Assembly: GCA_035645145.1 (NCBI GenBank)
Contig: DASQNC010000025.1
Span: 62,001-126,000, forward strand
Reading direction: 5' to 3'
DNA from: Azospirillaceae bacterium
GTDB lineage: Bacteria; Pseudomonadota; Alphaproteobacteria; Azospirillales; Azospirillaceae
DNA: 64,000 bases
Of the stretch, positions 1 to 64,000 are shown piece by piece (positions within the stretch are counted from its first letter, which is position 1; each line of letters begins with the position of its first letter). A program made the position numbers and the translations under genes. The notes below the pieces were generated by a model, which saw only the letters and a program-made list of their open reading frames with translations, searched no databases and was not told where the DNA came from.

Positions 1-1538
1 ACGAACGACCAGATCAGGTCGTTGGCCCGCAGCATGTTGAACGTGTTCGCCATGTCCGCCCCGGCCAGGTAGCCCTGCTCGGCCATGCGCGCCTCGACGG
101 CCTGCAACTGGTCCTCGTCGACGAAGACGCCCAGTTCGCCCGGCTCGCGGAAGTCGGTCATGGTGACGAGGTACATGGCGCTCTTCACCCGGTCGTCGCC
201 GGTGGCCGCCATGTACGCGAGGGTGGAGGCCAGCAGCGTGCCGCCGATGCAGTAGCCGATGACGTTGGCCTCGCGCTCGCCGGTCGCCTGTTCCATGGCG
301 TCCAGCGCGGCCAGCGCGCCGTCCTCCATGTAGCTGTCGAAGGTCGTGCCGGCGGCCAGCTTTTCGTCGGGATTCACCCACGAGATCACGAAGACCGTGT
401 GGCCCTGGTCGGTCAGCCACTTCACCATCGAATTCTCGGGCCGCAGGTCCAGGATGTAGAACTTGTTGATCCACGGCGGGATGATCAGCAGCGGCCGGCG
501 ATGCACCTCGTCCGTCGTCGGCGCGTACTGGATCAGCTGCATCAGGTCGTTCTGGTAGACCACCTTGCCCGGCGTGGCGGCGACGTTGCGGCCGACCTCG
601 AACGCCTCGTAATCGGTCATGCTGATCGCCAGCCGGCCTTTGCCGCGCTCGAGATCGTCCAGCATGTTTTCCAGCCCGCGGACGAGGTTCTCGCCCCGCG
701 TCTCAAGCGTCGTGCGCAGCACTTCGGGGTTGGTCATGACGAAGTTGCTGGGCGACATCGCGTCGATGAACTGGCGCGTGTAGAAGTCCAGCTTCCGCGC
801 CGCCTTGTCGTCCTGGCCCTCGACGCTGCGGACGGTGGAGTGCATCCAACGGGCCGTCAGCAGGTAGGACTGCTTGATGTAGTCGAAGACGGCGTTCTCG
901 TCCCAGGCGGCGTCGCGGAACCGCTTGTCCTCGCGCGCCGGCTTGACCACCGGTTCGGCGGCCTCGCCCATCAGTTTCTGGGCCGTGCGCTGCCACAGGG
1001 TCATATAGTCCTGCCACAGCGACATCTGCGCCTGGAACAGGCGGTTCGGGTCGGCCATCAGCCTTGTGGTCAGGTCCAGGAACGCGCGGCCGATGTTCAG
1101 CGGATCGGGGCCCGTCTTCGTGCTGTCCTGCGCTTGGCGCGTCAGGAATTCGGTGACCAGCCGCTGGCTGCGCTCGGCGATGCGGGCCATCGCCCGGGAC
1201 AGTTCGACGGGATCCTGGAGTTTCGCACCCGCGTCCTGGCCAGGGGCCTCCTGGCTCCGCGCTTCCTGCTGGCTCTGCGCCGCCTTCTCGCTGCGCGCTT
1301 CCTGCCGGCTCTGCGCCTCCTGCTGGCTGCGCTTTTCCTGCCGGCTCTGCGCTTCCTGCTGGCCCTGCGCTTCCTTCTGGCTGCGCTTTTCCTGCCGGCT
1401 CCGCGCTTCCTGCTGGCCCTGCGCTTCCTTCTGGCCCTGCGCTTCCTTCTGGCTCCGCGTTTCCTGGCGGGCCGCCTTCCGACGCTCCGCCTTCTGGCCG
1501 CTTGCCTCCCGGCTGCCCGCCATCTGGTCCGCCGCCAT
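1..1538 (-). CDS. phaC: Class I poly(3-hydroxyalkanoate) synthase, 3' end off window
   Basis: Polymerises hydroxyacyl-CoA into PHA on carbon-storage granules. Only the first 512 codons are in the window; the gene leaves by the left edge, so the Asp and His of the catalytic triad are not visible. The nucleophile box GYCIGG is seen with its Cys at about residue 430 (codon 249-251), and the motif PPWINKFYILDL upstream of it is typical of PhaC. The ATG at 1538 was chosen because GGGGAGG lies 7 bases upstream. Residues 24-95 form a Gln/Glu/Arg-rich hexapeptide repeat, which pushes the Cys about 100 residues further in than in the well-known Cupriavidus enzyme (Cys319). It is divergent from the lipoprotein gene at 1732. 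Confidence 0.93.
   Translation of the reverse strand, partial: MAADQMAGSREASGQKAERRKAARQETRSQKEAQGQKEAQGQQEARSRQEKRSQKEAQGQQEAQSRQEKRSQQEAQSRQEARSEKAAQSQQEARSQEAPGQDAGAKLQDPVELSRAMARIAERSQRLVTEFLTRQAQDSTKTGPDPLNIGRAFLDLTTRLMADPNRLFQAQMSLWQDYMTLWQRTAQKLMGEAAEPVVKPAREDKRFRDAAWDENAVFDYIKQSYLLTARWMHSTVRSVEGQDDKAARKLDFYTRQFIDAMSPSNFVMTNPEVLRTTLETRGENLVRGLENMLDDLERGKGRLAISMTDYEAFEVGRNVAATPGKVVYQNDLMQLIQYAPTTDEVHRRPLLIIPPWINKFYILDLRPENSMVKWLTDQGHTVFVISWVNPDEKLAAGTTFDSYMEDGALAALDAMEQATGEREANVIGYCIGGTLLASTLAYMAATGDDRVKSAMYLVTMTDFREPGELGVFVDEDQLQAVEARMAEQGYLAGADMANTFNMLRANDLIWSF
1254..1469 (-). repeat. 12 tandem 18-bp (hexapeptide) repeats inside phaC
   Basis: Read on the minus strand, codons 24-95 of phaC are twelve consecutive six-residue units of the form [Q/R]-[K/Q]-E-[A/K]-[Q/R]-[G/S], for example QKEAQG, QQEARS and RQEKRS. 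The units are 18 bp each and 216 bp in total without interruption; only one unit (EKAAQS) strays far from the pattern. The composition (charged plus Gln and Ala) suggests a long helix or disordered arm ahead of the synthase domain. The tract also opens long false reading frames in other frames. Confidence 0.9.
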
Positions 1539-1731
1539 CGCACATCCTCCCCACGGATATTCTTATCCGCATCATATAAGGCGGACATCCGCGAGTCGCA
1601 GGGGGCCTGCGTCCACCGGTACGCTTGCCGGCCATGCATGATTCGGACAGGATCGCGCCCGGCCGGGGCCCGACCGTGCGCCCCGCCAAAGCCGACCCCG
1701 AACCGATCCGCTTCCAGGGTTCCGCCCCGAC

Positions 1732-3021
1732 ATGACCCGTCCCTCGACCCATCGCCCGCCGCGCGCGCGGCGCTCCGTTGCGGGGGCCGCCATCACTTGC
1801 CTTCGCCTGGGCGCACTGCTGGCCGTGGCCGCCTGTGGCGAGCTGCGCGTCGGCCAGTGGGCCGAGGGCACGCCACCCGCGGCCGAGGACGGCCAGCCGG
1901 GCGTGCCGCGGATCCGCCGGGCCATGGACGAGGACGCGGCCTATCCGAACCTCGCCTCGGTTCCGCCGCGCCCGGCGAACGCCCCGACCGGCACCGCGTT
2001 GCAGGAGCGGTTGCGCGCCTTGCAGGGCGACCAGCAGACCTCGGGCGGGATGCATGCCACCATGGGCACGCGGGCGGCCGCGGCCGGTGCGGCCAAGCCG
2101 CCGCAGCCGTCCGGCGACGTGCCGGAATTCGTGCCGCCGCCGGCCCCCGACCTCGGCAACCTGCGGCCGCCGTCGCCGCCGCGCACGACCCCGCTGCCCA
2201 GCACCCACGAGCTGATCCCGGAGGCGCCGGTGCCGGCCGTTCCCGGGCAAGGGGGAGCGGGGCGGGATGCGACCGGGCGCCGCGCCCAGGGGGCCGGCGG
2301 GGGGCCGTCGGAGGCGCCGCCCGCCCGTTCGACCACCTCGGCCACCACACCGGCCACTCCGCCGGCTGCGGCGGCCGCCACCGCGGAACCGCCGCTTCCA
2401 CCGCCGGCCCCGGCGGAGCCCGCGGTGGTGCCCGATCCGGGCGGACGCGCGGGCCCGCCGACCTTCCGCGATGCCGTCCCCCGGGAACGCCGCCTCCAGG
2501 CCGGCGAAGGGATCCGGACGGGTCTGGGCGACGGCCCGCTTCCGGAACCGAGCCCGCGCACGCCGGGCCGCCCCGGCGCGTTGGAACTGGCGGCCACCCT
2601 GCCGCCCAAGGGCCGGGCCGCGGGGCCGCAGACGGGACCGCGGGCCCTGGGCGAATTCCGCGCCCCCCGCCCGGATGCGGTGACCGAACGGCTGGCGACC
2701 CTGCGCTTCGCACCGGACCGGACCGAGCCCACGCCGTCGGACGCCGCCGTGCTGCGCCGCATCGCCGAGGCCCAGGACCGGCTGTCCGGCGCCATCCGGA
2801 TCGTCGCGGTGGCCGGCGGTGACACGGCGCAGGCCTTGCAGGACGCCCGCGCCCGCGCCCGTGCCGTTGCGGCCGAGCTGATCCGCCAGGGCGCCGCGCC
2901 GTCGCTGGTCTATTCCGGTGCCCGCGCGGCCCCGGCCGAGCCCGCGGCGCCCAATGGGGGCGCGGGGACGGGCCGGGCGGCAGGCACGGAAAGCGCCGTG
3001 GAGGTCTATCTGGATTATTGA
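1732..3021 (+). CDS. Proline-rich lipoprotein with degenerate OmpA-like C-terminal domain
   Basis: A 429-residue protein. The N-terminus has Arg residues, a hydrophobic stretch and the lipobox LAVAAC, with the lipidated Cys at residue 35. Residues of about 45-330 are a Pro/Ala/Gly-rich, low-complexity linker. The last 95 residues, from LRFAPDRTEPT to the end VEVYLDY, have the layout of an OmpA-like peptidoglycan-binding domain (a strand, a helix with an Arg-rich ARARARAVAAELI segment, then a closing strand), but the usual NxxLSxxRA signature is degraded. Inferred role: outer-membrane lipoprotein reaching into the periplasm. The ATG at 1732 has only a weak ribosome site. Its GC-rich sequence gives large false frames on both strands. 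Confidence 0.75.
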   Translation: MTRPSTHRPPRARRSVAGAAITCLRLGALLAVAACGELRVGQWAEGTPPAAEDGQPGVPRIRRAMDEDAAYPNLASVPPRPANAPTGTALQERLRALQGDQQTSGGMHATMGTRAAAAGAAKPPQPSGDVPEFVPPPAPDLGNLRPPSPPRTTPLPSTHELIPEAPVPAVPGQGGAGRDATGRRAQGAGGGPSEAPPARSTTSATTPATPPAAAAATAEPPLPPPAPAEPAVVPDPGGRAGPPTFRDAVPRERRLQAGEGIRTGLGDGPLPEPSPRTPGRPGALELAATLPPKGRAAGPQTGPRALGEFRAPRPDAVTERLATLRFAPDRTEPTPSDAAVLRRIAEAQDRLSGAIRIVAVAGGDTAQALQDARARARAVAAELIRQGAAPSLVYSGARAAPAEPAAPNGGAGTGRAAGTESAVEVYLDY

Positions 3022-3116
3022 GGGGCCGGGGGATAAAACCCGGGGGGAGAAGATGTCCCGCATCGGCCGGAAGGCTGCGACGCGGGTCGGCCCCTATCCC
3101 GGACCCGCGCACCGCC

Positions 3117-4415
3117 ATGGCCAACAGCACCCCTCTGCGCATCGGCATCGCCGGCCTGGGCACCGTCGGCGGCGGCCTGCTGAAACTGCTGCAAACGCAA
3201 CAGGAACTCCTGCGCGAGCGGTGCGGCCGCGCCATCGACGTGGTGGCCGTGTCGGCCCGCGACCGCGCCAAGGACCGCGGCGTGGACGTGTCGGCGCTGC
3301 GCTGGCACGAGGATCCCGTCCGGCTGGCGCAGGATGCGGACCTGGACGTGGTGGTGGAGCTGATCGGCGGGTCCGACGGCCCGGCCCGCGCGCTGGTCGA
3401 AGCCGCCCTGGCCAACGGAAAGCACGTGGTCACCGCCAACAAGGCCCTATTGGCCCGCCACGGCGCCGATCTGGCCGCCCGTGCCGAGGGCGCCGGGCTG
3501 GCGCTGGCGTTCGAGGCGGCGGTGGCGGGCGGCATCCCGGTGATCAAGGGCCTGCGGGAAGGGCTGACCGGCAACCGCATCCGCGAGGTGCACGGCATCC
3601 TCAACGGCACCTGCAACTACATCCTGACCGGGATGCGGGTGACCGGCCGGGATTTCGGCGCCGTGCTGGCCGAGGCGCAGGCGCTGGGCTATGCCGAGGC
3701 CGACCCCAGCTTCGACGTGGACGGCGTCGACACCGCGCACAAGCTGGCGGTGCTGACGGCGGTCACCTTCGGCACGAAGGTGGACTTCGCCTCGGTCCAT
3801 GTCGAAGGCATCCGCCACATCTCGGCGCTCGACATCGCCTATGCGGGCGAGCTGGGCTACCGGATCAAGCTGCTGGGCATCGCCCGGCGCACCGACCACG
3901 GCATCGAGCAGCGCGTGCATCCGGCCATGGTGCCGCTGTCCAGCCCCATCGCCAGTGTGGACGGCGTGCACAACGCGGTGGTGGCCGAAGGCGACTTCGT
4001 GGACAAGGTGGTGCTGGTCGGCCGCGGGGCGGGCGCCGGCCCGACCGCGTCGGCCGTGGCCGCCGACATCGTGGACATCGCGTGCGGGCGAATCGTGCCG
4101 GCCTTCGGCGTGCCGGCCGGGCGGCTGGAAGCACTGCGCCCCTCGCCGGTGTCGGCGCGGCGCGGGAAGTATTACCTCCGGCTGATGGTGTTGGACCGCC
4201 CCGGTGTTATCGCCGAAGTTGCGGCGGCCTTGCGCGACCAGCATGTTTCCATGGAATCCTTCCTGCAAAGGGGACGCGCGCCGGGCGAGGCGGTGCCGGT
4301 GGTGCTGACCACGCACGAAACGGAAGAAGCATCGCTCGTTCGCGCCCTGGACGTCATCGGCGCGTTGGGGTCTGTCCTGGAGCCCCCGCGGATGATTCGC
4401 ATCGAAGACTATTGA
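3117..4415 (+). CDS. hom: Homoserine dehydrogenase
   Basis: Reduces aspartate semialdehyde to homoserine in threonine and methionine synthesis; cytoplasmic. It has 432 residues, the usual length for the three-domain form. The NAD(P)-binding GIAGLGTVGGG is at residues 9-19, the catalytic-domain hallmark GILNGTCNYIL follows in the middle, and an ACT regulatory domain runs from about residue 351 (YYLRLMVLDRPGVIAEV), which normally gives threonine feedback control. The frame is open upstream to 3018, but the ATG at 3117 starts exactly at the family's N-terminus. glpX follows 37 bases later and recJ after that, an order also known in other Rhodospirillales. Confidence 0.96.
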   Translation: MANSTPLRIGIAGLGTVGGGLLKLLQTQQELLRERCGRAIDVVAVSARDRAKDRGVDVSALRWHEDPVRLAQDADLDVVVELIGGSDGPARALVEAALANGKHVVTANKALLARHGADLAARAEGAGLALAFEAAVAGGIPVIKGLREGLTGNRIREVHGILNGTCNYILTGMRVTGRDFGAVLAEAQALGYAEADPSFDVDGVDTAHKLAVLTAVTFGTKVDFASVHVEGIRHISALDIAYAGELGYRIKLLGIARRTDHGIEQRVHPAMVPLSSPIASVDGVHNAVVAEGDFVDKVVLVGRGAGAGPTASAVAADIVDIACGRIVPAFGVPAGRLEALRPSPVSARRGKYYLRLMVLDRPGVIAEVAAALRDQHVSMESFLQRGRAPGEAVPVVLTTHETEEASLVRALDVIGALGSVLEPPRMIRIEDY

Positions 4416-4452
4416 GCAACAAGGGGCGACCAAGCCCCCCTGGGAGGACCGT

Positions 4453-5451
4453 ATGACCAACAAGGGCATCAATCTCACCCTCGACCGCAACCTGGCGCTG
4501 GAGACGGTGCGCGTCACCGAGGCGGCGGCCCTGTCGGCGTCGCTCCTGATGGGGCGGGGCGACGAGAAGGCGGCCGACCAGGCCGCCGTGGACGCCATGC
4601 GCACCGCCCTGAACGGCCTGGACATCCAGGGCACCGTGGTGATCGGCGAGGGCGAGCGCGACGAGGCGCCGATGCTCTACATCGGCGAAAAGGTCGGCGC
4701 GGGCACGGGCCCCAAGGTGGACATCGCGCTCGACCCGCTGGAGGGCACGACCATCACCGCCAAGGGCGGCCCGAACGCGCTGGCCGTCATCGCCATGGCG
4801 GAGGAGGGCGGCTTCCTGAACGCCCCCGACGTGTACATGGACAAAATCGCGGTCGGCGGCGGCCTGCCGGCCGGCGTGGTGGACCTGGACGCCAGCCCGC
4901 GCGAGAACCTGCGCAACCTGGCCAAGGCCAAGGGCGCGGAAATCTCGGACCTGCTGGTCTGCATCCTCGACCGCCCGCGCCACGCCGACATCATCAACCA
5001 GGTGCGCGAGGCCGGCGCCCGCATCATGCTGATCTCGGACGGCGACGTGTCGGGCGTGATCGCCACCGCGCAGCCGGGTTCGGGCGTGGACATGTACCTG
5101 GGGCAGGGCGGTGCGCCGGAAGGCGTGCTGGCCGCGGCGGCGCTGCGCTGCATCGGCGGCCAGATGCAGGGCCGTCTGGTCTTCCGCAACGAGGACGAGC
5201 GGTCCCGCGCCGCGCGCTGGGGCATCACCGACCTAAACCGCAAATACTCGATGGAGGACATGGCGCGGGGCGACGTGATGTTCGCCGCCACGGGCGTGAC
5301 CACCGGGACCATGCTGCGGGGCGTGCGCCGGTTCGCGGGCGGTGCGGTGACCCACTCGGTCATCATGCGTTCCAAGAGCGGGACGGTGCGCTACATCGAG
5401 GCGCACCACAACTTCCGCATCAAGTCGTCGATCGCGCCGCTGCCGCGCTAA
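4453..5451 (+). CDS. glpX: Class II fructose-1,6-bisphosphatase
   Basis: Hydrolyses fructose 1,6-bisphosphate to fructose 6-phosphate in gluconeogenesis and, in autotrophs, the Calvin cycle (where the enzyme may also act on sedoheptulose bisphosphate). It has 332 residues, normal for GlpX. The metal-binding motifs of the lithium-sensitive phosphatase fold are present: GEGERDEAPML near residue 60 and DPLEGTT at residues 94-100. GGGAGG stands just before the ATG and fixes the start. It lies 37 bases after hom and 34 bases before recJ, so the three are probably cotranscribed. Confidence 0.96.
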   Translation: MTNKGINLTLDRNLALETVRVTEAAALSASLLMGRGDEKAADQAAVDAMRTALNGLDIQGTVVIGEGERDEAPMLYIGEKVGAGTGPKVDIALDPLEGTTITAKGGPNALAVIAMAEEGGFLNAPDVYMDKIAVGGGLPAGVVDLDASPRENLRNLAKAKGAEISDLLVCILDRPRHADIINQVREAGARIMLISDGDVSGVIATAQPGSGVDMYLGQGGAPEGVLAAAALRCIGGQMQGRLVFRNEDERSRAARWGITDLNRKYSMEDMARGDVMFAATGVTTGTMLRGVRRFAGGAVTHSVIMRSKSGTVRYIEAHHNFRIKSSIAPLPR

Positions 5452-5485
5452 GCTGAGTCGTGGGTGGCAGGCGGTTTGGAGGATC

Positions 5486-7297
5486 ATGGATTTAGTCAGT
5501 GACGGAGGGATCGCGGCGCTCGGCGTGTCCCGGTCGGCGACCGGCAAGCGCTGGGTGCTGGGCCGGGTGGACGAGCGCTTGGCGCTCGCCATCGCCCAGA
5601 GCCGCGGCCTTCCCGATCTGGTGGCCCGGGTCCTGGCCGGGCGCGGCATCGGCTTGGACCGGGTTGACGGCTTCCTGAAGCCGCAACTGCGGACCTTCCT
5701 GCCCGATCCCTCGATCTTCCGCGACATGGACCGGGCGGCGGAACGGATCGCCGCCGCCATCCGCAACGGCGAACGCATCGCCGTCTTCGCCGACTACGAC
5801 GTGGACGGCGCCACCTCGGCCGCGCTTCTGCTGCGCTTCTGCCGGGCGGTGGGCGCCGATCCCATCCTCTACATCCCCGACCGCATCGCCGAGGGCTACG
5901 GCCCCAACGCCAAGGCGCTGGAAGGCCTCGCCCAGCGCGGCGTGAAGCTGGTGGTGACGGTCGATTGCGGCATCACCGCCTTCGACGCGCTGGAGGCCGC
6001 CGCCGCTGCGGGGCTGGAGGTGGTGGTCGTGGACCACCACGCCGCCGAAACCCGTCTGCCCACGGCGGTCGCCGTCGTGAATCCGAACCGCCTGGACGAG
6101 GGCGCCGGCGCCGCGCCGTACCGCACGCTCGCCGCGGTGGGCGTCAGTTTCCTGTTGCTGGTGGCGGTGAACCGGGTGCTGCGGGCGGCCGGCTGGTATG
6201 CGAACCGGCCCGAACCCGACCTTTTGTCCTGGCTCGATTTGGTGGCGCTGGGCACCGTCTGCGACGTGGTTCCGCTGACCGGGCTGAACCGTGCGCTGGT
6301 GGTGCAGGGGCTGCGGGTGATGGCGCGCCGGGGCAACCCCGGCATCGCCGCCCTGGCCGATGTGGCGCGGCTGACCGAGCGGCCGGATGCCTACCACGCC
6401 GGCTTCATCCTCGGCCCCCGCGTGAATGCCGGCGGCCGGCTGGGCGGCAGCGAGTTGGGCGCGCGTCTTCTCTCCACCGACGACCCGACCGAGGCCGCGG
6501 CCCTGGCCCGGCAGCTCGACGCCTTCAACACCGAACGCCGCAACGTGGAGGCGGCGGTGCTGGAAGAGGCGCTGGCGCAGGTGGAGGTGCATGTGCCGGG
6601 CACGCCGTTGCTGCTGGCGTCCGGAGCGGGATGGCACCCGGGGGTGATCGGCATCGTCGCCGCCCGCATCAAGGAGCGTTTCGAGCGCCCGGCCGTGGTG
6701 GTGGCGCTGGACAACGGGTTCGGCAAGGCGTCGGGCCGGTCGGTGCGGGCGGTGAACCTGGGCGCCGCGGTGATCGCGGCGCGGCAGGCGGGCCTGCTGG
6801 TCACGGGTGGCGGCCACCACATGGCCTGCGGCTTCACGGTGGCCGAGGACCGTCTGCCGGTGCTGCACCGGTTCCTGGAGGCGCATGTGGCCGACCAGAC
6901 GACGGCGATGGCGCCGGAACCCCTGTTCGAGCTGGACGGGGTGATTTCGGTGGCGGGGGCCACGCCCGGATTCGCCGAAACCCTGGCCACCCTCGGCCCC
7001 TTCGGCGCCGGCAATCCGGAACCGCGATTCGCGGTTTCCGACGCGCGGGTGGTGCGGGCCGACATCGTGGGCGGCAGCCATGTGCGCTGCATCCTGACGG
7101 GGCCGGAGGGCGGCCGCCTGAAGGCCATTGCCTTCCGCGCGGCGCGCGACGGCACGCCGGACGATCTGGGCCAATTGCTGCTGCGCGCGCAGGGCCGGCC
7201 GGTGCATCTGGCCGGCACCTTCCGCATCGACCGCTGGAACGGCAGCGAGACCGTGCAGCTCTGCGTGGACGACGCCGCCCCCGCGTGGCGGACGTGA
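5486..7297 (+). CDS. recJ: Single-stranded-DNA-specific exonuclease RecJ
   Basis: 5'-3' single-strand DNA exonuclease used in recombination repair and mismatch repair. It has 603 residues, typical length. The DHH phosphoesterase motifs are visible: FADYDVDGATS near residue 103, VVVDHHAAE near residue 183 and the DHHA1 glycine-histidine motif GGGHHMACG near residue 440. The last ~130 residues form the OB-fold tail (PEPRFAVSDARVV onward). GGAGGATC precedes the ATG. It ends 73 bases before tRNA-Glu and is the last backbone protein gene before the island. Confidence 0.96.
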   Translation: MDLVSDGGIAALGVSRSATGKRWVLGRVDERLALAIAQSRGLPDLVARVLAGRGIGLDRVDGFLKPQLRTFLPDPSIFRDMDRAAERIAAAIRNGERIAVFADYDVDGATSAALLLRFCRAVGADPILYIPDRIAEGYGPNAKALEGLAQRGVKLVVTVDCGITAFDALEAAAAAGLEVVVVDHHAAETRLPTAVAVVNPNRLDEGAGAAPYRTLAAVGVSFLLLVAVNRVLRAAGWYANRPEPDLLSWLDLVALGTVCDVVPLTGLNRALVVQGLRVMARRGNPGIAALADVARLTERPDAYHAGFILGPRVNAGGRLGGSELGARLLSTDDPTEAAALARQLDAFNTERRNVEAAVLEEALAQVEVHVPGTPLLLASGAGWHPGVIGIVAARIKERFERPAVVVALDNGFGKASGRSVRAVNLGAAVIAARQAGLLVTGGGHHMACGFTVAEDRLPVLHRFLEAHVADQTTAMAPEPLFELDGVISVAGATPGFAETLATLGPFGAGNPEPRFAVSDARVVRADIVGGSHVRCILTGPEGGRLKAIAFRAARDGTPDDLGQLLLRAQGRPVHLAGTFRIDRWNGSETVQLCVDDAAPAWRT

Positions 7298-7370
7298 TCG
7301 GATCGCGCGATTTTGGCTTGCATTCGTCCGCTCGTACGGGTACCTCTCTGCTCACCGCACGGCCTGCTGC

Positions 7371-7446
<76 letters not shown>

Positions 7447-7601
7447 CTTGCGCCTTATTTGGCTGGAGCGTCTGCTTTGGCGGCGCAATACGTTGTCTAC
7501 TGCGACACGCAGGGCTGTGCTCCCACCGTAGTGCGACCAGTTTCCTCCAGCGGCTGAGTGAGGGCTCACAGTTTCCACTCAATCGCGTACCATGGCCCGC
7601 T

Positions 7602-8150
7602 ATGCCATTCTGGGGGGGCATAACTTGGGGGATCACCTTGGCCGCATCCATTCCGTCTAGTAGAGAGCCCAGCCTCTACGATTACAATACGCCCCTGCCA
7701 CCAGAATTCGCCAAGAAAGGGGCTAGGTTAGCAAAAGAGGTTACACGTCGCCAGAGATTGGTTCTGTGGTCGATGGCGGGTGTGACATTGGTGGGTGGAG
7801 TGATTTTGGAGGTATTTGCTGATCAAAGCAAAGATCCTCTGGTTAGGATTGGTGCAATACTTGTTCTTTTAAGTATTGTTCATGCTTCAAAAGTTGTGAA
7901 GTGGTCTAAAATCCGTGAGAACGCTGAGGTTATGTGTATAGATATTTGTACCAAAATTGAGACTGATAAAATAAAAGATGAAGTCCCTCCGGAATATCTT
8001 GAAAAAGAGGCTAAGGCTCGCGCCTTACGTCGAGTTGAGAGGGTTCTGCCAAAACTTTTTTCAGCCATAGAGCGAGAAATTGTGTTGCATCATCTTCTTG
8101 TTGCAGCCGTCGGGAATTTTTTAATGGGTTTTGGTGACTTGCTCGATTAA
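7602..8150 (+). CDS. Small membrane protein of unknown function, AT-rich
   Basis: Not recognised. As drawn it has 182 residues. Two adjacent hydrophobic segments (about 48-68, LVLWSMAGVTLVGGVILEVF, and 74-94, LVRIGAILVLLSIVHASKVV) form a hairpin, followed by a charged Lys/Glu-rich region and a hydrophobic C-terminal end (LLVAAVGNFLMGFGDLL). Base and codon use are clearly more AT-rich than in the flanking backbone genes, which points to transfer. The start is uncertain: a TTG at 7638 after GGGGGATC would give a shorter, more ordinary N-terminus. It is the first gene of the island after tRNA-Glu. Confidence 0.6.
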   Translation: MPFWGGITWGITLAASIPSSREPSLYDYNTPLPPEFAKKGARLAKEVTRRQRLVLWSMAGVTLVGGVILEVFADQSKDPLVRIGAILVLLSIVHASKVVKWSKIRENAEVMCIDICTKIETDKIKDEVPPEYLEKEAKARALRRVERVLPKLFSAIEREIVLHHLLVAAVGNFLMGFGDLLD

Positions 8151-8305
8151 CCTTTAATTATATTTTAATAATGCGCTGACCGCCAATTGAATGAAGACCG
8201 CATTCAAGGGCGGGGGTGCGCTGACATGAATTGAGCGGTGTGCAGTGGCGCCGATCTGCACAGCTGCCACCTGATGCCGCCGTCCGGGGCAGGCGCTGAC
8301 GCCGC

Positions 8306-8387
8306 GCTGGCCTGTTCGACTGCTTGCTGGAACGGCTGCACCTGCGACTGCAAAATCCACTCCGTAGACACCACATCCGTGCCGGCT
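8306..8387 (+). pseudogene. Possible IS5-type transposase fragment
   Basis: A short stretch translating as LFDCLLERLHLRLQNPL in one frame, and reading VDTTSV in another, resembles the region just before and at the first catalytic Asp of IS5-family transposases. It is cut exactly where the IS701-like element begins at 8388-8391. This is too short to be sure of; it may be the older target into which that element jumped. Confidence 0.3.
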
Positions 8388-8390
8388 TAG

Positions 8391-9834
8391 CACTACTTTG
8401 GCATTGAGCTCGCAATGGCCTGCTGGGTTGGCTGTTTGGCCTGCCTGATCGATGCAGGCGGAGGCGGCCATGGCTGGATATGGCGTGCAGGGTTGGGAGC
8501 GTGAACTGACGAACTGGCTGGCGCCCCTCCTGTCGGCCCTGGGGCATCCCGCCCGCCGGCTGTGGGCGCCCTTCTATATCCGCGGGCTGCTCGGACCTGG
8601 CGAGCGCAAGAGCGTACAGCCCATGGCCGAGCGGCTGGGCCTCGGCGGCCACGACCAGCTGCATAACTTCATCGCCAGCGCATCCTGGAACACCAATGCC
8701 CTGGAAGCCGTCCTGGCCGCCAAGGCCGACGCGCTCGTGGGCGGGGCGGGCGCGGTCCTGGTGGTGGACGACACCGCCTTGCCGAAGAAGGGACTGCATT
8801 CGGTCGGTGTGGCGCGCCAGTACGCGGGGGCTCTGGGCAAGAATGCCAACAACTGCCAGACGCTGGTCTCCCTGACCCTGGCGCGTGACGAGGTCCCGAT
8901 CCCCGTGGCCCTGCGCCTGTTCCTGCCCTGGGAATGGGTGGCCAATCCAACCCGCTGCGCCAAGGCCGGTATCCCCGCTGCGCTCTGTGCGCCGAAGGCC
9001 AAGACCGATATCGCTTTGGAGGAGATTGACCGGCTGCGGGCGGCAGGCCTGCGGTTCGGCTGTGTCCTGGCCGATGCGGGCTATGGGATCAGCGCGGGTT
9101 TCCGCCAGGGCCTGGATGCCCGGGAACTGCTCTGGGCGGTCGGCATTCCGCGCATTCAGAAGGTCTACCGCGCAGACGCGGAGATGGTGCGCCCGGCGCC
9201 CCTCAGAGGACGTCCACGCCGCGCCGCCATTCCGGTTGAAGACGCGGTGGCTGCCGAGACGCTGCTCGATGCCGCGCCCTGGCGGATGATCAGCTGGCGC
9301 ATGGGCACCAAGGGGCCATTGGCTGCCGAGTGCACGTGGCCGATGGACCGGCAGTCACCATCCGCGGCAAGGCCAACCGGCACCTGCCTGGGACGGCAGT
9401 TTGGCTGGTGGGGGAGCGCCGGACGTCGGGTGAGCGGAAGTACCACCTGTCCAACCTACCCGAGGACACGGACCTGGAGGCGCTCGCCTGCGCCATCAAG
9501 GCACGCTGGGTGTGCGAGCAAGGGCACCAGCAGATGAAGTGAGGAGCTTGGGCTGGACCACTTCGAGGGCCGGACCTGGTGGGGGCTTCACCACCATGCG
9601 GTGATGGTGATGATCGCCTACGCCTTCCTGCAGCACCCGCGACTTGCCGCATGGGCGAGCGGGGGGGGGGGAACCGGACCCGCCGCTCTGGTCCGCCACC
9701 CCAGCCCACGCTTCCCGCCGTGCGCGCCGCCGTCGCGCGCTTGCTCCACGCATGCCAGCCGCCATGCCTCCAATGCCCCAGGTGCAGAGCATGGATCAAC
9801 GGCTGGCCAGCCACCTGAAACTACCAAAGTAGTG
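8391..9834 (+). mobile_element. IS701-like insertion sequence, decayed
   Basis: A 1,444-bp element bounded by inverted repeats CACTACTTTGG (8391-8401) and CCAAAGTAGTG (9824-9834). The adjoining tetranucleotides are TTAG (8387-8390) and CTAG (9835-9838). Both fit the YTAR target duplication known for the IS701 family but differ by one base, so either one has mutated or the flanks were rearranged. Size, ends and the single DDE transposase fit IS701. The transposase frame is broken three times, so the copy cannot move by itself. Confidence 0.8.
8470..9818 (+). pseudogene. IS701-family transposase, three frameshifts
   Basis: DDE transposase. The first part (to about 9325) reads cleanly and contains the first catalytic Asp region, LVVDDTALPKKG, and the second, CVLADAGYG. 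Near 9325 the frame shifts and continues as VADGPAVTIRGKANRHLPG to QQMK. A second shift with a stop lies at about 9540, after which the conserved [15 protein letters not shown] is read. A third falls in the run of eleven G at 9661-9671, after which the usual tail [18 protein letters not shown] follows to the stop at 9818. The ATG at 8470 gives the family N-terminus. No programmed frameshift signal is apparent. Confidence 0.85.
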
Positions 9835-9986
9835 CTAGTGCGCCTCCGTGTCTATCGGAGCTGTGCCGCGCATTTCGCTTCGGTCAGGATGAGGGGGTGA
9901 TCCGTCGTGCACGCCGGCTCCAGTGGCGGAAGCAATCCTGAACAACTGATTACCCTGAGCCGTTGCAGAATTTCCAATTTAGGCTA

Positions 9987-10928
9987 TCAGGCAGCTTCTT
10001 TGTTGAGGATATGTTCCGCCATCATATGAACGCTTATCATTGGTCGTAGACGAATTCTTGTTCTATCTGCCTGCTCTTCGAGGTCATCCAAAGCTTCCAA
10101 AATGTGTTTCTGCTGTCGCACCGTGACCTGCGGGTCATCAGGTGCAGGATGCTGAACCAGCATCTCGTATTCGGCATGGCGTGGGATGAAATGATCTGCT
10201 TCTTTTTCCCTTTCCACTTTCAGATCCCAAAGTCTTTGCTTAATAGTACCAACCGACCTTGATGCCCCCTTTGCTCGGATCATTCCAAAATTTGCTACAA
10301 GGCGGGTTCCTGAAAAATCTATTTGGACTTCGCTTGCCTTTGTACGTGGAAGCCTCGTTCCCGCCTCACGGATTTTCCGGTCAAAACACTTGTCGAGCCC
10401 TGGGCGACGCTGGGTAACGTAGCGAAAAATAAGAGCATGCAGGCGGTTACCTTCGCCGACAGTAGCGAGTTCGGTCTGATTTTGTTCTGATGCAGGCACA
10501 AAACCGAACCGTTCATCTCCTGACTCTTCGTTGACCAGCGACGATGAGGTAAAAAGCCAAGCTCGCGCAATATCCTGTAGAGATGCGCCGGTGCCTTCGG
10601 TCAAGGGGCCAAAGGTGATGCTAGCGAACGCCGGTCGCGGATCGGTGAGGGCCGCTTCGCCGCGTTGGGTAAGATCATCTATGAGTGCGTCCAATGATGC
10701 TGTAGCCGCGAATTTAACGACGTCAGCCTGCGCCCCATACAAGCAATTGAGCTTCCTAAGCCCATTGGCGCGCTCAACGTGAAACTCGTTGCTGTTCACA
10801 ACAGCAACACCAATAGTCAGACGCTCCCCAGATCCCGGCACCGGCTCAAGGTATACGGGCGCCCACTTCGCGCGCTTGGCTATGCTAGCGCTTGGGAACG
10901 CGGCAGGGTCCAAATCAAGGATGTTCAT
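9987..10928 (-). CDS. Partner protein of HipA-like kinase, unknown function
   Basis: A 313-residue protein whose function I do not recognise. Its ATG at 10928 overlaps the stop of the upstream kinase gene (ATGA, four shared bases), so the two are translationally coupled and probably work together. The N-terminal part (WAPVYLEPVPGSGERLTIGVAVV) recalls the layout of DUF3037 proteins that are often encoded beside HipA-family kinases, but the protein is much longer than that domain; this likeness is by eye only. No helix-turn-helix or membrane segment is obvious. The C-terminal third is charged and helical (KQRLWDLKVEREKEADHF). GC content is lower than in the backbone. Confidence 0.65.
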   Translation of the reverse strand: MNILDLDPAAFPSASIAKRAKWAPVYLEPVPGSGERLTIGVAVVNSNEFHVERANGLRKLNCLYGAQADVVKFAATASLDALIDDLTQRGEAALTDPRPAFASITFGPLTEGTGASLQDIARAWLFTSSSLVNEESGDERFGFVPASEQNQTELATVGEGNRLHALIFRYVTQRRPGLDKCFDRKIREAGTRLPRTKASEVQIDFSGTRLVANFGMIRAKGASRSVGTIKQRLWDLKVEREKEADHFIPRHAEYEMLVQHPAPDDPQVTVRQQKHILEALDDLEEQADRTRIRLRPMISVHMMAEHILNKEAA

Positions 10929-11749
10929 GGTACCAGCCTTGGCAAGCCGATAGCTGACGTGGCCAAGAGCGGAACATGCTGACACCGATCCTTTAGGAAT
11001 TGCAAGAGACTTACTAAGTCTCCTGCCGACAGCAGATTGATGACCCGGTTCGCTCTTGCTGTTTCATCGAGATCAACTCCAGCCGATCGAGTCGGGAAAG
11101 TGGATGCCTCCCTAACGAGATGAGCTCGTTGAGACGGGGCCAGGCGGGGCGTAAGCCACTCTGTAAGGCGATTCTGATACACTCCATCGGCTCGGAGTGA
11201 GTTTGCGACCCAAGCCTCGCCTGTGAAACACCGGCCATGATCAATAAGCCAAACAGCGTTGTTACCGTCGAAAAGAAGGTTATTCATGTGACGGTCTGTG
11301 TTCGCCACCCACGTGTCGAACAAAAATGCCTCACTGAGCTTCGCCCATCCGGTAAGCCTATCCAAGATCAAGTCCCAGCCTGCCCCTGCTTGGGTGCAGA
11401 TCTGTGCGACTGGCGGAGTGCCCTGAAGCTCGCTCGCGAAAAACACACGCGCCCCATTCGAAAGCAATGGTGCCTTATATCCCGGCAGGACCGTTGAGCT
11501 AGCGACTGCCAAGAAGGGGCGCGGAACGGGAAGACCTAGGCTTAAGGCTAATGCCGCAGCCAATACCTCGTTCGCCAACTCCTTTTGCGGAAGATCCTTT
11601 ATGATTGCTTTCGATGGACGCCCGACACCAGTCTCAATTAATCCGATGAAAGTGTTGTTGATATTATTGTTCTTGAACGGCGCTGCGCCGGGCTGGACCT
11701 CCGCCAGCCCGACGGCAGGAACCGTCTGTACGATTTGATGACCTGACAT
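10925..11749 (-). CDS. HipA-like serine/threonine kinase
   Basis: Kinase-fold protein of 274 residues related to HipA. Visible elements: a candidate ATP-binding Lys in SKAIIKDLPQKELANEV, the conserved GLPVPRPF stretch, the catalytic loop DTWVANTDRHMNNLLF (Asp, Arg and Asn in the expected places) and the metal-binding LIDHG motif. Canonical HipA toxins have a HipB repressor beside them; none is seen here, and the coupled downstream gene is of another kind. The start at 11749 follows AGAGGGG closely; an in-frame ATG at 11788 would add 13 residues. Likely roles (inferred): toxin-antitoxin or defence module carried by the island. Confidence 0.75.
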   Translation of the reverse strand: MSGHQIVQTVPAVGLAEVQPGAAPFKNNNINNTFIGLIETGVGRPSKAIIKDLPQKELANEVLAAALALSLGLPVPRPFLAVASSTVLPGYKAPLLSNGARVFFASELQGTPPVAQICTQAGAGWDLILDRLTGWAKLSEAFLFDTWVANTDRHMNNLLFDGNNAVWLIDHGRCFTGEAWVANSLRADGVYQNRLTEWLTPRLAPSQRAHLVREASTFPTRSAGVDLDETARANRVINLLSAGDLVSLLQFLKDRCQHVPLLATSAIGLPRLVP

Positions 11750-12008
11750 AACCCCTCTTTTGAGCGCTCGCAAAACGTATGAGGCCAATCACCATCGGGT
11801 CACGACCATAGGGCGAAAATGGAAAAATTACCACCCTTAGTCGTCGTGTTGCCCATTTGGTGGAGCTAGCAACTCAGGTCAGCACACGCCTCGTTGAGAG
11901 GCGACCGGGAGTGTCGCCCTAATCAAACCTTCTAGCTCCTCTGTGGCGCCCCAGTCACATCGGTAACTCCGCCAAGTTTGCCGACGAACGGGAGGCCAGA
12001 GGGTCGCC

Positions 12009-12441
12009 ATGCGGCGGCACGAACTAAGCCCCGGGCCGTGGGCGTTGATCTCCGACCTGATGCCGCCCGCACTGCTCCGCGGCGGCGGGCGCTGGCGCGA
12101 CCACCGCCAAGTGGTCAACGGGCTGTTCTGGAAACTGGTGACCAGCGCGCAGTGACGCGACACCCCGAGCGCTACGGCCCTTGGCAGATCGCCGCTGTGC
12201 TGAGCCTGGGCCAGCGCCATGAGGTACCAGTGTTTGCGGCCCTGATGGACGGGGGGGCTGGCATTGGCGCCGTCATTCCGCAGCGCCCCGGTCCCTGGGT
12301 GGGCCCGCCGCGGGATAGCTCAAGGGGTGCCTGTTCATCGCCACCCGGCGCAGCAAGCTCGCCCGCAGCTTCCTGGCCGTGCCCAAGCTCGCTTTCGTCT
12401 GCCAATACCTTCGGACCCTCAGACCGCCAGATGGGGCCTAA
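12009..12441 (+). pseudogene. IS5-family transposase remnant, internally deleted
   Basis: The N-terminal part reads ELSPGPWALISDLMPP, then RWRDHRQVVNGLFWKL, the usual IS5-type opening domain. It then meets a stop (TGA, about 12152) and a frameshift before ERYGPWQIA. Most of the catalytic core is missing, and the C-terminal end resumes at about 12329 as LFIATRRSKLARSFLAVPKL to the stop at 12439-12441. At about 430 bp it is roughly half the length of an intact gene. No clear terminal repeats are left. Confidence 0.8.
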
Positions 12442-12650
12442 GAGCCCTTATTTACTTGCGTCCAATTTGTGCGTCAGTATATTTACTTGGCAAGGTGGGT
12501 TTCGTTGCCACAGATAGTGTTGTTAGGGTTTGCGTGAAGTGATGGGAGGTGTCCTTTTTGTGAGGAGATGATCGTGTAAATATTAATCCCGATCGGTCGA
12601 TCGGTGTGAAATTTGTAAGGGCAGTAGCCATTTAATATCGGTGTGCACAA

Positions 12651-13517
12651 ATGAAAACAGTGATAAAGATTGAAATGCATAAGTCGTTCGCAATTAGTGT
12701 TGCCTGGATTGAGCGCTTGGATGGCATTTTTCATGATGCTGTGCAGCGGAGCATTGCTCTGAGAATGTCGGAAGTAGAGGATTTTAAGAATGATGAGGTG
12801 AAAAAAATTATCGAGCAAGATGATGATAACAGGAGGAGGGTGTTAAGGCGATTTGTTGATGAGAGGGTGTCTGAAAAGGAAGATGATATAAGGAGGACTG
12901 ATGGCTATTACATTTCTGCTGTGTGCTCTGATGGAACATCAATAAGAGACGCTTCCTTTGATGAGATTAGAAAAGCTAATTTCGGTAGCAGGATAATCAC
13001 AAAATTTTCTGCGAATAGCTCACATTCATCCAAAATACGGATTGATATAGACTTAACTCGGAGGGGGATGGGTCCGGTCATGGAGGCTGAGATTTCCGGT
13101 GATGACGGGTATATTTTTTATGTTGAGCGCCAAATAAGAGATTTATTCGATGAAGCTAAAGTGTGGTGGTGGCTCGCCGGTCGCGTAAGCCCATTGTACT
13201 TTGCATTTTATATGTATGCATTTGACATAGTTGTATTTTCCGCGGCTGCCGTCTTTATAGCAGCTAATGGAATAACGGAAGATGTGCAAAAAAATTTTGC
13301 ATCTATATTTTCATTGATGTTAATGGCGCCTATATTTGGAAGTGCATTATACTGGATAGTATGCAAAATCATGTTTCCTCAAGCATCTTTTATAATTGGT
13401 AAGGGCGAAAGGCGGTTCATGTTCTACAAGAACATAAGGGCAGTTGTGGGTGTTGCTGTCATATTGTCGTTTATCGTTGGCCTGGTTGTTAATTATGTCT
13501 CAGGGTTATTATTTTGA
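12651..13517 (+). CDS. AT-rich membrane protein, unknown function
   Basis: Not recognised; 288 residues. The first ~180 residues are soluble and highly charged, with a likely coiled segment (KNDEVKKIIEQDDDNRRRVL). They are followed by three hydrophobic segments at about 183-212, 220-246 and 262-288 that should anchor the protein in the inner membrane with the soluble part in the cytoplasm. Base use is strongly AT-rich compared with neighbours, as for the gene at 7602, so it was probably acquired. No good ribosome site precedes the ATG. A charged cytoplasmic region on a C-terminal membrane anchor is a plan seen in some defence effectors, but nothing specific supports that here. Confidence 0.65.
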   Translation: MKTVIKIEMHKSFAISVAWIERLDGIFHDAVQRSIALRMSEVEDFKNDEVKKIIEQDDDNRRRVLRRFVDERVSEKEDDIRRTDGYYISAVCSDGTSIRDASFDEIRKANFGSRIITKFSANSSHSSKIRIDIDLTRRGMGPVMEAEISGDDGYIFYVERQIRDLFDEAKVWWWLAGRVSPLYFAFYMYAFDIVVFSAAAVFIAANGITEDVQKNFASIFSLMLMAPIFGSALYWIVCKIMFPQASFIIGKGERRFMFYKNIRAVVGVAVILSFIVGLVVNYVSGLLF

Positions 13518-13887
13518 CTTTTATCGACGGTTAAATGCGCTGGTGCAAAAATTTAGGCACCGGTCGTTAATGGGTTGTGTAATGCGTTTGCTATAGGAGC
13601 TGCGTGACAGGATCTTCGCATATGCATACGAAGGTTAATTCGGCATGCGGACTGTTGATTATGCCGCCGATCAAAAAATGAGTCTCTGGTTGTGAGAAAT
13701 CCTGCTTATCTTGTTAAGTGGCAGGAAAACCTATCGGTTTGCGGCATCGGACCATTATTTCTGTTAATTATGTAACTCGGGTTGTCATGAATAATTTGGG
13801 AGGCAAACTAAGCTGTAGGAGGCGGTGAAGGTGGGAAAACCATTTCAAAGAGTCTAGGGGTGACGCTGTCTGAATTTCTGCTCTCGC
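13518..13887. other. Non-coding AT-rich right edge of the island
   Basis: About 370 bases between the AT-rich membrane protein and the RND permease. I see no gene, no tRNA fragment and no clear terminator. Composition changes from AT-rich to GC-rich at about 13850, which marks the boundary of the acquired segment. Confidence 0.5.
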
Positions 13888-16800
13888 CTACCGCCGCTCC
13901 CTCGTCACCAACCGGAAGAACAACGGCACAAACAGTACGGCCAGGAACGTTGCCGCCAGCATCCCACCGATCACCCCAGTCCCCACCGCATGGCGGCTGG
14001 CCGAGCCGGCGCCGGTGGAGATCGCCAGCGGCACGGTGCCCAGGATAAAGGCCAGCGACGTCATGACGATGGGGCGGAAGCGCAGCTTGGCCGCTTCCAC
14101 CGCCGCGTTGTGGACGGACAGGCCCTCGCGGTGGCGTTGGGCCGCCACCTCGACGATCAGGATGGCGTTCTTGGCGGCAAGGCCGATCAGTGTGACCAGC
14201 CCAACCTGGAAGTAGATGTCGTTCTCGATCCCGCGCAGGTGGATGGCCAGGATGGCGCCGAACACCGCGAACGGAACCGCGGTGATCACCGCCAGCGGCA
14301 GCGACCAGCGCTCGTATTGCGCCGCCAGGATCAGGAACACCATCAGCAGGCCGAACAGGAACCCTTGGGTCCCCGTCCCGGCGGTCTGAAGTTCCTGGTA
14401 TGCCGATCCCGTCCACCCGATCGCGTAGTCCGACGACAGCGTTTGCGCCACGACCTGCTGCATCGCCGCGATGGCCTGGCCGGACGAAATGCCCGGCGCC
14501 GGGTTGCCCTGGATCTTGGCGGCAGGGAAAACGTTGAACCGGTCCACCACGTCCGGCCCGACGATGCGGGTTGCCGTCACCAGCGTGTTCAGCGGCACCA
14601 TGGCGTTGTTCGCCGACCGCACGAACACGTGCCGCAGATCGTTCGGCGCCTCGCGGAATTCGGCCTCCGACGACAGGCTGACGCGGTAGGTCCGCCCGAA
14701 CAGGCTGAAGTCGTTGACGTACAGACTGCCGAACGTGCTCTGCATCGTGTCGAAGATCGACACGATGGGCACGCCCAGCGCCTTCGCCTTGTCGCGGTCC
14801 ACGTCCAGCCGGTATTGCGGCACCCCGGTGTTGAAGGTGGTCGAAACACCCTGAAGCTCCGGCCGCTGGTTTGCGGCCTGGATCACCCGCTGCGCCGCCT
14901 GCGCCAGGCTTTCCAGGCTGCCGCCGGACCGGTCCTGAAGGAAGAATTCGAACCCGCCCGTGGTGCTCATCCCCTGGATGGGCGGCGGGTTGAACCCGAT
15001 CGCCACGCCGTCGCGGAAGCCGGCGTTCAGTGCGGCAAAGCTCGGCGCCAGATTGCGCGCGTCCTGCCGCGGGTCCGTCCGCTCCGACCAGTCCTTCAAC
15101 GAAACGAACGAGATCCCGGCGTTCGTCTTCTGCGCGCCCGACAACAGGTCGAACCCCGCCAGCGTGGTCACGTCCGCCACGGCGGGATTGCGCATCAGCC
15201 CCTGTGTCACCGCCCCGGTGATGTCGCGCGTGCGGTCGAGCGAGGCGGCCGGCGGCAGGGCCGCCACCACGAAGACGACGCCCAGATCCTCCGCCGGCAC
15301 CAGACCGCCCGGCACCCGCTGGAACAGCCACCACGTCGCGCCCAGCATCACGCCGACCAGCACCAGGGCGACCACCGCATGGCGCAGGAAAAAGGACGCG
15401 CCCGCGGCAAACCCCTGGGTCACCCGCGCGAACCCGCGGTTGAACAGGCGGAACGGCAGCCAGGGCCGCCCCTGCCCGGACGGCGCATCTCCCGATTGCC
15501 CATCCCCCGAATGCCCACGCCCCGGCTTCAGCAGCACCGCGCACAGGGCCGGGGTCAGGGTCAGCGCCACGATGCCGGAAATCACCACCGACACGGCGAT
15601 GGTCACCGCGAACTGCCGGTACAGCTCGCCGGCCAGACCGCCCAGGAACGACACCGGCACGAACACGGCGCACAGCACCAGGACCACGGCGATCACCGGA
15701 CCGCTGACCTCGTCCATGGCCTGGATCGCGGCCTCGCGCGGGGGCTTGCCCTGCGTGGTCATGATGCGTTCGACGTTCTCCAGCACGATGATGGCGTCGT
15801 CCACCACGATGCCGATGGCCAGGATCAGGCCGAACAGCGTCAGCAGGTTGATCGAGAAACCCAGCAGGTGCATGCCCGCGAAGGCGCCGATGATCGACAC
15901 CGGCACGGCCAGAATGGGGATGACCGTCGCCCGCCAGTTCTGCAGGAACACGAAGACGACCAGCACCACCAGCGCGATCGCCTCGGCAAAGGTCACCACC
16001 ACCTCGTGGATCGAGGCCTCGATGAAGCGGGTGGTGTTGAACGGCACGTCGTAACGCAAACCGTCCGGGAACCGCTGGGCGAGGCGGTCCATGGTGGCCT
16101 TGACCGCCCCCGAAACCTCCAGCGCGTTGGCGCCGGGTTGCAGATAGAGGCCGATCGGCACCATCGGCGCGCCGTTCAGGGTCGCCGTGGTGGCGTAGTT
16201 CAGCGACCCCAGCTCGACGCGGGCGACATCCCGCAGGCGCAGCGCGGCCCCGTTGGCATCCGAACGCAGGATGATCTGTTCGAACTCGCGCGGATCGGCG
16301 AACCGGCCCCGCGTGGTGGCGGAGTAGGTGAAGGCCTGCCGGCCCGGCATCGGCTCTTCCGAAAACCGGCCGGCGGCGAACTGGGCGTTCTGCTCGCGGA
16401 TCGCGGCGGCGATGTCGCTCGGGGTCAGGTGGTATTCCGCGACCTTGTCGGGCCGCAGCCAGATGCGCATCGAATAGTCCGACGCGCCGAACAGGGACGC
16501 GTCGCCCACCCCCGGCGTGCGCCGCAGCTCGTCGATGACGTTCACCAGCGCATAGTTCGAGATGAAGACCGTGTCGTACCGCTGGCCGGGCGACGACATG
16601 GCCACGATCTGCAGGATCGAGGTGGACCGCTTGGCGACCGTCACGCCCTGGCGGCGGACCTCCTCCGGCAAAAGGGCCGTCGCGCGCTGCACCCGGTTGT
16701 TGACGTTGATGGTCGCCTGGTCGGGATCGGTGCCGGTCTGGAAATAGACCGACAGGTTCACGGCGCCCGACGCGGTCGAGGTCGATTGCATGTAGATCAT

Positions 16801-17025
16801 GCCCTCGACGCCGTTGATCTGCTGTTCCAGGGGTGCTGCCACCGTCTCCGCCACGGTCTGGGCGCTCGCCCCCGGATAGGTTGCCGAAACCACCACCTGG
16901 GGCGGGACGATCTCGGGGTACTGGGCGACGGGCAGGACGCGCAGGGCGAGGACCCCCGCGAACACCAGGAGGATCGACAGGACCGACGCGAAGATCGGCC
17001 GGTCGATGAAGAACCGGGAGATCAC
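13888..17025 (-). CDS. RND multidrug efflux permease, HAE1 (AcrB) family
   Basis: Inner-membrane proton-driven pump subunit that exports hydrophobic and amphiphilic drugs with a periplasmic adaptor and an outer-membrane channel. It has 1,045 residues, normal for the family. The opening [16 protein letters not shown], the porter-domain sequences and twelve expected membrane segments, including [18 protein letters not shown] (the Asp pair of the proton relay), are all visible. The start is a GTG at 17025 that overlaps the adaptor's stop (GTGA). No outer-membrane factor and no TetR/MarR regulator lies beside the pair in the window. Confidence 0.95.
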
Positions 17026-18275
17026 GGCCGCGCCCCGGCCCCTTGGCCGTCCCTTTGGTCACCAGAGGGCGGTGCCTGCGCCGCCTGCGGATTGGCGGAC
17101 GGCGCACCGGGGGCCAGCGCATCGGGGGCAAGGGGCGTGGGCCGGACCGGCGCGCCCGGTCGGACCCGGATCACTCCGTCCACCACCACCCGTTCGCCGC
17201 CCTGCAGGCCGTCCCGCACCACCCATCCCGACGCGACCTCGGTGCCCAGGCGGATCGGCCGGACCTGGGCGGTGTCGTTCTCGCCGACGACAAAGACCGA
17301 CGGACCCTGCGGCCCCTGGCTCACGGCTTGGCTGGGAACGACGATGGCGTCGGGCAGGGTGACGCCGCGCACGCGCACCCGGACGAACTGGCCGGGAAGC
17401 AGGGCGCCCTCGGGGTTGGGGAAGAGGGCGCGGGTTTGGATGGTGCCCGTCTGCGGATCGACCCTTTGCGCGGATATGTCGATCCGGCCGGGATGGGGAT
17501 AGACCTCGCCATCCCCGTATTCCAGGTTCACCGTCAGGTCCCGTTCGGTGATCGGTCGCGCCGACCGCTCGTTCCGGGCACGGAACGCCCGGCCCTCCTC
17601 GTCGGTGAACGAGAAGTTCACATAGGCGGGGTCGAGCTGCGTGATCGTGGTCAGAAGCGTCTGTTGCGCCTGGATCAGGGTGCCGGTCGGGGGCGATAGC
17701 AGGGCGGTCACACCGGCGACGGGCGCCTGGATGACCGTGTAGCCCAGGTTCAGCCGGGTTCCCTGGATCTCCGCCTCGGCAAGTTGGATGCCGGCGCGGG
17801 CCTGGTCGCGCTGTGCGCGGGCCTCGTCGATCTGCCGTTCCGTCGCCACCTGCCGGCGGAACAGTTCCTCGGTGCGGTTGAAGTTTTCCTCCGCGGCGCG
17901 GAGTGTGGCCTGCGCCTGCTGGAGTTGCGCCTCGGCCCGGCTCAGGGCCACCTGGTAGGTGGCGGGGTCGATCCGGAACAGGGTCTGGCCCTGCTCGACC
18001 CGGGCGCCTTCCTCGTACTCGCGCTTCAGCAGCAGGCCGCCCACAAGCGGCCGCACCTCCACATCGCGGAAACCCGCAACGCGGCCGGCGTATTCCACCG
18101 GAAACGGGACTTCGGCGGGTTGGACGACGACAACGCCGACCTCCGGGGGCGGCGGGCCCGTGGCGGCCGGGGCCTGGGCGGGAGCCTGCGCCCCGGGCAG
18201 GCCGAACAGGACGGCGTACGCACCGAAGGCGAGGGCGGCGCCGACCAGGAGAAGGAGGAGGAGGCGCTTGCCCAC
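17022..18275 (-). CDS. RND efflux periplasmic adaptor (membrane fusion protein)
   Basis: Links the RND permease to an outer-membrane channel. It has 417 residues from the GTG at 18275, which follows GGAGGG, although the frame is open further upstream. An N-terminal hydrophobic anchor ([21 protein letters not shown]) is followed by the lipoyl half-motif ([20 protein letters not shown]), the alpha-hairpin (about residues 100-160, with [15 protein letters not shown]), then beta-barrel and membrane-proximal domains. The end is Gly/Pro/Ala-rich. It is translationally coupled to the permease. Confidence 0.94.
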
Positions 18276-18385
18276 GTTGCCCTCCGGGAGCCGGGGCGGA
18301 TGGGACCTGCAACTGGCCCCGGTGCCGCGGAGTTCCCGACGGTGCCCCCGGGCAACGGGACGGAAATAAAAAGGGGGGGACGGCA

Positions 18386-18414
18386 ATAAAAAAGGGCGGC
18401 CGAAGCCGCCCTTT
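18386..18414 (-). terminator. Rho-independent terminator of the cold-shock gene
   Basis: On the minus strand a 9-bp stem (AAGGGCGGC at 18392-18400 paired with GCCGCCCTT at 18405-18413) closes a TTCG tetraloop and is followed by a run of T. It stands 23 bases after the stop of the cold-shock gene and before the efflux adaptor, so it should insulate the two. Confidence 0.88.
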
Positions 18415-18436
18415 TCCGTACCGGTGCGACGGTGTA

Positions 18437-18646
18437 TTAGACCGCGCGCAGGTTCTCGGCCGAGACCTTGCCACGACGCGGGTCGCGGACGGCTTCGAAC
18501 GACAGCTTCTGGCCTTCGTTGAGGCTGCCGATGCCGGCGCGCTCAACGGCGGAGATGTGGACGAAAACGTCCGCCGAACCGTCTTCCGGCTGAATGAAGC
18601 CAAAGCCCTTGGTGGAGTTGAACCACTTAACAGTTCCGATAGCCAT
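18437..18646 (-). CDS. Cold-shock protein (CspA family)
   Basis: RNA-binding chaperone of 69 residues, a single cold-shock domain. Both RNA-binding motifs are present: KGFGFI (RNP1) and VFVHI (RNP2). The family opening is [14 protein letters not shown] monocistronic unit: a strong terminator lies just downstream and a long untranslated stretch upstream. Such genes are commonly controlled through their leader RNA, but no specific element could be identified here. Confidence 0.96.
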
Positions 18647-19036
18647 GGGTCAGTTCCCTATCTGGCGTTGCCCCCGCCCGAGAATGGAAAGGGGCATCAA
18701 ACTCACTTCGGGAAGAGACCCAAACCCCTCGGGAGAGGTCTGGAGAACGCATAGCCCAGAGCAACTTCGACCGGACAAACGTGGGGCCTAACGCCGTCGC
18801 TTGCAAGGAAAAATCCGCCCGCCCGGCCGAGTTTTTTTCTTTCGAATATTCCGCCGCGAGCCCCGCGCACGTCCAACAGCCTGCGCAAACCATTGCCCCG
18901 CCTTGAAAAACGACTGGGCCGTGAGAAGCCGATCCGGGCATCCCGACTGTCCGGGGTAATGCCACATGCCCGCGGTCACGCAGGGGGCCGGCGTTGGCAC
19001 GTTCACTCCGCCCGCATTTTCAGTTCCCGGCGATTT
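18647..19036. other. Long leader or promoter region of the cold-shock gene
   Basis: About 390 bases without a convincing gene. It must hold the promoter and 5' leader of the minus-strand cold-shock gene. On that strand TTGTCC followed 18 bases later by CTATGC (near 18750-18780) is a possible promoter, but I cannot confirm it. The ORFs here have no ribosome site or recognisable product. Confidence 0.4.
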
Positions 19037-19612
19037 TCAGTCCTGTGGCCGCCGGTTCCCGGCTAGCTCGGCGCGCAGGGCGCGGATCTCGTCGCGCAGC
19101 TCGGCCAGGGTGGGTGCCTCGCCGCCGGGGTCCGGACGGGCGTTGTCGCGTCCGACCAGGATGGACGCGATGGACGCGGTCACATAGCCCAGCCCGCGCC
19201 GGCGGACCGCCGCGCGCGTCACCCGGATGCCGCGGTTGAGCAAGCCCAGCGACTTCACCAGCCGCACGCCCCGCGCCGCGCGGCCGACCTGGAACGCCCG
19301 CAGGACCCGCACGGCGCGGAACAACCGCAGGGCGGGCAGCAGCAGCGAGACCGCCGTCAGCGCGTTGCGCACCAGGAACGTCCCCTTGGCCGGTGCAAGG
19401 GTGAACCGCAGACGGAAATCCAGGACGAACACGCCCCAGACCACATAGCCGGCGGTCTCAAGGAACGGACCCAGGCCGCGGACCAGCTCGACCACGAACA
19501 GGGCCAGCCAAACGACGCTGAGGACCAGCATGGGCGTCTCCAGCCCGTCCTCCACCTGTTCCAGAAGCTCCCAACGGGTCCGTTCGACCTCCGCGGCGGG
19601 ACTGCCATCCAT
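19037..19612 (-). CDS. Voltage-sensor-domain membrane protein without a pore
   Basis: A 191-residue protein with the four-helix voltage sensor of the voltage-gated ion channel superfamily. S1 is at about 27-44, S2 at 51-69 (with VFVLDFRLR), S3 at 79-93 and S4 at 94-120 with Arg at 96, 99, 102 and 105, the classic every-third-residue spacing. Relatives carry two further helices and a selectivity loop. Here the chain goes almost directly from GLGYVTASIASILVG to a short amphipathic C-terminal helix (LAELRDEIRALRAEL) that could be a coiled coil. It is therefore either a truncated channel or a sensor-only protein. GGAAGGAAT precedes the ATG. Confidence 0.75.
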   Translation of the reverse strand: MDGSPAAEVERTRWELLEQVEDGLETPMLVLSVVWLALFVVELVRGLGPFLETAGYVVWGVFVLDFRLRFTLAPAKGTFLVRNALTAVSLLLPALRLFRAVRVLRAFQVGRAARGVRLVKSLGLLNRGIRVTRAAVRRRGLGYVTASIASILVGRDNARPDPGGEAPTLAELRDEIRALRAELAGNRRPQD

Positions 19613-19746
19613 TTATTCCTTCCGCCGGGCCGATCGGCCGTGAAACGGCAGGGGCGTTCGCACGTTGCAAGGGTTGTGGCGGTCAGGTGCAACAGCAGGG
19701 GTCGCTTGATCCGAACCCTGGACACCCGCCGGAACGGAGGTGTTTC

Positions 19747-19842
19747 GTGGGCACGCTCCTCAGGATCGTCGGCGGCCTCGCCGGCGTGGTCTTCATCATC
19801 GGACTGTTGGTTATCATCGGCATCCTCGTCCTGATCTTCTGA
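19747..19842 (+). CDS. 31-residue single-span membrane peptide
   Basis: A very small gene starting with GTG exactly six bases after GGAGG (19736-19740). The product opens with MGTLLRIVGGLAG and is then almost wholly Ile, Leu, Val, Gly and Phe to its end LVLIF, so it should be one membrane helix. No Cys or charged tail. The well-placed ribosome site and the clean hydrophobic product argue that it is real. Function unknown. A second tiny membrane protein follows at 19981. Confidence 0.6.
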   Translation: MGTLLRIVGGLAGVVFIIGLLVIIGILVLIF

Positions 19843-19980
19843 CCGGCCGAGGATTTCGGACCCATCCGTTCCGCGGATCGGTCCTGCGGATGCGCATCCA
19901 TGCCAAGGCATCCGCGCGGCAACCGTGGTGGTTCGCACCGGCCGCGATTTCGAGCAACGCGTTGGACAGGAGACTGTGAA

Positions 19981-20208
19981 GTGGACACATCCCCGACCGG
20001 TCGCGGTCGGATCGCGCGTGCGGCCGCGACCAAGAAAAGGGCCATGGGCAGAGGTATCAAACGGCCCACGGCCTTGCAGTGGGCGGTCTTCATCGCGGGC
20101 CTGCTCGCCCTCGTGGCGATCGGCCTTTTCGTGCTGTTCGGTGCATCGCCGGCGCGCGGCGCGACGTCGGCGCCATCGCCGCACGTGTCGAGCGATCCGG
20201 GCGGATAG
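19981..20208 (+). CDS. Small membrane protein, unknown function
   Basis: A 75-residue product if it starts at the GTG at 19981, which has AGGAG 8 bases upstream; an ATG at 20044 would give 54 residues. A basic N-terminal region is followed by one hydrophobic helix (ALQWAVFIAGLLALVAIGLF) and a Ser/Pro/Ala-rich tail. Similar in plan to the 31-residue peptide just upstream. Not recognised. Confidence 0.5.
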   Translation: MDTSPTGRGRIARAAATKKRAMGRGIKRPTALQWAVFIAGLLALVAIGLFVLFGASPARGATSAPSPHVSSDPGG

Positions 20209-20242
20209 GCGACGTCCAACCGGCCGCAACGGCCGGGCGTGC

Positions 20243-20413
20243 CTACAATGGCCTTGGCTGGCCCGGTCCGGGGACGGGCGTTGGAACTCCCGGCCCGGGT
20301 GTCGGCAGGTCCGAAGGCGGTGCCGGGATGTCGTCCGGCGGCGGCCCCGGATCGGGCAGATCCTCGTTCGGAAACGGTGGACCGTTCGGCGGCAACGGGT
20401 GGGGAATGGGCAT
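20243..20413 (-). CDS. Small proline-rich protein
   Basis: A 56-residue reading frame of which about half is Pro, with phrases such as PPPDDIPAPPSDLPTPGP. It resembles the 53-residue proline-rich product at 48478-48639 (shared elements are the PTPG run and acidic residues between prolines). The ATG at 20413 has GAGG upstream; the frame is open to 20527. No signal peptide or domain. Composition alone could produce this in GC-rich DNA, so the call is tentative. Confidence 0.4.
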   Translation of the reverse strand: MPIPHPLPPNGPPFPNEDLPDPGPPPDDIPAPPSDLPTPGPGVPTPVPGPGQPRPL

Positions 20414-20699
20414 GGAAGCGGCCTCGCGTATCACGTCTCGGGCGCCGCTATCCCGGTCTGCGGACGCACGGCGCCAGAAGGGCGGGGACCGTGCGACTAC
20501 CTCCGCGCCCGCTTGAACATTCGCCAAAGACCGCGAAAGATGTAGAGGTTTCGGAGGAACCGGAACATTTTGTAACTCCCTGGTCTGGACGGCCCGTTTT
20601 CGTAAACAGAAAAGGCACCCGTGGAGTTCTACTCTCGATAATCTCGAAGCCGCCAGGGAAGGGCGGTCCAGTCACTTCCGGCCGCCGGATAGCGAAACC

Positions 20700-21491
20700 T
20701 CAGTCCGGCCGTCTTCCCGTCGGCGCGCCTTCGGCCGTCCTGCCGGCGGCCCCGAAGGCCCGGAACAGCTCCAGCGGGATGGGAAACACCAGGGTCGAGC
20801 TGCGCTCGCCGGCAACCTGCTGGAGCGCCGAGAGATAGCGCAACTGCATCGCCTCGGGCGCGGCCGACAGCAGGTGCGCCGCCTCCACCAGCTTCTCGGC
20901 GGCCTGGAACTCCCCCTCGGCGTCGATCACCCGGCCGCGCCGGTTGCGCTCCGCTTCGGCCTGGCGGGCAATGGCCCGGACCATGCTCTCGTCGATGTCG
21001 ACGTGCTTGATCTCGACGTTCGCGACCTTGATCCCCCACGCGTCGGTCTGGTTGTCGAGGATCGCCCGGATGTCGTTGTTCAGCTTGTCGCGCTCGGCCA
21101 GCATCTCGTCCAGGTCGTGCTTGCCCAGGACCGAGCGCAGGGTGGTCTGCGCAAGCTGGCTGGTCGCCGCCATGAAATCGTCCACCTCGGTCACGGCGCG
21201 GTCGGCGTCCACCACCCGGAAATACACAACCGCGTTCACCTTCACCGAGACGTTGTCGTGCGAGATCACGTCCTGGGACGGCACGTCCAGCACCTTCGTG
21301 CGCAGGTCCACCCGGACCATCTGCTGCACCAGCGGGATCAGCAGGATCAGCCCCGGGCCGCGCGCGCCGGACAGCCGGCCGAGCGTGAACACCACGGCCC
21401 GCTCGTACTCGCGCAGGACCTTGACCGACAGCCACAGCAGCCCGATCACCAGGACCACGAGCACGATGTACACGGTGTAGTCCGCGATCAT
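20700..21491 (-). CDS. Slipin (stomatin/prohibitin-like SPFH protein)
   Basis: Membrane-anchored SPFH-domain scaffold of 263 residues. One N-terminal helix (residues 4-26), then the stomatin core [37 protein letters not shown] and the helical [23 protein letters not shown] region. The ATG at 21491 overlaps the stop of the NfeD gene (ATGA), and the frame's upstream extension is only a shadow of that gene. Slipin and NfeD are a well-known operon pair in which the NfeD protease is thought to act on the slipin C-terminus. Role in membrane-domain organisation is inferred from the family. Confidence 0.93.
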
Positions 21492-22861
21492 GGGGATCCT
21501 CCCTCGCCGTTGTCGGTTGCCGCTTCCACGGTGAGCCGCAGTCCGCTGCGCCGCACCACCCGCACACGCTGGCCGGTCTCCAGGTCGCTGGGACCGCGCG
21601 CCTGCCACCGTTCGCCATGGATCTCGATGTCGCCGCGGTCGCCGGACCAGGACACGACCCGGCCGGCCGCGCCGATCATCGCCTCCGGCCCAACCCGGAC
21701 CCGCCGGCGATGGCTGCGGACCGCCGCGGTCAGGGCCACCAGCGCCAGAAGCGCGGTCAGCACCGTCGCCACCGCGACGACCGCCGGCGAGACGGCCATC
21801 CCGGGCACGTCGCGGTCGAACAGGATCAACGAACCCAGCGCGAACGCCACCGCGCCGCCGAGCCCCAACACGCCAAAGGACGGCACGAAGGCTTCGGCGG
21901 CCAACAGGGCGATGCCGAGGGCGAGCAGCGCCGCCCCCGCGGTGTTCACCGGCAGGATGTTGAGGGCGAACAGCCCCAGCAGCAGCGCCACCGCCCCGAC
22001 GACCCCGCCGGCCCCCAAGCCGGGCGAGGCGAGCTCGAACACGAGCCCGTACACGCCGACCAGCAGCAGGAGGTAGGCGATGTTGGGATCGGTCAGCAGT
22101 GCGAGGGCCCGCGTCCGCCAGTCGGGGGCGTACGCCTCCACGGCGGCCCCGGCGATGTCGATCCGGGCGGGGCCCGCCGGCAGGCGCACCAAATGACCTT
22201 GATCCGTGCGGTCCTGGATCGTCCGGAGCAGCGCATCGAGATCGGCGGCGATGACGTCGGCCACGCGGAGCCCCACGGCCTCCTGCGCGGGAATGCTGGC
22301 CGCATTCCGGACCGCCTGCTCCGCCCAATCCGCGTTCCGCCCGTGGTACTCGGCCAGTCCGCGGATGTAGGCGACCGCGTCGTTCACGGCCTTCGCCTCC
22401 CGCGGGTCGGGTCGGTCGGTGCGGCTGCCGTCCGTGCCGTCCGGCGCACCGCCGCCAAGCTGGACCGGCGTGGCGGCCCCGGTCGCGGTGCCCGGCGCCA
22501 TCGCCGCGACATGCGCGGCATAGAGCAGGAACGTGCCGGCACTCGCGGCCCGCGCCCCCTGGGGTGCCACCCAGACGGCAACGGGGACGGGGGCGCCGAG
22601 GAACGATTGCACGATGCCGCGCATGGAGCCGTCGAGCCCGCCCGGCGTGTCGAGCCGCAGCACGACGAGCCGGGCCCGCACCTCCCGCGCACGGCGCAAT
22701 CCCCGGTCCACGTAGTCGGCGGTGGCGGGCCCGATCGCCCCATCCACGCTCAGCAGCAGCACCGGCCCGGCGGCGTTGTCCTGCGGCCACGCGGAAGGCG
22801 TGCCGCCGGCTAGGAGACCGACCACGAGCAGGACAAACCGGAGCCGTGCCAGGCCCGCCAC
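21488..22861 (-). CDS. NfeD family membrane-bound serine protease
   Basis: Membrane protease of 457 residues with an N-terminal signal (about 1-27), a ClpP-like protease domain, several membrane helices (from [15 protein letters not shown] on) and a C-terminal OB-fold ([20 protein letters not shown]). The candidate catalytic Ser is in ASAGTF (Ser107) and the Lys in [13 protein letters not shown] (Lys157), matching the Ser-Lys dyad known for NfeD1b. The start is a GTG at 22861 placed right after GGAAGGAGGC. It is the first gene of the pair with slipin. Confidence 0.9.
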
Positions 22862-23107
22862 GCCGCCTCCTTCCGGACCGCCCGGGTCCTTTGCCGCGTC
22901 CCGCGCAAGGGCCCCCGCCGTCCTGGTGGGGGAGGACGGGTCCCTCGATGAAGGGAACACGCGGCCGGCATTCATGGGCCCGGGATGGGCAGGTTCAACC
23001 GGCCGGGCGGCGCAACACCCATCCCCTGTCCCATGTTCCCGAACCCGCCCATCCCCGCATCTGTTGGAACGTCGAGGACAATCCCCACCCCAGCAGGGGA
23101 AGCGGAG

Positions 23108-23461
23108 ATGACCGGCACGCTCGTCGCAAAGCCCCGCCAGCGGAAATCCGGGCGCCAACCGGAACCCGACAAGCCGAAACGTCCCGCAGCGCGCCGGCCG
23201 GGCCCTCCGCCGCGGGAGGCGCCGGAACGCCGTCCGGAAAAGCCGCAGGCGCCCCGGACGCGCATCGGCCCGATGGAAATGATGGCGGTCGCATGGCTGA
23301 TCGCGCCCGCGGCCATGCTGTGGGCGCCACCGCTTTGGGTCGCGGCGCTCATGGTGTCGCCGAACATCCTGGGGCCCGGCGTCCTGGGCGGGAGCGGGTG
23401 CGGGGCGCGGGGCCGGGGTGCCTCCACCCCTCGGCGGCCCGCCTCCCGACACACCCCTTGA
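23108..23461 (+). CDS. Hypothetical protein with basic N-terminus and one membrane segment
   Basis: A 117-residue product. The first half is Arg/Lys/Pro-rich and probably disordered. The second half has a hydrophobic stretch (MMAVAWLIAPAAMLWAPPLW) long enough for a membrane helix, then a Gly/Arg/Pro tail. An AGGGGA ribosome site lies shortly before the ATG. It is divergent from NfeD and lies upstream of Hsp20. Not recognised; moderate doubt that it is expressed. Confidence 0.45.
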   Translation: MTGTLVAKPRQRKSGRQPEPDKPKRPAARRPGPPPREAPERRPEKPQAPRTRIGPMEMMAVAWLIAPAAMLWAPPLWVAALMVSPNILGPGVLGGSGCGARGRGASTPRRPASRHTP

Positions 23462-23569
23462 CGGGGCCGCGCGGTCACCCACATCGCAGGCGCCGGAGGC
23501 CCATTCGCGGGCTCCGGCACGGCGTCAGGGCCCGTCGCGGCGGGTCGCGGCGGGCGTCCTGGATCCATA

Positions 23570-23584
23570 TCGCTCGATGGAGGA
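23570..23584 (+). promoter_or_regulatory. Possible ROSE-like RNA thermometer at the hsp20 ribosome site
   Basis: The ribosome site GGAGGA (23579-23584) is preceded six bases upstream by TCGCT (23570-23574), which fits the short UYGCU sequence that pairs with the Shine-Dalgarno in ROSE elements of alphaproteobacterial small heat-shock genes. The full multi-hairpin structure was not folded. Confidence 0.3.
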
Positions 23585-23591
23585 TGTGGCT

Positions 23592-24068
23592 ATGAGGATG
23601 GCTTACGACTTTTCCCCCGCCCTGCGGTCGATGGTCGGTTTCGACCGCATGTTCGACCCGCTCGTCAATCGGATGCAGGCCGAAGCGGACAACCACCACC
23701 CGCCCGACAACATCGAAAAGACCGACGGGGACACCTACCGCATCGCCATGGCGGTTGCCGGGTTCTCGGCCAATGACCTGTCGGTGACCGTCCACGAGAA
23801 CCAGCTCATCGTGGCGGGCCGCCGCCGGACGGACGGCGAGGGGACCTTCCTGCATCGCGGGCTGGCGCTTCGGCCGTTCGAACGGCGCTTCCAATTGGCC
23901 GACCACATGCAGGTGACCGGCGCGCGTCTGGCCGACGGCCTGCTTGAAATCACCTTGGTCCGCGACGTGCCGGAGGAGATGAAGCCCCGCCGCATCGCGA
24001 TCGGCAAGGCCACCCAGGCCAAGGCGGTCGAGGATCGCTCCTCGCAAGGCAAGCGCCGCGCGGCCTGA
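23592..24068 (+). CDS. Small heat-shock protein, Hsp20/alpha-crystallin family
   Basis: ATP-independent chaperone of 158 residues that holds unfolding proteins. The alpha-crystallin domain spans about residues 33-140 (YRIAMAVAGFSANDLSVTV, then LALRPFERRFQLADHMQV and LADGLLEITLVRDVPEE), resembling the IbpA class of alphaproteobacteria. The start is the ATG at 23592, nine bases after GGAGG; the frame is open further upstream without a better start. A monocistronic gene. Confidence 0.95.
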   Translation: MRMAYDFSPALRSMVGFDRMFDPLVNRMQAEADNHHPPDNIEKTDGDTYRIAMAVAGFSANDLSVTVHENQLIVAGRRRTDGEGTFLHRGLALRPFERRFQLADHMQVTGARLADGLLEITLVRDVPEEMKPRRIAIGKATQAKAVEDRSSQGKRRAA

Positions 24069-24136
24069 TCCGCATCAGGGGATGTGCGTCGGGGCGTCCG
24101 GGGCGCAGAGGCGCACCCGGACGCCGATACGGCGGC

Positions 24137-25099
24137 CTACCGCGCCAGACGCGCCTTGAACTCGTCCGTGGCCTCCACCAGCCCGCGGGCGAGCGCCGGG
24201 GCGCTTACGACGTGGTTGGATTCGGTCACGATGCGGAACGATGCCTCCGGCCAGGCCTGGTGCAGGTCGTAGGCCGTGGTGGCGGGCGTCACCACGTCGT
24301 ACCGCCCCTGCACGATGATGCCGGGGATGTGGCGGATGCGGTCGACGCCGGCCAGCAGCGCGCCCGGTGCCAGGAACGCGCCGTTGACGCAGTAGTGGGT
24401 GAACAGGCGGGACAGCGGCAGCGCCTTTTCCGGCGGCTTGACCTGCGCCTCGACCCAGGCCGCGTCGGGCAGGAAGGTCTGGGTGCGGGCGGAATAGGTG
24501 CGCAGCGCGACGGCGGCCGGCAGGTGCACGGCCGGGTCCGGGTCGATCAGGCGCGTGTAGTACGCGCGCAGCAGGTCGCCGCGCTCATGCGCCGGCACGG
24601 CGTTGCCGAACTCGGCCCAGGCCTCCGGGAACAGGTTGCCGATGCCGTGGAACCACCAGTCGATCTCGTGCCGCCGGGCCAGGAAGATCCCGTGCAGCCG
24701 CAGGCCCAGCACGCGGTCCGGATGGGCTTGGGAGTAGGCCAGCGACAGGAAGCTGCCCCACGATCCGCCGGTCACGAGCCAGCGGTCGATGCCGAGGTGC
24801 CGGCGCAACGCCTCGATGTCGGCGACCAGGTGCTGCGTGGTGTTGTCCTTCAGTTCGCCGTGCGGGGTGGACTTGCCGCAGCCCCGCTGGTCGAACAGGA
24901 CGATCCGGTAGAAGGCCGGGTCGAAGGTGCGCCGCTGCATCGGCATGACCCCGGCACCCGGACCGCCGTGCAGGAACAGCACGGGCACCCCGTCCGGGTT
25001 CCCCGACTGCTCCCAATACAGCGTATGGGTCCCGTCCACCGCCAGGAAGCCGGTCTCGTAGGGTTCGATTTCGGGATAAAGGATTTCGTCCAGCGTCAT
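24137..25099 (-). CDS. pip: Proline iminopeptidase
   Basis: Alpha/beta-hydrolase that removes N-terminal proline from peptides. It has 320 residues. Visible elements: the oxyanion motif HGGPG (44-48), the nucleophile elbow GGSWGS (Ser113), the acid in GRYDVVTP (Asp268) and the His in ESNHVVSAP (His296). The last departs from the GAGHS seen in most family members but keeps the His. AGGGG precedes the ATG at 25099. It is divergent from a peptide ABC importer, a fitting neighbour because imported peptides would be its substrates. Confidence 0.93.
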   Translation of the reverse strand: MTLDEILYPEIEPYETGFLAVDGTHTLYWEQSGNPDGVPVLFLHGGPGAGVMPMQRRTFDPAFYRIVLFDQRGCGKSTPHGELKDNTTQHLVADIEALRRHLGIDRWLVTGGSWGSFLSLAYSQAHPDRVLGLRLHGIFLARRHEIDWWFHGIGNLFPEAWAEFGNAVPAHERGDLLRAYYTRLIDPDPAVHLPAAVALRTYSARTQTFLPDAAWVEAQVKPPEKALPLSRLFTHYCVNGAFLAPGALLAGVDRIRHIPGIIVQGRYDVVTPATTAYDLHQAWPEASFRIVTESNHVVSAPALARGLVEATDEFKARLAR

Positions 25100-25336
25100 T
25101 TCGGCCCCTGCGGTGCGCGTGTTGCGTGCAGGCCGGCAGCATGACGTCCGTCGGGCGGAACGCAAGCCCGTTCGATCGTGGCGGCCACGGCCGGGGTGGG
25201 TGCGGATTTTCCCATTGAGCGGTTCCAGAGCGGTCGATAACCTCCGCGTGTTTATGCATCCGGGGACGCGATGCGCGTCCGGTTGGAAATAAAATTTCGG
25301 TGTCGCGTCGGCGACGCCCATCAGCGAGGAAGACCA

Positions 25337-26938
25337 ATGAAGTTCCGCAAAGCCGCGCTGCTCGCAGCCATCTGCGTTCCCGCGTTTGTCGCGGCATCGC
25401 CGATCTCGGCCAAGACGCTCGTGTACTGCTCGGAAGGCAGTCCTGAAAACTTCTACCCCGGCATCAACACGACCGGCACGTCCTTCGACGCCAGCACGCA
25501 GATCTACAGCCGGATCGTCGAATTCGAGCGCGGCGGCACCAAGATCGTTCCCGGCCTGGCCGAGCGCTGGGACATCTCCGATGACGGCACCGTGTACACC
25601 TTCCACCTCCGCAAGGGCGTGAAGTGGCACAACACGAACCGGAACTTCAAGCCGACCCGTGACTTCAATGCCGACGACGTGATCTTCATGTTCGAGCGGC
25701 AGTGGAAGGAGAGCAATCCCTACTTCAAGGTGACCAGCTCCAACCACTCCTACTTCAACGACATGGGCCTGCCGGCCCTGCTGAAGTCGGTGGAGAAGGT
25801 CGACGACTACACGGTCCGCATCACCCTGAACAGGGCCGAGGCCCCCTTCCTGTCGGATCTGGCGATGGAATTCGCCGCCGTGCAGTCGAAGGAATACGCC
25901 GACGCCATGCTGAAGGCCGGTACGCCCGAAAAGATCGACCAAGAGCCGGTCGGCACCGGCCCGTTCTATCTGGTGCAGTACCAGAAGGACGCCATCATCC
26001 GTTACAAGGCCTTCCCGGAATACTACGGCGGCAAGGCGAAGATCGACGACCTGGTGTTCTCGATCACCCCGGACGCGTCGGTGCGCTGGGCCAAGCTGCA
26101 GCGCGGCGAATGCCACGTGATGCCGTACCCGAACCCGGCCGACCTCGACGCCATGCGCAAGGACCCGAACGTCCAGATCCTGGAGCAGCCGGGCCTGAAC
26201 ATCGGCTACCTCGCCTACAACACCCAGAAGAAGCCGTTCGACGACGTCCGGGTCCGCAAGGCCTTCAACATGGCCATCAACAAGAAGGCCATCATCGACG
26301 CGGTGTACCTGTCCACCGGCGTGGCGGCGACCAACCCGATCCCGCCGATCATGTGGAGCTACAACGAGACGATCAAGGACGACCCGTTCGATCCCGAGGC
26401 CGCCAAGAAGCTGCTGGCCGAGGCCGGCTATCCCAACGGCCTGGAGACCGACCTGTGGGCCATGCCGGTCCAGCGTCCCTACAACCCCAATGCGCGCCGG
26501 ATTGCCGAGCTGATGCAGGCCGACCTGGCCAAGGTCGGCGTGAAGGCCGAAATCAAGAGCTTCGAATGGGGTGAGTACCGCAAGCGCGCCCAGGCCGGCG
26601 AGCACCAGACGGCCCAGCTGGGCTGGACGGGCGACAACGGCGACCCGGACAACTTCCTGCACACCCTGCTCGGCTGCGACTCCGCGAAGGCGGGCGGTTC
26701 GAACATCGCCAAGTTCTGCCATCCGGAGTTCGACCGGCTGGTGAACGAGGCGAAGACGACCAGCGACGTCGCCAAGCGCACCGAGCTGTACCGGCAGGCG
26801 CAGGTGGTCTTCAAGGACCAGGCGCCCTGGTTCACCATTGCCCACGCGGTCCAGCTGAAGCCGGTCCGTAAGGAAGTGGTGGACTTCAAACTGAGCCCGT
26901 TCGGCCGCCACACCTTCTACGGCACCGACATGAAATAA
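25337..26938 (+). CDS. dppA: Di-/oligopeptide ABC transporter, periplasmic binding protein
   Basis: Captures peptides in the periplasm for the DppBCDF importer. It has 533 residues with a signal peptide (about 1-25, ending PISA before KTLVYCSEG). The family 5 binding-protein fold is clear from [43 protein letters not shown] and [16 protein letters not shown]. The start is the ATG at 25337 after GAGGAAG; the frame extends 22 codons upstream without support. A terminator hairpin directly downstream probably makes this gene more abundant than the transport genes. Confidence 0.95.
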
Positions 26939-26958
26939 GCCCGGGGTATCCCGGTTCG

Positions 26959-26990
26959 GCGGAGCGGCCCCGTGCCGCTCCGCTTTTTTT
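26959..26990 (+). terminator. Intra-operon terminator after the binding-protein gene
   Basis: A 10-bp perfect stem (26959-26968 with 26974-26983) closes a five-base loop and is followed by seven T. It lies between the peptide-binding protein and the permeases. This is the usual place for partial termination that keeps binding protein in excess. Confidence 0.9.
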
Positions 26991-27055
26991 ATTTCCCCTT
27001 TGAAACAATTTCGGTACCACCTCCCACCCGATCCACGCCCTTTTGATCGCTGTTC

Positions 27056-28066
27056 ATGATCCGTTTCATCCTGACACGCCTGAGCCTGGTGATTCCGACC
27101 TTCATCGGGATCACGCTGCTCGCGTTCTTCCTCATCCGGCTCGTGCCCGGCGACCCCATCGAAACCATGGCGGGCGAGCGCGGCATCGACCCCGCGCGCC
27201 ACGAACAGCTCCGCAAGGAGTACGGATTCGACCAGCCGGTCCTGGTGCAGTACGCCAAGTACATGGAGCGCCTGATCCAGGGCGACCTGGGTCGGTCCAT
27301 CATCACGCGCGAGCCGGTCATCACCGAATTCGCCTCGCTGTTCCCGGCCACCATCGAACTGGCGTTGTGCGCCATTCTGTTCGCGGTGCTGATCGGATTG
27401 CCGGCGGGCGTGCTGGCCGCGGTCAAACGCAATTCCGTGCTCGATTACGGGGTGATGGGGGCCTCCCTCACCGGCTATTCCATGCCGATCTTCTGGTGGG
27501 GGCTGCTGCTCATCTTCCTGTTCTCCGTCCAGTTCGGGCTGACGCCCGTTTCGGGCCGGATCGCGGTCCTGTTCTATATCGAGCCGGTGACCGGCTTCAT
27601 GCTGATCGACACCCTGCTCGCGGGCGACACGGACGCGTTCTGGTCGGCGGCCAAGCATCTGATCCTGCCCACCATCGTGCTCGGGACGGTTCCGCTGGCG
27701 GTGATCGCCCGCATGACCCGTTCGGCCATGCTGGAAGTGCTGGGCGAGGACTACATCCGCACCGCGCGCGCCAAGGGCCTGCCGCGTTCGCGGGTGATCT
27801 GGCTGCACGCCCTGCGCAACGCGCTGATCCCCGTCGTCACCGTCATCGGCCTGCAGGTCGGCGTCCTGTTCACGGGCGCCATCCTGACCGAAACCATCTT
27901 CTCCTGGCCCGGCGTCGGCAAATGGCTGATCGACGCCATCAGCCGCCGTGACTATCCGGTCCTCCAGGGCGGCACCCTGCTGCTCGGCGTGGTGGTCATG
28001 GCCGTCAACCTCCTGGTCGATCTGGCCTACGGCTCGATCAATCCCCGCATCAGGCACACGCGATGA
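27056..28066 (+). CDS. dppB: Di-/oligopeptide ABC transporter permease 1
   Basis: Inner-membrane permease of 336 residues with six predicted helices. The family opening [21 protein letters not shown] and the [10 protein letters not shown] loop are present, and the ATPase-coupling EAA loop is [19 protein letters not shown]. The end overlaps the next gene by four bases (ATGA), so the two permeases are coupled. Confidence 0.95.
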
Positions 28067-28971
28067 GCACCGATACACTCGATGCCCGGCCGCTGCCGGC
28101 ACCGTCGGCCCCGCCGCATCCGCTGCGGGAGTTCTGGAGCTATTTCAGCGCCAACCGTGGCGCGGTGATCGGCCTGTGCATCGTCGTGGCCGTGCTTCTG
28201 GTCGCGGCGCTGGCCGACGTCATCGCCCCCCATTCCCCGTACATCCCCGACAACACCGCCTTCCTGAGGCCGCCGGCATGGCAGGACGGCGGATCGATGA
28301 CGTACCTGCTGGGGACCGACCCCATCGGCCGGGACATCCTGTCCCGCCTGATCCACGGCGCGCGGCTGTCGCTGGTGATCGGCATCGCGGTGGTGGCGAT
28401 CTCGATCGTGATCGGGACCATGCTCGGTCTGGTCGCCGGCTTCTTCGGCGGGGTGGTGGGCATCGTCATCATGCGGACGATGGACATCATCCTGACCCTG
28501 CCGAGCCTGCTGCTCGCCATCGTGATCGTGGCCATCCTCGGCCCCGGCCTGATGAACGCCATGCTGGCGGTGGCCGTGGTCGTCATGCCCCACTATGTCC
28601 GGACCGCTCGCGCCGCCGTGCTGGGCGAAGTGAACAAGGACTATGTGACGGCCGCCCGGGTCACCGGGGCGGGCCGGATGCGGCTGATGTTCCGCGAGGT
28701 GCTGCCCAACTGCATGGCGCCGCTGATCGTCCAGGCGACGCTCGGCATCTCCACGGCGATCCTGGATGCGGCGGCGCTGGGTTTCCTCGGCCTCGGCGCG
28801 CAGCCGCCGGCGCCGGAGTGGGGCACCATGCTGGCCGACGCCCGGGAATTCGTCCTGCGCGCGTGGTGGGTCATGACCTTCCCCGGCCTGATGATCCTGG
28901 TCACCGTTCTTGCGTTCAACCTCCTGGGCGACGGGTTGCGCGACGCCCTCGACCCCAAGCTGAAGCGCTGA
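28063..28971 (+). CDS. dppC: Di-/oligopeptide ABC transporter permease 2
   Basis: Second permease, 302 residues. It has a cytoplasmic N-terminal tail rich in Pro/Ala, then the OppC-type opening ([20 protein letters not shown]), the [20 protein letters not shown] loop and the EAA loop [19 protein letters not shown]. It forms a heterodimer with DppB. The ATPase gene starts six bases after its stop. Confidence 0.95.
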
Positions 28972-28976
28972 GACCC

Positions 28977-30004
28977 ATGCCGCTTGTCGAAATCAAGGAC
29001 CTTTCGGTCGAATTCCCGACTGCGGGCGGCGTCATGCGCGCCGTGGACGGGATCAGCCTGTCGCTGGAACCCGGCGAGGTGCTGGGCGTGGTGGGCGAGT
29101 CCGGATCGGGCAAGAGCGTCACCATGCTGGCCCTCATGGGCCTGGTGCCCTTCCCGGGACGGGTCAAGGCCGCGCGGATGAGCTTCGCCGGCCGGGATCT
29201 CCTGACCATGTCGGACCGCGACCGCCGGAAGCTGACCGGCAAGGACGTGGCCATGATCTTCCAGGAGCCCACGACCAGCCTGAACCCCTGCTTCACCATC
29301 GGCTACCAGCTGACCGAAACCCTGCGCCTGCACGAAGGCATGGACGGCAAGGCCGCCCGGCGCCGGGCCATCGAACTGCTGGAGCAGGTGGGGATCCCGG
29401 CCCCCGAAAGCCGGATGCGGGCCTTCCCGCACCAGCTTTCGGGCGGCATGAACCAGCGGGTCATGATCGCCATGGCGATCGCCTGCAACCCCAAGCTCCT
29501 GATCGCGGACGAGCCGACGACGGCGCTCGACGTGACCATCCAGGCCCAGATCCTGGACCTGCTGCTGTCGCTCCAGCGCGAACGCGGCATGGCGCTGGTC
29601 CTCATCACCCACAACATGGGCGTGGTGGCCGAGACGGCGCAGCGGGTCATGGTCATGTACGCCGGCCAGATCATGGAGGAACAGCCCACCGACCGGCTGT
29701 TCGCCGCCCCCCAGCACCCGTACACGGCGGCGCTCCTGTCCGCCCTGCCCGAGCGCAGCGAAGGCGGCCGCCTGGCCACCATCCCGGGTGTCGTGCCCGG
29801 CCTGTACGACCGCCCAAAGGGCTGCCTGTTCAGCCCGCGTTGCGCCTATGCCACCGAGCATTCCCGCACGGTCCGTCCGGACCTGCGCGATTGGGAGGGC
29901 GGGCGCGTCCGCTGCCACTATCCGCTGGGCGATCCGCAACGGTCCGCGAGGATCGCCGCCGACGGGCCCACGGGGGCCGAAGCCAGCCGCGCGGAGGTCG
30001 TGTC

Positions 30005-30008
<4 letters not shown>
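28977..30008 (+). CDS. dppD: Di-/oligopeptide ABC transporter ATPase 1
   Basis: Cytoplasmic ATPase, 343 residues. Walker A is GESGSGKS, the signature is LSGGMNQR and Walker B is [13 protein letters not shown]. The C-terminal oligopeptide-transport extension carries [10 protein letters not shown], whose Cys residues in DppD/OppD-type proteins can bind an iron-sulphur cluster. The last codons overlap the next gene's GTG (GTGA). Confidence 0.94.
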
Positions 30009-30985
<977 letters not shown>

Positions 30986-30988
<3 letters not shown>

Positions 30989-31072
30989 TCCGCCCAAGGC
31001 GGATTGGGGCCACTTGATCCGCCCAAGGCGGATTGGGGCCGCCTGATCCGCCCAAGGCGGACCGGGGCCGCC
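30986..31072 (+). repeat. Three tandem 29-bp repeats, each with an inverted repeat
   Basis: Three head-to-tail copies start at 30986, 31015 and 31044. The first two are nearly identical and the third differs in a few bases near its end. Each contains ATCCGCC-CAA-GGCGGAT (7-bp stem, 3-base loop; the third copy is imperfect at one end). The first copy begins on the dppF stop codon. No T-run follows, so this is not a standard terminator. It could stabilise the mRNA 3' end, bind a protein or be a REP-like element. Confidence 0.9.
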
Positions 31073-31145
31073 TGGGCAATTTCGGAGCGGAACAGGCGCG
31101 GGCTGCTCCTGTTGGGCGAAAGACTGCCCAGCAGGAGCACCCGCC

Positions 31146-31739
31146 ATGGATGATGCCCGCCTCCGTCCGGACGTTGCGGTTCCCGAACCTGTTGCGCGCG
31201 ACCACACGGCCACGTCCCGGCCAGCGGCATCGCCTGCCGTGGTTGGTACGGCGGACATCATGCTCAACGTCAACGGCATCGACCTGCATCTGCGGCTCGA
31301 TGTGCGGACGACGCTGCTGGACGCGCTGCGCGACCACCTGCACCTGACCGGCACGAAGAAGGGCTGCGCGCTGGGCCAGTGCGGGGCCTGCACCGTCCTG
31401 GTGGATGGGCGGCGGGTGAACGCGTGCCTCGCCCTGGCCGTGATGCAGCAGGGCAAGCGCATCCTGACCATCGAGGGGCTGTCCGACGGAAAGGGCGGGC
31501 TGCACCCGGTGCAGCAGGCCTTCATCGACCACGACGCCTTTCAATGCGGCTACTGCACGCCGGGCCAGATCATGTCCGCCATCGGGCTTCTGGACGAACG
31601 GCGGGACCTGACCGACGAGGACATCCGCACCGGCATGAGCGGGAACCTCTGCCGTTGCGGGGCCTACGACCACATCCTGGCGGCCGTGAAGGACGCCGCC
31701 GGGAAAATGGGCGCCGGGGAAACGGGTGGGGAGGGCTGA
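31146..31739 (+). CDS. paoA: Aldehyde oxidoreductase, 2Fe-2S subunit
   Basis: Small electron-transfer subunit of a molybdenum hydroxylase, 197 residues. The plant-type 2Fe-2S site is GCALGQCGACTVLVDG with a fourth Cys in RVNAC. The second cluster is CGYCTPGQ and CRCGAY. About 38 N-terminal residues precede the first domain; no twin-arginine signal is seen, so periplasmic export as in E. coli PaoABC is not supported by this subunit. AGGAG precedes the ATG at some distance. The FAD subunit follows after three bases. Confidence 0.93.
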   Translation: MDDARLRPDVAVPEPVARDHTATSRPAASPAVVGTADIMLNVNGIDLHLRLDVRTTLLDALRDHLHLTGTKKGCALGQCGACTVLVDGRRVNACLALAVMQQGKRILTIEGLSDGKGGLHPVQQAFIDHDAFQCGYCTPGQIMSAIGLLDERRDLTDEDIRTGMSGNLCRCGAYDHILAAVKDAAGKMGAGETGGEG

Positions 31740-31742
31740 GGC

Positions 31743-32726
31743 ATGCACCCCTTCGCCTATCTGGCTTCCGGGTCCGTCCCCGATGCGGTCGCGCACGCGG
31801 CCCGGCGGCCCCACGCCGTGTTCATCGCGGGCGGCACCGATCTCCTGCAATTGCTCCAGGAGCGTGTGGAGGCCCCGAGCGAGGTCATCGACATCAACCG
31901 ACTGCCGTTGCAGGGCATCGAGACCGACGGCGAGGCGCTGCGCATCCGCGCGCTGGTGACGCTGGCCGACGCCGCTGCCCATCCGGCGATCCGCGACCGC
32001 TTCCCGGCCATCGCCGAGGCGTTGGAGGAAACCGCATCGCCCCAGGTCCGGAACATGGCGACGGTGGCCGGCAACCTTTTGCAACGGACCCGCTGCCTTT
32101 ATTTCCGGGACAACACCACCCCGTGCAACAAGCGCACTCCGGGGGCCGGCTGCTCGGCCATGGACGGGGTGAACCGCATGAATGCGGTGCTCGGCGTGAG
32201 CGACCATTGCATCGCCGCCCACCCATCCGATCTGGCCGTCGCCCTGCTGGCACTGGATGCCCGGCTCCGGCTGCACGGCCCGGACGGCTCGCGGGACATG
32301 GCGGTGGCCGACCTGCACCGCGAGCCGGGCGACCGTCCGGACCTGGAGACGAACCTGCGGCGCGGCGAACTCATCACCGAGATCGTGGTGCCCAGCGGCG
32401 GGTTGGCCCGCCGGTCCTGCTACGTGAAGGTCCGCGACCGGGCCGCGTTCGAATGGGCGCTGGTGTCCGCGGCGGCGGCGATCGAGGTCGAGGACGGCGT
32501 GATCCGCCGCGCGGGCATCGCCGCGGGGGGCGTCGGCACGAAACCCTGGCGCCTGGAAGGTGTGGCGGCGGAGCTGGTCGGCAAACCACCGACCCCGGAG
32601 ACCCTCCGGACCGCGGCCGAACGGGCGGGCGAGGGCGCCCGGCCGCGGCCGGGCAACGCCTTCAAGGTCGAACTCCTCAAGCGGACGGTCGCAAGGGCGT
32701 TGATGACGGCGGGGGTGCGCGCATGA
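31743..32726 (+). CDS. paoB: Aldehyde oxidoreductase, FAD and 4Fe-4S subunit
   Basis: Medium subunit of 327 residues that passes electrons from the iron-sulphur subunit to FAD. The FAD motif is FIAGGTDLLQLLQ, and TVAGNLLQRTRC begins the second FAD segment. The insert CLYFRDNTTPCNKRTPGAGC supplies Cys residues placed as in the PaoB-type 4Fe-4S site. The stop overlaps the start of the large subunit (ATGA). Confidence 0.93.
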   Translation: MHPFAYLASGSVPDAVAHAARRPHAVFIAGGTDLLQLLQERVEAPSEVIDINRLPLQGIETDGEALRIRALVTLADAAAHPAIRDRFPAIAEALEETASPQVRNMATVAGNLLQRTRCLYFRDNTTPCNKRTPGAGCSAMDGVNRMNAVLGVSDHCIAAHPSDLAVALLALDARLRLHGPDGSRDMAVADLHREPGDRPDLETNLRRGELITEIVVPSGGLARRSCYVKVRDRAAFEWALVSAAAAIEVEDGVIRRAGIAAGGVGTKPWRLEGVAAELVGKPPTPETLRTAAERAGEGARPRPGNAFKVELLKRTVARALMTAGVRA

Positions 32727-34954
32727 CGAGCCTGATCCAGAACCGCGTGATCGGCCAGCCCGTCCGCCGGGTCGACGGCCGGGCGAAGGTCACCGGCACG
32801 GCCCGCTACGCGGCCGAGTTCGAAATCCCCGGCCTTGTTTACGCCGCCATGGCGCAAAGCACGGTCCCCCACGGCCTCGTACGCCGGATCGACACCCAGG
32901 CGGCCGAGGCCGCACCCGGTGTGATCGCCGTGCTGACCCACATGAATGCCCCCAAGCTGCCCTACAACGAACCGCCGGAAAGGCCGCAGGTCGACCCGCA
33001 GTCGGGCGAACGCCTCCGTGTGCTGCATGGGCCGGAGGTCCTGTACGTCGGCCAGCCGGTGGCCCTGGTGGTTGCAAGGACGCAGGAGGAGGCGGTCTAC
33101 GCGGCCGGGCTGGTGCGGGTCGAGTACCGGGAATTCCCCGCACTCACCACCCTGCCGGACGCCATCGCCGATCCCCACCGGCCGCCCGCCGGCAAGCCCG
33201 CGGACCTGACCCGCGGCGACGCCGACGCCGCGTTGTCGACGGCCGAAGTCGCCGTGGACGCGGTCTACGACCAACCCATGGAGCACCACTGCGCCATCGA
33301 GCCCCATGCGACCATCGCGGCGTGGGACGGCGACCAGTTGACGCTTTGGGACAAGACGCAGTGGGTCGGGAACGTCCAATCGACGATCGCCCACATCTTC
33401 GGAATGCCGGAGGACCGGATCCGCGTGGTTTCGCCGTTCGTGGGCGGTGCCTTCGGTTCGGGCCTGCGGGTTTGGCCCCACGTCGTGCTTGCGGCCATGG
33501 CGGCCCGTCATGTCGGCCGTCCGGTGCGTGTGGAACTGACGCGCCGCCAGCAGTTCGTCGCGACCGGGTACCGCCCCCGTACGATCCAGCGTGTCGCCCT
33601 GGGCGCACGCCGGGACGGCCGGTTGACCGGCCTGGTGCAGGAGGTGCTGTCGAACACCTCCGTCTACGAGGACTATGCCGAGACCACGATCGAGCCGGCG
33701 TCCATGCTCTACGCCTGTCCGAACCTGCGGACGGTGTACCGGCTGGCGCCCCTGAACGCCAACAGCCCGTGCCCGATGCGCGCGCCCGGCGTGGTGACGG
33801 GGATGCTGGGGCTTGAGATCGCCATGGACGAGTTGGCCGACGCGCTCGGCATGGACCCGCTGGAACTCCGGCTGCGGAACCACGCCGACCACGATCCCCA
33901 CAAGGGCCTGCCCTGGTCGTCCAAGTCCCTGCGGGAGTGCTACCGGCTGGGTGCCGAACGGTTCGGGTGGGATCGGCGCAACCCGGCGCCCCGGTCCATG
34001 GAGGCGGACGGCAATCGGGTCGGGTACGGCATGGCGACCGCGGTCTACCCCACGCACCGCTCGGCGGCCACGGTGGAGGCGGTGGTGCTGGCCGACGGCT
34101 CCGCGGAACTGCGCTGCGCGGCGAGCGACATGGGGCCCGGCACCTATACGTCGATCACGCAGGTGGCGGCCGAAGCCTTGGGTCTGCCCGTGGAGAAGAT
34201 CCGCTTCATCCTGGGCGACACGGATTTGCCGCAAGCGCCCGTCCACGGCGGCTCCATCACCCTGGCCAGCGTCGGGTCGGCCGCCCTGTCGGCGTGCGCC
34301 GCCGTCCGTGCCCGGATCCTGGCGATTGCCCGCGGGGACGAGCAATCACCCCTGTACGGCACCAGCGCGACCGACATCGTCTTCGCGGACGGGCGCATGT
34401 TCGCCAATGGCAGCCGCAAGCGCAGCGAGGCCATCGCGGACCTGCTCCGCCGCCACGGGCTGGAACAGGTGGACGCGACGGCACAGGCGGCCCCCGGCGC
34501 CGAGCAGAAGGCCTTTTCCATGTACGCGTTCGGCGCCGTCTTCGCGGAAGTCCGCGTGGACCCCGACCTGAACACGGTGCGGGTCGCGCGCATGGTCGGC
34601 GCCTATGCGGCGGGGCGCATCCTCAATCCCAAGACGTCCCGAAGCCAGTGCATCGGCGGGATGATGATGGGCCTCGGCATGGCGTTGATGGAACACAGCG
34701 AATGGGATGGGCGGCTGGGCCGCGTCATGAACGCGAACCTGGCCGAATACCTTGTGCCCGTGCACGCCGACACCCCGCACCTGGACGTGCTGTTCGTGGA
34801 CGAGCACGATCCGCACGTAAACCCGCTGGGCGTCAAGGGGATCGCGGAACTGGCGACGGTCGGGGCGGCACCCGCCATCGTGAACGCCGTGTACCACGCG
34901 ACGGGCAAACGGGTACGGACCCTGCCGCTCACGCCCGAGCGTTTGCTGGGGTAA
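32723..34954 (+). CDS. paoC: Aldehyde oxidoreductase, molybdenum cofactor subunit
   Basis: Catalytic large subunit of 743 residues that oxidises aldehydes to acids at a molybdopterin cytosine dinucleotide. The opening GQPVRRVDGRAKVTGTARYA and the cofactor-binding FVGGAFGSGLR are typical, and the invariant catalytic Glu is in GVKGIAELATVG (Glu709). The frame is open far upstream, but the ATG at 32723 matches the family start and overlaps paoB. No XdhC/PaoD cofactor-insertion chaperone gene follows; GFA comes next instead. Confidence 0.94.
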   Translation: MTSLIQNRVIGQPVRRVDGRAKVTGTARYAAEFEIPGLVYAAMAQSTVPHGLVRRIDTQAAEAAPGVIAVLTHMNAPKLPYNEPPERPQVDPQSGERLRVLHGPEVLYVGQPVALVVARTQEEAVYAAGLVRVEYREFPALTTLPDAIADPHRPPAGKPADLTRGDADAALSTAEVAVDAVYDQPMEHHCAIEPHATIAAWDGDQLTLWDKTQWVGNVQSTIAHIFGMPEDRIRVVSPFVGGAFGSGLRVWPHVVLAAMAARHVGRPVRVELTRRQQFVATGYRPRTIQRVALGARRDGRLTGLVQEVLSNTSVYEDYAETTIEPASMLYACPNLRTVYRLAPLNANSPCPMRAPGVVTGMLGLEIAMDELADALGMDPLELRLRNHADHDPHKGLPWSSKSLRECYRLGAERFGWDRRNPAPRSMEADGNRVGYGMATAVYPTHRSAATVEAVVLADGSAELRCAASDMGPGTYTSITQVAAEALGLPVEKIRFILGDTDLPQAPVHGGSITLASVGSAALSACAAVRARILAIARGDEQSPLYGTSATDIVFADGRMFANGSRKRSEAIADLLRRHGLEQVDATAQAAPGAEQKAFSMYAFGAVFAEVRVDPDLNTVRVARMVGAYAAGRILNPKTSRSQCIGGMMMGLGMALMEHSEWDGRLGRVMNANLAEYLVPVHADTPHLDVLFVDEHDPHVNPLGVKGIAELATVGAAPAIVNAVYHATGKRVRTLPLTPERLLG

Positions 34955-34976
34955 GGGCGTCGAAGGGAGGTCCCCA

Positions 34977-35336
34977 ATGCTTGAGGCGTCTTGCCACTGT
35001 GGGGCCATTCGGTTCGAGGTGGCGGAGCGTCCGCAATGGCTGAATTCGTGCAACTGCTCGCTCTGCCGCCGGATCGGGGCGCTCTGGGCCTACGACCATC
35101 CGAGCCAAGTGCGGATGTCCGCGGGGGTCGGAAAAACGGTCGCCTACGTCCAGGGGGACAGGACCTTGGGGCTCCATCACTGCCCCACCTGCGGCTGCGT
35201 CACCCATTGGGAGTCCGTGAACAAGGAAACCGCCGAGCGGATGGGCCTGAACGCGCGGTTGTTGGATCCGGCCGAGATCGAGGGCGTGCGCGTGCGCCGG
35301 TTCGATGGCGCTTCCACCTGGACCTATCTCGACTGA
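34977..35336 (+). CDS. GFA-family zinc protein (Mss4/CENP-V-like fold)
   Basis: A 119-residue protein of the glutathione-dependent formaldehyde-activating (GFA) family. The zinc-binding Cys sets are visible as CHCGAI, CNCSLCRR and CPTCGC. Family members bind glutathione adducts or act as small metal proteins; actual activity cannot be told from sequence. GGGAGG stands before the ATG. It is 22 bases after the aldehyde oxidoreductase, so a link to aldehyde detoxification is plausible but inferred. Confidence 0.9.
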   Translation: MLEASCHCGAIRFEVAERPQWLNSCNCSLCRRIGALWAYDHPSQVRMSAGVGKTVAYVQGDRTLGLHHCPTCGCVTHWESVNKETAERMGLNARLLDPAEIEGVRVRRFDGASTWTYLD

Positions 35337-35438
35337 CCTCCATGCGGACGCGAACGCAGGGCTTTCAGCGGGAACGTGACGAGGTCGCCCGGCGGGTGGC
35401 GGCGTTGCGAAAATCCTGACCCCTGGGGCGTATCGAAC

Positions 35439-35807
35439 TCAGGGCAGCTCGCTGGTGACTGTGGAACGCGACCAAAGCTCAAGCTGATCCAGGATCCGGA
35501 CCAGTTCCCGGCTTCCGTGGGACAAGGAGTAGGTCACCCCGCGGGGGAACGTTGCGATCGGGGAGCGCCGGACGAGGCCGCGTTTCTCCAGCCCATCCAG
35601 GCGTTCCGACAACACTTTGGGCGTAATGCCGGGGAGGAGCGTTGCCAGTTCGCTGTTGCGCTTTGGCCCGCTTTGCAAATGCCAGAGGATGAGCGCGTTC
35701 CACCTATGACCGAGGAAGGCAAGCCAGTCCTCGACCGGGCATTCCGACGGCGGGCGTGGAACGGGTTGTTCAAGGGAAACGGCGTTGACTGTGGCCTCGA
35801 CCGCCAT
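35439..35807 (-). CDS. HxlR-family transcriptional regulator
   Basis: A winged helix-turn-helix protein of 122 residues. The family opening CPVEDWLAFLGHRWNALIL includes the conserved N-terminal Cys that senses redox or aldehyde stress in some members, followed by GPKRNSELATLLPGITPKVL (recognition helix region) and LVRRSPIATFPRGVTYSL (wing). The start at 35807 fits the family length; the frame is open much further upstream only as a shadow. It is divergent from the SnoaL-like gene and probably controls it. Confidence 0.9.
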   Translation of the reverse strand: MAVEATVNAVSLEQPVPRPPSECPVEDWLAFLGHRWNALILWHLQSGPKRNSELATLLPGITPKVLSERLDGLEKRGLVRRSPIATFPRGVTYSLSHGSRELVRILDQLELWSRSTVTSELP

Positions 35808-35820
35808 GCCTGCAGTCCTT

Positions 35821-35844
35821 CCCTTTTGGTTAGCTCTGAAAGGG
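35821..35844. promoter_or_regulatory. Possible HxlR operator between divergent genes
   Basis: CCCTTT (35821-35826) and AAAGGG (35839-35844) form a 6-bp inverted repeat with a 12-base spacer, in the 78-base region between the regulator and the SnoaL-like gene. Its position suits an operator for both. No footprint or family consensus backs it. Confidence 0.35.
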
Positions 35845-35885
35845 TGTGTTCTTTTCCCAGCCCCACCAGCAAGGAGACCTATTCC

Positions 35886-36269
35886 ATGAAAGTCACCCAG
35901 CCGGGGCAGATGAACGATGCGTTTGCCCGCGCCTTCAACAGCCGCAACATAGACGAGCTGCTCACCCTCTACGAGCCCGACGCCGTACTCCGAGTGGACG
36001 GCACCGATAGGACCCTGGCCGGTGTCGATGCCATTGCGGGCGAGCTGAAACAGCTCCTGCAGGTTCCCGGGACCATGACGTCGAAGAACAACTTCTGCGT
36101 TGAACTCGGCGACTTGGCCTTGCTGCGCGCCGATTGGGAACTCGCCGGTCCCGATGGGACGATCGTGGTGGCCGGCAGCTCCGCCGAAGTCGTCCGTCGG
36201 CAGGCGGACGGGACTTGGCTGTACGTGATCGACCACGCGATGGGCGCCGCGCTGCCGCGCGTCGGCTAA
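35886..36269 (+). CDS. SnoaL/NTF2-like protein
   Basis: A 127-residue protein of the NTF2-like fold: a helical N-terminus (MNDAFARAFNSRNIDELLTLYEPDAVL), then strands ending WLYVIDHAMGAA. This fold covers small hydrolases, isomerases and ligand-binding proteins; no specific activity can be assigned. AAGGAGA precedes the ATG at 35886. It is divergent from the HxlR regulator and followed by a perfect 14-bp inverted repeat that separates it from the convergent aromatic cluster. Confidence 0.85.
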   Translation: MKVTQPGQMNDAFARAFNSRNIDELLTLYEPDAVLRVDGTDRTLAGVDAIAGELKQLLQVPGTMTSKNNFCVELGDLALLRADWELAGPDGTIVVAGSSAEVVRRQADGTWLYVIDHAMGAALPRVG

Positions 36270-36278
36270 GGTGGGAAC

Positions 36279-36314
36279 CCTCTTCCCGCCCCGCGACCAT
36301 GGGGCGGGAAGAGG
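36279..36314. terminator. Bidirectional terminator hairpin between convergent genes
   Basis: A perfect 14-bp inverted repeat (CCTCTTCCCGCCCC at 36279-36292, complement at 36301-36314) with an 8-base loop. It lies between the plus-strand SnoaL-like gene (ends 36269) and the minus-strand monooxygenase (ends 36320). It lacks a clear T-run on either side, so it may act with Rho or only protect 3' ends. Confidence 0.7.
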
Positions 36315-36319
36315 CTGGT

Positions 36320-38617
36320 TCAGGCCTGGATCACCATCTCGGACGAGCGTTGCGCCAGACGCTCCGCCTGGTTCTTGCCCGACAGGTAGGGCTTGGGCCA
36401 CCATTGCGCGCCGTAGCCCTGGGCGACCGCGGCGTGCAGGGTCCAGGCGGGGTTCGTCAGGTGCGGCCGGGCCAGGGCGCACAGGTCCGCGCGGCCGGCG
36501 GCGATGATCGAATTCACGTGGTCGGTCTCGGTGATGTTGCCAACCGCCATGGTGGCGATGCCGACCTCGTTGCGGATACGGTCCGCGAACGGGGTCTGGA
36601 ACATGCGGCCGTAGACCGGCTTCGCCTTGGTCGAGGTCTGCCCCGCCGACACGTCGATCAGGTCGGCGCCGGCCTCCCGGAACGCCTTGGCGATCCGGAC
36701 CGCATCGTCCGGCCCGACGCCGTCGGGAACCCAGTCGGATGCGGAAATGCGCACGGACACGGGCTTTTCCGCCGGCCAGACCTCGCGCATCGCCCGGAAC
36801 ACCGCCAGCGGGAACCGCAGACGGTTTTCCAGCGACCCGCCGTAGGCGTCCGTCCGCCGGTTGGTGAGCGGCGTGATGAAGGCCGACAGCAGGTAGCCGT
36901 GGGCGGCGTGCAGTTCCAGCATATCGAAGCCCGCCTCGGCCCCCATCCGCGTGGCCTGGCGGAACTCCTCGATCACCGCCTCCATATCGGCGGCCGTCAT
37001 CTCGCGCGGGGTCTGGTTCTGCGGGCTCCACGGCACGGGGGAGGGGGCCATCACCGCCCAGTTCCCGGCATCGAGCGGGACGTCGTAGCCTTCCCACCCG
37101 ACCCGGGTCGAACCCTTTGGCCCGGAATGGCCGAGCTGTAGGCAGAACTTCGCCTCGGACTGGGCGTGGACGAAATCCACGATCCGCTTCCACGCCTCCT
37201 GGTGCGCGGGCGTGTACATGCCGGCGCAGCCCGGCGAGATGCGGCCCTCGGCCGAGACGCAGGTCATCTCGGTGTAGACCAACCCGGCGCCGCCTAGGGC
37301 GCGGGCGCCGTAATGCACCAAATGGAAGTCGTTGGGGGTCCCGTCCTTGGCGCTGTACGTGGCCATGGGCGAGACGACGACCCGGTTCTGCACCGTCATG
37401 TCCCGCAGCCGGAACGGCGTGAACATGGGCGGCACCGGAACCTGCTGGGGCCGGCCGGTGGCGCGCTGGGCGAACCAGTGCTCCACCCCCTCCAGATAGG
37501 TCTTGTCGCGCAGGCGCAGGTTTTCGTGGCTGACGCGCTGGCTGCGGGTCAGAAGGCTGTAGGCGAACTGTTCGGGTTCCAGGTTGGCGTAGCGGGCCAC
37601 GTTCTCGAACCATTCGGTCGAGTTGCGCGCCGCCGACTGGATCTTCAGCACCTCGACCTTCCGCAACGCCTCGTACTCGGCGAGTGCGCCGGGGATGTCG
37701 CCGGGCCGCCGCTCGAACGCCTGGGCGAGCGCGATGGCGTCCTCGAGCGCCAGCTTGGTGCCGGACCCGATGGAGAAATGCGCCGAGTGGGCGGCGTCGC
37801 CCATGAGGACCAGCTTGTCCTTGACCCAGGTCTCGCAGGTGACCCGCGGGAAGCTGATCCAGGGCGAGGTCTTCAGGTGCGCCATGTTGGCGAGCAACCG
37901 GTGGCCGTCCAGGTGCTTGGCGAACAGCGCCTCGCAAAAGGCCACGGTCTCGTCCGGCCCGGTATCGGCCAGACCGGCGGCCCGCCACGACTCCTCGCGC
38001 GTTTCCACGATGAAGGTCGAGTGCTCCTTGTCGAACCGGTAGGCGTGGGCCTGGAACCAGCCGAAGTCGGTCGGCTCGAAGGCGAAGGTGAAGGCTTCGA
38101 AGATGCGTGTGGTGCCGAGCCAAACGTATTTGTTCCGGCGGATGTCGATGCTGGGCTTGAAGTGGTCGGCCCAGCGGGTGCGGATCTTCGAATTGATGCC
38201 GTCGCTGGCAACGATCAGGTCGGCGCCGGCGTAGCGGGTGGCAAGATCGTCGGGCTCCACCTCGGTCTCGAAGACAAGGTTCACGCCCAGCGACAGGGCC
38301 CGGTTCTGCAGGATGTTCAACAGGCGCTTGCGGGCGATGCCGCAGAACCCGTGTCCGCCCGACGTGATGACCCGCCCTTTGAAATGGATGTCGATGTCGT
38401 CCCAATGGGCGAAGGCGTCCAGAATCTCCTGCTTCGACGGCTCGTCCGCGCCGGCGAGGTTGTTCAAGGTCTCGTCGGAAAAGACGACACCCCAGCCGAA
38501 CGTGTCGAACGGTTTGTTGCGCTCGACCACCGTGATGTCGTGCGCGGGATCCTGCTTCTTCATCAGGATCGCGAAATAGAGGCCGGCCGGCCCGCCGCCG
38601 ATGCAGACGATCCTCAT
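36320..38617 (-). CDS. Flavin monooxygenase fused to old-yellow-enzyme reductase (aryl-CoA type)
   Basis: A 765-residue two-domain flavoenzyme. Residues 1-390 are a class A FAD monooxygenase (GGGPAG at 7-12, GDAAHS at 273-278). From about 398 an old-yellow-enzyme FMN barrel follows ([39 protein letters not shown]). This fusion is known for 2-aminobenzoyl-CoA monooxygenase/reductase and for salicylyl-CoA 5-hydroxylase. The first hydroxylates and then reduces the ring of anthraniloyl-CoA without classical ring cleavage. Cluster context (CoA ligase, acyl-CoA dehydrogenase, crotonase, importer) supports the aminobenzoyl-CoA reading, but salicylyl-CoA cannot be excluded. It is the last gene of the cluster. 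Confidence 0.9.
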
Positions 38618-38632
38618 GGATTTCCTCCTCGC

Positions 38633-39028
38633 TCAGTCGGGCAGGACGGCCGTCGCTTCGATTTCCACCTTGGCCCGGGGTTCGACCAGGGCCGAGACGG
38701 CAACCAGCGTCATGGTCGGGAAGTGCCGGCCGATCACCGCGCGGTAGACCTCGCCCACCTCGCGCAGGCGCGTCCGGTACGCCTCGATGTCGGTGACGTA
38801 CCAGGTCAGCCGCACGATGTGCCGTGGTTCCGCACCGGCCTCGGCCAGGACGGCGACGATGTTCGTCAGCGCCTGGCGGACCTGGGCCACGAAATCGTCC
38901 GTCTCGAACACCTGGTCGGCATTCCACCCGATCTGCCCGCCCAGTACGACGAACCGGCCCCTGGCGGCGATGCCGTTCGAATAGCCCTTCGGCGCCTTCC
39001 AATCCGGCGGTTGCAGGATGTCGAACAT
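38633..39028 (-). CDS. Rid-family (YjgF-like) protein, non-canonical active site
   Basis: A 131-residue Rid-fold protein (VVLGGQIGWNADQ, then LTNIVAVLAEAGAEPRHIVRLTWYVTD). Archetypal RidA enamine/imine deaminases carry an Arg in the motif FPAR (Arg105 in E. coli). Here the motif is FPTM (Met106), so it belongs to a divergent subgroup with different or unknown substrates. The start at 39028 is four bases after GGGAGG; two further in-frame ATG lie at 39031 and 39040. It sits between the importer ATPase and the monooxygenase, so a role on an amino-substituted intermediate is an attractive inference. Confidence 0.88.
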   Translation of the reverse strand: MFDILQPPDWKAPKGYSNGIAARGRFVVLGGQIGWNADQVFETDDFVAQVRQALTNIVAVLAEAGAEPRHIVRLTWYVTDIEAYRTRLREVGEVYRAVIGRHFPTMTLVAVSALVEPRAKVEIEATAVLPD

Positions 39029-39049
39029 CATTCCTCCCATGCGCGGGGA

Positions 39050-40505
<1,456 letters not shown>

Positions 40506-40509
<4 letters not shown>

Positions 40510-41576
40510 CGGCCGGTGCCCCGGATCCAGCCCCAGATGCCCTGGCGTGCGAACAGCACGATCAGCACCAGGACGGGGCCGAGCACGATCCGCCAATGTT
40601 CGCCCAACCCGTGGCGGACCATGTTCATGGCCTCGGGCACGAATTCCTCCAGCAGCAGCAGGCCGGCGGCGCCGACCACCGGGCCGGCCAGGGTGCCGAT
40701 GCCGCCCAGGACGACCATGACGATCAGGTCGCCGGACCGGGTCCATGTCATATAGGGGGGGCCGACGAACAGCGTGGCGTTGGCCAGCAAAGCCCCGGCA
40801 AGACCGCAGATGGCGCCCGACAGCGTGAACGCGACCAGCCGGTACCGGTAGACCGGATATCCCAGCGCGCGCATGCGCCGCTCGTTCTCCTTGGCCCCGC
40901 GGAGCACCCGCCCGAAGCGCGAATGGACCAGCCGCCAGGCCAGGAACAGGACGGCCACAAGCAGGCCGTAGCACAGGTAGTAGAAGACCGTGCGGTCGCC
41001 CAGGTCGAGACCCGCCAGTTCCGACGGGCTCCACAGCGAAATGCCGTCGTCGCCGCCGTACTGCCGCAGCCCCACCATCAGGAAGTAGAGCATCTGCGCA
41101 AAGGCCAGCGTGATCATGATGAAGTAGACGCCGCTGGTGCGCAGGCTGATGGCGCCGACGATCAGCGCGAACAGGGCCGAGGCGGCGATGCCCAATGGCC
41201 AAGTCACCAGCGCATCAAGGGTTCCGGGTAGGCCCAGGAACGTTCCGCCGACCTGGGAGTGGTGGAACGGAATGCCGACGGCATAGGCCCCCAGACCCAG
41301 GAACGCGGCGTGGCCGAAGCTGACCATCCCGCCATATCCCAGGACCAGGTCCAGACCCACCGCCGCGATGGCGAAGACCAGGATGCGGGTGAACAGGCGG
41401 ATGTAGAAGGTTTCGCCAAGCCACGTCATGAGCGGTGGCACCAGGGCCAGGGCCGCCAGCAGCACGAACACCGCCACACGCTCGCGGGTAAGGGTGCGGT
41501 TCGGGCCGGCCGGAACGGCGAGGGGGACTGGCGAACCGGCCGGCCGGGTGCCGGTCTGGGGGGCGGTGTCAGCCAT
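40506..41576 (-). CDS. livM: Branched-chain-type ABC importer permease (LivM)
   Basis: Inner-membrane permease of 356 residues. A polar N-terminal tail is followed by about ten hydrophobic segments. The hallmark AIAAVGLDLVLGYGGMVSFG and the coupling loop RVLRGAKENERRMRALGYPV are present. It overlaps livH by eight bases and livG by four, indicating tight translational coupling. Confidence 0.94.
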
Positions 41577-42489
41577 GGGCGGGGAACAGGCCGCGGGGCC
41601 GGAGCACCAGGACGACCGCCATCACGATGTAGACCGCCATGGATGCCAGGGCGCCGCCGGCGCCATCGGCCAGGTTGGGGGGCAGGAACAGGCGGAACAG
41701 TCCGGGCAGGAGCGCGCGGCCGAACGTATCGACAACCCCCACCAGCAAGGCCGCGACCAATGCGCCGCGCACCGACCCGATGCCGCCGATCACAATGACG
41801 ACGAAGGTCAGGATCAGGATGTCCTCGCCCATCCCGACCTTGACCGCCAGGATGGGCCCGGCCATGGCGCCGGCCAGGGCCGCCAGCCCGCAGCCCAGCC
41901 CGAACACCAGGGTGTACAGGCGCGAGATGTCCACGCCCAGCGCAGTGGCCATCTCGCGGTTGCTGGCACCGGCCCGGATCAGCATGCCGACCCGGGTGCG
42001 CGAGATCAGCCACCACAGGAATCCGGCGACCGCGATCCCGACCGCCACGATGGCGAGGCGGTAGGCGGGGTAGGGCACGCCCGGCAGGATTTCGACCGTT
42101 CCGGCCAGGGCCGCGGGCGGTTGCAGGAAGATGGGCGAGGGGCCCCAGACGATGCGCACGAACTCGTTGAAGAACAGGATCAGCCCGAAGGTCGCCAGCA
42201 CCTGGTCCAGGTGGTTGCGCCGGTAGAGCCCGCGCAGGGCGAGGAATTCGAGCGCCAGCCCGCACAGCGCCGCGAGCGGCAGCGCCGCCAGCACGGCCAG
42301 GACGAAGCTGCCGAACAGTGCCGCGAAGGTGGCCGTGAAGTAGGCGCCCAGCATGTAGAAGGAGCCGTGCGCCAGATTGATCATGTCCATGATGCCGAAG
42401 ACGAGCGTCAGGCCCGCCGCCATCAGGAACAGCATCACGCCAAGCTGGACGCCGTTCAGCAATTGCTCGGACAGGAGAATGGCGCTCAT
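41569..42489 (-). CDS. livH: Branched-chain-type ABC importer permease (LivH)
   Basis: Inner-membrane permease of 306 residues with about eight helices. The family phrases LFLMAAGLTLVFGIMDMINL near the start and RAGASNREMATALGVDISRL (coupling loop) are visible. The stop lies inside livM's first codons. Together with LivM it forms the membrane channel. Confidence 0.94.
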   Translation of the reverse strand: MSAILLSEQLLNGVQLGVMLFLMAAGLTLVFGIMDMINLAHGSFYMLGAYFTATFAALFGSFVLAVLAALPLAALCGLALEFLALRGLYRRNHLDQVLATFGLILFFNEFVRIVWGPSPIFLQPPAALAGTVEILPGVPYPAYRLAIVAVGIAVAGFLWWLISRTRVGMLIRAGASNREMATALGVDISRLYTLVFGLGCGLAALAGAMAGPILAVKVGMGEDILILTFVVIVIGGIGSVRGALVAALLVGVVDTFGRALLPGLFRLFLPPNLADGAGGALASMAVYIVMAVVLVLRPRGLFPAHG

Positions 42490-42576
42490 GATCGGTCGGG
42501 CCTCGCATGCCCTCCGGTCCCCATGGCGGCTGCCACGGCGGCCGGAGGGCTGCTCGCGGTCATGGAAGGGGCGGCG

Positions 42577-43761
42577 TCAGCTCCCGCGCATCTGGCATTG
42601 GCCGACATAGGCGTCGGCATGGTCCTGGAAGACCGGCGACACCACGCGGTTCGTCAGGCGGCCCTGACCGTCCTTGTAGATCTCCCGCAGGTAATAGGTC
42701 TGGACCGGGTAGTGGTTCGTGTTGAAGCGGAACCCGCCGCGGACGGATGGGAAGTCCGCCTTGCGCAGGGCGGCCCGCACGGCGTCCTTGTTGCGCAGGT
42801 CGCCGCCGGTCGCCTTGACCGCACTGTCGATCAGGAGTGCGGCGTCGTAGCCCTGCGAGGCGTAAAGCGACGGGATGCGGTTGTACTTGGCGACAAACGC
42901 CTCGACGAACCGCTTGTTCTGCGGGTTGTCCAGGTCGGGGCTCCATTGCGCGGTGTTCTTGGTGCCCACCACGCTTTCGCTCAACGCCTGCAGCACGTCC
43001 TGGTCGAAGGTGAAGGCGGACCCGAACAGCGGCACCCTGCCCGCCAGGCCGGCCTGTTCGTACTGCTTGACGAAATTGATGCCGAGGCCGCCCGGATAGA
43101 ACACGTAGACGCCGTCCGGGTTGGCCGCGCGGAGCTGGGCGAGTTCGGCCGCATAGTCGAGCTGGTTCAGGGGCGTGTAGACCTCGCCGACGATCTCGCC
43201 CTTGAAGTAGCGCTTGAACCCGGCCAGCGCGTCGGTGCCGGCCGGGTAGTTGGGGGCCATGATGTACGCGCGGCGGATGCCGGCATTGGTCATGTGCTGG
43301 CCCATGGCCTCGTGGTTGTTGTCGTTCTGCCAGGCGACATTGAAGAACCAGGGACTGCACTGCTGGCCGGCAAGGGCGGACGGGCCGGCGTTGGGCGAGA
43401 CGTAGAACACCCGGTTGCGGGCAATTGTCGGCATCATCGCCAGCGCCACGTTCGAGAAGACGGTGCCGGTGACGAAGTCCACCTTCTCGCGCTCGATCAT
43501 GCGCTCGGTGAGCTGCACGCCCACTTCGGGGCGGAGCTGGTCGTCGCCTTCGAGGATCTGCACGGGCCGGCCGCCCATGCGTCCGCCCAGATGCTCCACC
43601 GCCAACGCGAAACCGTCCCGGATGTCCACGCCCAAGCCGGCATTGGGGCCGGACAGGGTGCTGATCATGGCGATGCGGACGGCGTCCTGTGCCCGGGCGG
43701 GCGCCCAGGCCGAAGCACCCACGGCCGCGACGGCCGCCAGCGCGAGAACGATGCGCTTCAT
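42577..43761 (-). CDS. livK: Branched-chain-type ABC importer, periplasmic binding protein (LivK)
   Basis: Periplasmic solute receptor of 394 residues with a signal peptide (about 1-24, ending ARAQ). It has the type I binding fold: VRIAMISTLSGPNAGLGVDI, then FVTGTVFSNVALAMMP and GVYVFYPGGLGINFVKQY. Receptors of this class in aromatic catabolic clusters bind benzoate-like acids, which suits the adjacent aryl-CoA ligase; the actual ligand is not known. An 87-base gap precedes livH. Confidence 0.93.
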   Translation of the reverse strand: MKRIVLALAAVAAVGASAWAPARAQDAVRIAMISTLSGPNAGLGVDIRDGFALAVEHLGGRMGGRPVQILEGDDQLRPEVGVQLTERMIEREKVDFVTGTVFSNVALAMMPTIARNRVFYVSPNAGPSALAGQQCSPWFFNVAWQNDNNHEAMGQHMTNAGIRRAYIMAPNYPAGTDALAGFKRYFKGEIVGEVYTPLNQLDYAAELAQLRAANPDGVYVFYPGGLGINFVKQYEQAGLAGRVPLFGSAFTFDQDVLQALSESVVGTKNTAQWSPDLDNPQNKRFVEAFVAKYNRIPSLYASQGYDAALLIDSAVKATGGDLRNKDAVRAALRKADFPSVRGGFRFNTNHYPVQTYYLREIYKDGQGRLTNRVVSPVFQDHADAYVGQCQMRGS

Positions 43762-43817
43762 GTCCCGGTGACCTCCCTGTTGTCCGGCCCGGTTCGGGTC
43801 CGGTTCTTCTTTTTCCT

Positions 43818-45455
43818 TCAGCTTGGGACGCTTTGGCGCCCCTGCTCAATCTCACGCAGCTTGTAGCGTTGCAGCTTGCCGGTCTCGGTGCGGGGCAGGG
43901 TGTCGACGAACGTGATCGCCCGCGGGTACTTGTAGGGTGCGATGATCCGCTTGACGTGGTCCTGCAGCGCCTTGACGGTCGTCTCGTTCCGCAGGGTCCC
44001 CTCCGCCAGCACCACGTAGGCCTTCACGATGGTGCCGCGCTCGGGGTCGGACGCCCCGACGACACCGCATTCCCGCACCAGCGGATGGGTCAGGAGCGCG
44101 TCCTCCACTTCCGGCCCGGCGATGTTGTAGCCGGCGGAAATGATCATGTCGTCCGCACGGCCCTGGAAATGGAAATAGCCGTCCGCGTCCATCCGATACG
44201 CATCGCCGGTCACGTTCCAGCCGCCCTGGACGTAGGTTCGCTGCCGCTCGTCGGCCAGGTACCGGCAGCCGGTCGGGCCGATGACGGCCAACCGTCCGAT
44301 CTCGCCCGGTGGCAGGGTCCGGCCGTCGGGGCCGATGATCCTGGCCTGGTAGCCGGGAACGGCTTTGCCCGTGGTTCCCGGCCGGATGTCATCGTCCGAC
44401 GCCGAGATGAAGATGTGCAGCATCTCGGTCGCGCCGATGCCGTCGATGATGCGCAGGCCCGTCCGCCTGTGGAATGCCTCCCAGGTCGCCTGTGGCAGGG
44501 TTTCTCCCGCCGAGACGCACCGGCGCAGGCACTTCAGGTCGTACTTGTCCGCCAGTTCGACAAAGGCGCGCCACGCCGTCGGGGCGGTGAAGCAGACGGT
44601 GGCCCGGTGGCGTGCGATGGCCTCGGCCAGGACATCGGGCGGGGCGCGCTCCAGCAGCAGCGTCGCGGCCCCGATCCGCATGGGGAACAGAACCAGCCCG
44701 CCCAGGCCGAAGGTGAAGGCGAGCGGCGGCGATCCGGTGAAAAGGTCGTCGGGCGTGGCCTTCAGGACGTGCGGCGGAAAGCAGTCCGTAATCGCCATCA
44801 CGTCGCGGTGGACGTGCATGCAGCCCTTGGGCTCCCCGGTCGTGCCGGATGTGAAGGCGATCAGGCAGGTGTCCTCGGCCGCGGTCTCGATCGTCGGGAA
44901 CGTGCCCGACTTTCCGGCCATCATCGCGTCCAGGCCCTCGCCGGGGGCGTTGAACGGCACGATGTGGCGCAGCACGGGCGCCTGCGACTGGGCGCCGCGC
45001 AGCTCGTCCAGGAGCCGGTGGTCGCAGAGCGCGTGGCTCACCTCCGCCTTCGTGACGATCTGGGCCAGTTCCCGTGCCCGCAGAAGCGGCATGGTGGCAA
45101 CGGCAATGGCCCCCACCTTGATGACCGCGAACCAGCAGGCGACCATCATCGGGTGGTTGGCCGCGCGCAGCAGCACCCGGTTGCCCGGCACCACGCCCAG
45201 ATCCTCAACCAGCACGGCGGCGATGCGGTCGGCCTTTTCGCGCAGATCCGCATAGGTCCAGCGGATGCCGTCCGGCGTCAGCAGGCAGGGCCGGTCACCC
45301 CATCCCCGCTCGACCGCCTTGTCCAGAAGTTCGGCCGCGCAGTTCAGGCGTTCGGGATAGCGCAGCTCGGGCAGGTCGAACACCAGCTCGGGCCAAAGCT
45401 CGCGGGGCGGGAGCCGGTCGCGCGCGAAGGTGTCCACATGCGCCGTGTAGGCCAT
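43818..45455 (-). CDS. Aryl-CoA ligase, 2-aminobenzoate/benzoate type
   Basis: Activates an aromatic acid to its CoA thioester with ATP. It has 545 residues. The AMP-binding motif [10 protein letters not shown] is at 203-212, and the C-terminal catalytic Lys is in [12 protein letters not shown] (Lys527). The N-terminus ([20 protein letters not shown]) resembles 2-aminobenzoate-CoA ligases as I recall them. It lies ten bases after the acyl-CoA dehydrogenase gene. Anthranilate is the favoured substrate because of the fused monooxygenase/reductase in the same cluster; benzoate or salicylate are alternatives. Confidence 0.9.
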
Positions 45456-45465
45456 CCGTTCCCTC

Positions 45466-46652
<1,187 letters not shown>

Positions 46653-46653
<1 letters not shown>

Positions 46654-47456
46654 CAGTTGCCCTCGAACACCGGTCTGCGTTTGTTGGCGAACGCCTCGAA
46701 CGCCCGCTCGAAGTCCCGGGTGGCCATGCAGATCGCCTGGGCCTGGGCCTCCGCCTCGATGGCCTGGTCGATGGACATCGACCATTCCTGGTGCAGCATG
46801 GTCTTGGTCATGCCGTGGGCGAAGGTGGGGCCGTCGGCCAGGCGCTTCGCCATGTCCACCGCCTCGGCCAGCACCTTGTCCGGCTCGCACAGGCGGTTGA
46901 AGAAGCCCCAGCGTTCCGCCTCCTCGCCGGCCATGCCGCGGCCGGTGTACAGAAGCTCGGCCGCCCGGCCCTGCCCGATGATGCGGGGCAGCATGGCGCA
47001 GGCCCCCATGTCGCAGCCGGCGAGGCCCACGCGGGTGAACAGGAAGGCGACTTGGGCGCGCGCGGTGCCGTAGCGCAGGTCCGATGCCATGGCGATGATC
47101 GCGCCGGCCCCCACGCACACGCCGTCGATGGCGGCCACGATGGGTTGCGGGCAGGCGCGCATGGCTTTCACCAGATCGCCCGTCATCCGGGTAAAGGCCA
47201 GAAGTTCCGGCATCTTCATCCGGGTCAGCGGGCCGATGATCTCGAACACGTCGCCGCCCGAGCAGAAGTTCTCGCCGGCGCCCGTCACCACCACGGACTT
47301 GATGTCCGGCTCGTAGACGAGGGCGCGGAACGTGTCCCGCAGCTCGGCATAGCTTTCGAAGGTGAGCGGGTTCTTCCGATCGGGGCGGTCGAGGGTGACG
47401 GTCGCGACCTTGCCCTCGACGGTCCAGCGGAAATGCTGCGGCTGCGGAATCGCCAT
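46653..47456 (-). CDS. Crotonase-family protein lacking both canonical glutamates
   Basis: A 267-residue enoyl-CoA hydratase/isomerase-fold protein ([20 protein letters not shown]; oxyanion hole around [10 protein letters not shown] and VCVGAGAI). By manual alignment to rat enoyl-CoA hydratase, the two catalytic Glu (144 and 164) are replaced by Ile120 and Thr141. The later motif [20 protein letters not shown] puts an Asp (149) where MenB, BadI and 4-chlorobenzoyl-CoA dehalogenase have their working Asp. It may therefore hydrolyse or open a ring rather than hydrate. The start at 47456 gives the compact family N-terminus; the frame is open to 47528. Confidence 0.88.
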
Positions 47457-47568
47457 TGGCCGCCGGTTCCTCCCCATTTGCCGGGCCTCTGTGGTCGGGC
47501 CCTTGTCATTGGCGAAAGCATGCCGCAACGGTCACCGGGGTCAAGGGCCGTTGCTCCCGACGGCTCCC

Positions 47569-48351
47569 CTATCCGACTTCCCCGCCGGCGACCGGCAACG
47601 CCACGCCCGTGAGGCTGCCCGCATCCTCGGCCGTGAGGAAGAGCACCGCATGGGCGACCTCGTCCGGGTGGATCAGCCGGCCCATGGGATTGAAGCGGGC
47701 AAGCTCCGCCCGCGCCTGGTCGGGGCTGCGGCCCGTCTTGGCAACGATGGTGTCCACCGCGGCCTTGGCGATATCGGTGTCGGTGAACCCCGGGCACACG
47801 GCGTTGACGGTCACACCCGACCCCGCGGCTTCCAGCGCGAGCGCACGGGTCAGGCCGACCAGGGCGTGCTTCGTCGCCGTATAGGCCGACGTGTATGCAT
47901 AGCCCCTGAGGCCGGCGGTGGAGGCCACGTTGACGATCCGGCCCCAACCGCGGGCCTGCATGCCGGGCATCAGGGTCCGCGCCAGTTCGAACGGGGCAAG
48001 CACGTTGACGGCCAGCAGCCGTTCGAAGTCCGCACGCGTGGTGCGTGCGAGCGGCGCGCTGTGGGCGAGGCCGGCGTTGTTCACCAGAATGTCGACGGGT
48101 CCGAAGCGGGCTTCGGCTTCGGCAATGGCGGCGGCCGATGCCGCCGGATCGCCCACATCGGCAACCACTGCGGTCACGTCGGCGCCGGTTTCGTTCGAGA
48201 TGCGGTCGGCCTGGGCGTCGAGCCCTTCGCGCGAGCGCCCCAGGATCGTCACCCGGCGACCGGTCGCCGCGAGGGCACGCGCAATCGCGGCGCCGATCCC
48301 GCGGGATGCGCCGGTGACGAACGCGTGTCGTCGGATTTGGTGGCTTGGCAT
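47569..48351 (-). CDS. Short-chain dehydrogenase/reductase, probable 3-hydroxyacyl-CoA dehydrogenase
   Basis: NAD(P)-dependent SDR of 260 residues. The cofactor motif TGASRGIG is at 13-20, NNAG at 91-94 and the catalytic Ser144, Tyr157 and Lys161 are in place (VASTAG and YTATK). The C-terminus (GVALPVAGGEVG) is typical of classical SDRs acting on hydroxyacyl-CoA. It is the first gene of the eleven-gene aromatic cluster, so the promoter should lie between 48352 and 48477. No regulator is encoded beside it. Confidence 0.9.
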   Translation of the reverse strand: MPSHQIRRHAFVTGASRGIGAAIARALAATGRRVTILGRSREGLDAQADRISNETGADVTAVVADVGDPAASAAAIAEAEARFGPVDILVNNAGLAHSAPLARTTRADFERLLAVNVLAPFELARTLMPGMQARGWGRIVNVASTAGLRGYAYTSAYTATKHALVGLTRALALEAAGSGVTVNAVCPGFTDTDIAKAAVDTIVAKTGRSPDQARAELARFNPMGRLIHPDEVAHAVLFLTAEDAGSLTGVALPVAGGEVG

Positions 48352-48477
48352 CCATCCCCCTGCGACCGGTGCGGCCGGAAGAGCGTACCGCCAGGCCGCG
48401 CAAGGGCAAGGTCGATCTCGGCCCGCCCCATCAATCGCCCGGGAGTGCCCGAAACCGGGTACTCCGTCCCGCGCCTT

Positions 48478-48639
48478 CTATCCTGCCCGCGTGGGCGGTT
48501 GGATAGGCGTGGGCTCGGGGGTCGGCGGAACATATTCCGGCGGCACACCCGGAAGAGGCGGATCCTCCGCCGGAAACGTGTCCGGCGGAGGAGGGGATTG
48601 CGGCTGCCCCGGGGTGGGGACGTCCGGAACGCCCGTCAT
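48478..48639 (-). CDS. Small proline-rich protein
   Basis: A 53-residue product of which roughly two in five residues are Pro (VPDVPTPGQPQSPPPP at the start). It begins nine bases after the stop of the entericidin-like lipoprotein and is probably in the same transcript. No signal peptide, Cys or known domain. Its likeness to the proline-rich frame at 20243-20413, also beside small membrane genes, raises the odds that both are real. Confidence 0.5.
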   Translation of the reverse strand: MTGVPDVPTPGQPQSPPPPDTFPAEDPPLPGVPPEYVPPTPEPTPIQPPTRAG

Positions 48640-48648
48640 GGTGTCCGT

Positions 48649-48798
48649 TTACTCCTGCACGTCCTGGGCGGTCTTGCTCACCGCGCGGCCGGCGGCCTGG
48701 GTGTCGCGGCCGAAGCCTTCGACCGTGTTGCACGCGCCAAGCGAGGTCGCCAGGAACAGGACCGCGGCGATTGCGGGCAGGATGCGACGGATCTTCAT
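48649..48798 (-). CDS. Entericidin-family small lipoprotein
   Basis: A 49-residue lipoprotein: basic MKIRR, hydrophobic core, lipobox SLGAC and a mature part with the entericidin pattern NTVEGFGRDTQAAGRAV. AGGAG lies seven bases before the ATG at 48798; the frame is open to 48858 but that extension has no signal logic. Family members are envelope-stress lipoproteins originally described as a toxin/antidote pair; the single gene here is like EcnA/B orphans in many alphaproteobacteria. Confidence 0.88.
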   Translation of the reverse strand: MKIRRILPAIAAVLFLATSLGACNTVEGFGRDTQAAGRAVSKTAQDVQE

Positions 48799-49016
48799 CA
48801 CGATTCTCCTCGTCCTCATGCTCGTTACGAGCGATCGGACGGATAACGCGCCAGTCACGGTGGGGTTCCGGCGGGGCTCCGGCCCGTCCGCGATGGTACA
48901 GTGCCGCTGGAACCGTCCTGAAACCGGGTCGAGTTGTTTGATTTTTGCGAAGCTGATACCAATCTAATCAGTGCCCTTGCGGCGCTGGTGCGAGTAAAAT
49001 CACAGCCCCGCCGTTC

Positions 49017-51764
49017 TTGAAGTCTCCGAGCAGCCCTTCAGTGACGAACCTGACCCCGACCACTCCTCCCGACATCACACCGGTGACGATCGAAGAGGAG
49101 ATGCGCCGCTCGTATCTCGATTACGCCATGAGCGTGATCGTGAGCCGCGCCCTCCCGGATGTCCGTGACGGTCTGAAGCCGGTGCACCGCCGCATCCTCT
49201 ACGCGATGAAGGAGGGCGGTTACGATTCGACGAAGCCTTACAAGAAGTCGGCCCGCATCGTCGGCGACGTGATGGGTAAGTACCACCCGCACGGCGACAG
49301 CGCGATCTATGACGCCATGGTCCGCATGGCGCAGGACTTCTCGATGCGCCTGCCGTTGATCGACGGCCAGGGCAACTTCGGCTCGATGGACGGCGACCCG
49401 GCCGCGGCCATGCGCTACACCGAGGCGCGCCTGGCGAAGGCGGCGGAAGCGCTGCTGGACGACATCGACAAGGACACCGTCGATTTCCAGCCGAACTACG
49501 ACGAGTCCGACCGGGAGCCGATGGTCCTTCCGGCCCGCTACCCGAACCTGCTGGTCAACGGGGCCGGTGGCATCGCCGTCGGCATGGCGACGAACATCCC
49601 GACCCACAATCTGGCCGAGGTGATCGACGCCTGCTGCGCCTACATCGACAATCCCGACATCTCGGTCGAGGAGTTGATGGAGATCGTCCCCGGTCCGGAC
49701 TTCCCGACCGGCGGCGTGATCCTGGGCAAGAGCGGCATCCGCTCGGCCTATCAGTCGGGCCGCGGCTCGCTGGTGATCCGGGGCAAGGTCCACATCGAGG
49801 AGGTCCGCAAGGACCGCTCCGCGATCGTGGTGAGCGAGGTGCCGTACCAGGTCAACAAGGCCAAGATGCTGGAGCGCATCGCCGAGTGCGTTCAGGAGAA
49901 GCTGGTCGAAGGCGTCTCGGAAATCCGTGACGAGAGCGACCGCGACGGCGTGCGCGTCGTCGTCGAACTCAAGCGCGACGCGGTTCCCGACGTTGTGCTG
50001 GCGCAGCTCTACCGGCACACCCAGCTTCAGACCAGCTTCGGCGTCAACATGCTGGCGCTGAACGGCGGCCGGCCCGAGGTGATGAACCTGCGCGACGTGG
50101 TGGCCGCGTTCGTGGCCTTCCGCGAGCAGGTGATCACGCGCCGGACCGAGTTCGAGCTGAACGAGGCCCGTGGCCGCGCCCACACCATGATCGGCTTGGC
50201 CGTCGCCGTGGCCAACCTGGACGAGATGATCCGCCTGATCCGCGAGGCGCCGGATCCGGCCGAGGCGCGGGCCCGGATGATGGCGCGGGAGTGGCCGGTC
50301 CACGACGTGGCCCCGCTGATCGAACTGGTGGACGAACCCGGGCGGCTGGTGAGCCCGTCGGGCACCTACCGGCTTTCCGAGGCCCAGGCCCGCGCGATCC
50401 TGGAGCTGCGCCTGCACCGCCTGACCGGTCTCGAGCGCGACAAGATCGCCGCCGACCTGCGCGAGATCGTCGAGCGGATCGCCTTCTACCTGGAGGTCCT
50501 GTCGAACCGGCCGAAGCTGCTGGGCATCCTGCGCGACGAGCTGGTCGAGGTGAAGGAGCGCTTCGGCACGCCGCGGCGCACCCAGCTCGAGGAGATGGAG
50601 TTCGAGGCCGACATCGAGGACCTGATCCAGCGCGAGGACATGGTCGTCACCGTCACCCACTCGGGCTACATCAAGCGCGTGCCGCTTTCGACCTTCCGGT
50701 CCCAGGCCCGTGGCGGCAAGGGGCGCAGCGGTATGGACCTGCGCGACGAGGATGCGGTCAGCGACCTCTTCGTGGTCAATACGCACACGCCCGTGCTGTT
50801 CTTCTCGACCCGCGGCATGGTTTACAAGCTGAAGTGCTGGCGCCTGCCGCTCGGCACGCCGCAGGCGCGCGGGAAGGCCCTGGTGAACCTGCTGCCCCTG
50901 ACCCCCGGTGAGACCATCTCGACCGTCCTGGCGCTGCCCGAGGACGAGTCGACCTGGGGCCAGTTCGACGTCATCTTCGCCACCTCCAAGGGCAATGTCC
51001 GCCGCAACAAGCTGTCGGATTTCGCCAACATCCGCGCCAGCGGCCTGATCGCCATGAAGTTGGAGGAGGAGGGCGAGCGGCTGATCGCGGTTCGCCTGTG
51101 CTCGGAGGACCAGGACGTCCTGCTGGCGACCAGTGGCGGCCGGTGCATCCGCTTCCCGGTCACCGATGTGCGCGTGTTCTCGGGCCGCACCTCCACCGGC
51201 GTGCGCGGGATCAAGCTCGGTGGCGCGGACACCTGCATTTCCATGTGCGTGCTCAACCACATGGATGCGTCGCCGGACGAGCGGGCCGCCTATCTCCGCA
51301 TGGCGAACGCATTGCGCCGTGCGGCGGGCGAGGAAGCCCAGAGCGACGAGACCCCCGATCCGGACCAGGAAGAATCGACCAACCAGATCTCGCTGAGCCC
51401 GGAGCGGTTCGCCCAGATGCAGGCGGCCGAGGAGTTCATCCTGACGGTGTCGGAGCGGGGCTACGGCAAGCGGACCTCGTCCTACGAATACCGGCTGGCC
51501 GGCCGCGGCGGGCAGGGCATCTGGAACATGGAGATGAACGGCCGCAACGGGGCCGTGGTCGCCTCGTTCCCGGTGGCGGCGGGGCACGACCTGATGCTGG
51601 TGTCCGACAGCGGCCAGATGATTCGCATGCCGGTGGACAGTGTGCGCATCGCCGGGCGCAAGACGCTGGGCGTGACCCTGTTCCGCGTGTCCGCGGACGA
51701 GCGTGTGGTATCCGCCACCCCGTTGGCCGAGGCGGCCGCGGGCGATGAAACGGTGGAAAAGTAG
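49017..51764 (+). CDS. gyrA: DNA gyrase subunit A
   Basis: Breaks and rejoins DNA for negative supercoiling with GyrB. It has 915 residues if started at the TTG at 49017; a GTG at 49041 is an equally possible start and neither has a strong ribosome site. The active Tyr is in [10 protein letters not shown] (Tyr134). The quinolone-determining positions keep Ser95 and Asp99 ([12 protein letters not shown]), the sensitive state. The GyrA box appears as [10 protein letters not shown]. An acidic insertion within the C-terminal pinwheel (near [17 protein letters not shown]) is a known feature of alphaproteobacterial gyrases. coaD follows after 27 bases. Confidence 0.96.
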
Positions 51765-51791
51765 GCAACGGGTCAGGGCCGGGGGACTCTC

Positions 51792-52331
51792 ATGGCGGAT
51801 ACAGGGCGTTATCGCATCGGGGTCTATCCCGGCACGTTCGACCCGATTACCAACGGCCACATGGACATCATCCAGCGCGCCACGCGCGTGGTGGATCATC
51901 TGATCGTCGGTGTGGCCCGCAATGCCGGCAAAGGCCCGCTCTTTTCCGTCGACGAGCGGGTCGAGCTGGTGCGGGACGAGATCAAGGCCCTGCACGAGAG
52001 CCGGGCCGACGGCGGCATCCGCATCGAAGTGCGCCCGTTCGACACGCTGCTCATGCACTTCGCCGTGGAGATGAACGCGACCGTGATCATCCGCGGCCTG
52101 CGTGCGGTCTCGGACTTCGAGTACGAATTCCAGATGGCCGGCATGAACCACCGGATGAACCCGAAGATCGAGACGGTCTTCCTGATGGCGTCGGACCGCC
52201 ACCAGTTCATCTCCTCGCGATTCGTGAAGGAGATCGGGCAGTTGGGCGGCGACATCGGCCATTTCGTGTCCCCGCGCGTCATGAAACGGCTTCTTTCGCG
52301 CTTCAATCTGGACAAGGGGCAGGCCGGCTGA
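51792..52331 (+). CDS. coaD: Phosphopantetheine adenylyltransferase
   Basis: Makes dephospho-CoA from phosphopantetheine and ATP, the fourth step of coenzyme A synthesis. It has 179 residues. The nucleotidyltransferase motif GTFDPITNGH is at 14-23 and the C-terminal motif ISSRFVKEI is present. It lies just downstream of gyrA and may share its transcript. Confidence 0.96.
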   Translation: MADTGRYRIGVYPGTFDPITNGHMDIIQRATRVVDHLIVGVARNAGKGPLFSVDERVELVRDEIKALHESRADGGIRIEVRPFDTLLMHFAVEMNATVIIRGLRAVSDFEYEFQMAGMNHRMNPKIETVFLMASDRHQFISSRFVKEIGQLGGDIGHFVSPRVMKRLLSRFNLDKGQAG

Positions 52332-52340
52332 CCGCCGGCC
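52322..52340 (+). terminator. Weak hairpin over the coaD stop codon
   Basis: GGCCGGC (52322-52328) pairs with GCCGGCC (52334-52340) around a five-base loop that contains the coaD stop codon. There is no T-run after it, so termination would need Rho. Low confidence. Confidence 0.4.
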
Positions 52341-52416
52341 GCGCTTCTCGTTCGGGGCACCACTCGACGGGGTTGACCATCGCGCACGACCCGGCCATAA
52401 GGTGCGCCACCGCGGA

Positions 52417-52492
52417 GATCCCGTAGCTCAGCCGGTAGAGCAACTGACTTTTAATCAGTGGGTCCTGGGTTCGAGTCCCAGCGGGATCACCA
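52417..52492 (+). tRNA. tRNA-Lys (anticodon UUU)
   Basis: Acceptor GATCCCG (52417-52423) pairs with CGGGATC (52482-52488); the discriminator is A and CCA (52490-52492) is encoded. The anticodon stem ACTGA/TCAGT holds the loop CTTTTAA with anticodon TTT at 52450-52452. The T-arm reads GGTTCGAGTCC. It stands at the left edge of a second small accessory segment. Confidence 0.97.
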
Positions 52493-53736
52493 TACAAAAG
52501 GGGGGCCGGATTAGCGCCTCCACCCTTAAGAATTGCCCAACAAGCACCGAACAGGAAGCCGGGTCAGGGGCACTACCGGTTCGCGGATCCCTCCTTGTCT
52601 GTGGCGTTTTCCATAATTAATTGGGCCTGTTGAACCTCTTAGCGTCATTAGTGTCAATAGCGGGAGTCCCCCGGAACTGCTGGTTTAGCGGACCTGCTGC
52701 GGACAGAGAGTGGTTTTGCCAATAGGCGCGAATTCAAACCCGAAGATCCCGGAGTGGCCAGTGCGATCCTGGTGGCGGCCCGATGGGGCCGGGTTTATCG
52801 AGTCTGGAACGGTTCCAGGTAAAGACGCCTCGGCCTCGGTTCGGCGGCCCTGGCCGAGGTATTGCTGTTTCCGCGCCCCCTCCGGTACCCGGAGCTCTCC
52901 CCCGGAACTGTTTAGGAACTGCTACCGGACTGCCGGAGCAATGCGATCGAAGTGCGGCTGAACCGTTCCCACCGCCCAGCGATGGGAATAGTCGGGTCGC
53001 CAGATAGAAGTCCACGGTGGCGCGCTATGATCCGCCGATCCCTTCTCGGAACCGGTTCCGGACACGGATAGTCTGAACCCGCGGCCAGTCCCTTGCGCCG
53101 CCGGCGTGCGCGTTCCAAAACAAAATCGGCGCATTTTACGAACGGTCTATGCAGGCGCCGCACAAGCAGGGGGTAACCCACATCCCTTGAGGCCGCCCTC
53201 GTACCCCCGCGCACGGGGACGTGAGTGTTCCTCACGCCCATTTTCCCCGCCGGCCGGACCGCTTCCGCGTGTGCCCAGTTCCGATATCGAAATCCTTTTG
53301 CTGGTCTTCGCGCGTAGTGGTTGCAATTTCTCCCAGGAGACGGCCACTAAAACGAGAACACCCTAGGTTCCGTGCTCGGGATCAGCACCACCGGGATCCT
53401 GCAAGGGGATCCCCAGCTAGGTGTGATTCGATGCCCACCACAACCACATCGATGGGCGGCACTCGTCCTTTTTCTGCCTTATCATTAATTGGATTGCACG
53501 ATCATTCGCAAGCTCACATTGAATATGCCGAATAGATAATAGACATGATAATATGAATTCCTCATCTTGTTATTTCATTGTGCTGTATGGGTGCCAGTTT
53601 GACTGGTTCACAAAATTTGTCGATGAATGTTAAGCTGAATGCCAGTGTAAATGAGCACCAGCGTATTGTATTTTATGGTATCTCATACTTGGAAATCGCT
53701 GGTTATGTATCGATCAATCAAATGACGGGGGAGCAA
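52493..53736. other. Non-coding segment after tRNA-Lys
   Basis: About 1.24 kb with no convincing gene. The ORFs have no ribosome sites, no family features and base use unlike the backbone. The left part is moderately GC-rich; from about 53460 it turns AT-rich. The only internal structure noticed is the 13-base direct repeat TCCCCCGGAACTG at 52667-52679 and 52898-52910. It looks like decayed or acquired DNA at a tRNA insertion site; no integrase remains. Confidence 0.5.
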
Positions 53737-54246
53737 ATGCTTACAAAATATGTCGTTTCAATCGTCGCAACTATGGCCATTCTGGGTTCAAGTTCAGCGA
53801 GATCACAAATAAATGCATCAATGAATGTGAGCGAGATCGTTGTGCAGATTGAAGATTTTACATTTAGACGCCCAGACGGGATATCTAGACTAGTGCCTAG
53901 GATCCCTGACATTTCTATAACAATCCCTCCATCACTTATTGGAGGGGAAGAGAATCTCTCTCAAACAATCGCGAGCAGAATTATATGCTTTCCTGGAGAC
54001 CCGGAGGTCTGCTTCGGAATAAGCATAACCGCTGAACATGTTCAATCCATTTCGAACGCGGCCAATGCATCTTCTTCTCTGTGTTCTGCCGGTGGATTTT
54101 GCAGCAACTTCACAACATTTTATATGCACATGGATGAAAAAAGCATCCTGGTGGCCGCAGGACCTTCATTCACGGGAATGCAACTGGCGAGTTCCCTTGG
54201 GTGGGAGGTGTCTTGTACTGTTGGTATGTCTGGAGGTAGGAAGTAA
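53737..54246 (+). CDS. AT-rich secreted protein, unknown function
   Basis: Not recognised. A 169-residue product from the ATG at 53737, which follows GGGGGAG; the frame is open to 53578 but this start gives a clean signal peptide (LTKYVVSIVATMAILGSSSA, cut before RSQIN). The mature part is rich in Ser, Ile and Asn with four Cys (in IICFPGDPEVC and LCSAGGFC) that could form disulphides. Base use is clearly more AT-rich than the backbone. It is the only plausible intact gene in the tRNA-Lys segment. Confidence 0.55.
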   Translation: MLTKYVVSIVATMAILGSSSARSQINASMNVSEIVVQIEDFTFRRPDGISRLVPRIPDISITIPPSLIGGEENLSQTIASRIICFPGDPEVCFGISITAEHVQSISNAANASSSLCSAGGFCSNFTTFYMHMDEKSILVAAGPSFTGMQLASSLGWEVSCTVGMSGGRK

Positions 54247-54510
54247 TGCCATAAGACCTATTTATTATAATGTGCAGGCATCCACGCCGGCTACGGCAAG
54301 GGCTAAACTGCCCCTCTGTCCTGTACGCGAAGGTGCCATCCAGGCTGCACATGATGGCGGATGCATCTGTTTAGCCCACCCATCTTGTATGGCATCTCAG
54401 TCGTGTGAGCGCGCAGGATTGCGCAGAAAGTGATCTAGTGAGGTTCTGTTCTCAAGGTGGCGTGGATGGATCGCGTCTGACCTGTTGAGGTCGGAATGGC
54501 GCAAGCGGAG

Positions 54511-54880
54511 ATGACGGGGAGCTGCAGTTCCAGCGCCTCCTGGCACTGCGGCCCCCTGAACGACTCCGGATGGGCCGACCGGCGCGGGATCTGGCGAAAA
54601 CAGTGCGGGCGATCTTATGGGGCAGCCGCACCGACGCGCCGTGGCGCAAGACCCGCGTCTTGAACCGGGTGCTCGACCCGGTCCAGACCGAAGCCGACGC
54701 CAGCGGCAAGTTGGACTGGACCCTGCACTAGGTGGACAGCACCATCGTGCGCGCACCCGCATGTGGCCGGCGCAAGCAAAAGGGAGCTGCGGGGGCAAGC
54801 AATCGGCGCGCGCAGGGACTTCTCGACCAAGATCCATGTGAGGCAAGATCCATGTGAGGGCGGTCCGGGGCGCCCGCCGC
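54511..54880 (+). pseudogene. IS5-family transposase remnant
   Basis: One frame reads LLALRPPERLRMGRPARDL, ILWGSRTDAPWRKTRVLNR and LDPVQTEADASGKLDW, all recognisable from IS5-type transposases. It then meets a TAG at 54729-54731, and the DDE opening VDSTIVRA follows. After this the frame shifts and AIGARRDFSTKIHVR is seen in another frame before homology fades. About 20 residues after APWR, including the usual ERYGPW motif, are missing. No inverted repeats found. Dead element. Confidence 0.8.
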
Positions 54881-55084
54881 AACGGCCCGAGCGCCTAGTG
54901 GCCAATCGCCCCTACTCCAGCCAGGCGAACCGGATGTGACGCGGGATCGGCGTGGTCATCCCGCAGCCCAGGTCCCAGCCTCTGCGGACGTTAATGGGCT
55001 GAACCGTCGATTTCCCGGCCTAGTCCAACGGCATTGTTCGAACCCCACCACGACAACCTACCAGCGTCGAAGTAGTATCTTCTC

Positions 55085-55663
55085 GTGCCTACGGTTGCAG
55101 CCGACCACTGCACATCCTTGTCGTCCCTGATTTCAGCCGACGCCGCGCGCGTCCGCCTGCTGGAAAGGGTGAAGGCCCTGGACCTGCCCGACTGCTGGAT
55201 CGGCGCCGGCTTTGTGCGGTCGGCGGTTTGGGATCATCTGCATGGCCGCGCACCGGCCGCCCCGGACGGCGACGTCGATGTGATCTGGTTTGACAGGACG
55301 CGGGCGGCCTCCGATATCGACCGCGAATTGGAGGCACGGCTGAATGGGATCGAGCCGTCCGTGGGCTGGTCGGTCAAGAACCAGGCGCGGATGCACCTGC
55401 GCAACGGTGACGAACCGTACACGTCGACGGCGGACGCCATGAGCCATTGGCCTGAAACGGCCACCGCCGTTGCCGTGCGTTTGACGGACAGCGGGATTGA
55501 AATCCTGGCCCCCTTCGGCCTGGACGATCTCTTTTCCCTGACTGTCCGACCAACGCCCGCGTTCTCCGGCAAGAGGTTGCCGATCCTCCAAGAGCGGATG
55601 CGGGAAAAACGCTGGTTGGAGCGCTGGCCCCGGCTGGTGCTGGCCAGCGGGTTCGCTGCGTAA
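55085..55663 (+). CDS. Nucleotidyltransferase-fold protein (DUF925/NTP_transf_6 type)
   Basis: A 192-residue protein with the polymerase-beta-like signature: the helix-turn GAGFVRSAVWDHLHG followed by the metal-binding pair in DGDVDVIWFD. The closing WSVKNQARMHLRNGDEPY is typical of this uncharacterised family. Substrate unknown. It marks the return to GC-rich backbone composition after the second accessory segment. Confidence 0.85.
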   Translation: MPTVAADHCTSLSSLISADAARVRLLERVKALDLPDCWIGAGFVRSAVWDHLHGRAPAAPDGDVDVIWFDRTRAASDIDRELEARLNGIEPSVGWSVKNQARMHLRNGDEPYTSTADAMSHWPETATAVAVRLTDSGIEILAPFGLDDLFSLTVRPTPAFSGKRLPILQERMREKRWLERWPRLVLASGFAA

Positions 55664-55716
55664 ATACGGCAACCGCGTTCCAAACCCAGCGCACGCAAGT
55701 TCGGACCGGAAGCGTT

Positions 55717-56127
55717 CTATCCGCCCCTCGGGCCGGTGGGGGTGCGCGGTTGCAGTGCGGGAGCCGGCGGCAAGGGACGGCCGGTCAGGACATCGATGCC
55801 CCGGGGGTTGAGCAGCGGATCGGGTCTCCGCACGCCGGTTTGGGGCACGATCGAGCGGAGCCTGCCGGGCGGGGCCGGTGCCGGATCCTGCGGGAATGGG
55901 GCCATCGTTACCGACTGGGCTCCGATAGGCGACAGTGGCGTCGGCCGGCGCTCCAGTCGCTCCAGCCGCGCCGTCAGCGCCTCTACCTGGCTATGCAGGG
56001 CGGCCACGTCGTCGGCCTGCGCCGAAACCTCCGCCGTCGGCGTTCGTCCCGGCGTCGTGCACGCGGCGGTCAAGGCAAGCAGCATGCCCGCCGCCGGTGC
56101 AAACCGAAACATCGTGCCCACCCGCAT
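55717..56127 (-). CDS. Small lipoprotein with coiled coil and proline-rich tail
   Basis: A 136-residue protein: signal with lipobox LTAAC (Cys near residue 23), a heptad-like helix (DDVAALHSQVEALTARLERL) and a Pro-rich C-terminal half ending in TPTGPRGG. Such a short coiled coil after a lipid anchor is seen in small envelope lipoproteins. The start at 56127 is next to GGGGAGGGG. ChaC is encoded upstream on the same strand. Specific function unknown. Confidence 0.65.
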   Translation of the reverse strand: MRVGTMFRFAPAAGMLLALTAACTTPGRTPTAEVSAQADDVAALHSQVEALTARLERLERRPTPLSPIGAQSVTMAPFPQDPAPAPPGRLRSIVPQTGVRRPDPLLNPRGIDVLTGRPLPPAPALQPRTPTGPRGG

Positions 56128-56263
56128 CCCGCCCCTCCCCGGAGGACCACGGGATACAAGGTTGCCGGCCTGCGCCGCGGTGTGCCAGTCCACATTGGTG
56201 GCGGCCTTCCGCATGGAAGGCCAGGGGCCGGGTCTGGCGGGGTAGGCGGTACGGTTCGCGCGA

Positions 56264-56938
56264 TCAGTCCGTCGATCCACCGCAGAGGCGGCGCACCCGG
56301 CTCTGGATTCCGTGCAGGTGGCGGTCGCGGATGCCCAGTGCCGCTAGATGCTCGACGGTGTTGTCGAGGTATTCGCGGCAACTGCCCAGCGGGCCGGCGG
56401 CCTGGGCGATGGATGCGGCAACCTGCTCGTCCGTCAGCCGGCCGGCATAGCGCGGGTAGGCGTGGTTGATGGTGAAGGTGATCGCCCGCACTGGTCCGCC
56501 CGGCGTGCGGCACCCGACCCATCGGGGAACATAGGCGCCGCTGAGCATCTCGCGCCGCCAGAGCAGGTCGAGTTCGGTGGCCACCTCCGCCGCGGCGATC
56601 CGGTGGACGACGCCCCTGCACGAGCCGCCGGGCTCAAGGCCCAGCATGAGGCCGGGCGTTTCCAGTGTTCCACGGCCGAGCGGCGACCATAGGCAGAACC
56701 GTCGGTGCCATCCGATCAGAATCGCGGACCGGCTTTCGACCGTGTGCATCGCGGGATTCCAGATCAGGGACCCATAGCCGAAGACCCAGGCATCCTGGCC
56801 GCAGGGGTGTTCGGCTAGAATTCCGGCCAGGGATGCCGCCCGCTCGTCATCGGTGAGCAACCGTGTGGTCCGCGCGCCGTCCGTCTGCTCGAGCAGGCGC
56901 TTGAACGCGCCTTCGCGCAGGAGGTCACGGGTCAGCAA
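56264..56938 (-). CDS. chaC: Glutathione-specific gamma-glutamylcyclotransferase
   Basis: Breaks glutathione to 5-oxoproline and Cys-Gly. It has 224 residues. The substrate-binding motif FGYGSLIW is at 53-60, and the rest follows the family (RRFCLWSPLGRGTLETPGLML, YVPRWVGCRTPGGPVRAITF, CREYLDNTVEHLAALGI). In E. coli chaC is named for a cation-transport locus; a K+/H+ antiporter gene lies 70 bases upstream here. Confidence 0.92.
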   Translation of the reverse strand: MLTRDLLREGAFKRLLEQTDGARTTRLLTDDERAASLAGILAEHPCGQDAWVFGYGSLIWNPAMHTVESRSAILIGWHRRFCLWSPLGRGTLETPGLMLGLEPGGSCRGVVHRIAAAEVATELDLLWRREMLSGAYVPRWVGCRTPGGPVRAITFTINHAYPRYAGRLTDEQVAASIAQAAGPLGSCREYLDNTVEHLAALGIRDRHLHGIQSRVRRLCGGSTD

Positions 56939-57007
56939 TTCGGAGCCCTTTCGATTTCGGTCCCGGCAGGAACTTTCATTCCTATTTTGGCGAAGGATCG
57001 GCCCGGA

Positions 57008-58888
57008 TCAACTCCCCCCGATCCCGCCTGTCCGCCGTCGGCCTATCAGGCGCCGGCGCTCGCGGCGGCCCTCCCGGTACCGCCACAATGCGAAGCGCAC
57101 GCGGCCGGCGAGGTCCACCGCACCGCGTGCGATCTCGCGGGCGCTTTGGAACATCGGGATTTTCCGCTCGGGAACCGTCTCCGGGTCCAGGTCCAGACCG
57201 ACCCCGACGATCTCCCCGTTCTGCACGTCACGGACCACCAGATCGACACCGCCAAGCGAAATGCGGTCGCCCACCTCGAAGGCACCGCCGAAGCGGCGGT
57301 TGAACAATCCGGCGATGGTCAATCCCCCTTCTCCCGACGGCAGTGGCAGGCCGTACATGTCCGCCAGGGTGGACACCGGCGTGTCCGGGCGCAGGGCAAG
57401 GTCGCCGAAGAAGGCGCGATCGGCCTCGGCGTATTCGCGCGCCGCCCCGAACAGCCGGTCCAGCATCGGCACCCGGGCCGGCGGGGCGAACAGGTAGACA
57501 TGGTCGCCGCCCTGCAAAGGAACCGCGTCCGGCGCATGGAAAACCCGCCCATCCCGCACCAGCAGGGCAGGGCGGCCCCAATCCTCCAGCGGGCGGCCGG
57601 CGGCGGCAGGGCTATGGGGATCGACCGTGTATCCCACCAGTTCGTAATCGGCACGCCCCGGCAGGTCCAGCTCGACCCGGTCGACGGGTCCCAGGCGTGG
57701 CGGCACGATCAGGCGTAGCACCCGTGCCAACGGCCGTATCGTCCACCCCTGGAGGAGCAGCGAAACCAGGACAACCACGAAGGCGATGTTGAACAGTTGG
57801 CGGGATCCGGGGATGTCGGCCAGGATCGGTGCGATGGCCAGCAGGATGGAAACGGCGCCGCGCAGCCCGACCCAGGCGATGAAGGTGATCTCCGCCCTGC
57901 TGAAGCGGAATGGCATCAGGCACAGCCAAACCGCCGCGGGCCGTGCCAGGAAGATCAGAATCAAGGCCACGCCGACCGCGGGCAGGGCGATGTCCGCGAA
58001 CTGGGATGGTGTGGCGAACAGGCCGAGGGTCAGGAACATGACGATCTGGCTCAGCCAGGTCAGCCCGTCGTGGAAGCGCCGCAGCATCTGGCTCGACGGG
58101 ACCGGTGAGTTGCCGACCACCAGACCCGCGAGATAGGCCGCCAGAAACCCGCTTCCACCCACAACCAGTGTCGCCGCGCACAACGACAGCGCCATCGCCA
58201 GCGAGGCCACGGCATACAGACCGGCTTCCAGGCGCAACCGGTTCAGAACCTGGACGATCAGCCAGCCCCCCGCCAGACCCGCAACGGCGCCTATACCGGC
58301 CTGCTCGACCAATGAAAGCAGGACGGTCGCGGCGGAGGCGCCTGCCGGTTCCCGGATCAGGTCCAGGATGGCAAGGGTTACGAAGATGGCGATGGGATCG
58401 TTGCTGCCGGACTCGATTTCCAGCGTGGACCGGACGCGCTCGCGGATTGTGATTCCGCCGACCCGCAAAAGGAAGAACACGGCGGCGGCGTCCGTGGAGC
58501 TGATGATGGCGCCGAGGAGAAGGGACTCCAGCCAATCCAATCCCACCAGGAGCCGCACCGCGGTTCCGGCAATGGCGGTGGTGACAACCACGCCGAGGGT
58601 GGAGAGCAGGATCGCCGGCCGCCCGGCCAGGCGGAAGCTGGAGGCGTGCGTGTTGAAGCCGCTTTCAAACAGGATGACGGCCAACGCGACGCTGCCGACG
58701 ACGTACGCCGCAGCCGCATTGTCGAACCGGATGGTTCCGATCCCGTCCTCGCCGGCAACCAAGCCGACACACAGGAACAGCAGCAGCAGCGGCGCCCCGA
58801 TCCGGAACGAGATCAGGCTCGTCAGCACGCTCAGCAGCAGCAGGCCGGATCCGACCAGGATGCCTGTGTTCAACAGCTCGATCGCCAC
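57008..58888 (-). CDS. K+/H+ antiporter, CPA1 family with TrkA-C and C-terminal domain
   Basis: A 626-residue antiporter like CvrA (NhaP2). The membrane half has about twelve helices with the ion-binding region IISSTDAAAVFFLLR and ESGSNDPIAIFVTLAI. A TrkA-C domain begins at about residue 400 (VELDLPGRADYELVGYTV), and a CorC/HlyC-like tail follows (TIAGLFNRRFGGAFEVGDRI). The end is very Arg-rich. It exports K+ for protons and helps volume and pH control. It is divergent from the glycine-zipper lipoprotein. Confidence 0.92.
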   Translation of the reverse strand: MAIELLNTGILVGSGLLLLSVLTSLISFRIGAPLLLLFLCVGLVAGEDGIGTIRFDNAAAAYVVGSVALAVILFESGFNTHASSFRLAGRPAILLSTLGVVVTTAIAGTAVRLLVGLDWLESLLLGAIISSTDAAAVFFLLRVGGITIRERVRSTLEIESGSNDPIAIFVTLAILDLIREPAGASAATVLLSLVEQAGIGAVAGLAGGWLIVQVLNRLRLEAGLYAVASLAMALSLCAATLVVGGSGFLAAYLAGLVVGNSPVPSSQMLRRFHDGLTWLSQIVMFLTLGLFATPSQFADIALPAVGVALILIFLARPAAVWLCLMPFRFSRAEITFIAWVGLRGAVSILLAIAPILADIPGSRQLFNIAFVVVLVSLLLQGWTIRPLARVLRLIVPPRLGPVDRVELDLPGRADYELVGYTVDPHSPAAAGRPLEDWGRPALLVRDGRVFHAPDAVPLQGGDHVYLFAPPARVPMLDRLFGAAREYAEADRAFFGDLALRPDTPVSTLADMYGLPLPSGEGGLTIAGLFNRRFGGAFEVGDRISLGGVDLVVRDVQNGEIVGVGLDLDPETVPERKIPMFQSAREIARGAVDLAGRVRFALWRYREGRRERRRLIGRRRTGGIGGS

Positions 58889-59071
58889 GGGCCTGTTTCC
58901 TCATCGGCCGCCTACGGCCGCTCACCTTCGAAGACGGTCCGAGAATAGCAACTGCGGGACCGGCCTCGAAACCGACTAAGCGTCGCGTCGTGGTTCGACG
59001 CGGATCGCCGTGAACCTTCCCGACCTTTCGCTGTTGCATATGTCACATCTGAGCACGACTGCGGAGTGACG

Positions 59072-59332
59072 ATGATGCGTATTTCCGTGATCGCGGCTGG
59101 TCTCCTCCTGATTGGAACCGCCGCGTGCGAAAACTTGAGCGATCAACAGAATCGCGCTCTGGTCGGCGGCGGTATTGGTGCGACCGGCGGTGCTGCGGTC
59201 GGACACGTCACCGGGCTTGGTGCCGGAACGGGCGCCGTCCTTGGCGGCGGTGCCGGCGCGGCCACGGGTGCCTTGACGCAGCGTGGTGATGTGCCCGGCG
59301 AGCGGGCAGTCCGGCGGCGCCTTGGCAACTAG
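59072..59332 (+). CDS. Glycine-zipper lipoprotein
   Basis: An 86-residue protein with the lipobox IGTAAC and a mature part dominated by Gly at regular spacing (VGGGIGATGGAAVG, GAGTGAVLGGGAG), the glycine-zipper pattern that packs helices in membranes. The ATG at 59072 follows GCGGAG; a GTG at 59066 in the same frame is less likely. Outer-membrane assembly or stress role is suggested by relatives only. Confidence 0.85.
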   Translation: MMRISVIAAGLLLIGTAACENLSDQQNRALVGGGIGATGGAAVGHVTGLGAGTGAVLGGGAGAATGALTQRGDVPGERAVRRRLGN

Positions 59333-59387
59333 TCGTTAGGTTCGCGTCGCACGGGGCCTTGATGTTGGATGGGCTTGCCCGCCGGCC

Positions 59388-60338
59388 TCAGGGTCCCGTG
59401 CGGATTCCAAACACCGACAGTGCGTCGCGGAGTTCCGGAAGCGCCCGTTCAACGGCGGCTTCCCCCTCGTCGATCAATTCCGCCGCCCGGTCGAATTCCA
59501 GAAGCCCGATGTGGCCAATGCGCGGGGAGATGTGGACGTCGGGCGGATCACCGGCCAGACGCGACCGCGTGATGCGGTCCATGACGATTCCCATGGATCC
59601 AACCATGGTTCCGAAAATGCTCGGCTGATCCGGTTCGCGGCGGAACACACGCCGGGCCAACCCTTCGATCGGTGACATGGGCTCCGGCACGTCCTCCTCG
59701 CCATCCACGGGCAACAGGTCGAAGCCGGCGGCGGTCGGAATGGAGGTTCCGGGCTTTCGGACCTTGCCCAGGACGTCGGCGTTCAGGTTGACCGCGATCA
59801 CCATCCGTGCGCCCAGTGCCCGGCAGACGCTGATCGGCACCGGATTGACCAGGGCGCCGTCCACCAGCCAGCGGCCGTTGCATTTGCAGGGCGGGAAGAC
59901 GCCCGGAAGCGACATCGACGCGCGGATGGACTCGACCAACGGGCCCCGCGACATCCAGACCTCGTGACCGGAGACAAGGTCGGTGGCGACCGTCGCGAAC
60001 GGTGTGCCGAGATCCTCGATGGTCTTGTTGCCGAGATGGGTCTTCAACTCGGCGATGAGGCGGTTGCCCCCGACGATGCCGCCGGACCGGAACTTGAAAT
60101 CAAGGAAGCCGACGATCCGGCGCCGGTTCAGGGCCGTGGCCCATGTCTCCAGCGCCTCCAACTTCCCGGCGATCGCCACGCCCCCGACCACGGCGCCGAT
60201 GGACGTGCCGGCGATGACATCCGGCTTGATCCCAAGGCGGTGCAGCGCCTTGATCGCACCGATGTGGGCCCAGCCCCTGGCCGCCCCACCACCAAGCGCG
60301 AGCCCGATCAGCGGCGGGTTCGAGAGCGCGTTCGACAT
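59388..60338 (-). CDS. Patatin-like phospholipase
   Basis: A lipid acyl hydrolase of the RssA type, 316 residues. The oxyanion motif is GGGAARG (16-22), the nucleophile elbow GTSIG (44-48, Ser46) and the catalytic Asp is in DGALVNP (Asp160), giving the Ser-Asp dyad. No signal peptide, so cytoplasmic or membrane-peripheral. It lies downstream of the cheY-cheZ pair on the same strand with a 120-base gap. Confidence 0.93.
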   Translation of the reverse strand: MSNALSNPPLIGLALGGGAARGWAHIGAIKALHRLGIKPDVIAGTSIGAVVGGVAIAGKLEALETWATALNRRRIVGFLDFKFRSGGIVGGNRLIAELKTHLGNKTIEDLGTPFATVATDLVSGHEVWMSRGPLVESIRASMSLPGVFPPCKCNGRWLVDGALVNPVPISVCRALGARMVIAVNLNADVLGKVRKPGTSIPTAAGFDLLPVDGEEDVPEPMSPIEGLARRVFRREPDQPSIFGTMVGSMGIVMDRITRSRLAGDPPDVHISPRIGHIGLLEFDRAAELIDEGEAAVERALPELRDALSVFGIRTGP

Positions 60339-60458
60339 GGCTCGCTCAGACCCCGGACCGACGGGTTAAGGTATTGAGACGGGACCCTGTCCCGCCTCCG
60401 CATCCCGGCCGATCGGAACCTTCGGGATGCGCATGGCGGAAACTCCTTCGGACGAGCC

Positions 60459-61340
60459 CTAGTTGAAGAGCGCGTCGATCGCCGATTGGTCCAGGGCCGG
60501 ACCGGCGGCCGGGGCAGGCTCGGCCGCGGGCTTCGGAGCGGGCTTGGGGGCCGGCTCCTCCTTGGCCTTCGGTTTCGGGGGGGGCGCCACAGGCGTGGGC
60601 GTGGGAAACGCGCCGTCGCCATCGAACAGGCGGTCAACGTCGTCCTGCGAAACGCCTTGGCCTTCGAGTTGCGGTCCAGACAACAGATGCGCGTCCGGGC
60701 GGGTGTCCACGTTCTCGTCCGCCGGCACGAACATGGGATCCAGGCCCTCGATACCCCAGATCGAGATCATCGCCGCGACCCGCTGCTCGATGTAACGGAG
60801 CGCGTTGACCACCTTGGAGGTGCGCTGGCCGGTCAGATCCTGGAACGAACAGGCGGTGAAGACGTTGGTGACCTCGGCCTCGATCTCCGAGCAGATCTCC
60901 GCATCGGTTCCCAGGCGCCGAAGCTTTTCGGTCAGATCCATCAGGCGCTCGGCCGAATTCAGGATTTCCAGCGAAGCGCGTTCGGTCGAGGTGACGATGG
61001 CGTCCAGCTCGTTGGTCGCCGTGATGATCTTGTTGTTGCCGGTCTGGGTCTCATCGGCGGGGCGCAGGGCCGAGATCTCGCGCCGGGCCCGCTCGATGGA
61101 GGCTGCCATGTCCATCAATTCGCGCCGAAGCACGTCGATGTGGCCGTGCGCATCGATGATCCCGCCGCGGTCGGAAATCAGATCCCGCACCTGGCCGAGC
61201 ATGGCACGGACCTCGTCGGAGGCGGCTCCCGTCGCACGCCGTGCGAAGCGCCTTAGAAACGCCCGCCCCTTGGCGGTGCGCGCAATGTTCTCCTCGATGA
61301 GGTCGAACTCTTCATCGGACAGGTCGGCAGGCCGGTGCAC
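60459..61340 (-). CDS. cheZ: CheY-phosphate phosphatase CheZ with two CheY-binding-like tails
   Basis: A 293-residue helical phosphatase of chemotaxis. The active-site motif SFQDLTGQRT supplies Asp168 and Gln172, equivalent to Asp143 and Gln147 of E. coli CheZ. After about residue 225 the chain is flexible. It carries a first short motif VSQDDVDRLF (230-239), a Pro/Lys/Ala linker (250-282) and a second motif, LDQSAIDALFN, at the very end. Both resemble the LSQxEIDALL segment by which FliM binds CheY-phosphate, and CheZ also tethers CheY by its C-terminus. It starts four bases after cheY. Confidence 0.92.
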   Translation of the reverse strand: MHRPADLSDEEFDLIEENIARTAKGRAFLRRFARRATGAASDEVRAMLGQVRDLISDRGGIIDAHGHIDVLRRELMDMAASIERARREISALRPADETQTGNNKIITATNELDAIVTSTERASLEILNSAERLMDLTEKLRRLGTDAEICSEIEAEVTNVFTACSFQDLTGQRTSKVVNALRYIEQRVAAMISIWGIEGLDPMFVPADENVDTRPDAHLLSGPQLEGQGVSQDDVDRLFDGDGAFPTPTPVAPPPKPKAKEEPAPKPAPKPAAEPAPAAGPALDQSAIDALFN

Positions 61341-61344
61341 GGCA

Positions 61345-61719
61345 TCAGCCTCCGATAACCGACTGGATTTTCTGCTTCAGCGTCTCGGCGTTGAAGGGCT
61401 TCACGATGTAGTTGTTCACACCGGCTTGCTTCGCCGCGACCACGTTCTCGGTCTTGCTTTCGGCCGTCACCATGATGAACGGCAGATCCTTCAACTGGGC
61501 GTCGGCCCGGACTTCCTTGAGGAGCTGGAGGCCGGTCATCGGCTCCATGTTCCAGTCGGAGATGACGAGGCCGAACTTGCCGTCCGCACGCAGCTTCTGC
61601 AGCGCGCTCGCACCGTCGGCCGCCTCGTCCACATCGTTGAAGCCGATCTGGGTCAGCAGGTTCCGGATGATCCGGCGCATCGTAGCGTAGTCGTCGACGA
61701 CGAGAACCTTCATGCTCAT
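61345..61719 (-). CDS. cheY: Chemotaxis response regulator CheY
   Basis: Single receiver domain of 124 residues. The acidic pair is Asp9-Asp10, the phosphoacceptor is Asp55 (ISDWNM), the switch Thr is Thr85 (VTAES) and the Lys is Lys107 (VKPF). No output domain, as expected for the flagellar motor-binding CheY. The phosphatase partner cheZ follows after four bases. GGGAG stands before the ATG at 61719. No other che or flagellar genes lie in the window. Confidence 0.96.
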   Translation of the reverse strand: MSMKVLVVDDYATMRRIIRNLLTQIGFNDVDEAADGASALQKLRADGKFGLVISDWNMEPMTGLQLLKEVRADAQLKDLPFIMVTAESKTENVVAAKQAGVNNYIVKPFNAETLKQKIQSVIGG

Positions 61720-62008
61720 CCGACACTCCCAAGCGGTCCGGAGGGACCTTTTGCAGTGGCGGCTTCGGCCGCCGCAGTTGACCCGGGCGCAGCACGATTG
61801 CGCATCCGGAGGTAGGTATCACCAGACGGGTTAAACCATATCATCAGGTTTCGTCGCAAGTGTACGGCGGCTTCCTTACGCAACCATTAAATCCGCGGGC
61901 GTGCCGGCCCAATCGGGGGCGCAAGGGAGGTTGGCAACGGGCATGGCGTCTGCCAAAGAGCGCGGCGGCCTGGATCCGAGGTGGCGGGCCTCGCGTGAGG
62001 GACGGTGA

Positions 62009-62737
62009 ATGACGATGCGGCTCCTTGTGGTGCAGAACCATGGCCAGGACGGCCCCGGCATCCTGGGCGAGCGGCTCCACGCACGCGGCGCCCAACTCGA
62101 CCTGGTGTTGCCCGCCGATGGTGGCGTGTTGCCGGACTCTGACCGGGACCACGATGGAGCCATCGTGCTGGGCGGGCCGCAAAGCGCCATGGACGATGCG
62201 GGCTTTCCCCATGTCCCGCACCTCCTGGGCTTGTTGCGCGCCTTCGCCGCCGCCGACAAACCGGTGCTCGGCATCTGCCTTGGGGCCCAGTACATGGCAC
62301 GGGCCCATGCCGCGCCGGGCAACACACGGCCGGTCTACCCGAATCACGTGGTGGAGGTGGGGTTCCGTCCTCCCATCCGGTTCACGCGCGAGGCGGCAGC
62401 GGATCCGTTGCTGGGCCATGCGCCGGGCGAGCTGCACCTGATGCATTGGCATCACGACACGCTGGATCTGCCCCCCGGTGCCGTGCGTCTCGCGTGGTCG
62501 GAACATTGCGCCGTCCAGGCCTACCGCTTGGGCCGGACGCAATACGGGGTGCAGTTTCACCCGGAGGTCACCCGGGAAATGGTCACCGACTGGATCACGA
62601 CCCACGAGGGCGACATCGACACGGACTATCCGGGGCTAAGGCACCGGATCGGGCCTGAACTGGACGCCCATATCGATGCGGCAAACGCCTTTTGCCGGGC
62701 GCTCGCCGACCGTTTCCTGGAGTTGGCCAGCCGCTGA
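62009..62737 (+). CDS. Class I glutamine amidotransferase-like protein
   Basis: A 242-residue stand-alone glutaminase-fold protein like the GATase half of GMP synthase. The nucleophile is Cys90 in GICLGAQ, and His184 and Glu186 are in FHPEV, completing the triad. The extended C-terminus (LRHRIGPELDAHIDAANAFC) is common in this group. Real substrates are unknown; relatives include gamma-glutamyl hydrolases. Convergent with the MFS gene, 19 bases apart. Confidence 0.88.
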   Translation: MTMRLLVVQNHGQDGPGILGERLHARGAQLDLVLPADGGVLPDSDRDHDGAIVLGGPQSAMDDAGFPHVPHLLGLLRAFAAADKPVLGICLGAQYMARAHAAPGNTRPVYPNHVVEVGFRPPIRFTREAAADPLLGHAPGELHLMHWHHDTLDLPPGAVRLAWSEHCAVQAYRLGRTQYGVQFHPEVTREMVTDWITTHEGDIDTDYPGLRHRIGPELDAHIDAANAFCRALADRFLELASR

Positions 62738-62756
62738 CGTACGATCCGGCGGCATG

Positions 62757-64000
62757 TCAGGACGGAGTGCGTCGAAGCTGCAAGATCGCGGGCCTGAGCA
62801 ATGCCAAAGGCGCCAGCAGCCCACCAACGACACCGATCCACACGGCAGCGGCGATGCCGATCCGGTCGGCCAGCACCCCAGCCAAAAGGGTTCCAACCGG
62901 GAGCAGAAGGCCGGCCGCCACATGATAGGTTGCGTTCACCCGGCCAAGTATCTCCGTCGGCAACAGCGTCTGGCGAAGGCTGACGGCGTGGATCAGGAAT
63001 GCCACAAGGAATCCGTCGCCCAGGAACTGGTGCAGCACCAGGAAGGGGATCTGAAAAGCCCCGGCCTCCGCTGCGGCGGGAATCAACAGGCTCCCCGCCT
63101 GCCCCAGTGCCAGTGCCAGGATCATCGCCGGGCCCAGTCCGAAAATCCGGTCCATGTGCCGGGCGATGAGGCTTCCGCATAGGGCGCCGCCCCCGCCGAC
63201 CCCGATGATCACGCCGACGGTGCCCGCATCCAGCCCGAGCGTGCGCAGGGTGTAGAGCATGTAGAGGGCGAAGAAGAACCCGCCGAAGAACGTCTGCAGG
63301 GCCAAGGCGGCAAAGGTCGGTCCGACGACCGGATGCCGTAATCCCTGGATCCAACCGACCCGCAGATCATCGACCAGCCGGGCGAGCACCCCGCGGGCCT
63401 CGCTCTGCGGCGCGAGGATCTCCCGCGCACGGATTCGGGCCAGCAGCGCCGCCGACCAGACAAAGGACAGCGCATCCAGCAGCAACGTGACGGGAGCCGT
63501 CACGACCTGGATGAGAATACCGGCCAGCGCCGGACCCGTGATTTCCGCCGTCGCATCGGTTGCCTCGATCCGGGCATTCGCCGCCACCAGCTGGTCCTTG
63601 CCGACGAGCGTGGGCAGAAACGCGTTGTCGGCGATCTGGAACAGGGTGGTGGCCGCACCGGCCGCGGCGGCAACCAGATAGAGGTGCTCCAGCGACAAGC
63701 CGTCCAGCCAGGCGGCGACGGGAATCGACGCGACCAGGATCGCCCGCACCAGATCGGCCCAGATCAAAAGGGTGCGCTTGCGGGTCCGGTCCACGAACCC
63801 ACCCGCGCAAAGCCCGACCAATACGCCCGGCATGACGCTGAGCGCCGCCAGCCATGCCACATCCCGCGCATCCCCGCCAAGGGTCAGGATGGCGATCACC
63901 GGCAGGGCCGTCCGGGTAAAGCGGCTTCCCAGTGCGCTGACGGCCTGAGCCGCCCAGAGCCGCGTGAAATCGGGATTGATCCGTAAACCGGCGGCAGAGC
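62757..64000 (-). CDS. MFS exporter (EntS-like), 5' end off window
   Basis: Major facilitator with at least eleven hydrophobic segments in the visible part. The frame is open to the right edge (reading INPDFTRLWAAQAVSALGSR near the start), so the true N-terminus is outside. The loop GGFVDRTRKRTLLIWADLVR after the second visible helix is the MFS motif A, and the protein resembles the EntS/MFS_3 group of siderophore and drug exporters. A GTG at 63899 is internal and not the start. Confidence 0.88.
   Translation of the reverse strand, partial: SAAGLRINPDFTRLWAAQAVSALGSRFTRTALPVIAILTLGGDARDVAWLAALSVMPGVLVGLCAGGFVDRTRKRTLLIWADLVRAILVASIPVAAWLDGLSLEHLYLVAAAAGAATTLFQIADNAFLPTLVGKDQLVAANARIEATDATAEITGPALAGILIQVVTAPVTLLLDALSFVWSAALLARIRAREILAPQSEARGVLARLVDDLRVGWIQGLRHPVVGPTFAALALQTFFGGFFFALYMLYTLRTLGLDAGTVGVIIGVGGGGALCGSLIARHMDRIFGLGPAMILALALGQAGSLLIPAAAEAGAFQIPFLVLHQFLGDGFLVAFLIHAVSLRQTLLPTEILGRVNATYHVAAGLLLPVGTLLAGVLADRIGIAAAVWIGVVGGLLAPLALLRPAILQLRRTPS

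Follow-up and report, generated by a model that had tools for sequence, protein, structure and literature searches.

In HipBA, hipB precedes hipA. Two-gene systems of the HipAD type are recent and appear in papers from 2025-2026, and the original HipAD paper was reportedly published in Cell Host Microbe in 2025. In the retron-Sda1 locus, neighboring genes for a HipA-like protein and a DUF3037 protein were identified as PDC-M66; the consulted part of that report states that the PDC-M66 operon needs neither the retron RT nor the ncRNA to block Bas51, that deletion of the kinase gene in this locus causes a loss of defence, and that deletion of the DUF3037 gene is toxic (PMC12548924). The E. coli system DS-6 was renamed HipAD, and according to the sections available of a second report, a catalytic mutant of DS-6A loses defence, DS-6B carries DUF1829, and the AlphaFold3 complex of HipAD has an ipTM of 0.76-0.79 (PMC13092281).

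The 64,000-nucleotide stretch of Azospirillaceae DNA analyzed here (referred to as the window) contains a gene for a HipA_2-type kinase followed by a partner gene. Based on homology and gene arrangement, this pair is, with a probability of roughly 75%, a divergent member of the HipAD, DS-6, and PDC-M66 kind of two-gene anti-phage modules. Like HipAD/DS-6, which was compared by its description, the pair combines a HipA-type kinase with a non-HipB partner that has a DUF3037-like part, and kinase activity was needed for defence in that system, as far as the consulted part of the report goes (PMC13092281). It differs in that Pfam does not detect the window partner and that a comparison of the C-terminal half with 5 DUF1829 proteins showed no link in sequence. 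With PDC-M66 it shares the two-gene organization and a kinase that matches PDC-M66A (E 3e-8), whereas the window partner has no PDC-M66B match and a retron RT gene was not noticed nearby. The first-pass annotation of this DNA had spoken of a little-described type, which is right only in part. Systems of this kind have in fact been described and tested in the 2025-2026 papers; new here are a divergent branch that annotation has overlooked, a natural fusion of kinase and partner, and, in the C-terminal half of the partner, a modelled PD-(D/E)XK-like fold that lacks an evident catalytic motif.

Gene pair and probable translational coupling

Both open reading frames of the pair were found where the first-pass annotation had placed them, on the minus strand and with 274 and 313 codons for amino acids. 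The features discussed below are as follows.

7371..7446, plus strand: tRNA-Glu (ttc), left border of the lower-GC stretch
9987..10928, minus strand: partner gene, 313 aa, proposed neutraliser and sensor, adjoins the kinase in homologous loci
9990..10460, minus strand: C-terminal domain of the partner (residues 157-313), PD-(D/E)XK-like in the model, no evident catalytic motif
10524..10928, minus strand: partner N-terminal domain, approximately residues 1-135, DUF3037-like, invariant E35 in a GSGER motif
10925..10928, minus strand: ATGA in which the kinase stop and the partner start overlap, read from the sequence
10925..11749, minus strand: kinase gene, HipA_2-type, 274 aa, proposed toxin/effector, with K51, D152/R153/N157, and D170

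The kinase stop overlaps the partner start, as had been claimed, with the TGA lying inside the partner's ATGA (ACCATGAACATCC), an arrangement that is likely to couple the translation of the two genes. Other starts exist upstream, namely, a TTG at 11788 for the kinase and a GTG at 10985 for the partner; the ATG starts are preferred for both genes because they fit the overlap. The purine-rich sequence AAGAGGGG is located 2 nt upstream of the kinase ATG, a spacing that is close for a ribosome site, and a promoter scan gave 0 hits versus 1.6 expected. Kinase and partner frames overlap in 56 of the 64 homologous loci measured, a count that is biased towards overlap because the partner starts were picked nearest to the kinase stop.

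A HipA-type kinase core

The kinase passes the Pfam HipA_2 cut-off (E 4.8e-11, 42.8 bits versus 27) and falls below that of HipA_C (E 0.22, 11.6 bits versus 30.5), and its best PADLOC match is PDC-M66A. The Asp/Arg/Asn catalytic loop recognized in the first-pass annotation, D152-R153-x3-N157, is conserved across 59 aligned kinases (D152 in 58, R153 in 59, N157 in 58). The DHG metal motif reported alongside it is present as D170-H171-G172, and its first two positions are kept (59/59 and 58/59, respectively), but the glycine is found in only 25/59. Further conserved positions are K51 (56/59), E61 (59/59), and D145 (59/59).

A sequence search against solved structures gave no match for the kinase. 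Its AF2 model is confident (pLDDT 93.1, pTM 0.91), and VIA-align matched it to CtkA with a Z of 16.5 (229 aligned, rmsd 4.3), PI4K II beta (14.7), CotH (13.4), HipA (13.1; 202 aligned, rmsd 3.6), and HipT (12.7 and 11.9). As modelled, the kinase is a member of the HipA/PI4K kinase superfamily without much of the N-terminal part of HipA. The module resembles HipBA in this HipA-type catalytic core and in having a neighbor that may neutralise the kinase. It differs from HipBA in the size of the kinase, whose 274 aa begin to align with HipA chains only at about residue 65-148, in its HipA_C match of only E 0.22, and in its partner, which is a non-HTH protein with a DUF3037-like N-terminal half that follows the kinase. 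With HipBST and HipS-HipT it has in common a small HipA-type kinase core, whereas the window module consists of two genes and has a DUF3037-like partner. The adjoining gene has no HTH Pfam match, which, for this neighbor, agrees with the earlier remark that no HipB repressor is present.

The partner is related to DUF3037 proteins

The partner had been described as a protein with no recognised domain and a faint likeness to DUF3037. Searches against Pfam and NCBIfam indeed gave zero family matches each, and the likeness was upheld by profile comparison with hhalign. The window partner family matched DUF3037 proteins (A6) with 96.2% (E 2.7e-9) and matched end-to-end a bridging group (A5) of ORFs found downstream of homologous kinases (99.3%, E 3.3e-20), which in turn matched A6 with 98.1%. 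The N-terminal halves of partner and DUF3037 proteins gave 94.7% (E 5.7e-8) and the C-terminal halves 59.5% (E 9e-5), while three unrelated control comparisons gave 0.1-0.4%. On the strength of these profiles, the partner is homologous to DUF3037 proteins through its N-terminal half. This half contains an EPxxGSGER motif, of which E35 is found in 65/65 alignment rows and P29 and S33 in 64/65 each.

The Pfam DUF3037 model was matched by 4 of 77 aligned partners (E 0.01), the window partner not being among them, so that annotation misses most of the partner branch. Four named loci with a DUF3037 match (L123, L128, L149, and L160) fall outside the window's own branch, A4. The DUF3037 profile A6 matched the window partner at E 5e-4, a value computed on a small ORF set. 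The PADLOC model PDC-M66B was matched by 3/77 aligned partners and not by that of the window. A JetB identity of the partner (PADLOC E 0.002) was dropped, since only 1/77 members gave this match. A link of the C-terminal half to DUF1829 was expected because DS-6B is said to carry this domain, but the hhalign comparison, made with only 5 DUF1829 proteins, gave 0.3%. Because the partner family is wider than the DUF3037 annotation suggests, the number of such systems in phages, prophages, and plasmids is probably underestimated.

A modelled PD-(D/E)XK-like fold in the C-terminal half of the partner

A structure prediction of the partner, proposed in the first-pass annotation, was obtained with AF2 (pLDDT 89.0, pTM 0.63; residues 137-154 below pLDDT 50), and the C-terminal half of the model is PD-(D/E)XK-like. 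Foldseek found nothing at E <0.001 in the PDB. Among the Foldseek candidates, VIA-align placed the central domain of ERCC1 (2a1i) at the top with a Z of 9.6 (rmsd 3.0, 110 aligned, residues 158-313), followed by Can2 (9.0), CdiA-CT (8.8), XPF (8.7), and PspGI (7.9). Many more members of the PD-(D/E)XK superfamily are among the 50 matches listed, as is the unrelated CENP-M at Z 7.8. Since models without a clear match typically reach a best VIA-align Z of 7-8, the evidence that the C-terminal half has a PD-(D/E)XK core fold, as judged from the model, is good but not overwhelming. These matches bear on the C-terminal half, and the N-terminal domain was barely tested by them. The partner profile had a best E of 0.34 in a sequence search against solved structures. 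In the viral library, two unnamed proteins matched at E 1.6e-18 and 1.4e-7.

A PD-(D/E)XK-like domain would also be compatible with a partner that serves as a nuclease effector and is activated by the kinase, a reading that we regard as extremely unlikely, as no conserved set of acids and lysine is evident in the core strands across the 65-row alignment. None of columns 200-218 is acidic in more than 24/65 rows; column 204 is acidic in 23/65, column 211 in 0/65, and column 213 is Lys/Arg in 2/65, these being counts by alignment column only. The best match, ERCC1, is a catalytically dead member of the superfamily and likewise argues against an effector. Instead, we infer that the C-terminal half of the partner may represent a dead nuclease fold.

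Kinase and partner occur together

The window partner sequence by itself found zero relatives in a viral scan, and a profile of four rows (A1) was needed, which retrieved 52 viral and 16 genome loci; because the sets contain near-identical prophages, these 68 loci correspond to 57 distinct entries, one of them empty. A kinase-profile ORF adjoins the partner in 52/52 viral and 15/16 genome loci; the sole exception is on a Pseudomonas serbica plasmid, where the partner is cut. From the kinase side, the partner profile was found directly downstream, or fused in the same ORF in L086, in 74 of 80 viral loci among the matches listed; 23 of these 80 are also in the partner set, and the count favours paired relatives because each of the five kinases behind the search pattern has a neighbor of this type (a related one in the case of Cupriavidus). 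The six remaining loci comprise two contig ends (L113 and L148), two with an unmatched ORF (L146 and L165), and two with a true DUF3037 protein beside the kinase (L149, E 1.2e-7; L160, E 2.1e-7; these and the other E-values of neighboring ORFs were computed on small ORF sets).

Two further samples were drawn, which are not independent since their genomes overlap and their kinase model contains the window kinase and those of the DUF3037 pairs L149 and L160. DUF3037, sampled irrespective of the kinase, occurred in 17 places (1/190 genomes of the class and 16/299 of the phylum), and a kinase-profile ORF lay upstream in 17/17; for L179 no downstream ORF was located, and for L175 and L177 the wrong one was picked, but the kinase matches stand. 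HipA_2 was present in 16/200 genomes, the window included, and in 14 of these 16 a DUF3037-profile ORF adjoins it, the weakest being the window's own at E 5e-4. The two genomes without a DUF3037-type neighbor are G632 and G622, and in the latter an ORF of 295 aa overlaps the end of the kinase. The partner model, built with the window partner, matches only the window among the 16.

Seen from both sides, the pairing of kinase and partner is nearly obligate. The first-pass annotation had named kinase homologues occurring mostly without the partner as evidence against its reading; the opposite was observed, both in the listed viral loci (74/80) and in the HipA_2 genomes (14/16). Moreover, kinase and partner distances correlate across 66 pairs with an r of 0.79, where none of 1000 permutations exceeded 0.17, which shows shared inheritance; kinase and partner have the same nearest neighbor in 49/66. 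These pairs came from the window, from G037, and from 64 of the 76 representative loci; the remaining loci were excluded, 10 of them as distant and 2 because of misplaced starts. A natural fusion also exists as one ORF of up to 584 aa on a viral contig (L082:4092-5843), and the same protein is found in Plasticicumulans acidivorans (L019), which is perhaps the same organism.

Some copies are incomplete. Partners are cut or split in L060, L069, L073, L079, L083, and L096. The kinase match lies in a short ORF in L026, L060, and L076 (81-103 aa), where the kinase may thus be broken, and also in L148. In G466 (L203 and L214), a HipA_2 kinase is split across two ORFs beside a DUF3037-type protein. 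In the G037 genome, one contig carries the pair three times (L002, L003, L004, and L005) with equal kinase scores; the third copy has a broken partner frame and an intact kinase.

Genomic setting and distribution

The location on a tRNA island, as proposed initially, holds in part. The tRNA-Glu gene borders a stretch of lower GC content (0.553 for 7450-13900 versus 0.721 before and 0.677 after), but neither a repeat of the tRNA end nor, in the 4 ORFs scanned with Pfam, an integrase was found. The stretch is not uniform, as its IS region (8500-9999) has a GC content of 0.65-0.70. The IS itself, at 8388-9837, encodes a DDE_5 transposase, the frame of which seems to be interrupted near 9330-9540, and is bounded by perfect inverted repeats of 14 bp. 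The pair lies between the tRNA-Glu and genes read by eye as an RND pump. Two other island ORFs, at 7602-8150 (182 aa) and 12651-13517 (288 aa), contain hydrophobic segments as judged by eye and match neither Pfam nor PADLOC, so that PADLOC recognised no defence gene in them. The same-genus genome G052 has a stretch that resembles, with 76%, the end of the window's recJ gene (named by eye) and the tRNA; a comparison that took in its ORF list and its pump homologues gave no clear empty site.

Relatives close to the window are rare. Within the family, the partner is present in 2/82 genomes, the window's own included, and a class-wide search with the partner profile found it in 1/385 genomes, namely, the window's own. 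The nearest relatives are G037 and a Rhodospirillaceae locus (L070), both at 42%. Homologues occur on phages, prophages, and plasmids, with the 52 viral loci and 4 plasmid records carrying the partner. Near the pair in L071, the region 6824-8935 encodes a type I-like methyltransferase that includes a specificity part.

This distribution, and the position of the window copy in a lower-GC stretch with an IS, would also suit a toxin-antitoxin (addiction) module that serves to retain a mobile element without direct phage defence in this host, as would the toxicity of the DUF3037 deletion that the consulted part of one report describes for a relative (PMC12548924). This reading is considered unlikely, since two relatives defend E. 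coli against phage, as far as the sections consulted state (PMC12548924, PMC13092281). The two roles are compatible with each other. 

Near-identical copies of one viral-contig pair are present in 4 of 5426 E. coli genomes, and in the one inspected, ECCRA-119, the pair is located directly after a LexA-family (CI-like) repressor gene in an apparent lambdoid prophage. A gene with an HTH domain is also found directly upstream of the kinase on a Marinobacter plasmid and directly upstream of the two-gene block, with a candidate kinase, in Alteromonas phage P24. Such neighbors could point to a kinase with a regulator for phage-phage competition or lysogeny control, in which the partner would be an activator or substrate and not an antitoxin. 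We judge this to be very unlikely: the toxic DUF3037 deletion in the retron-Sda1 locus, described in the part of the report consulted, fits an antitoxin (PMC12548924), and a Pfam scan of 4 ORFs from the stretch recognised no repressor beside the window copy.

Proposed mode of action

The reading of the pair as a toxin-antitoxin or anti-phage module, proposed in the first-pass annotation, gains support from its homology to the tested HipAD, DS-6, and PDC-M66 systems and from the near-obligate pairing, although its function in this organism is argued by analogy. The kept catalytic residues, the pairing, the correlated divergence, the homology to DUF3037, the fusion, and the occurrence on mobile elements all speak for a HipAD-like module. 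Against it count the lack of a Pfam DUF3037 match and of a DUF1829 link, the rarity near the window, the absence of a recognised defence gene from the two other island ORFs, and the short kinase ORFs of L026, L060, and L076.

In such a module, the kinase would be a growth-arresting toxin that phosphorylates a host or phage target. The partner, translated just after the kinase by coupling, would bind and silence it, and phage infection might upset the kinase-partner complex, so that the kinase is freed and the infected cell is stopped. That the kinase is needed for defence and that the DUF3037 protein prevents toxicity is taken from the results of others on relatives, as given in the parts of those reports that were consulted.

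A more specific version, which we consider doubtful, is that the partner is a two-part guard, with the DUF3037-like part as a clamp on the kinase and the dead nuclease fold as a sensor of phage nucleic acid or nuclease that releases the kinase when engaged. The natural fusion and the modelled dead-nuclease fold offer starting points for learning how the kinase is held by the partner and what the partner senses. On two Pseudomonas plasmids (L013 and L083), an N-terminal half of the partner was found with no kinase match beside it. These orphan halves are possible antitoxin mimics or products of decay; if the partner were a two-part guard, they would be antitoxin mimics that switch the system off.
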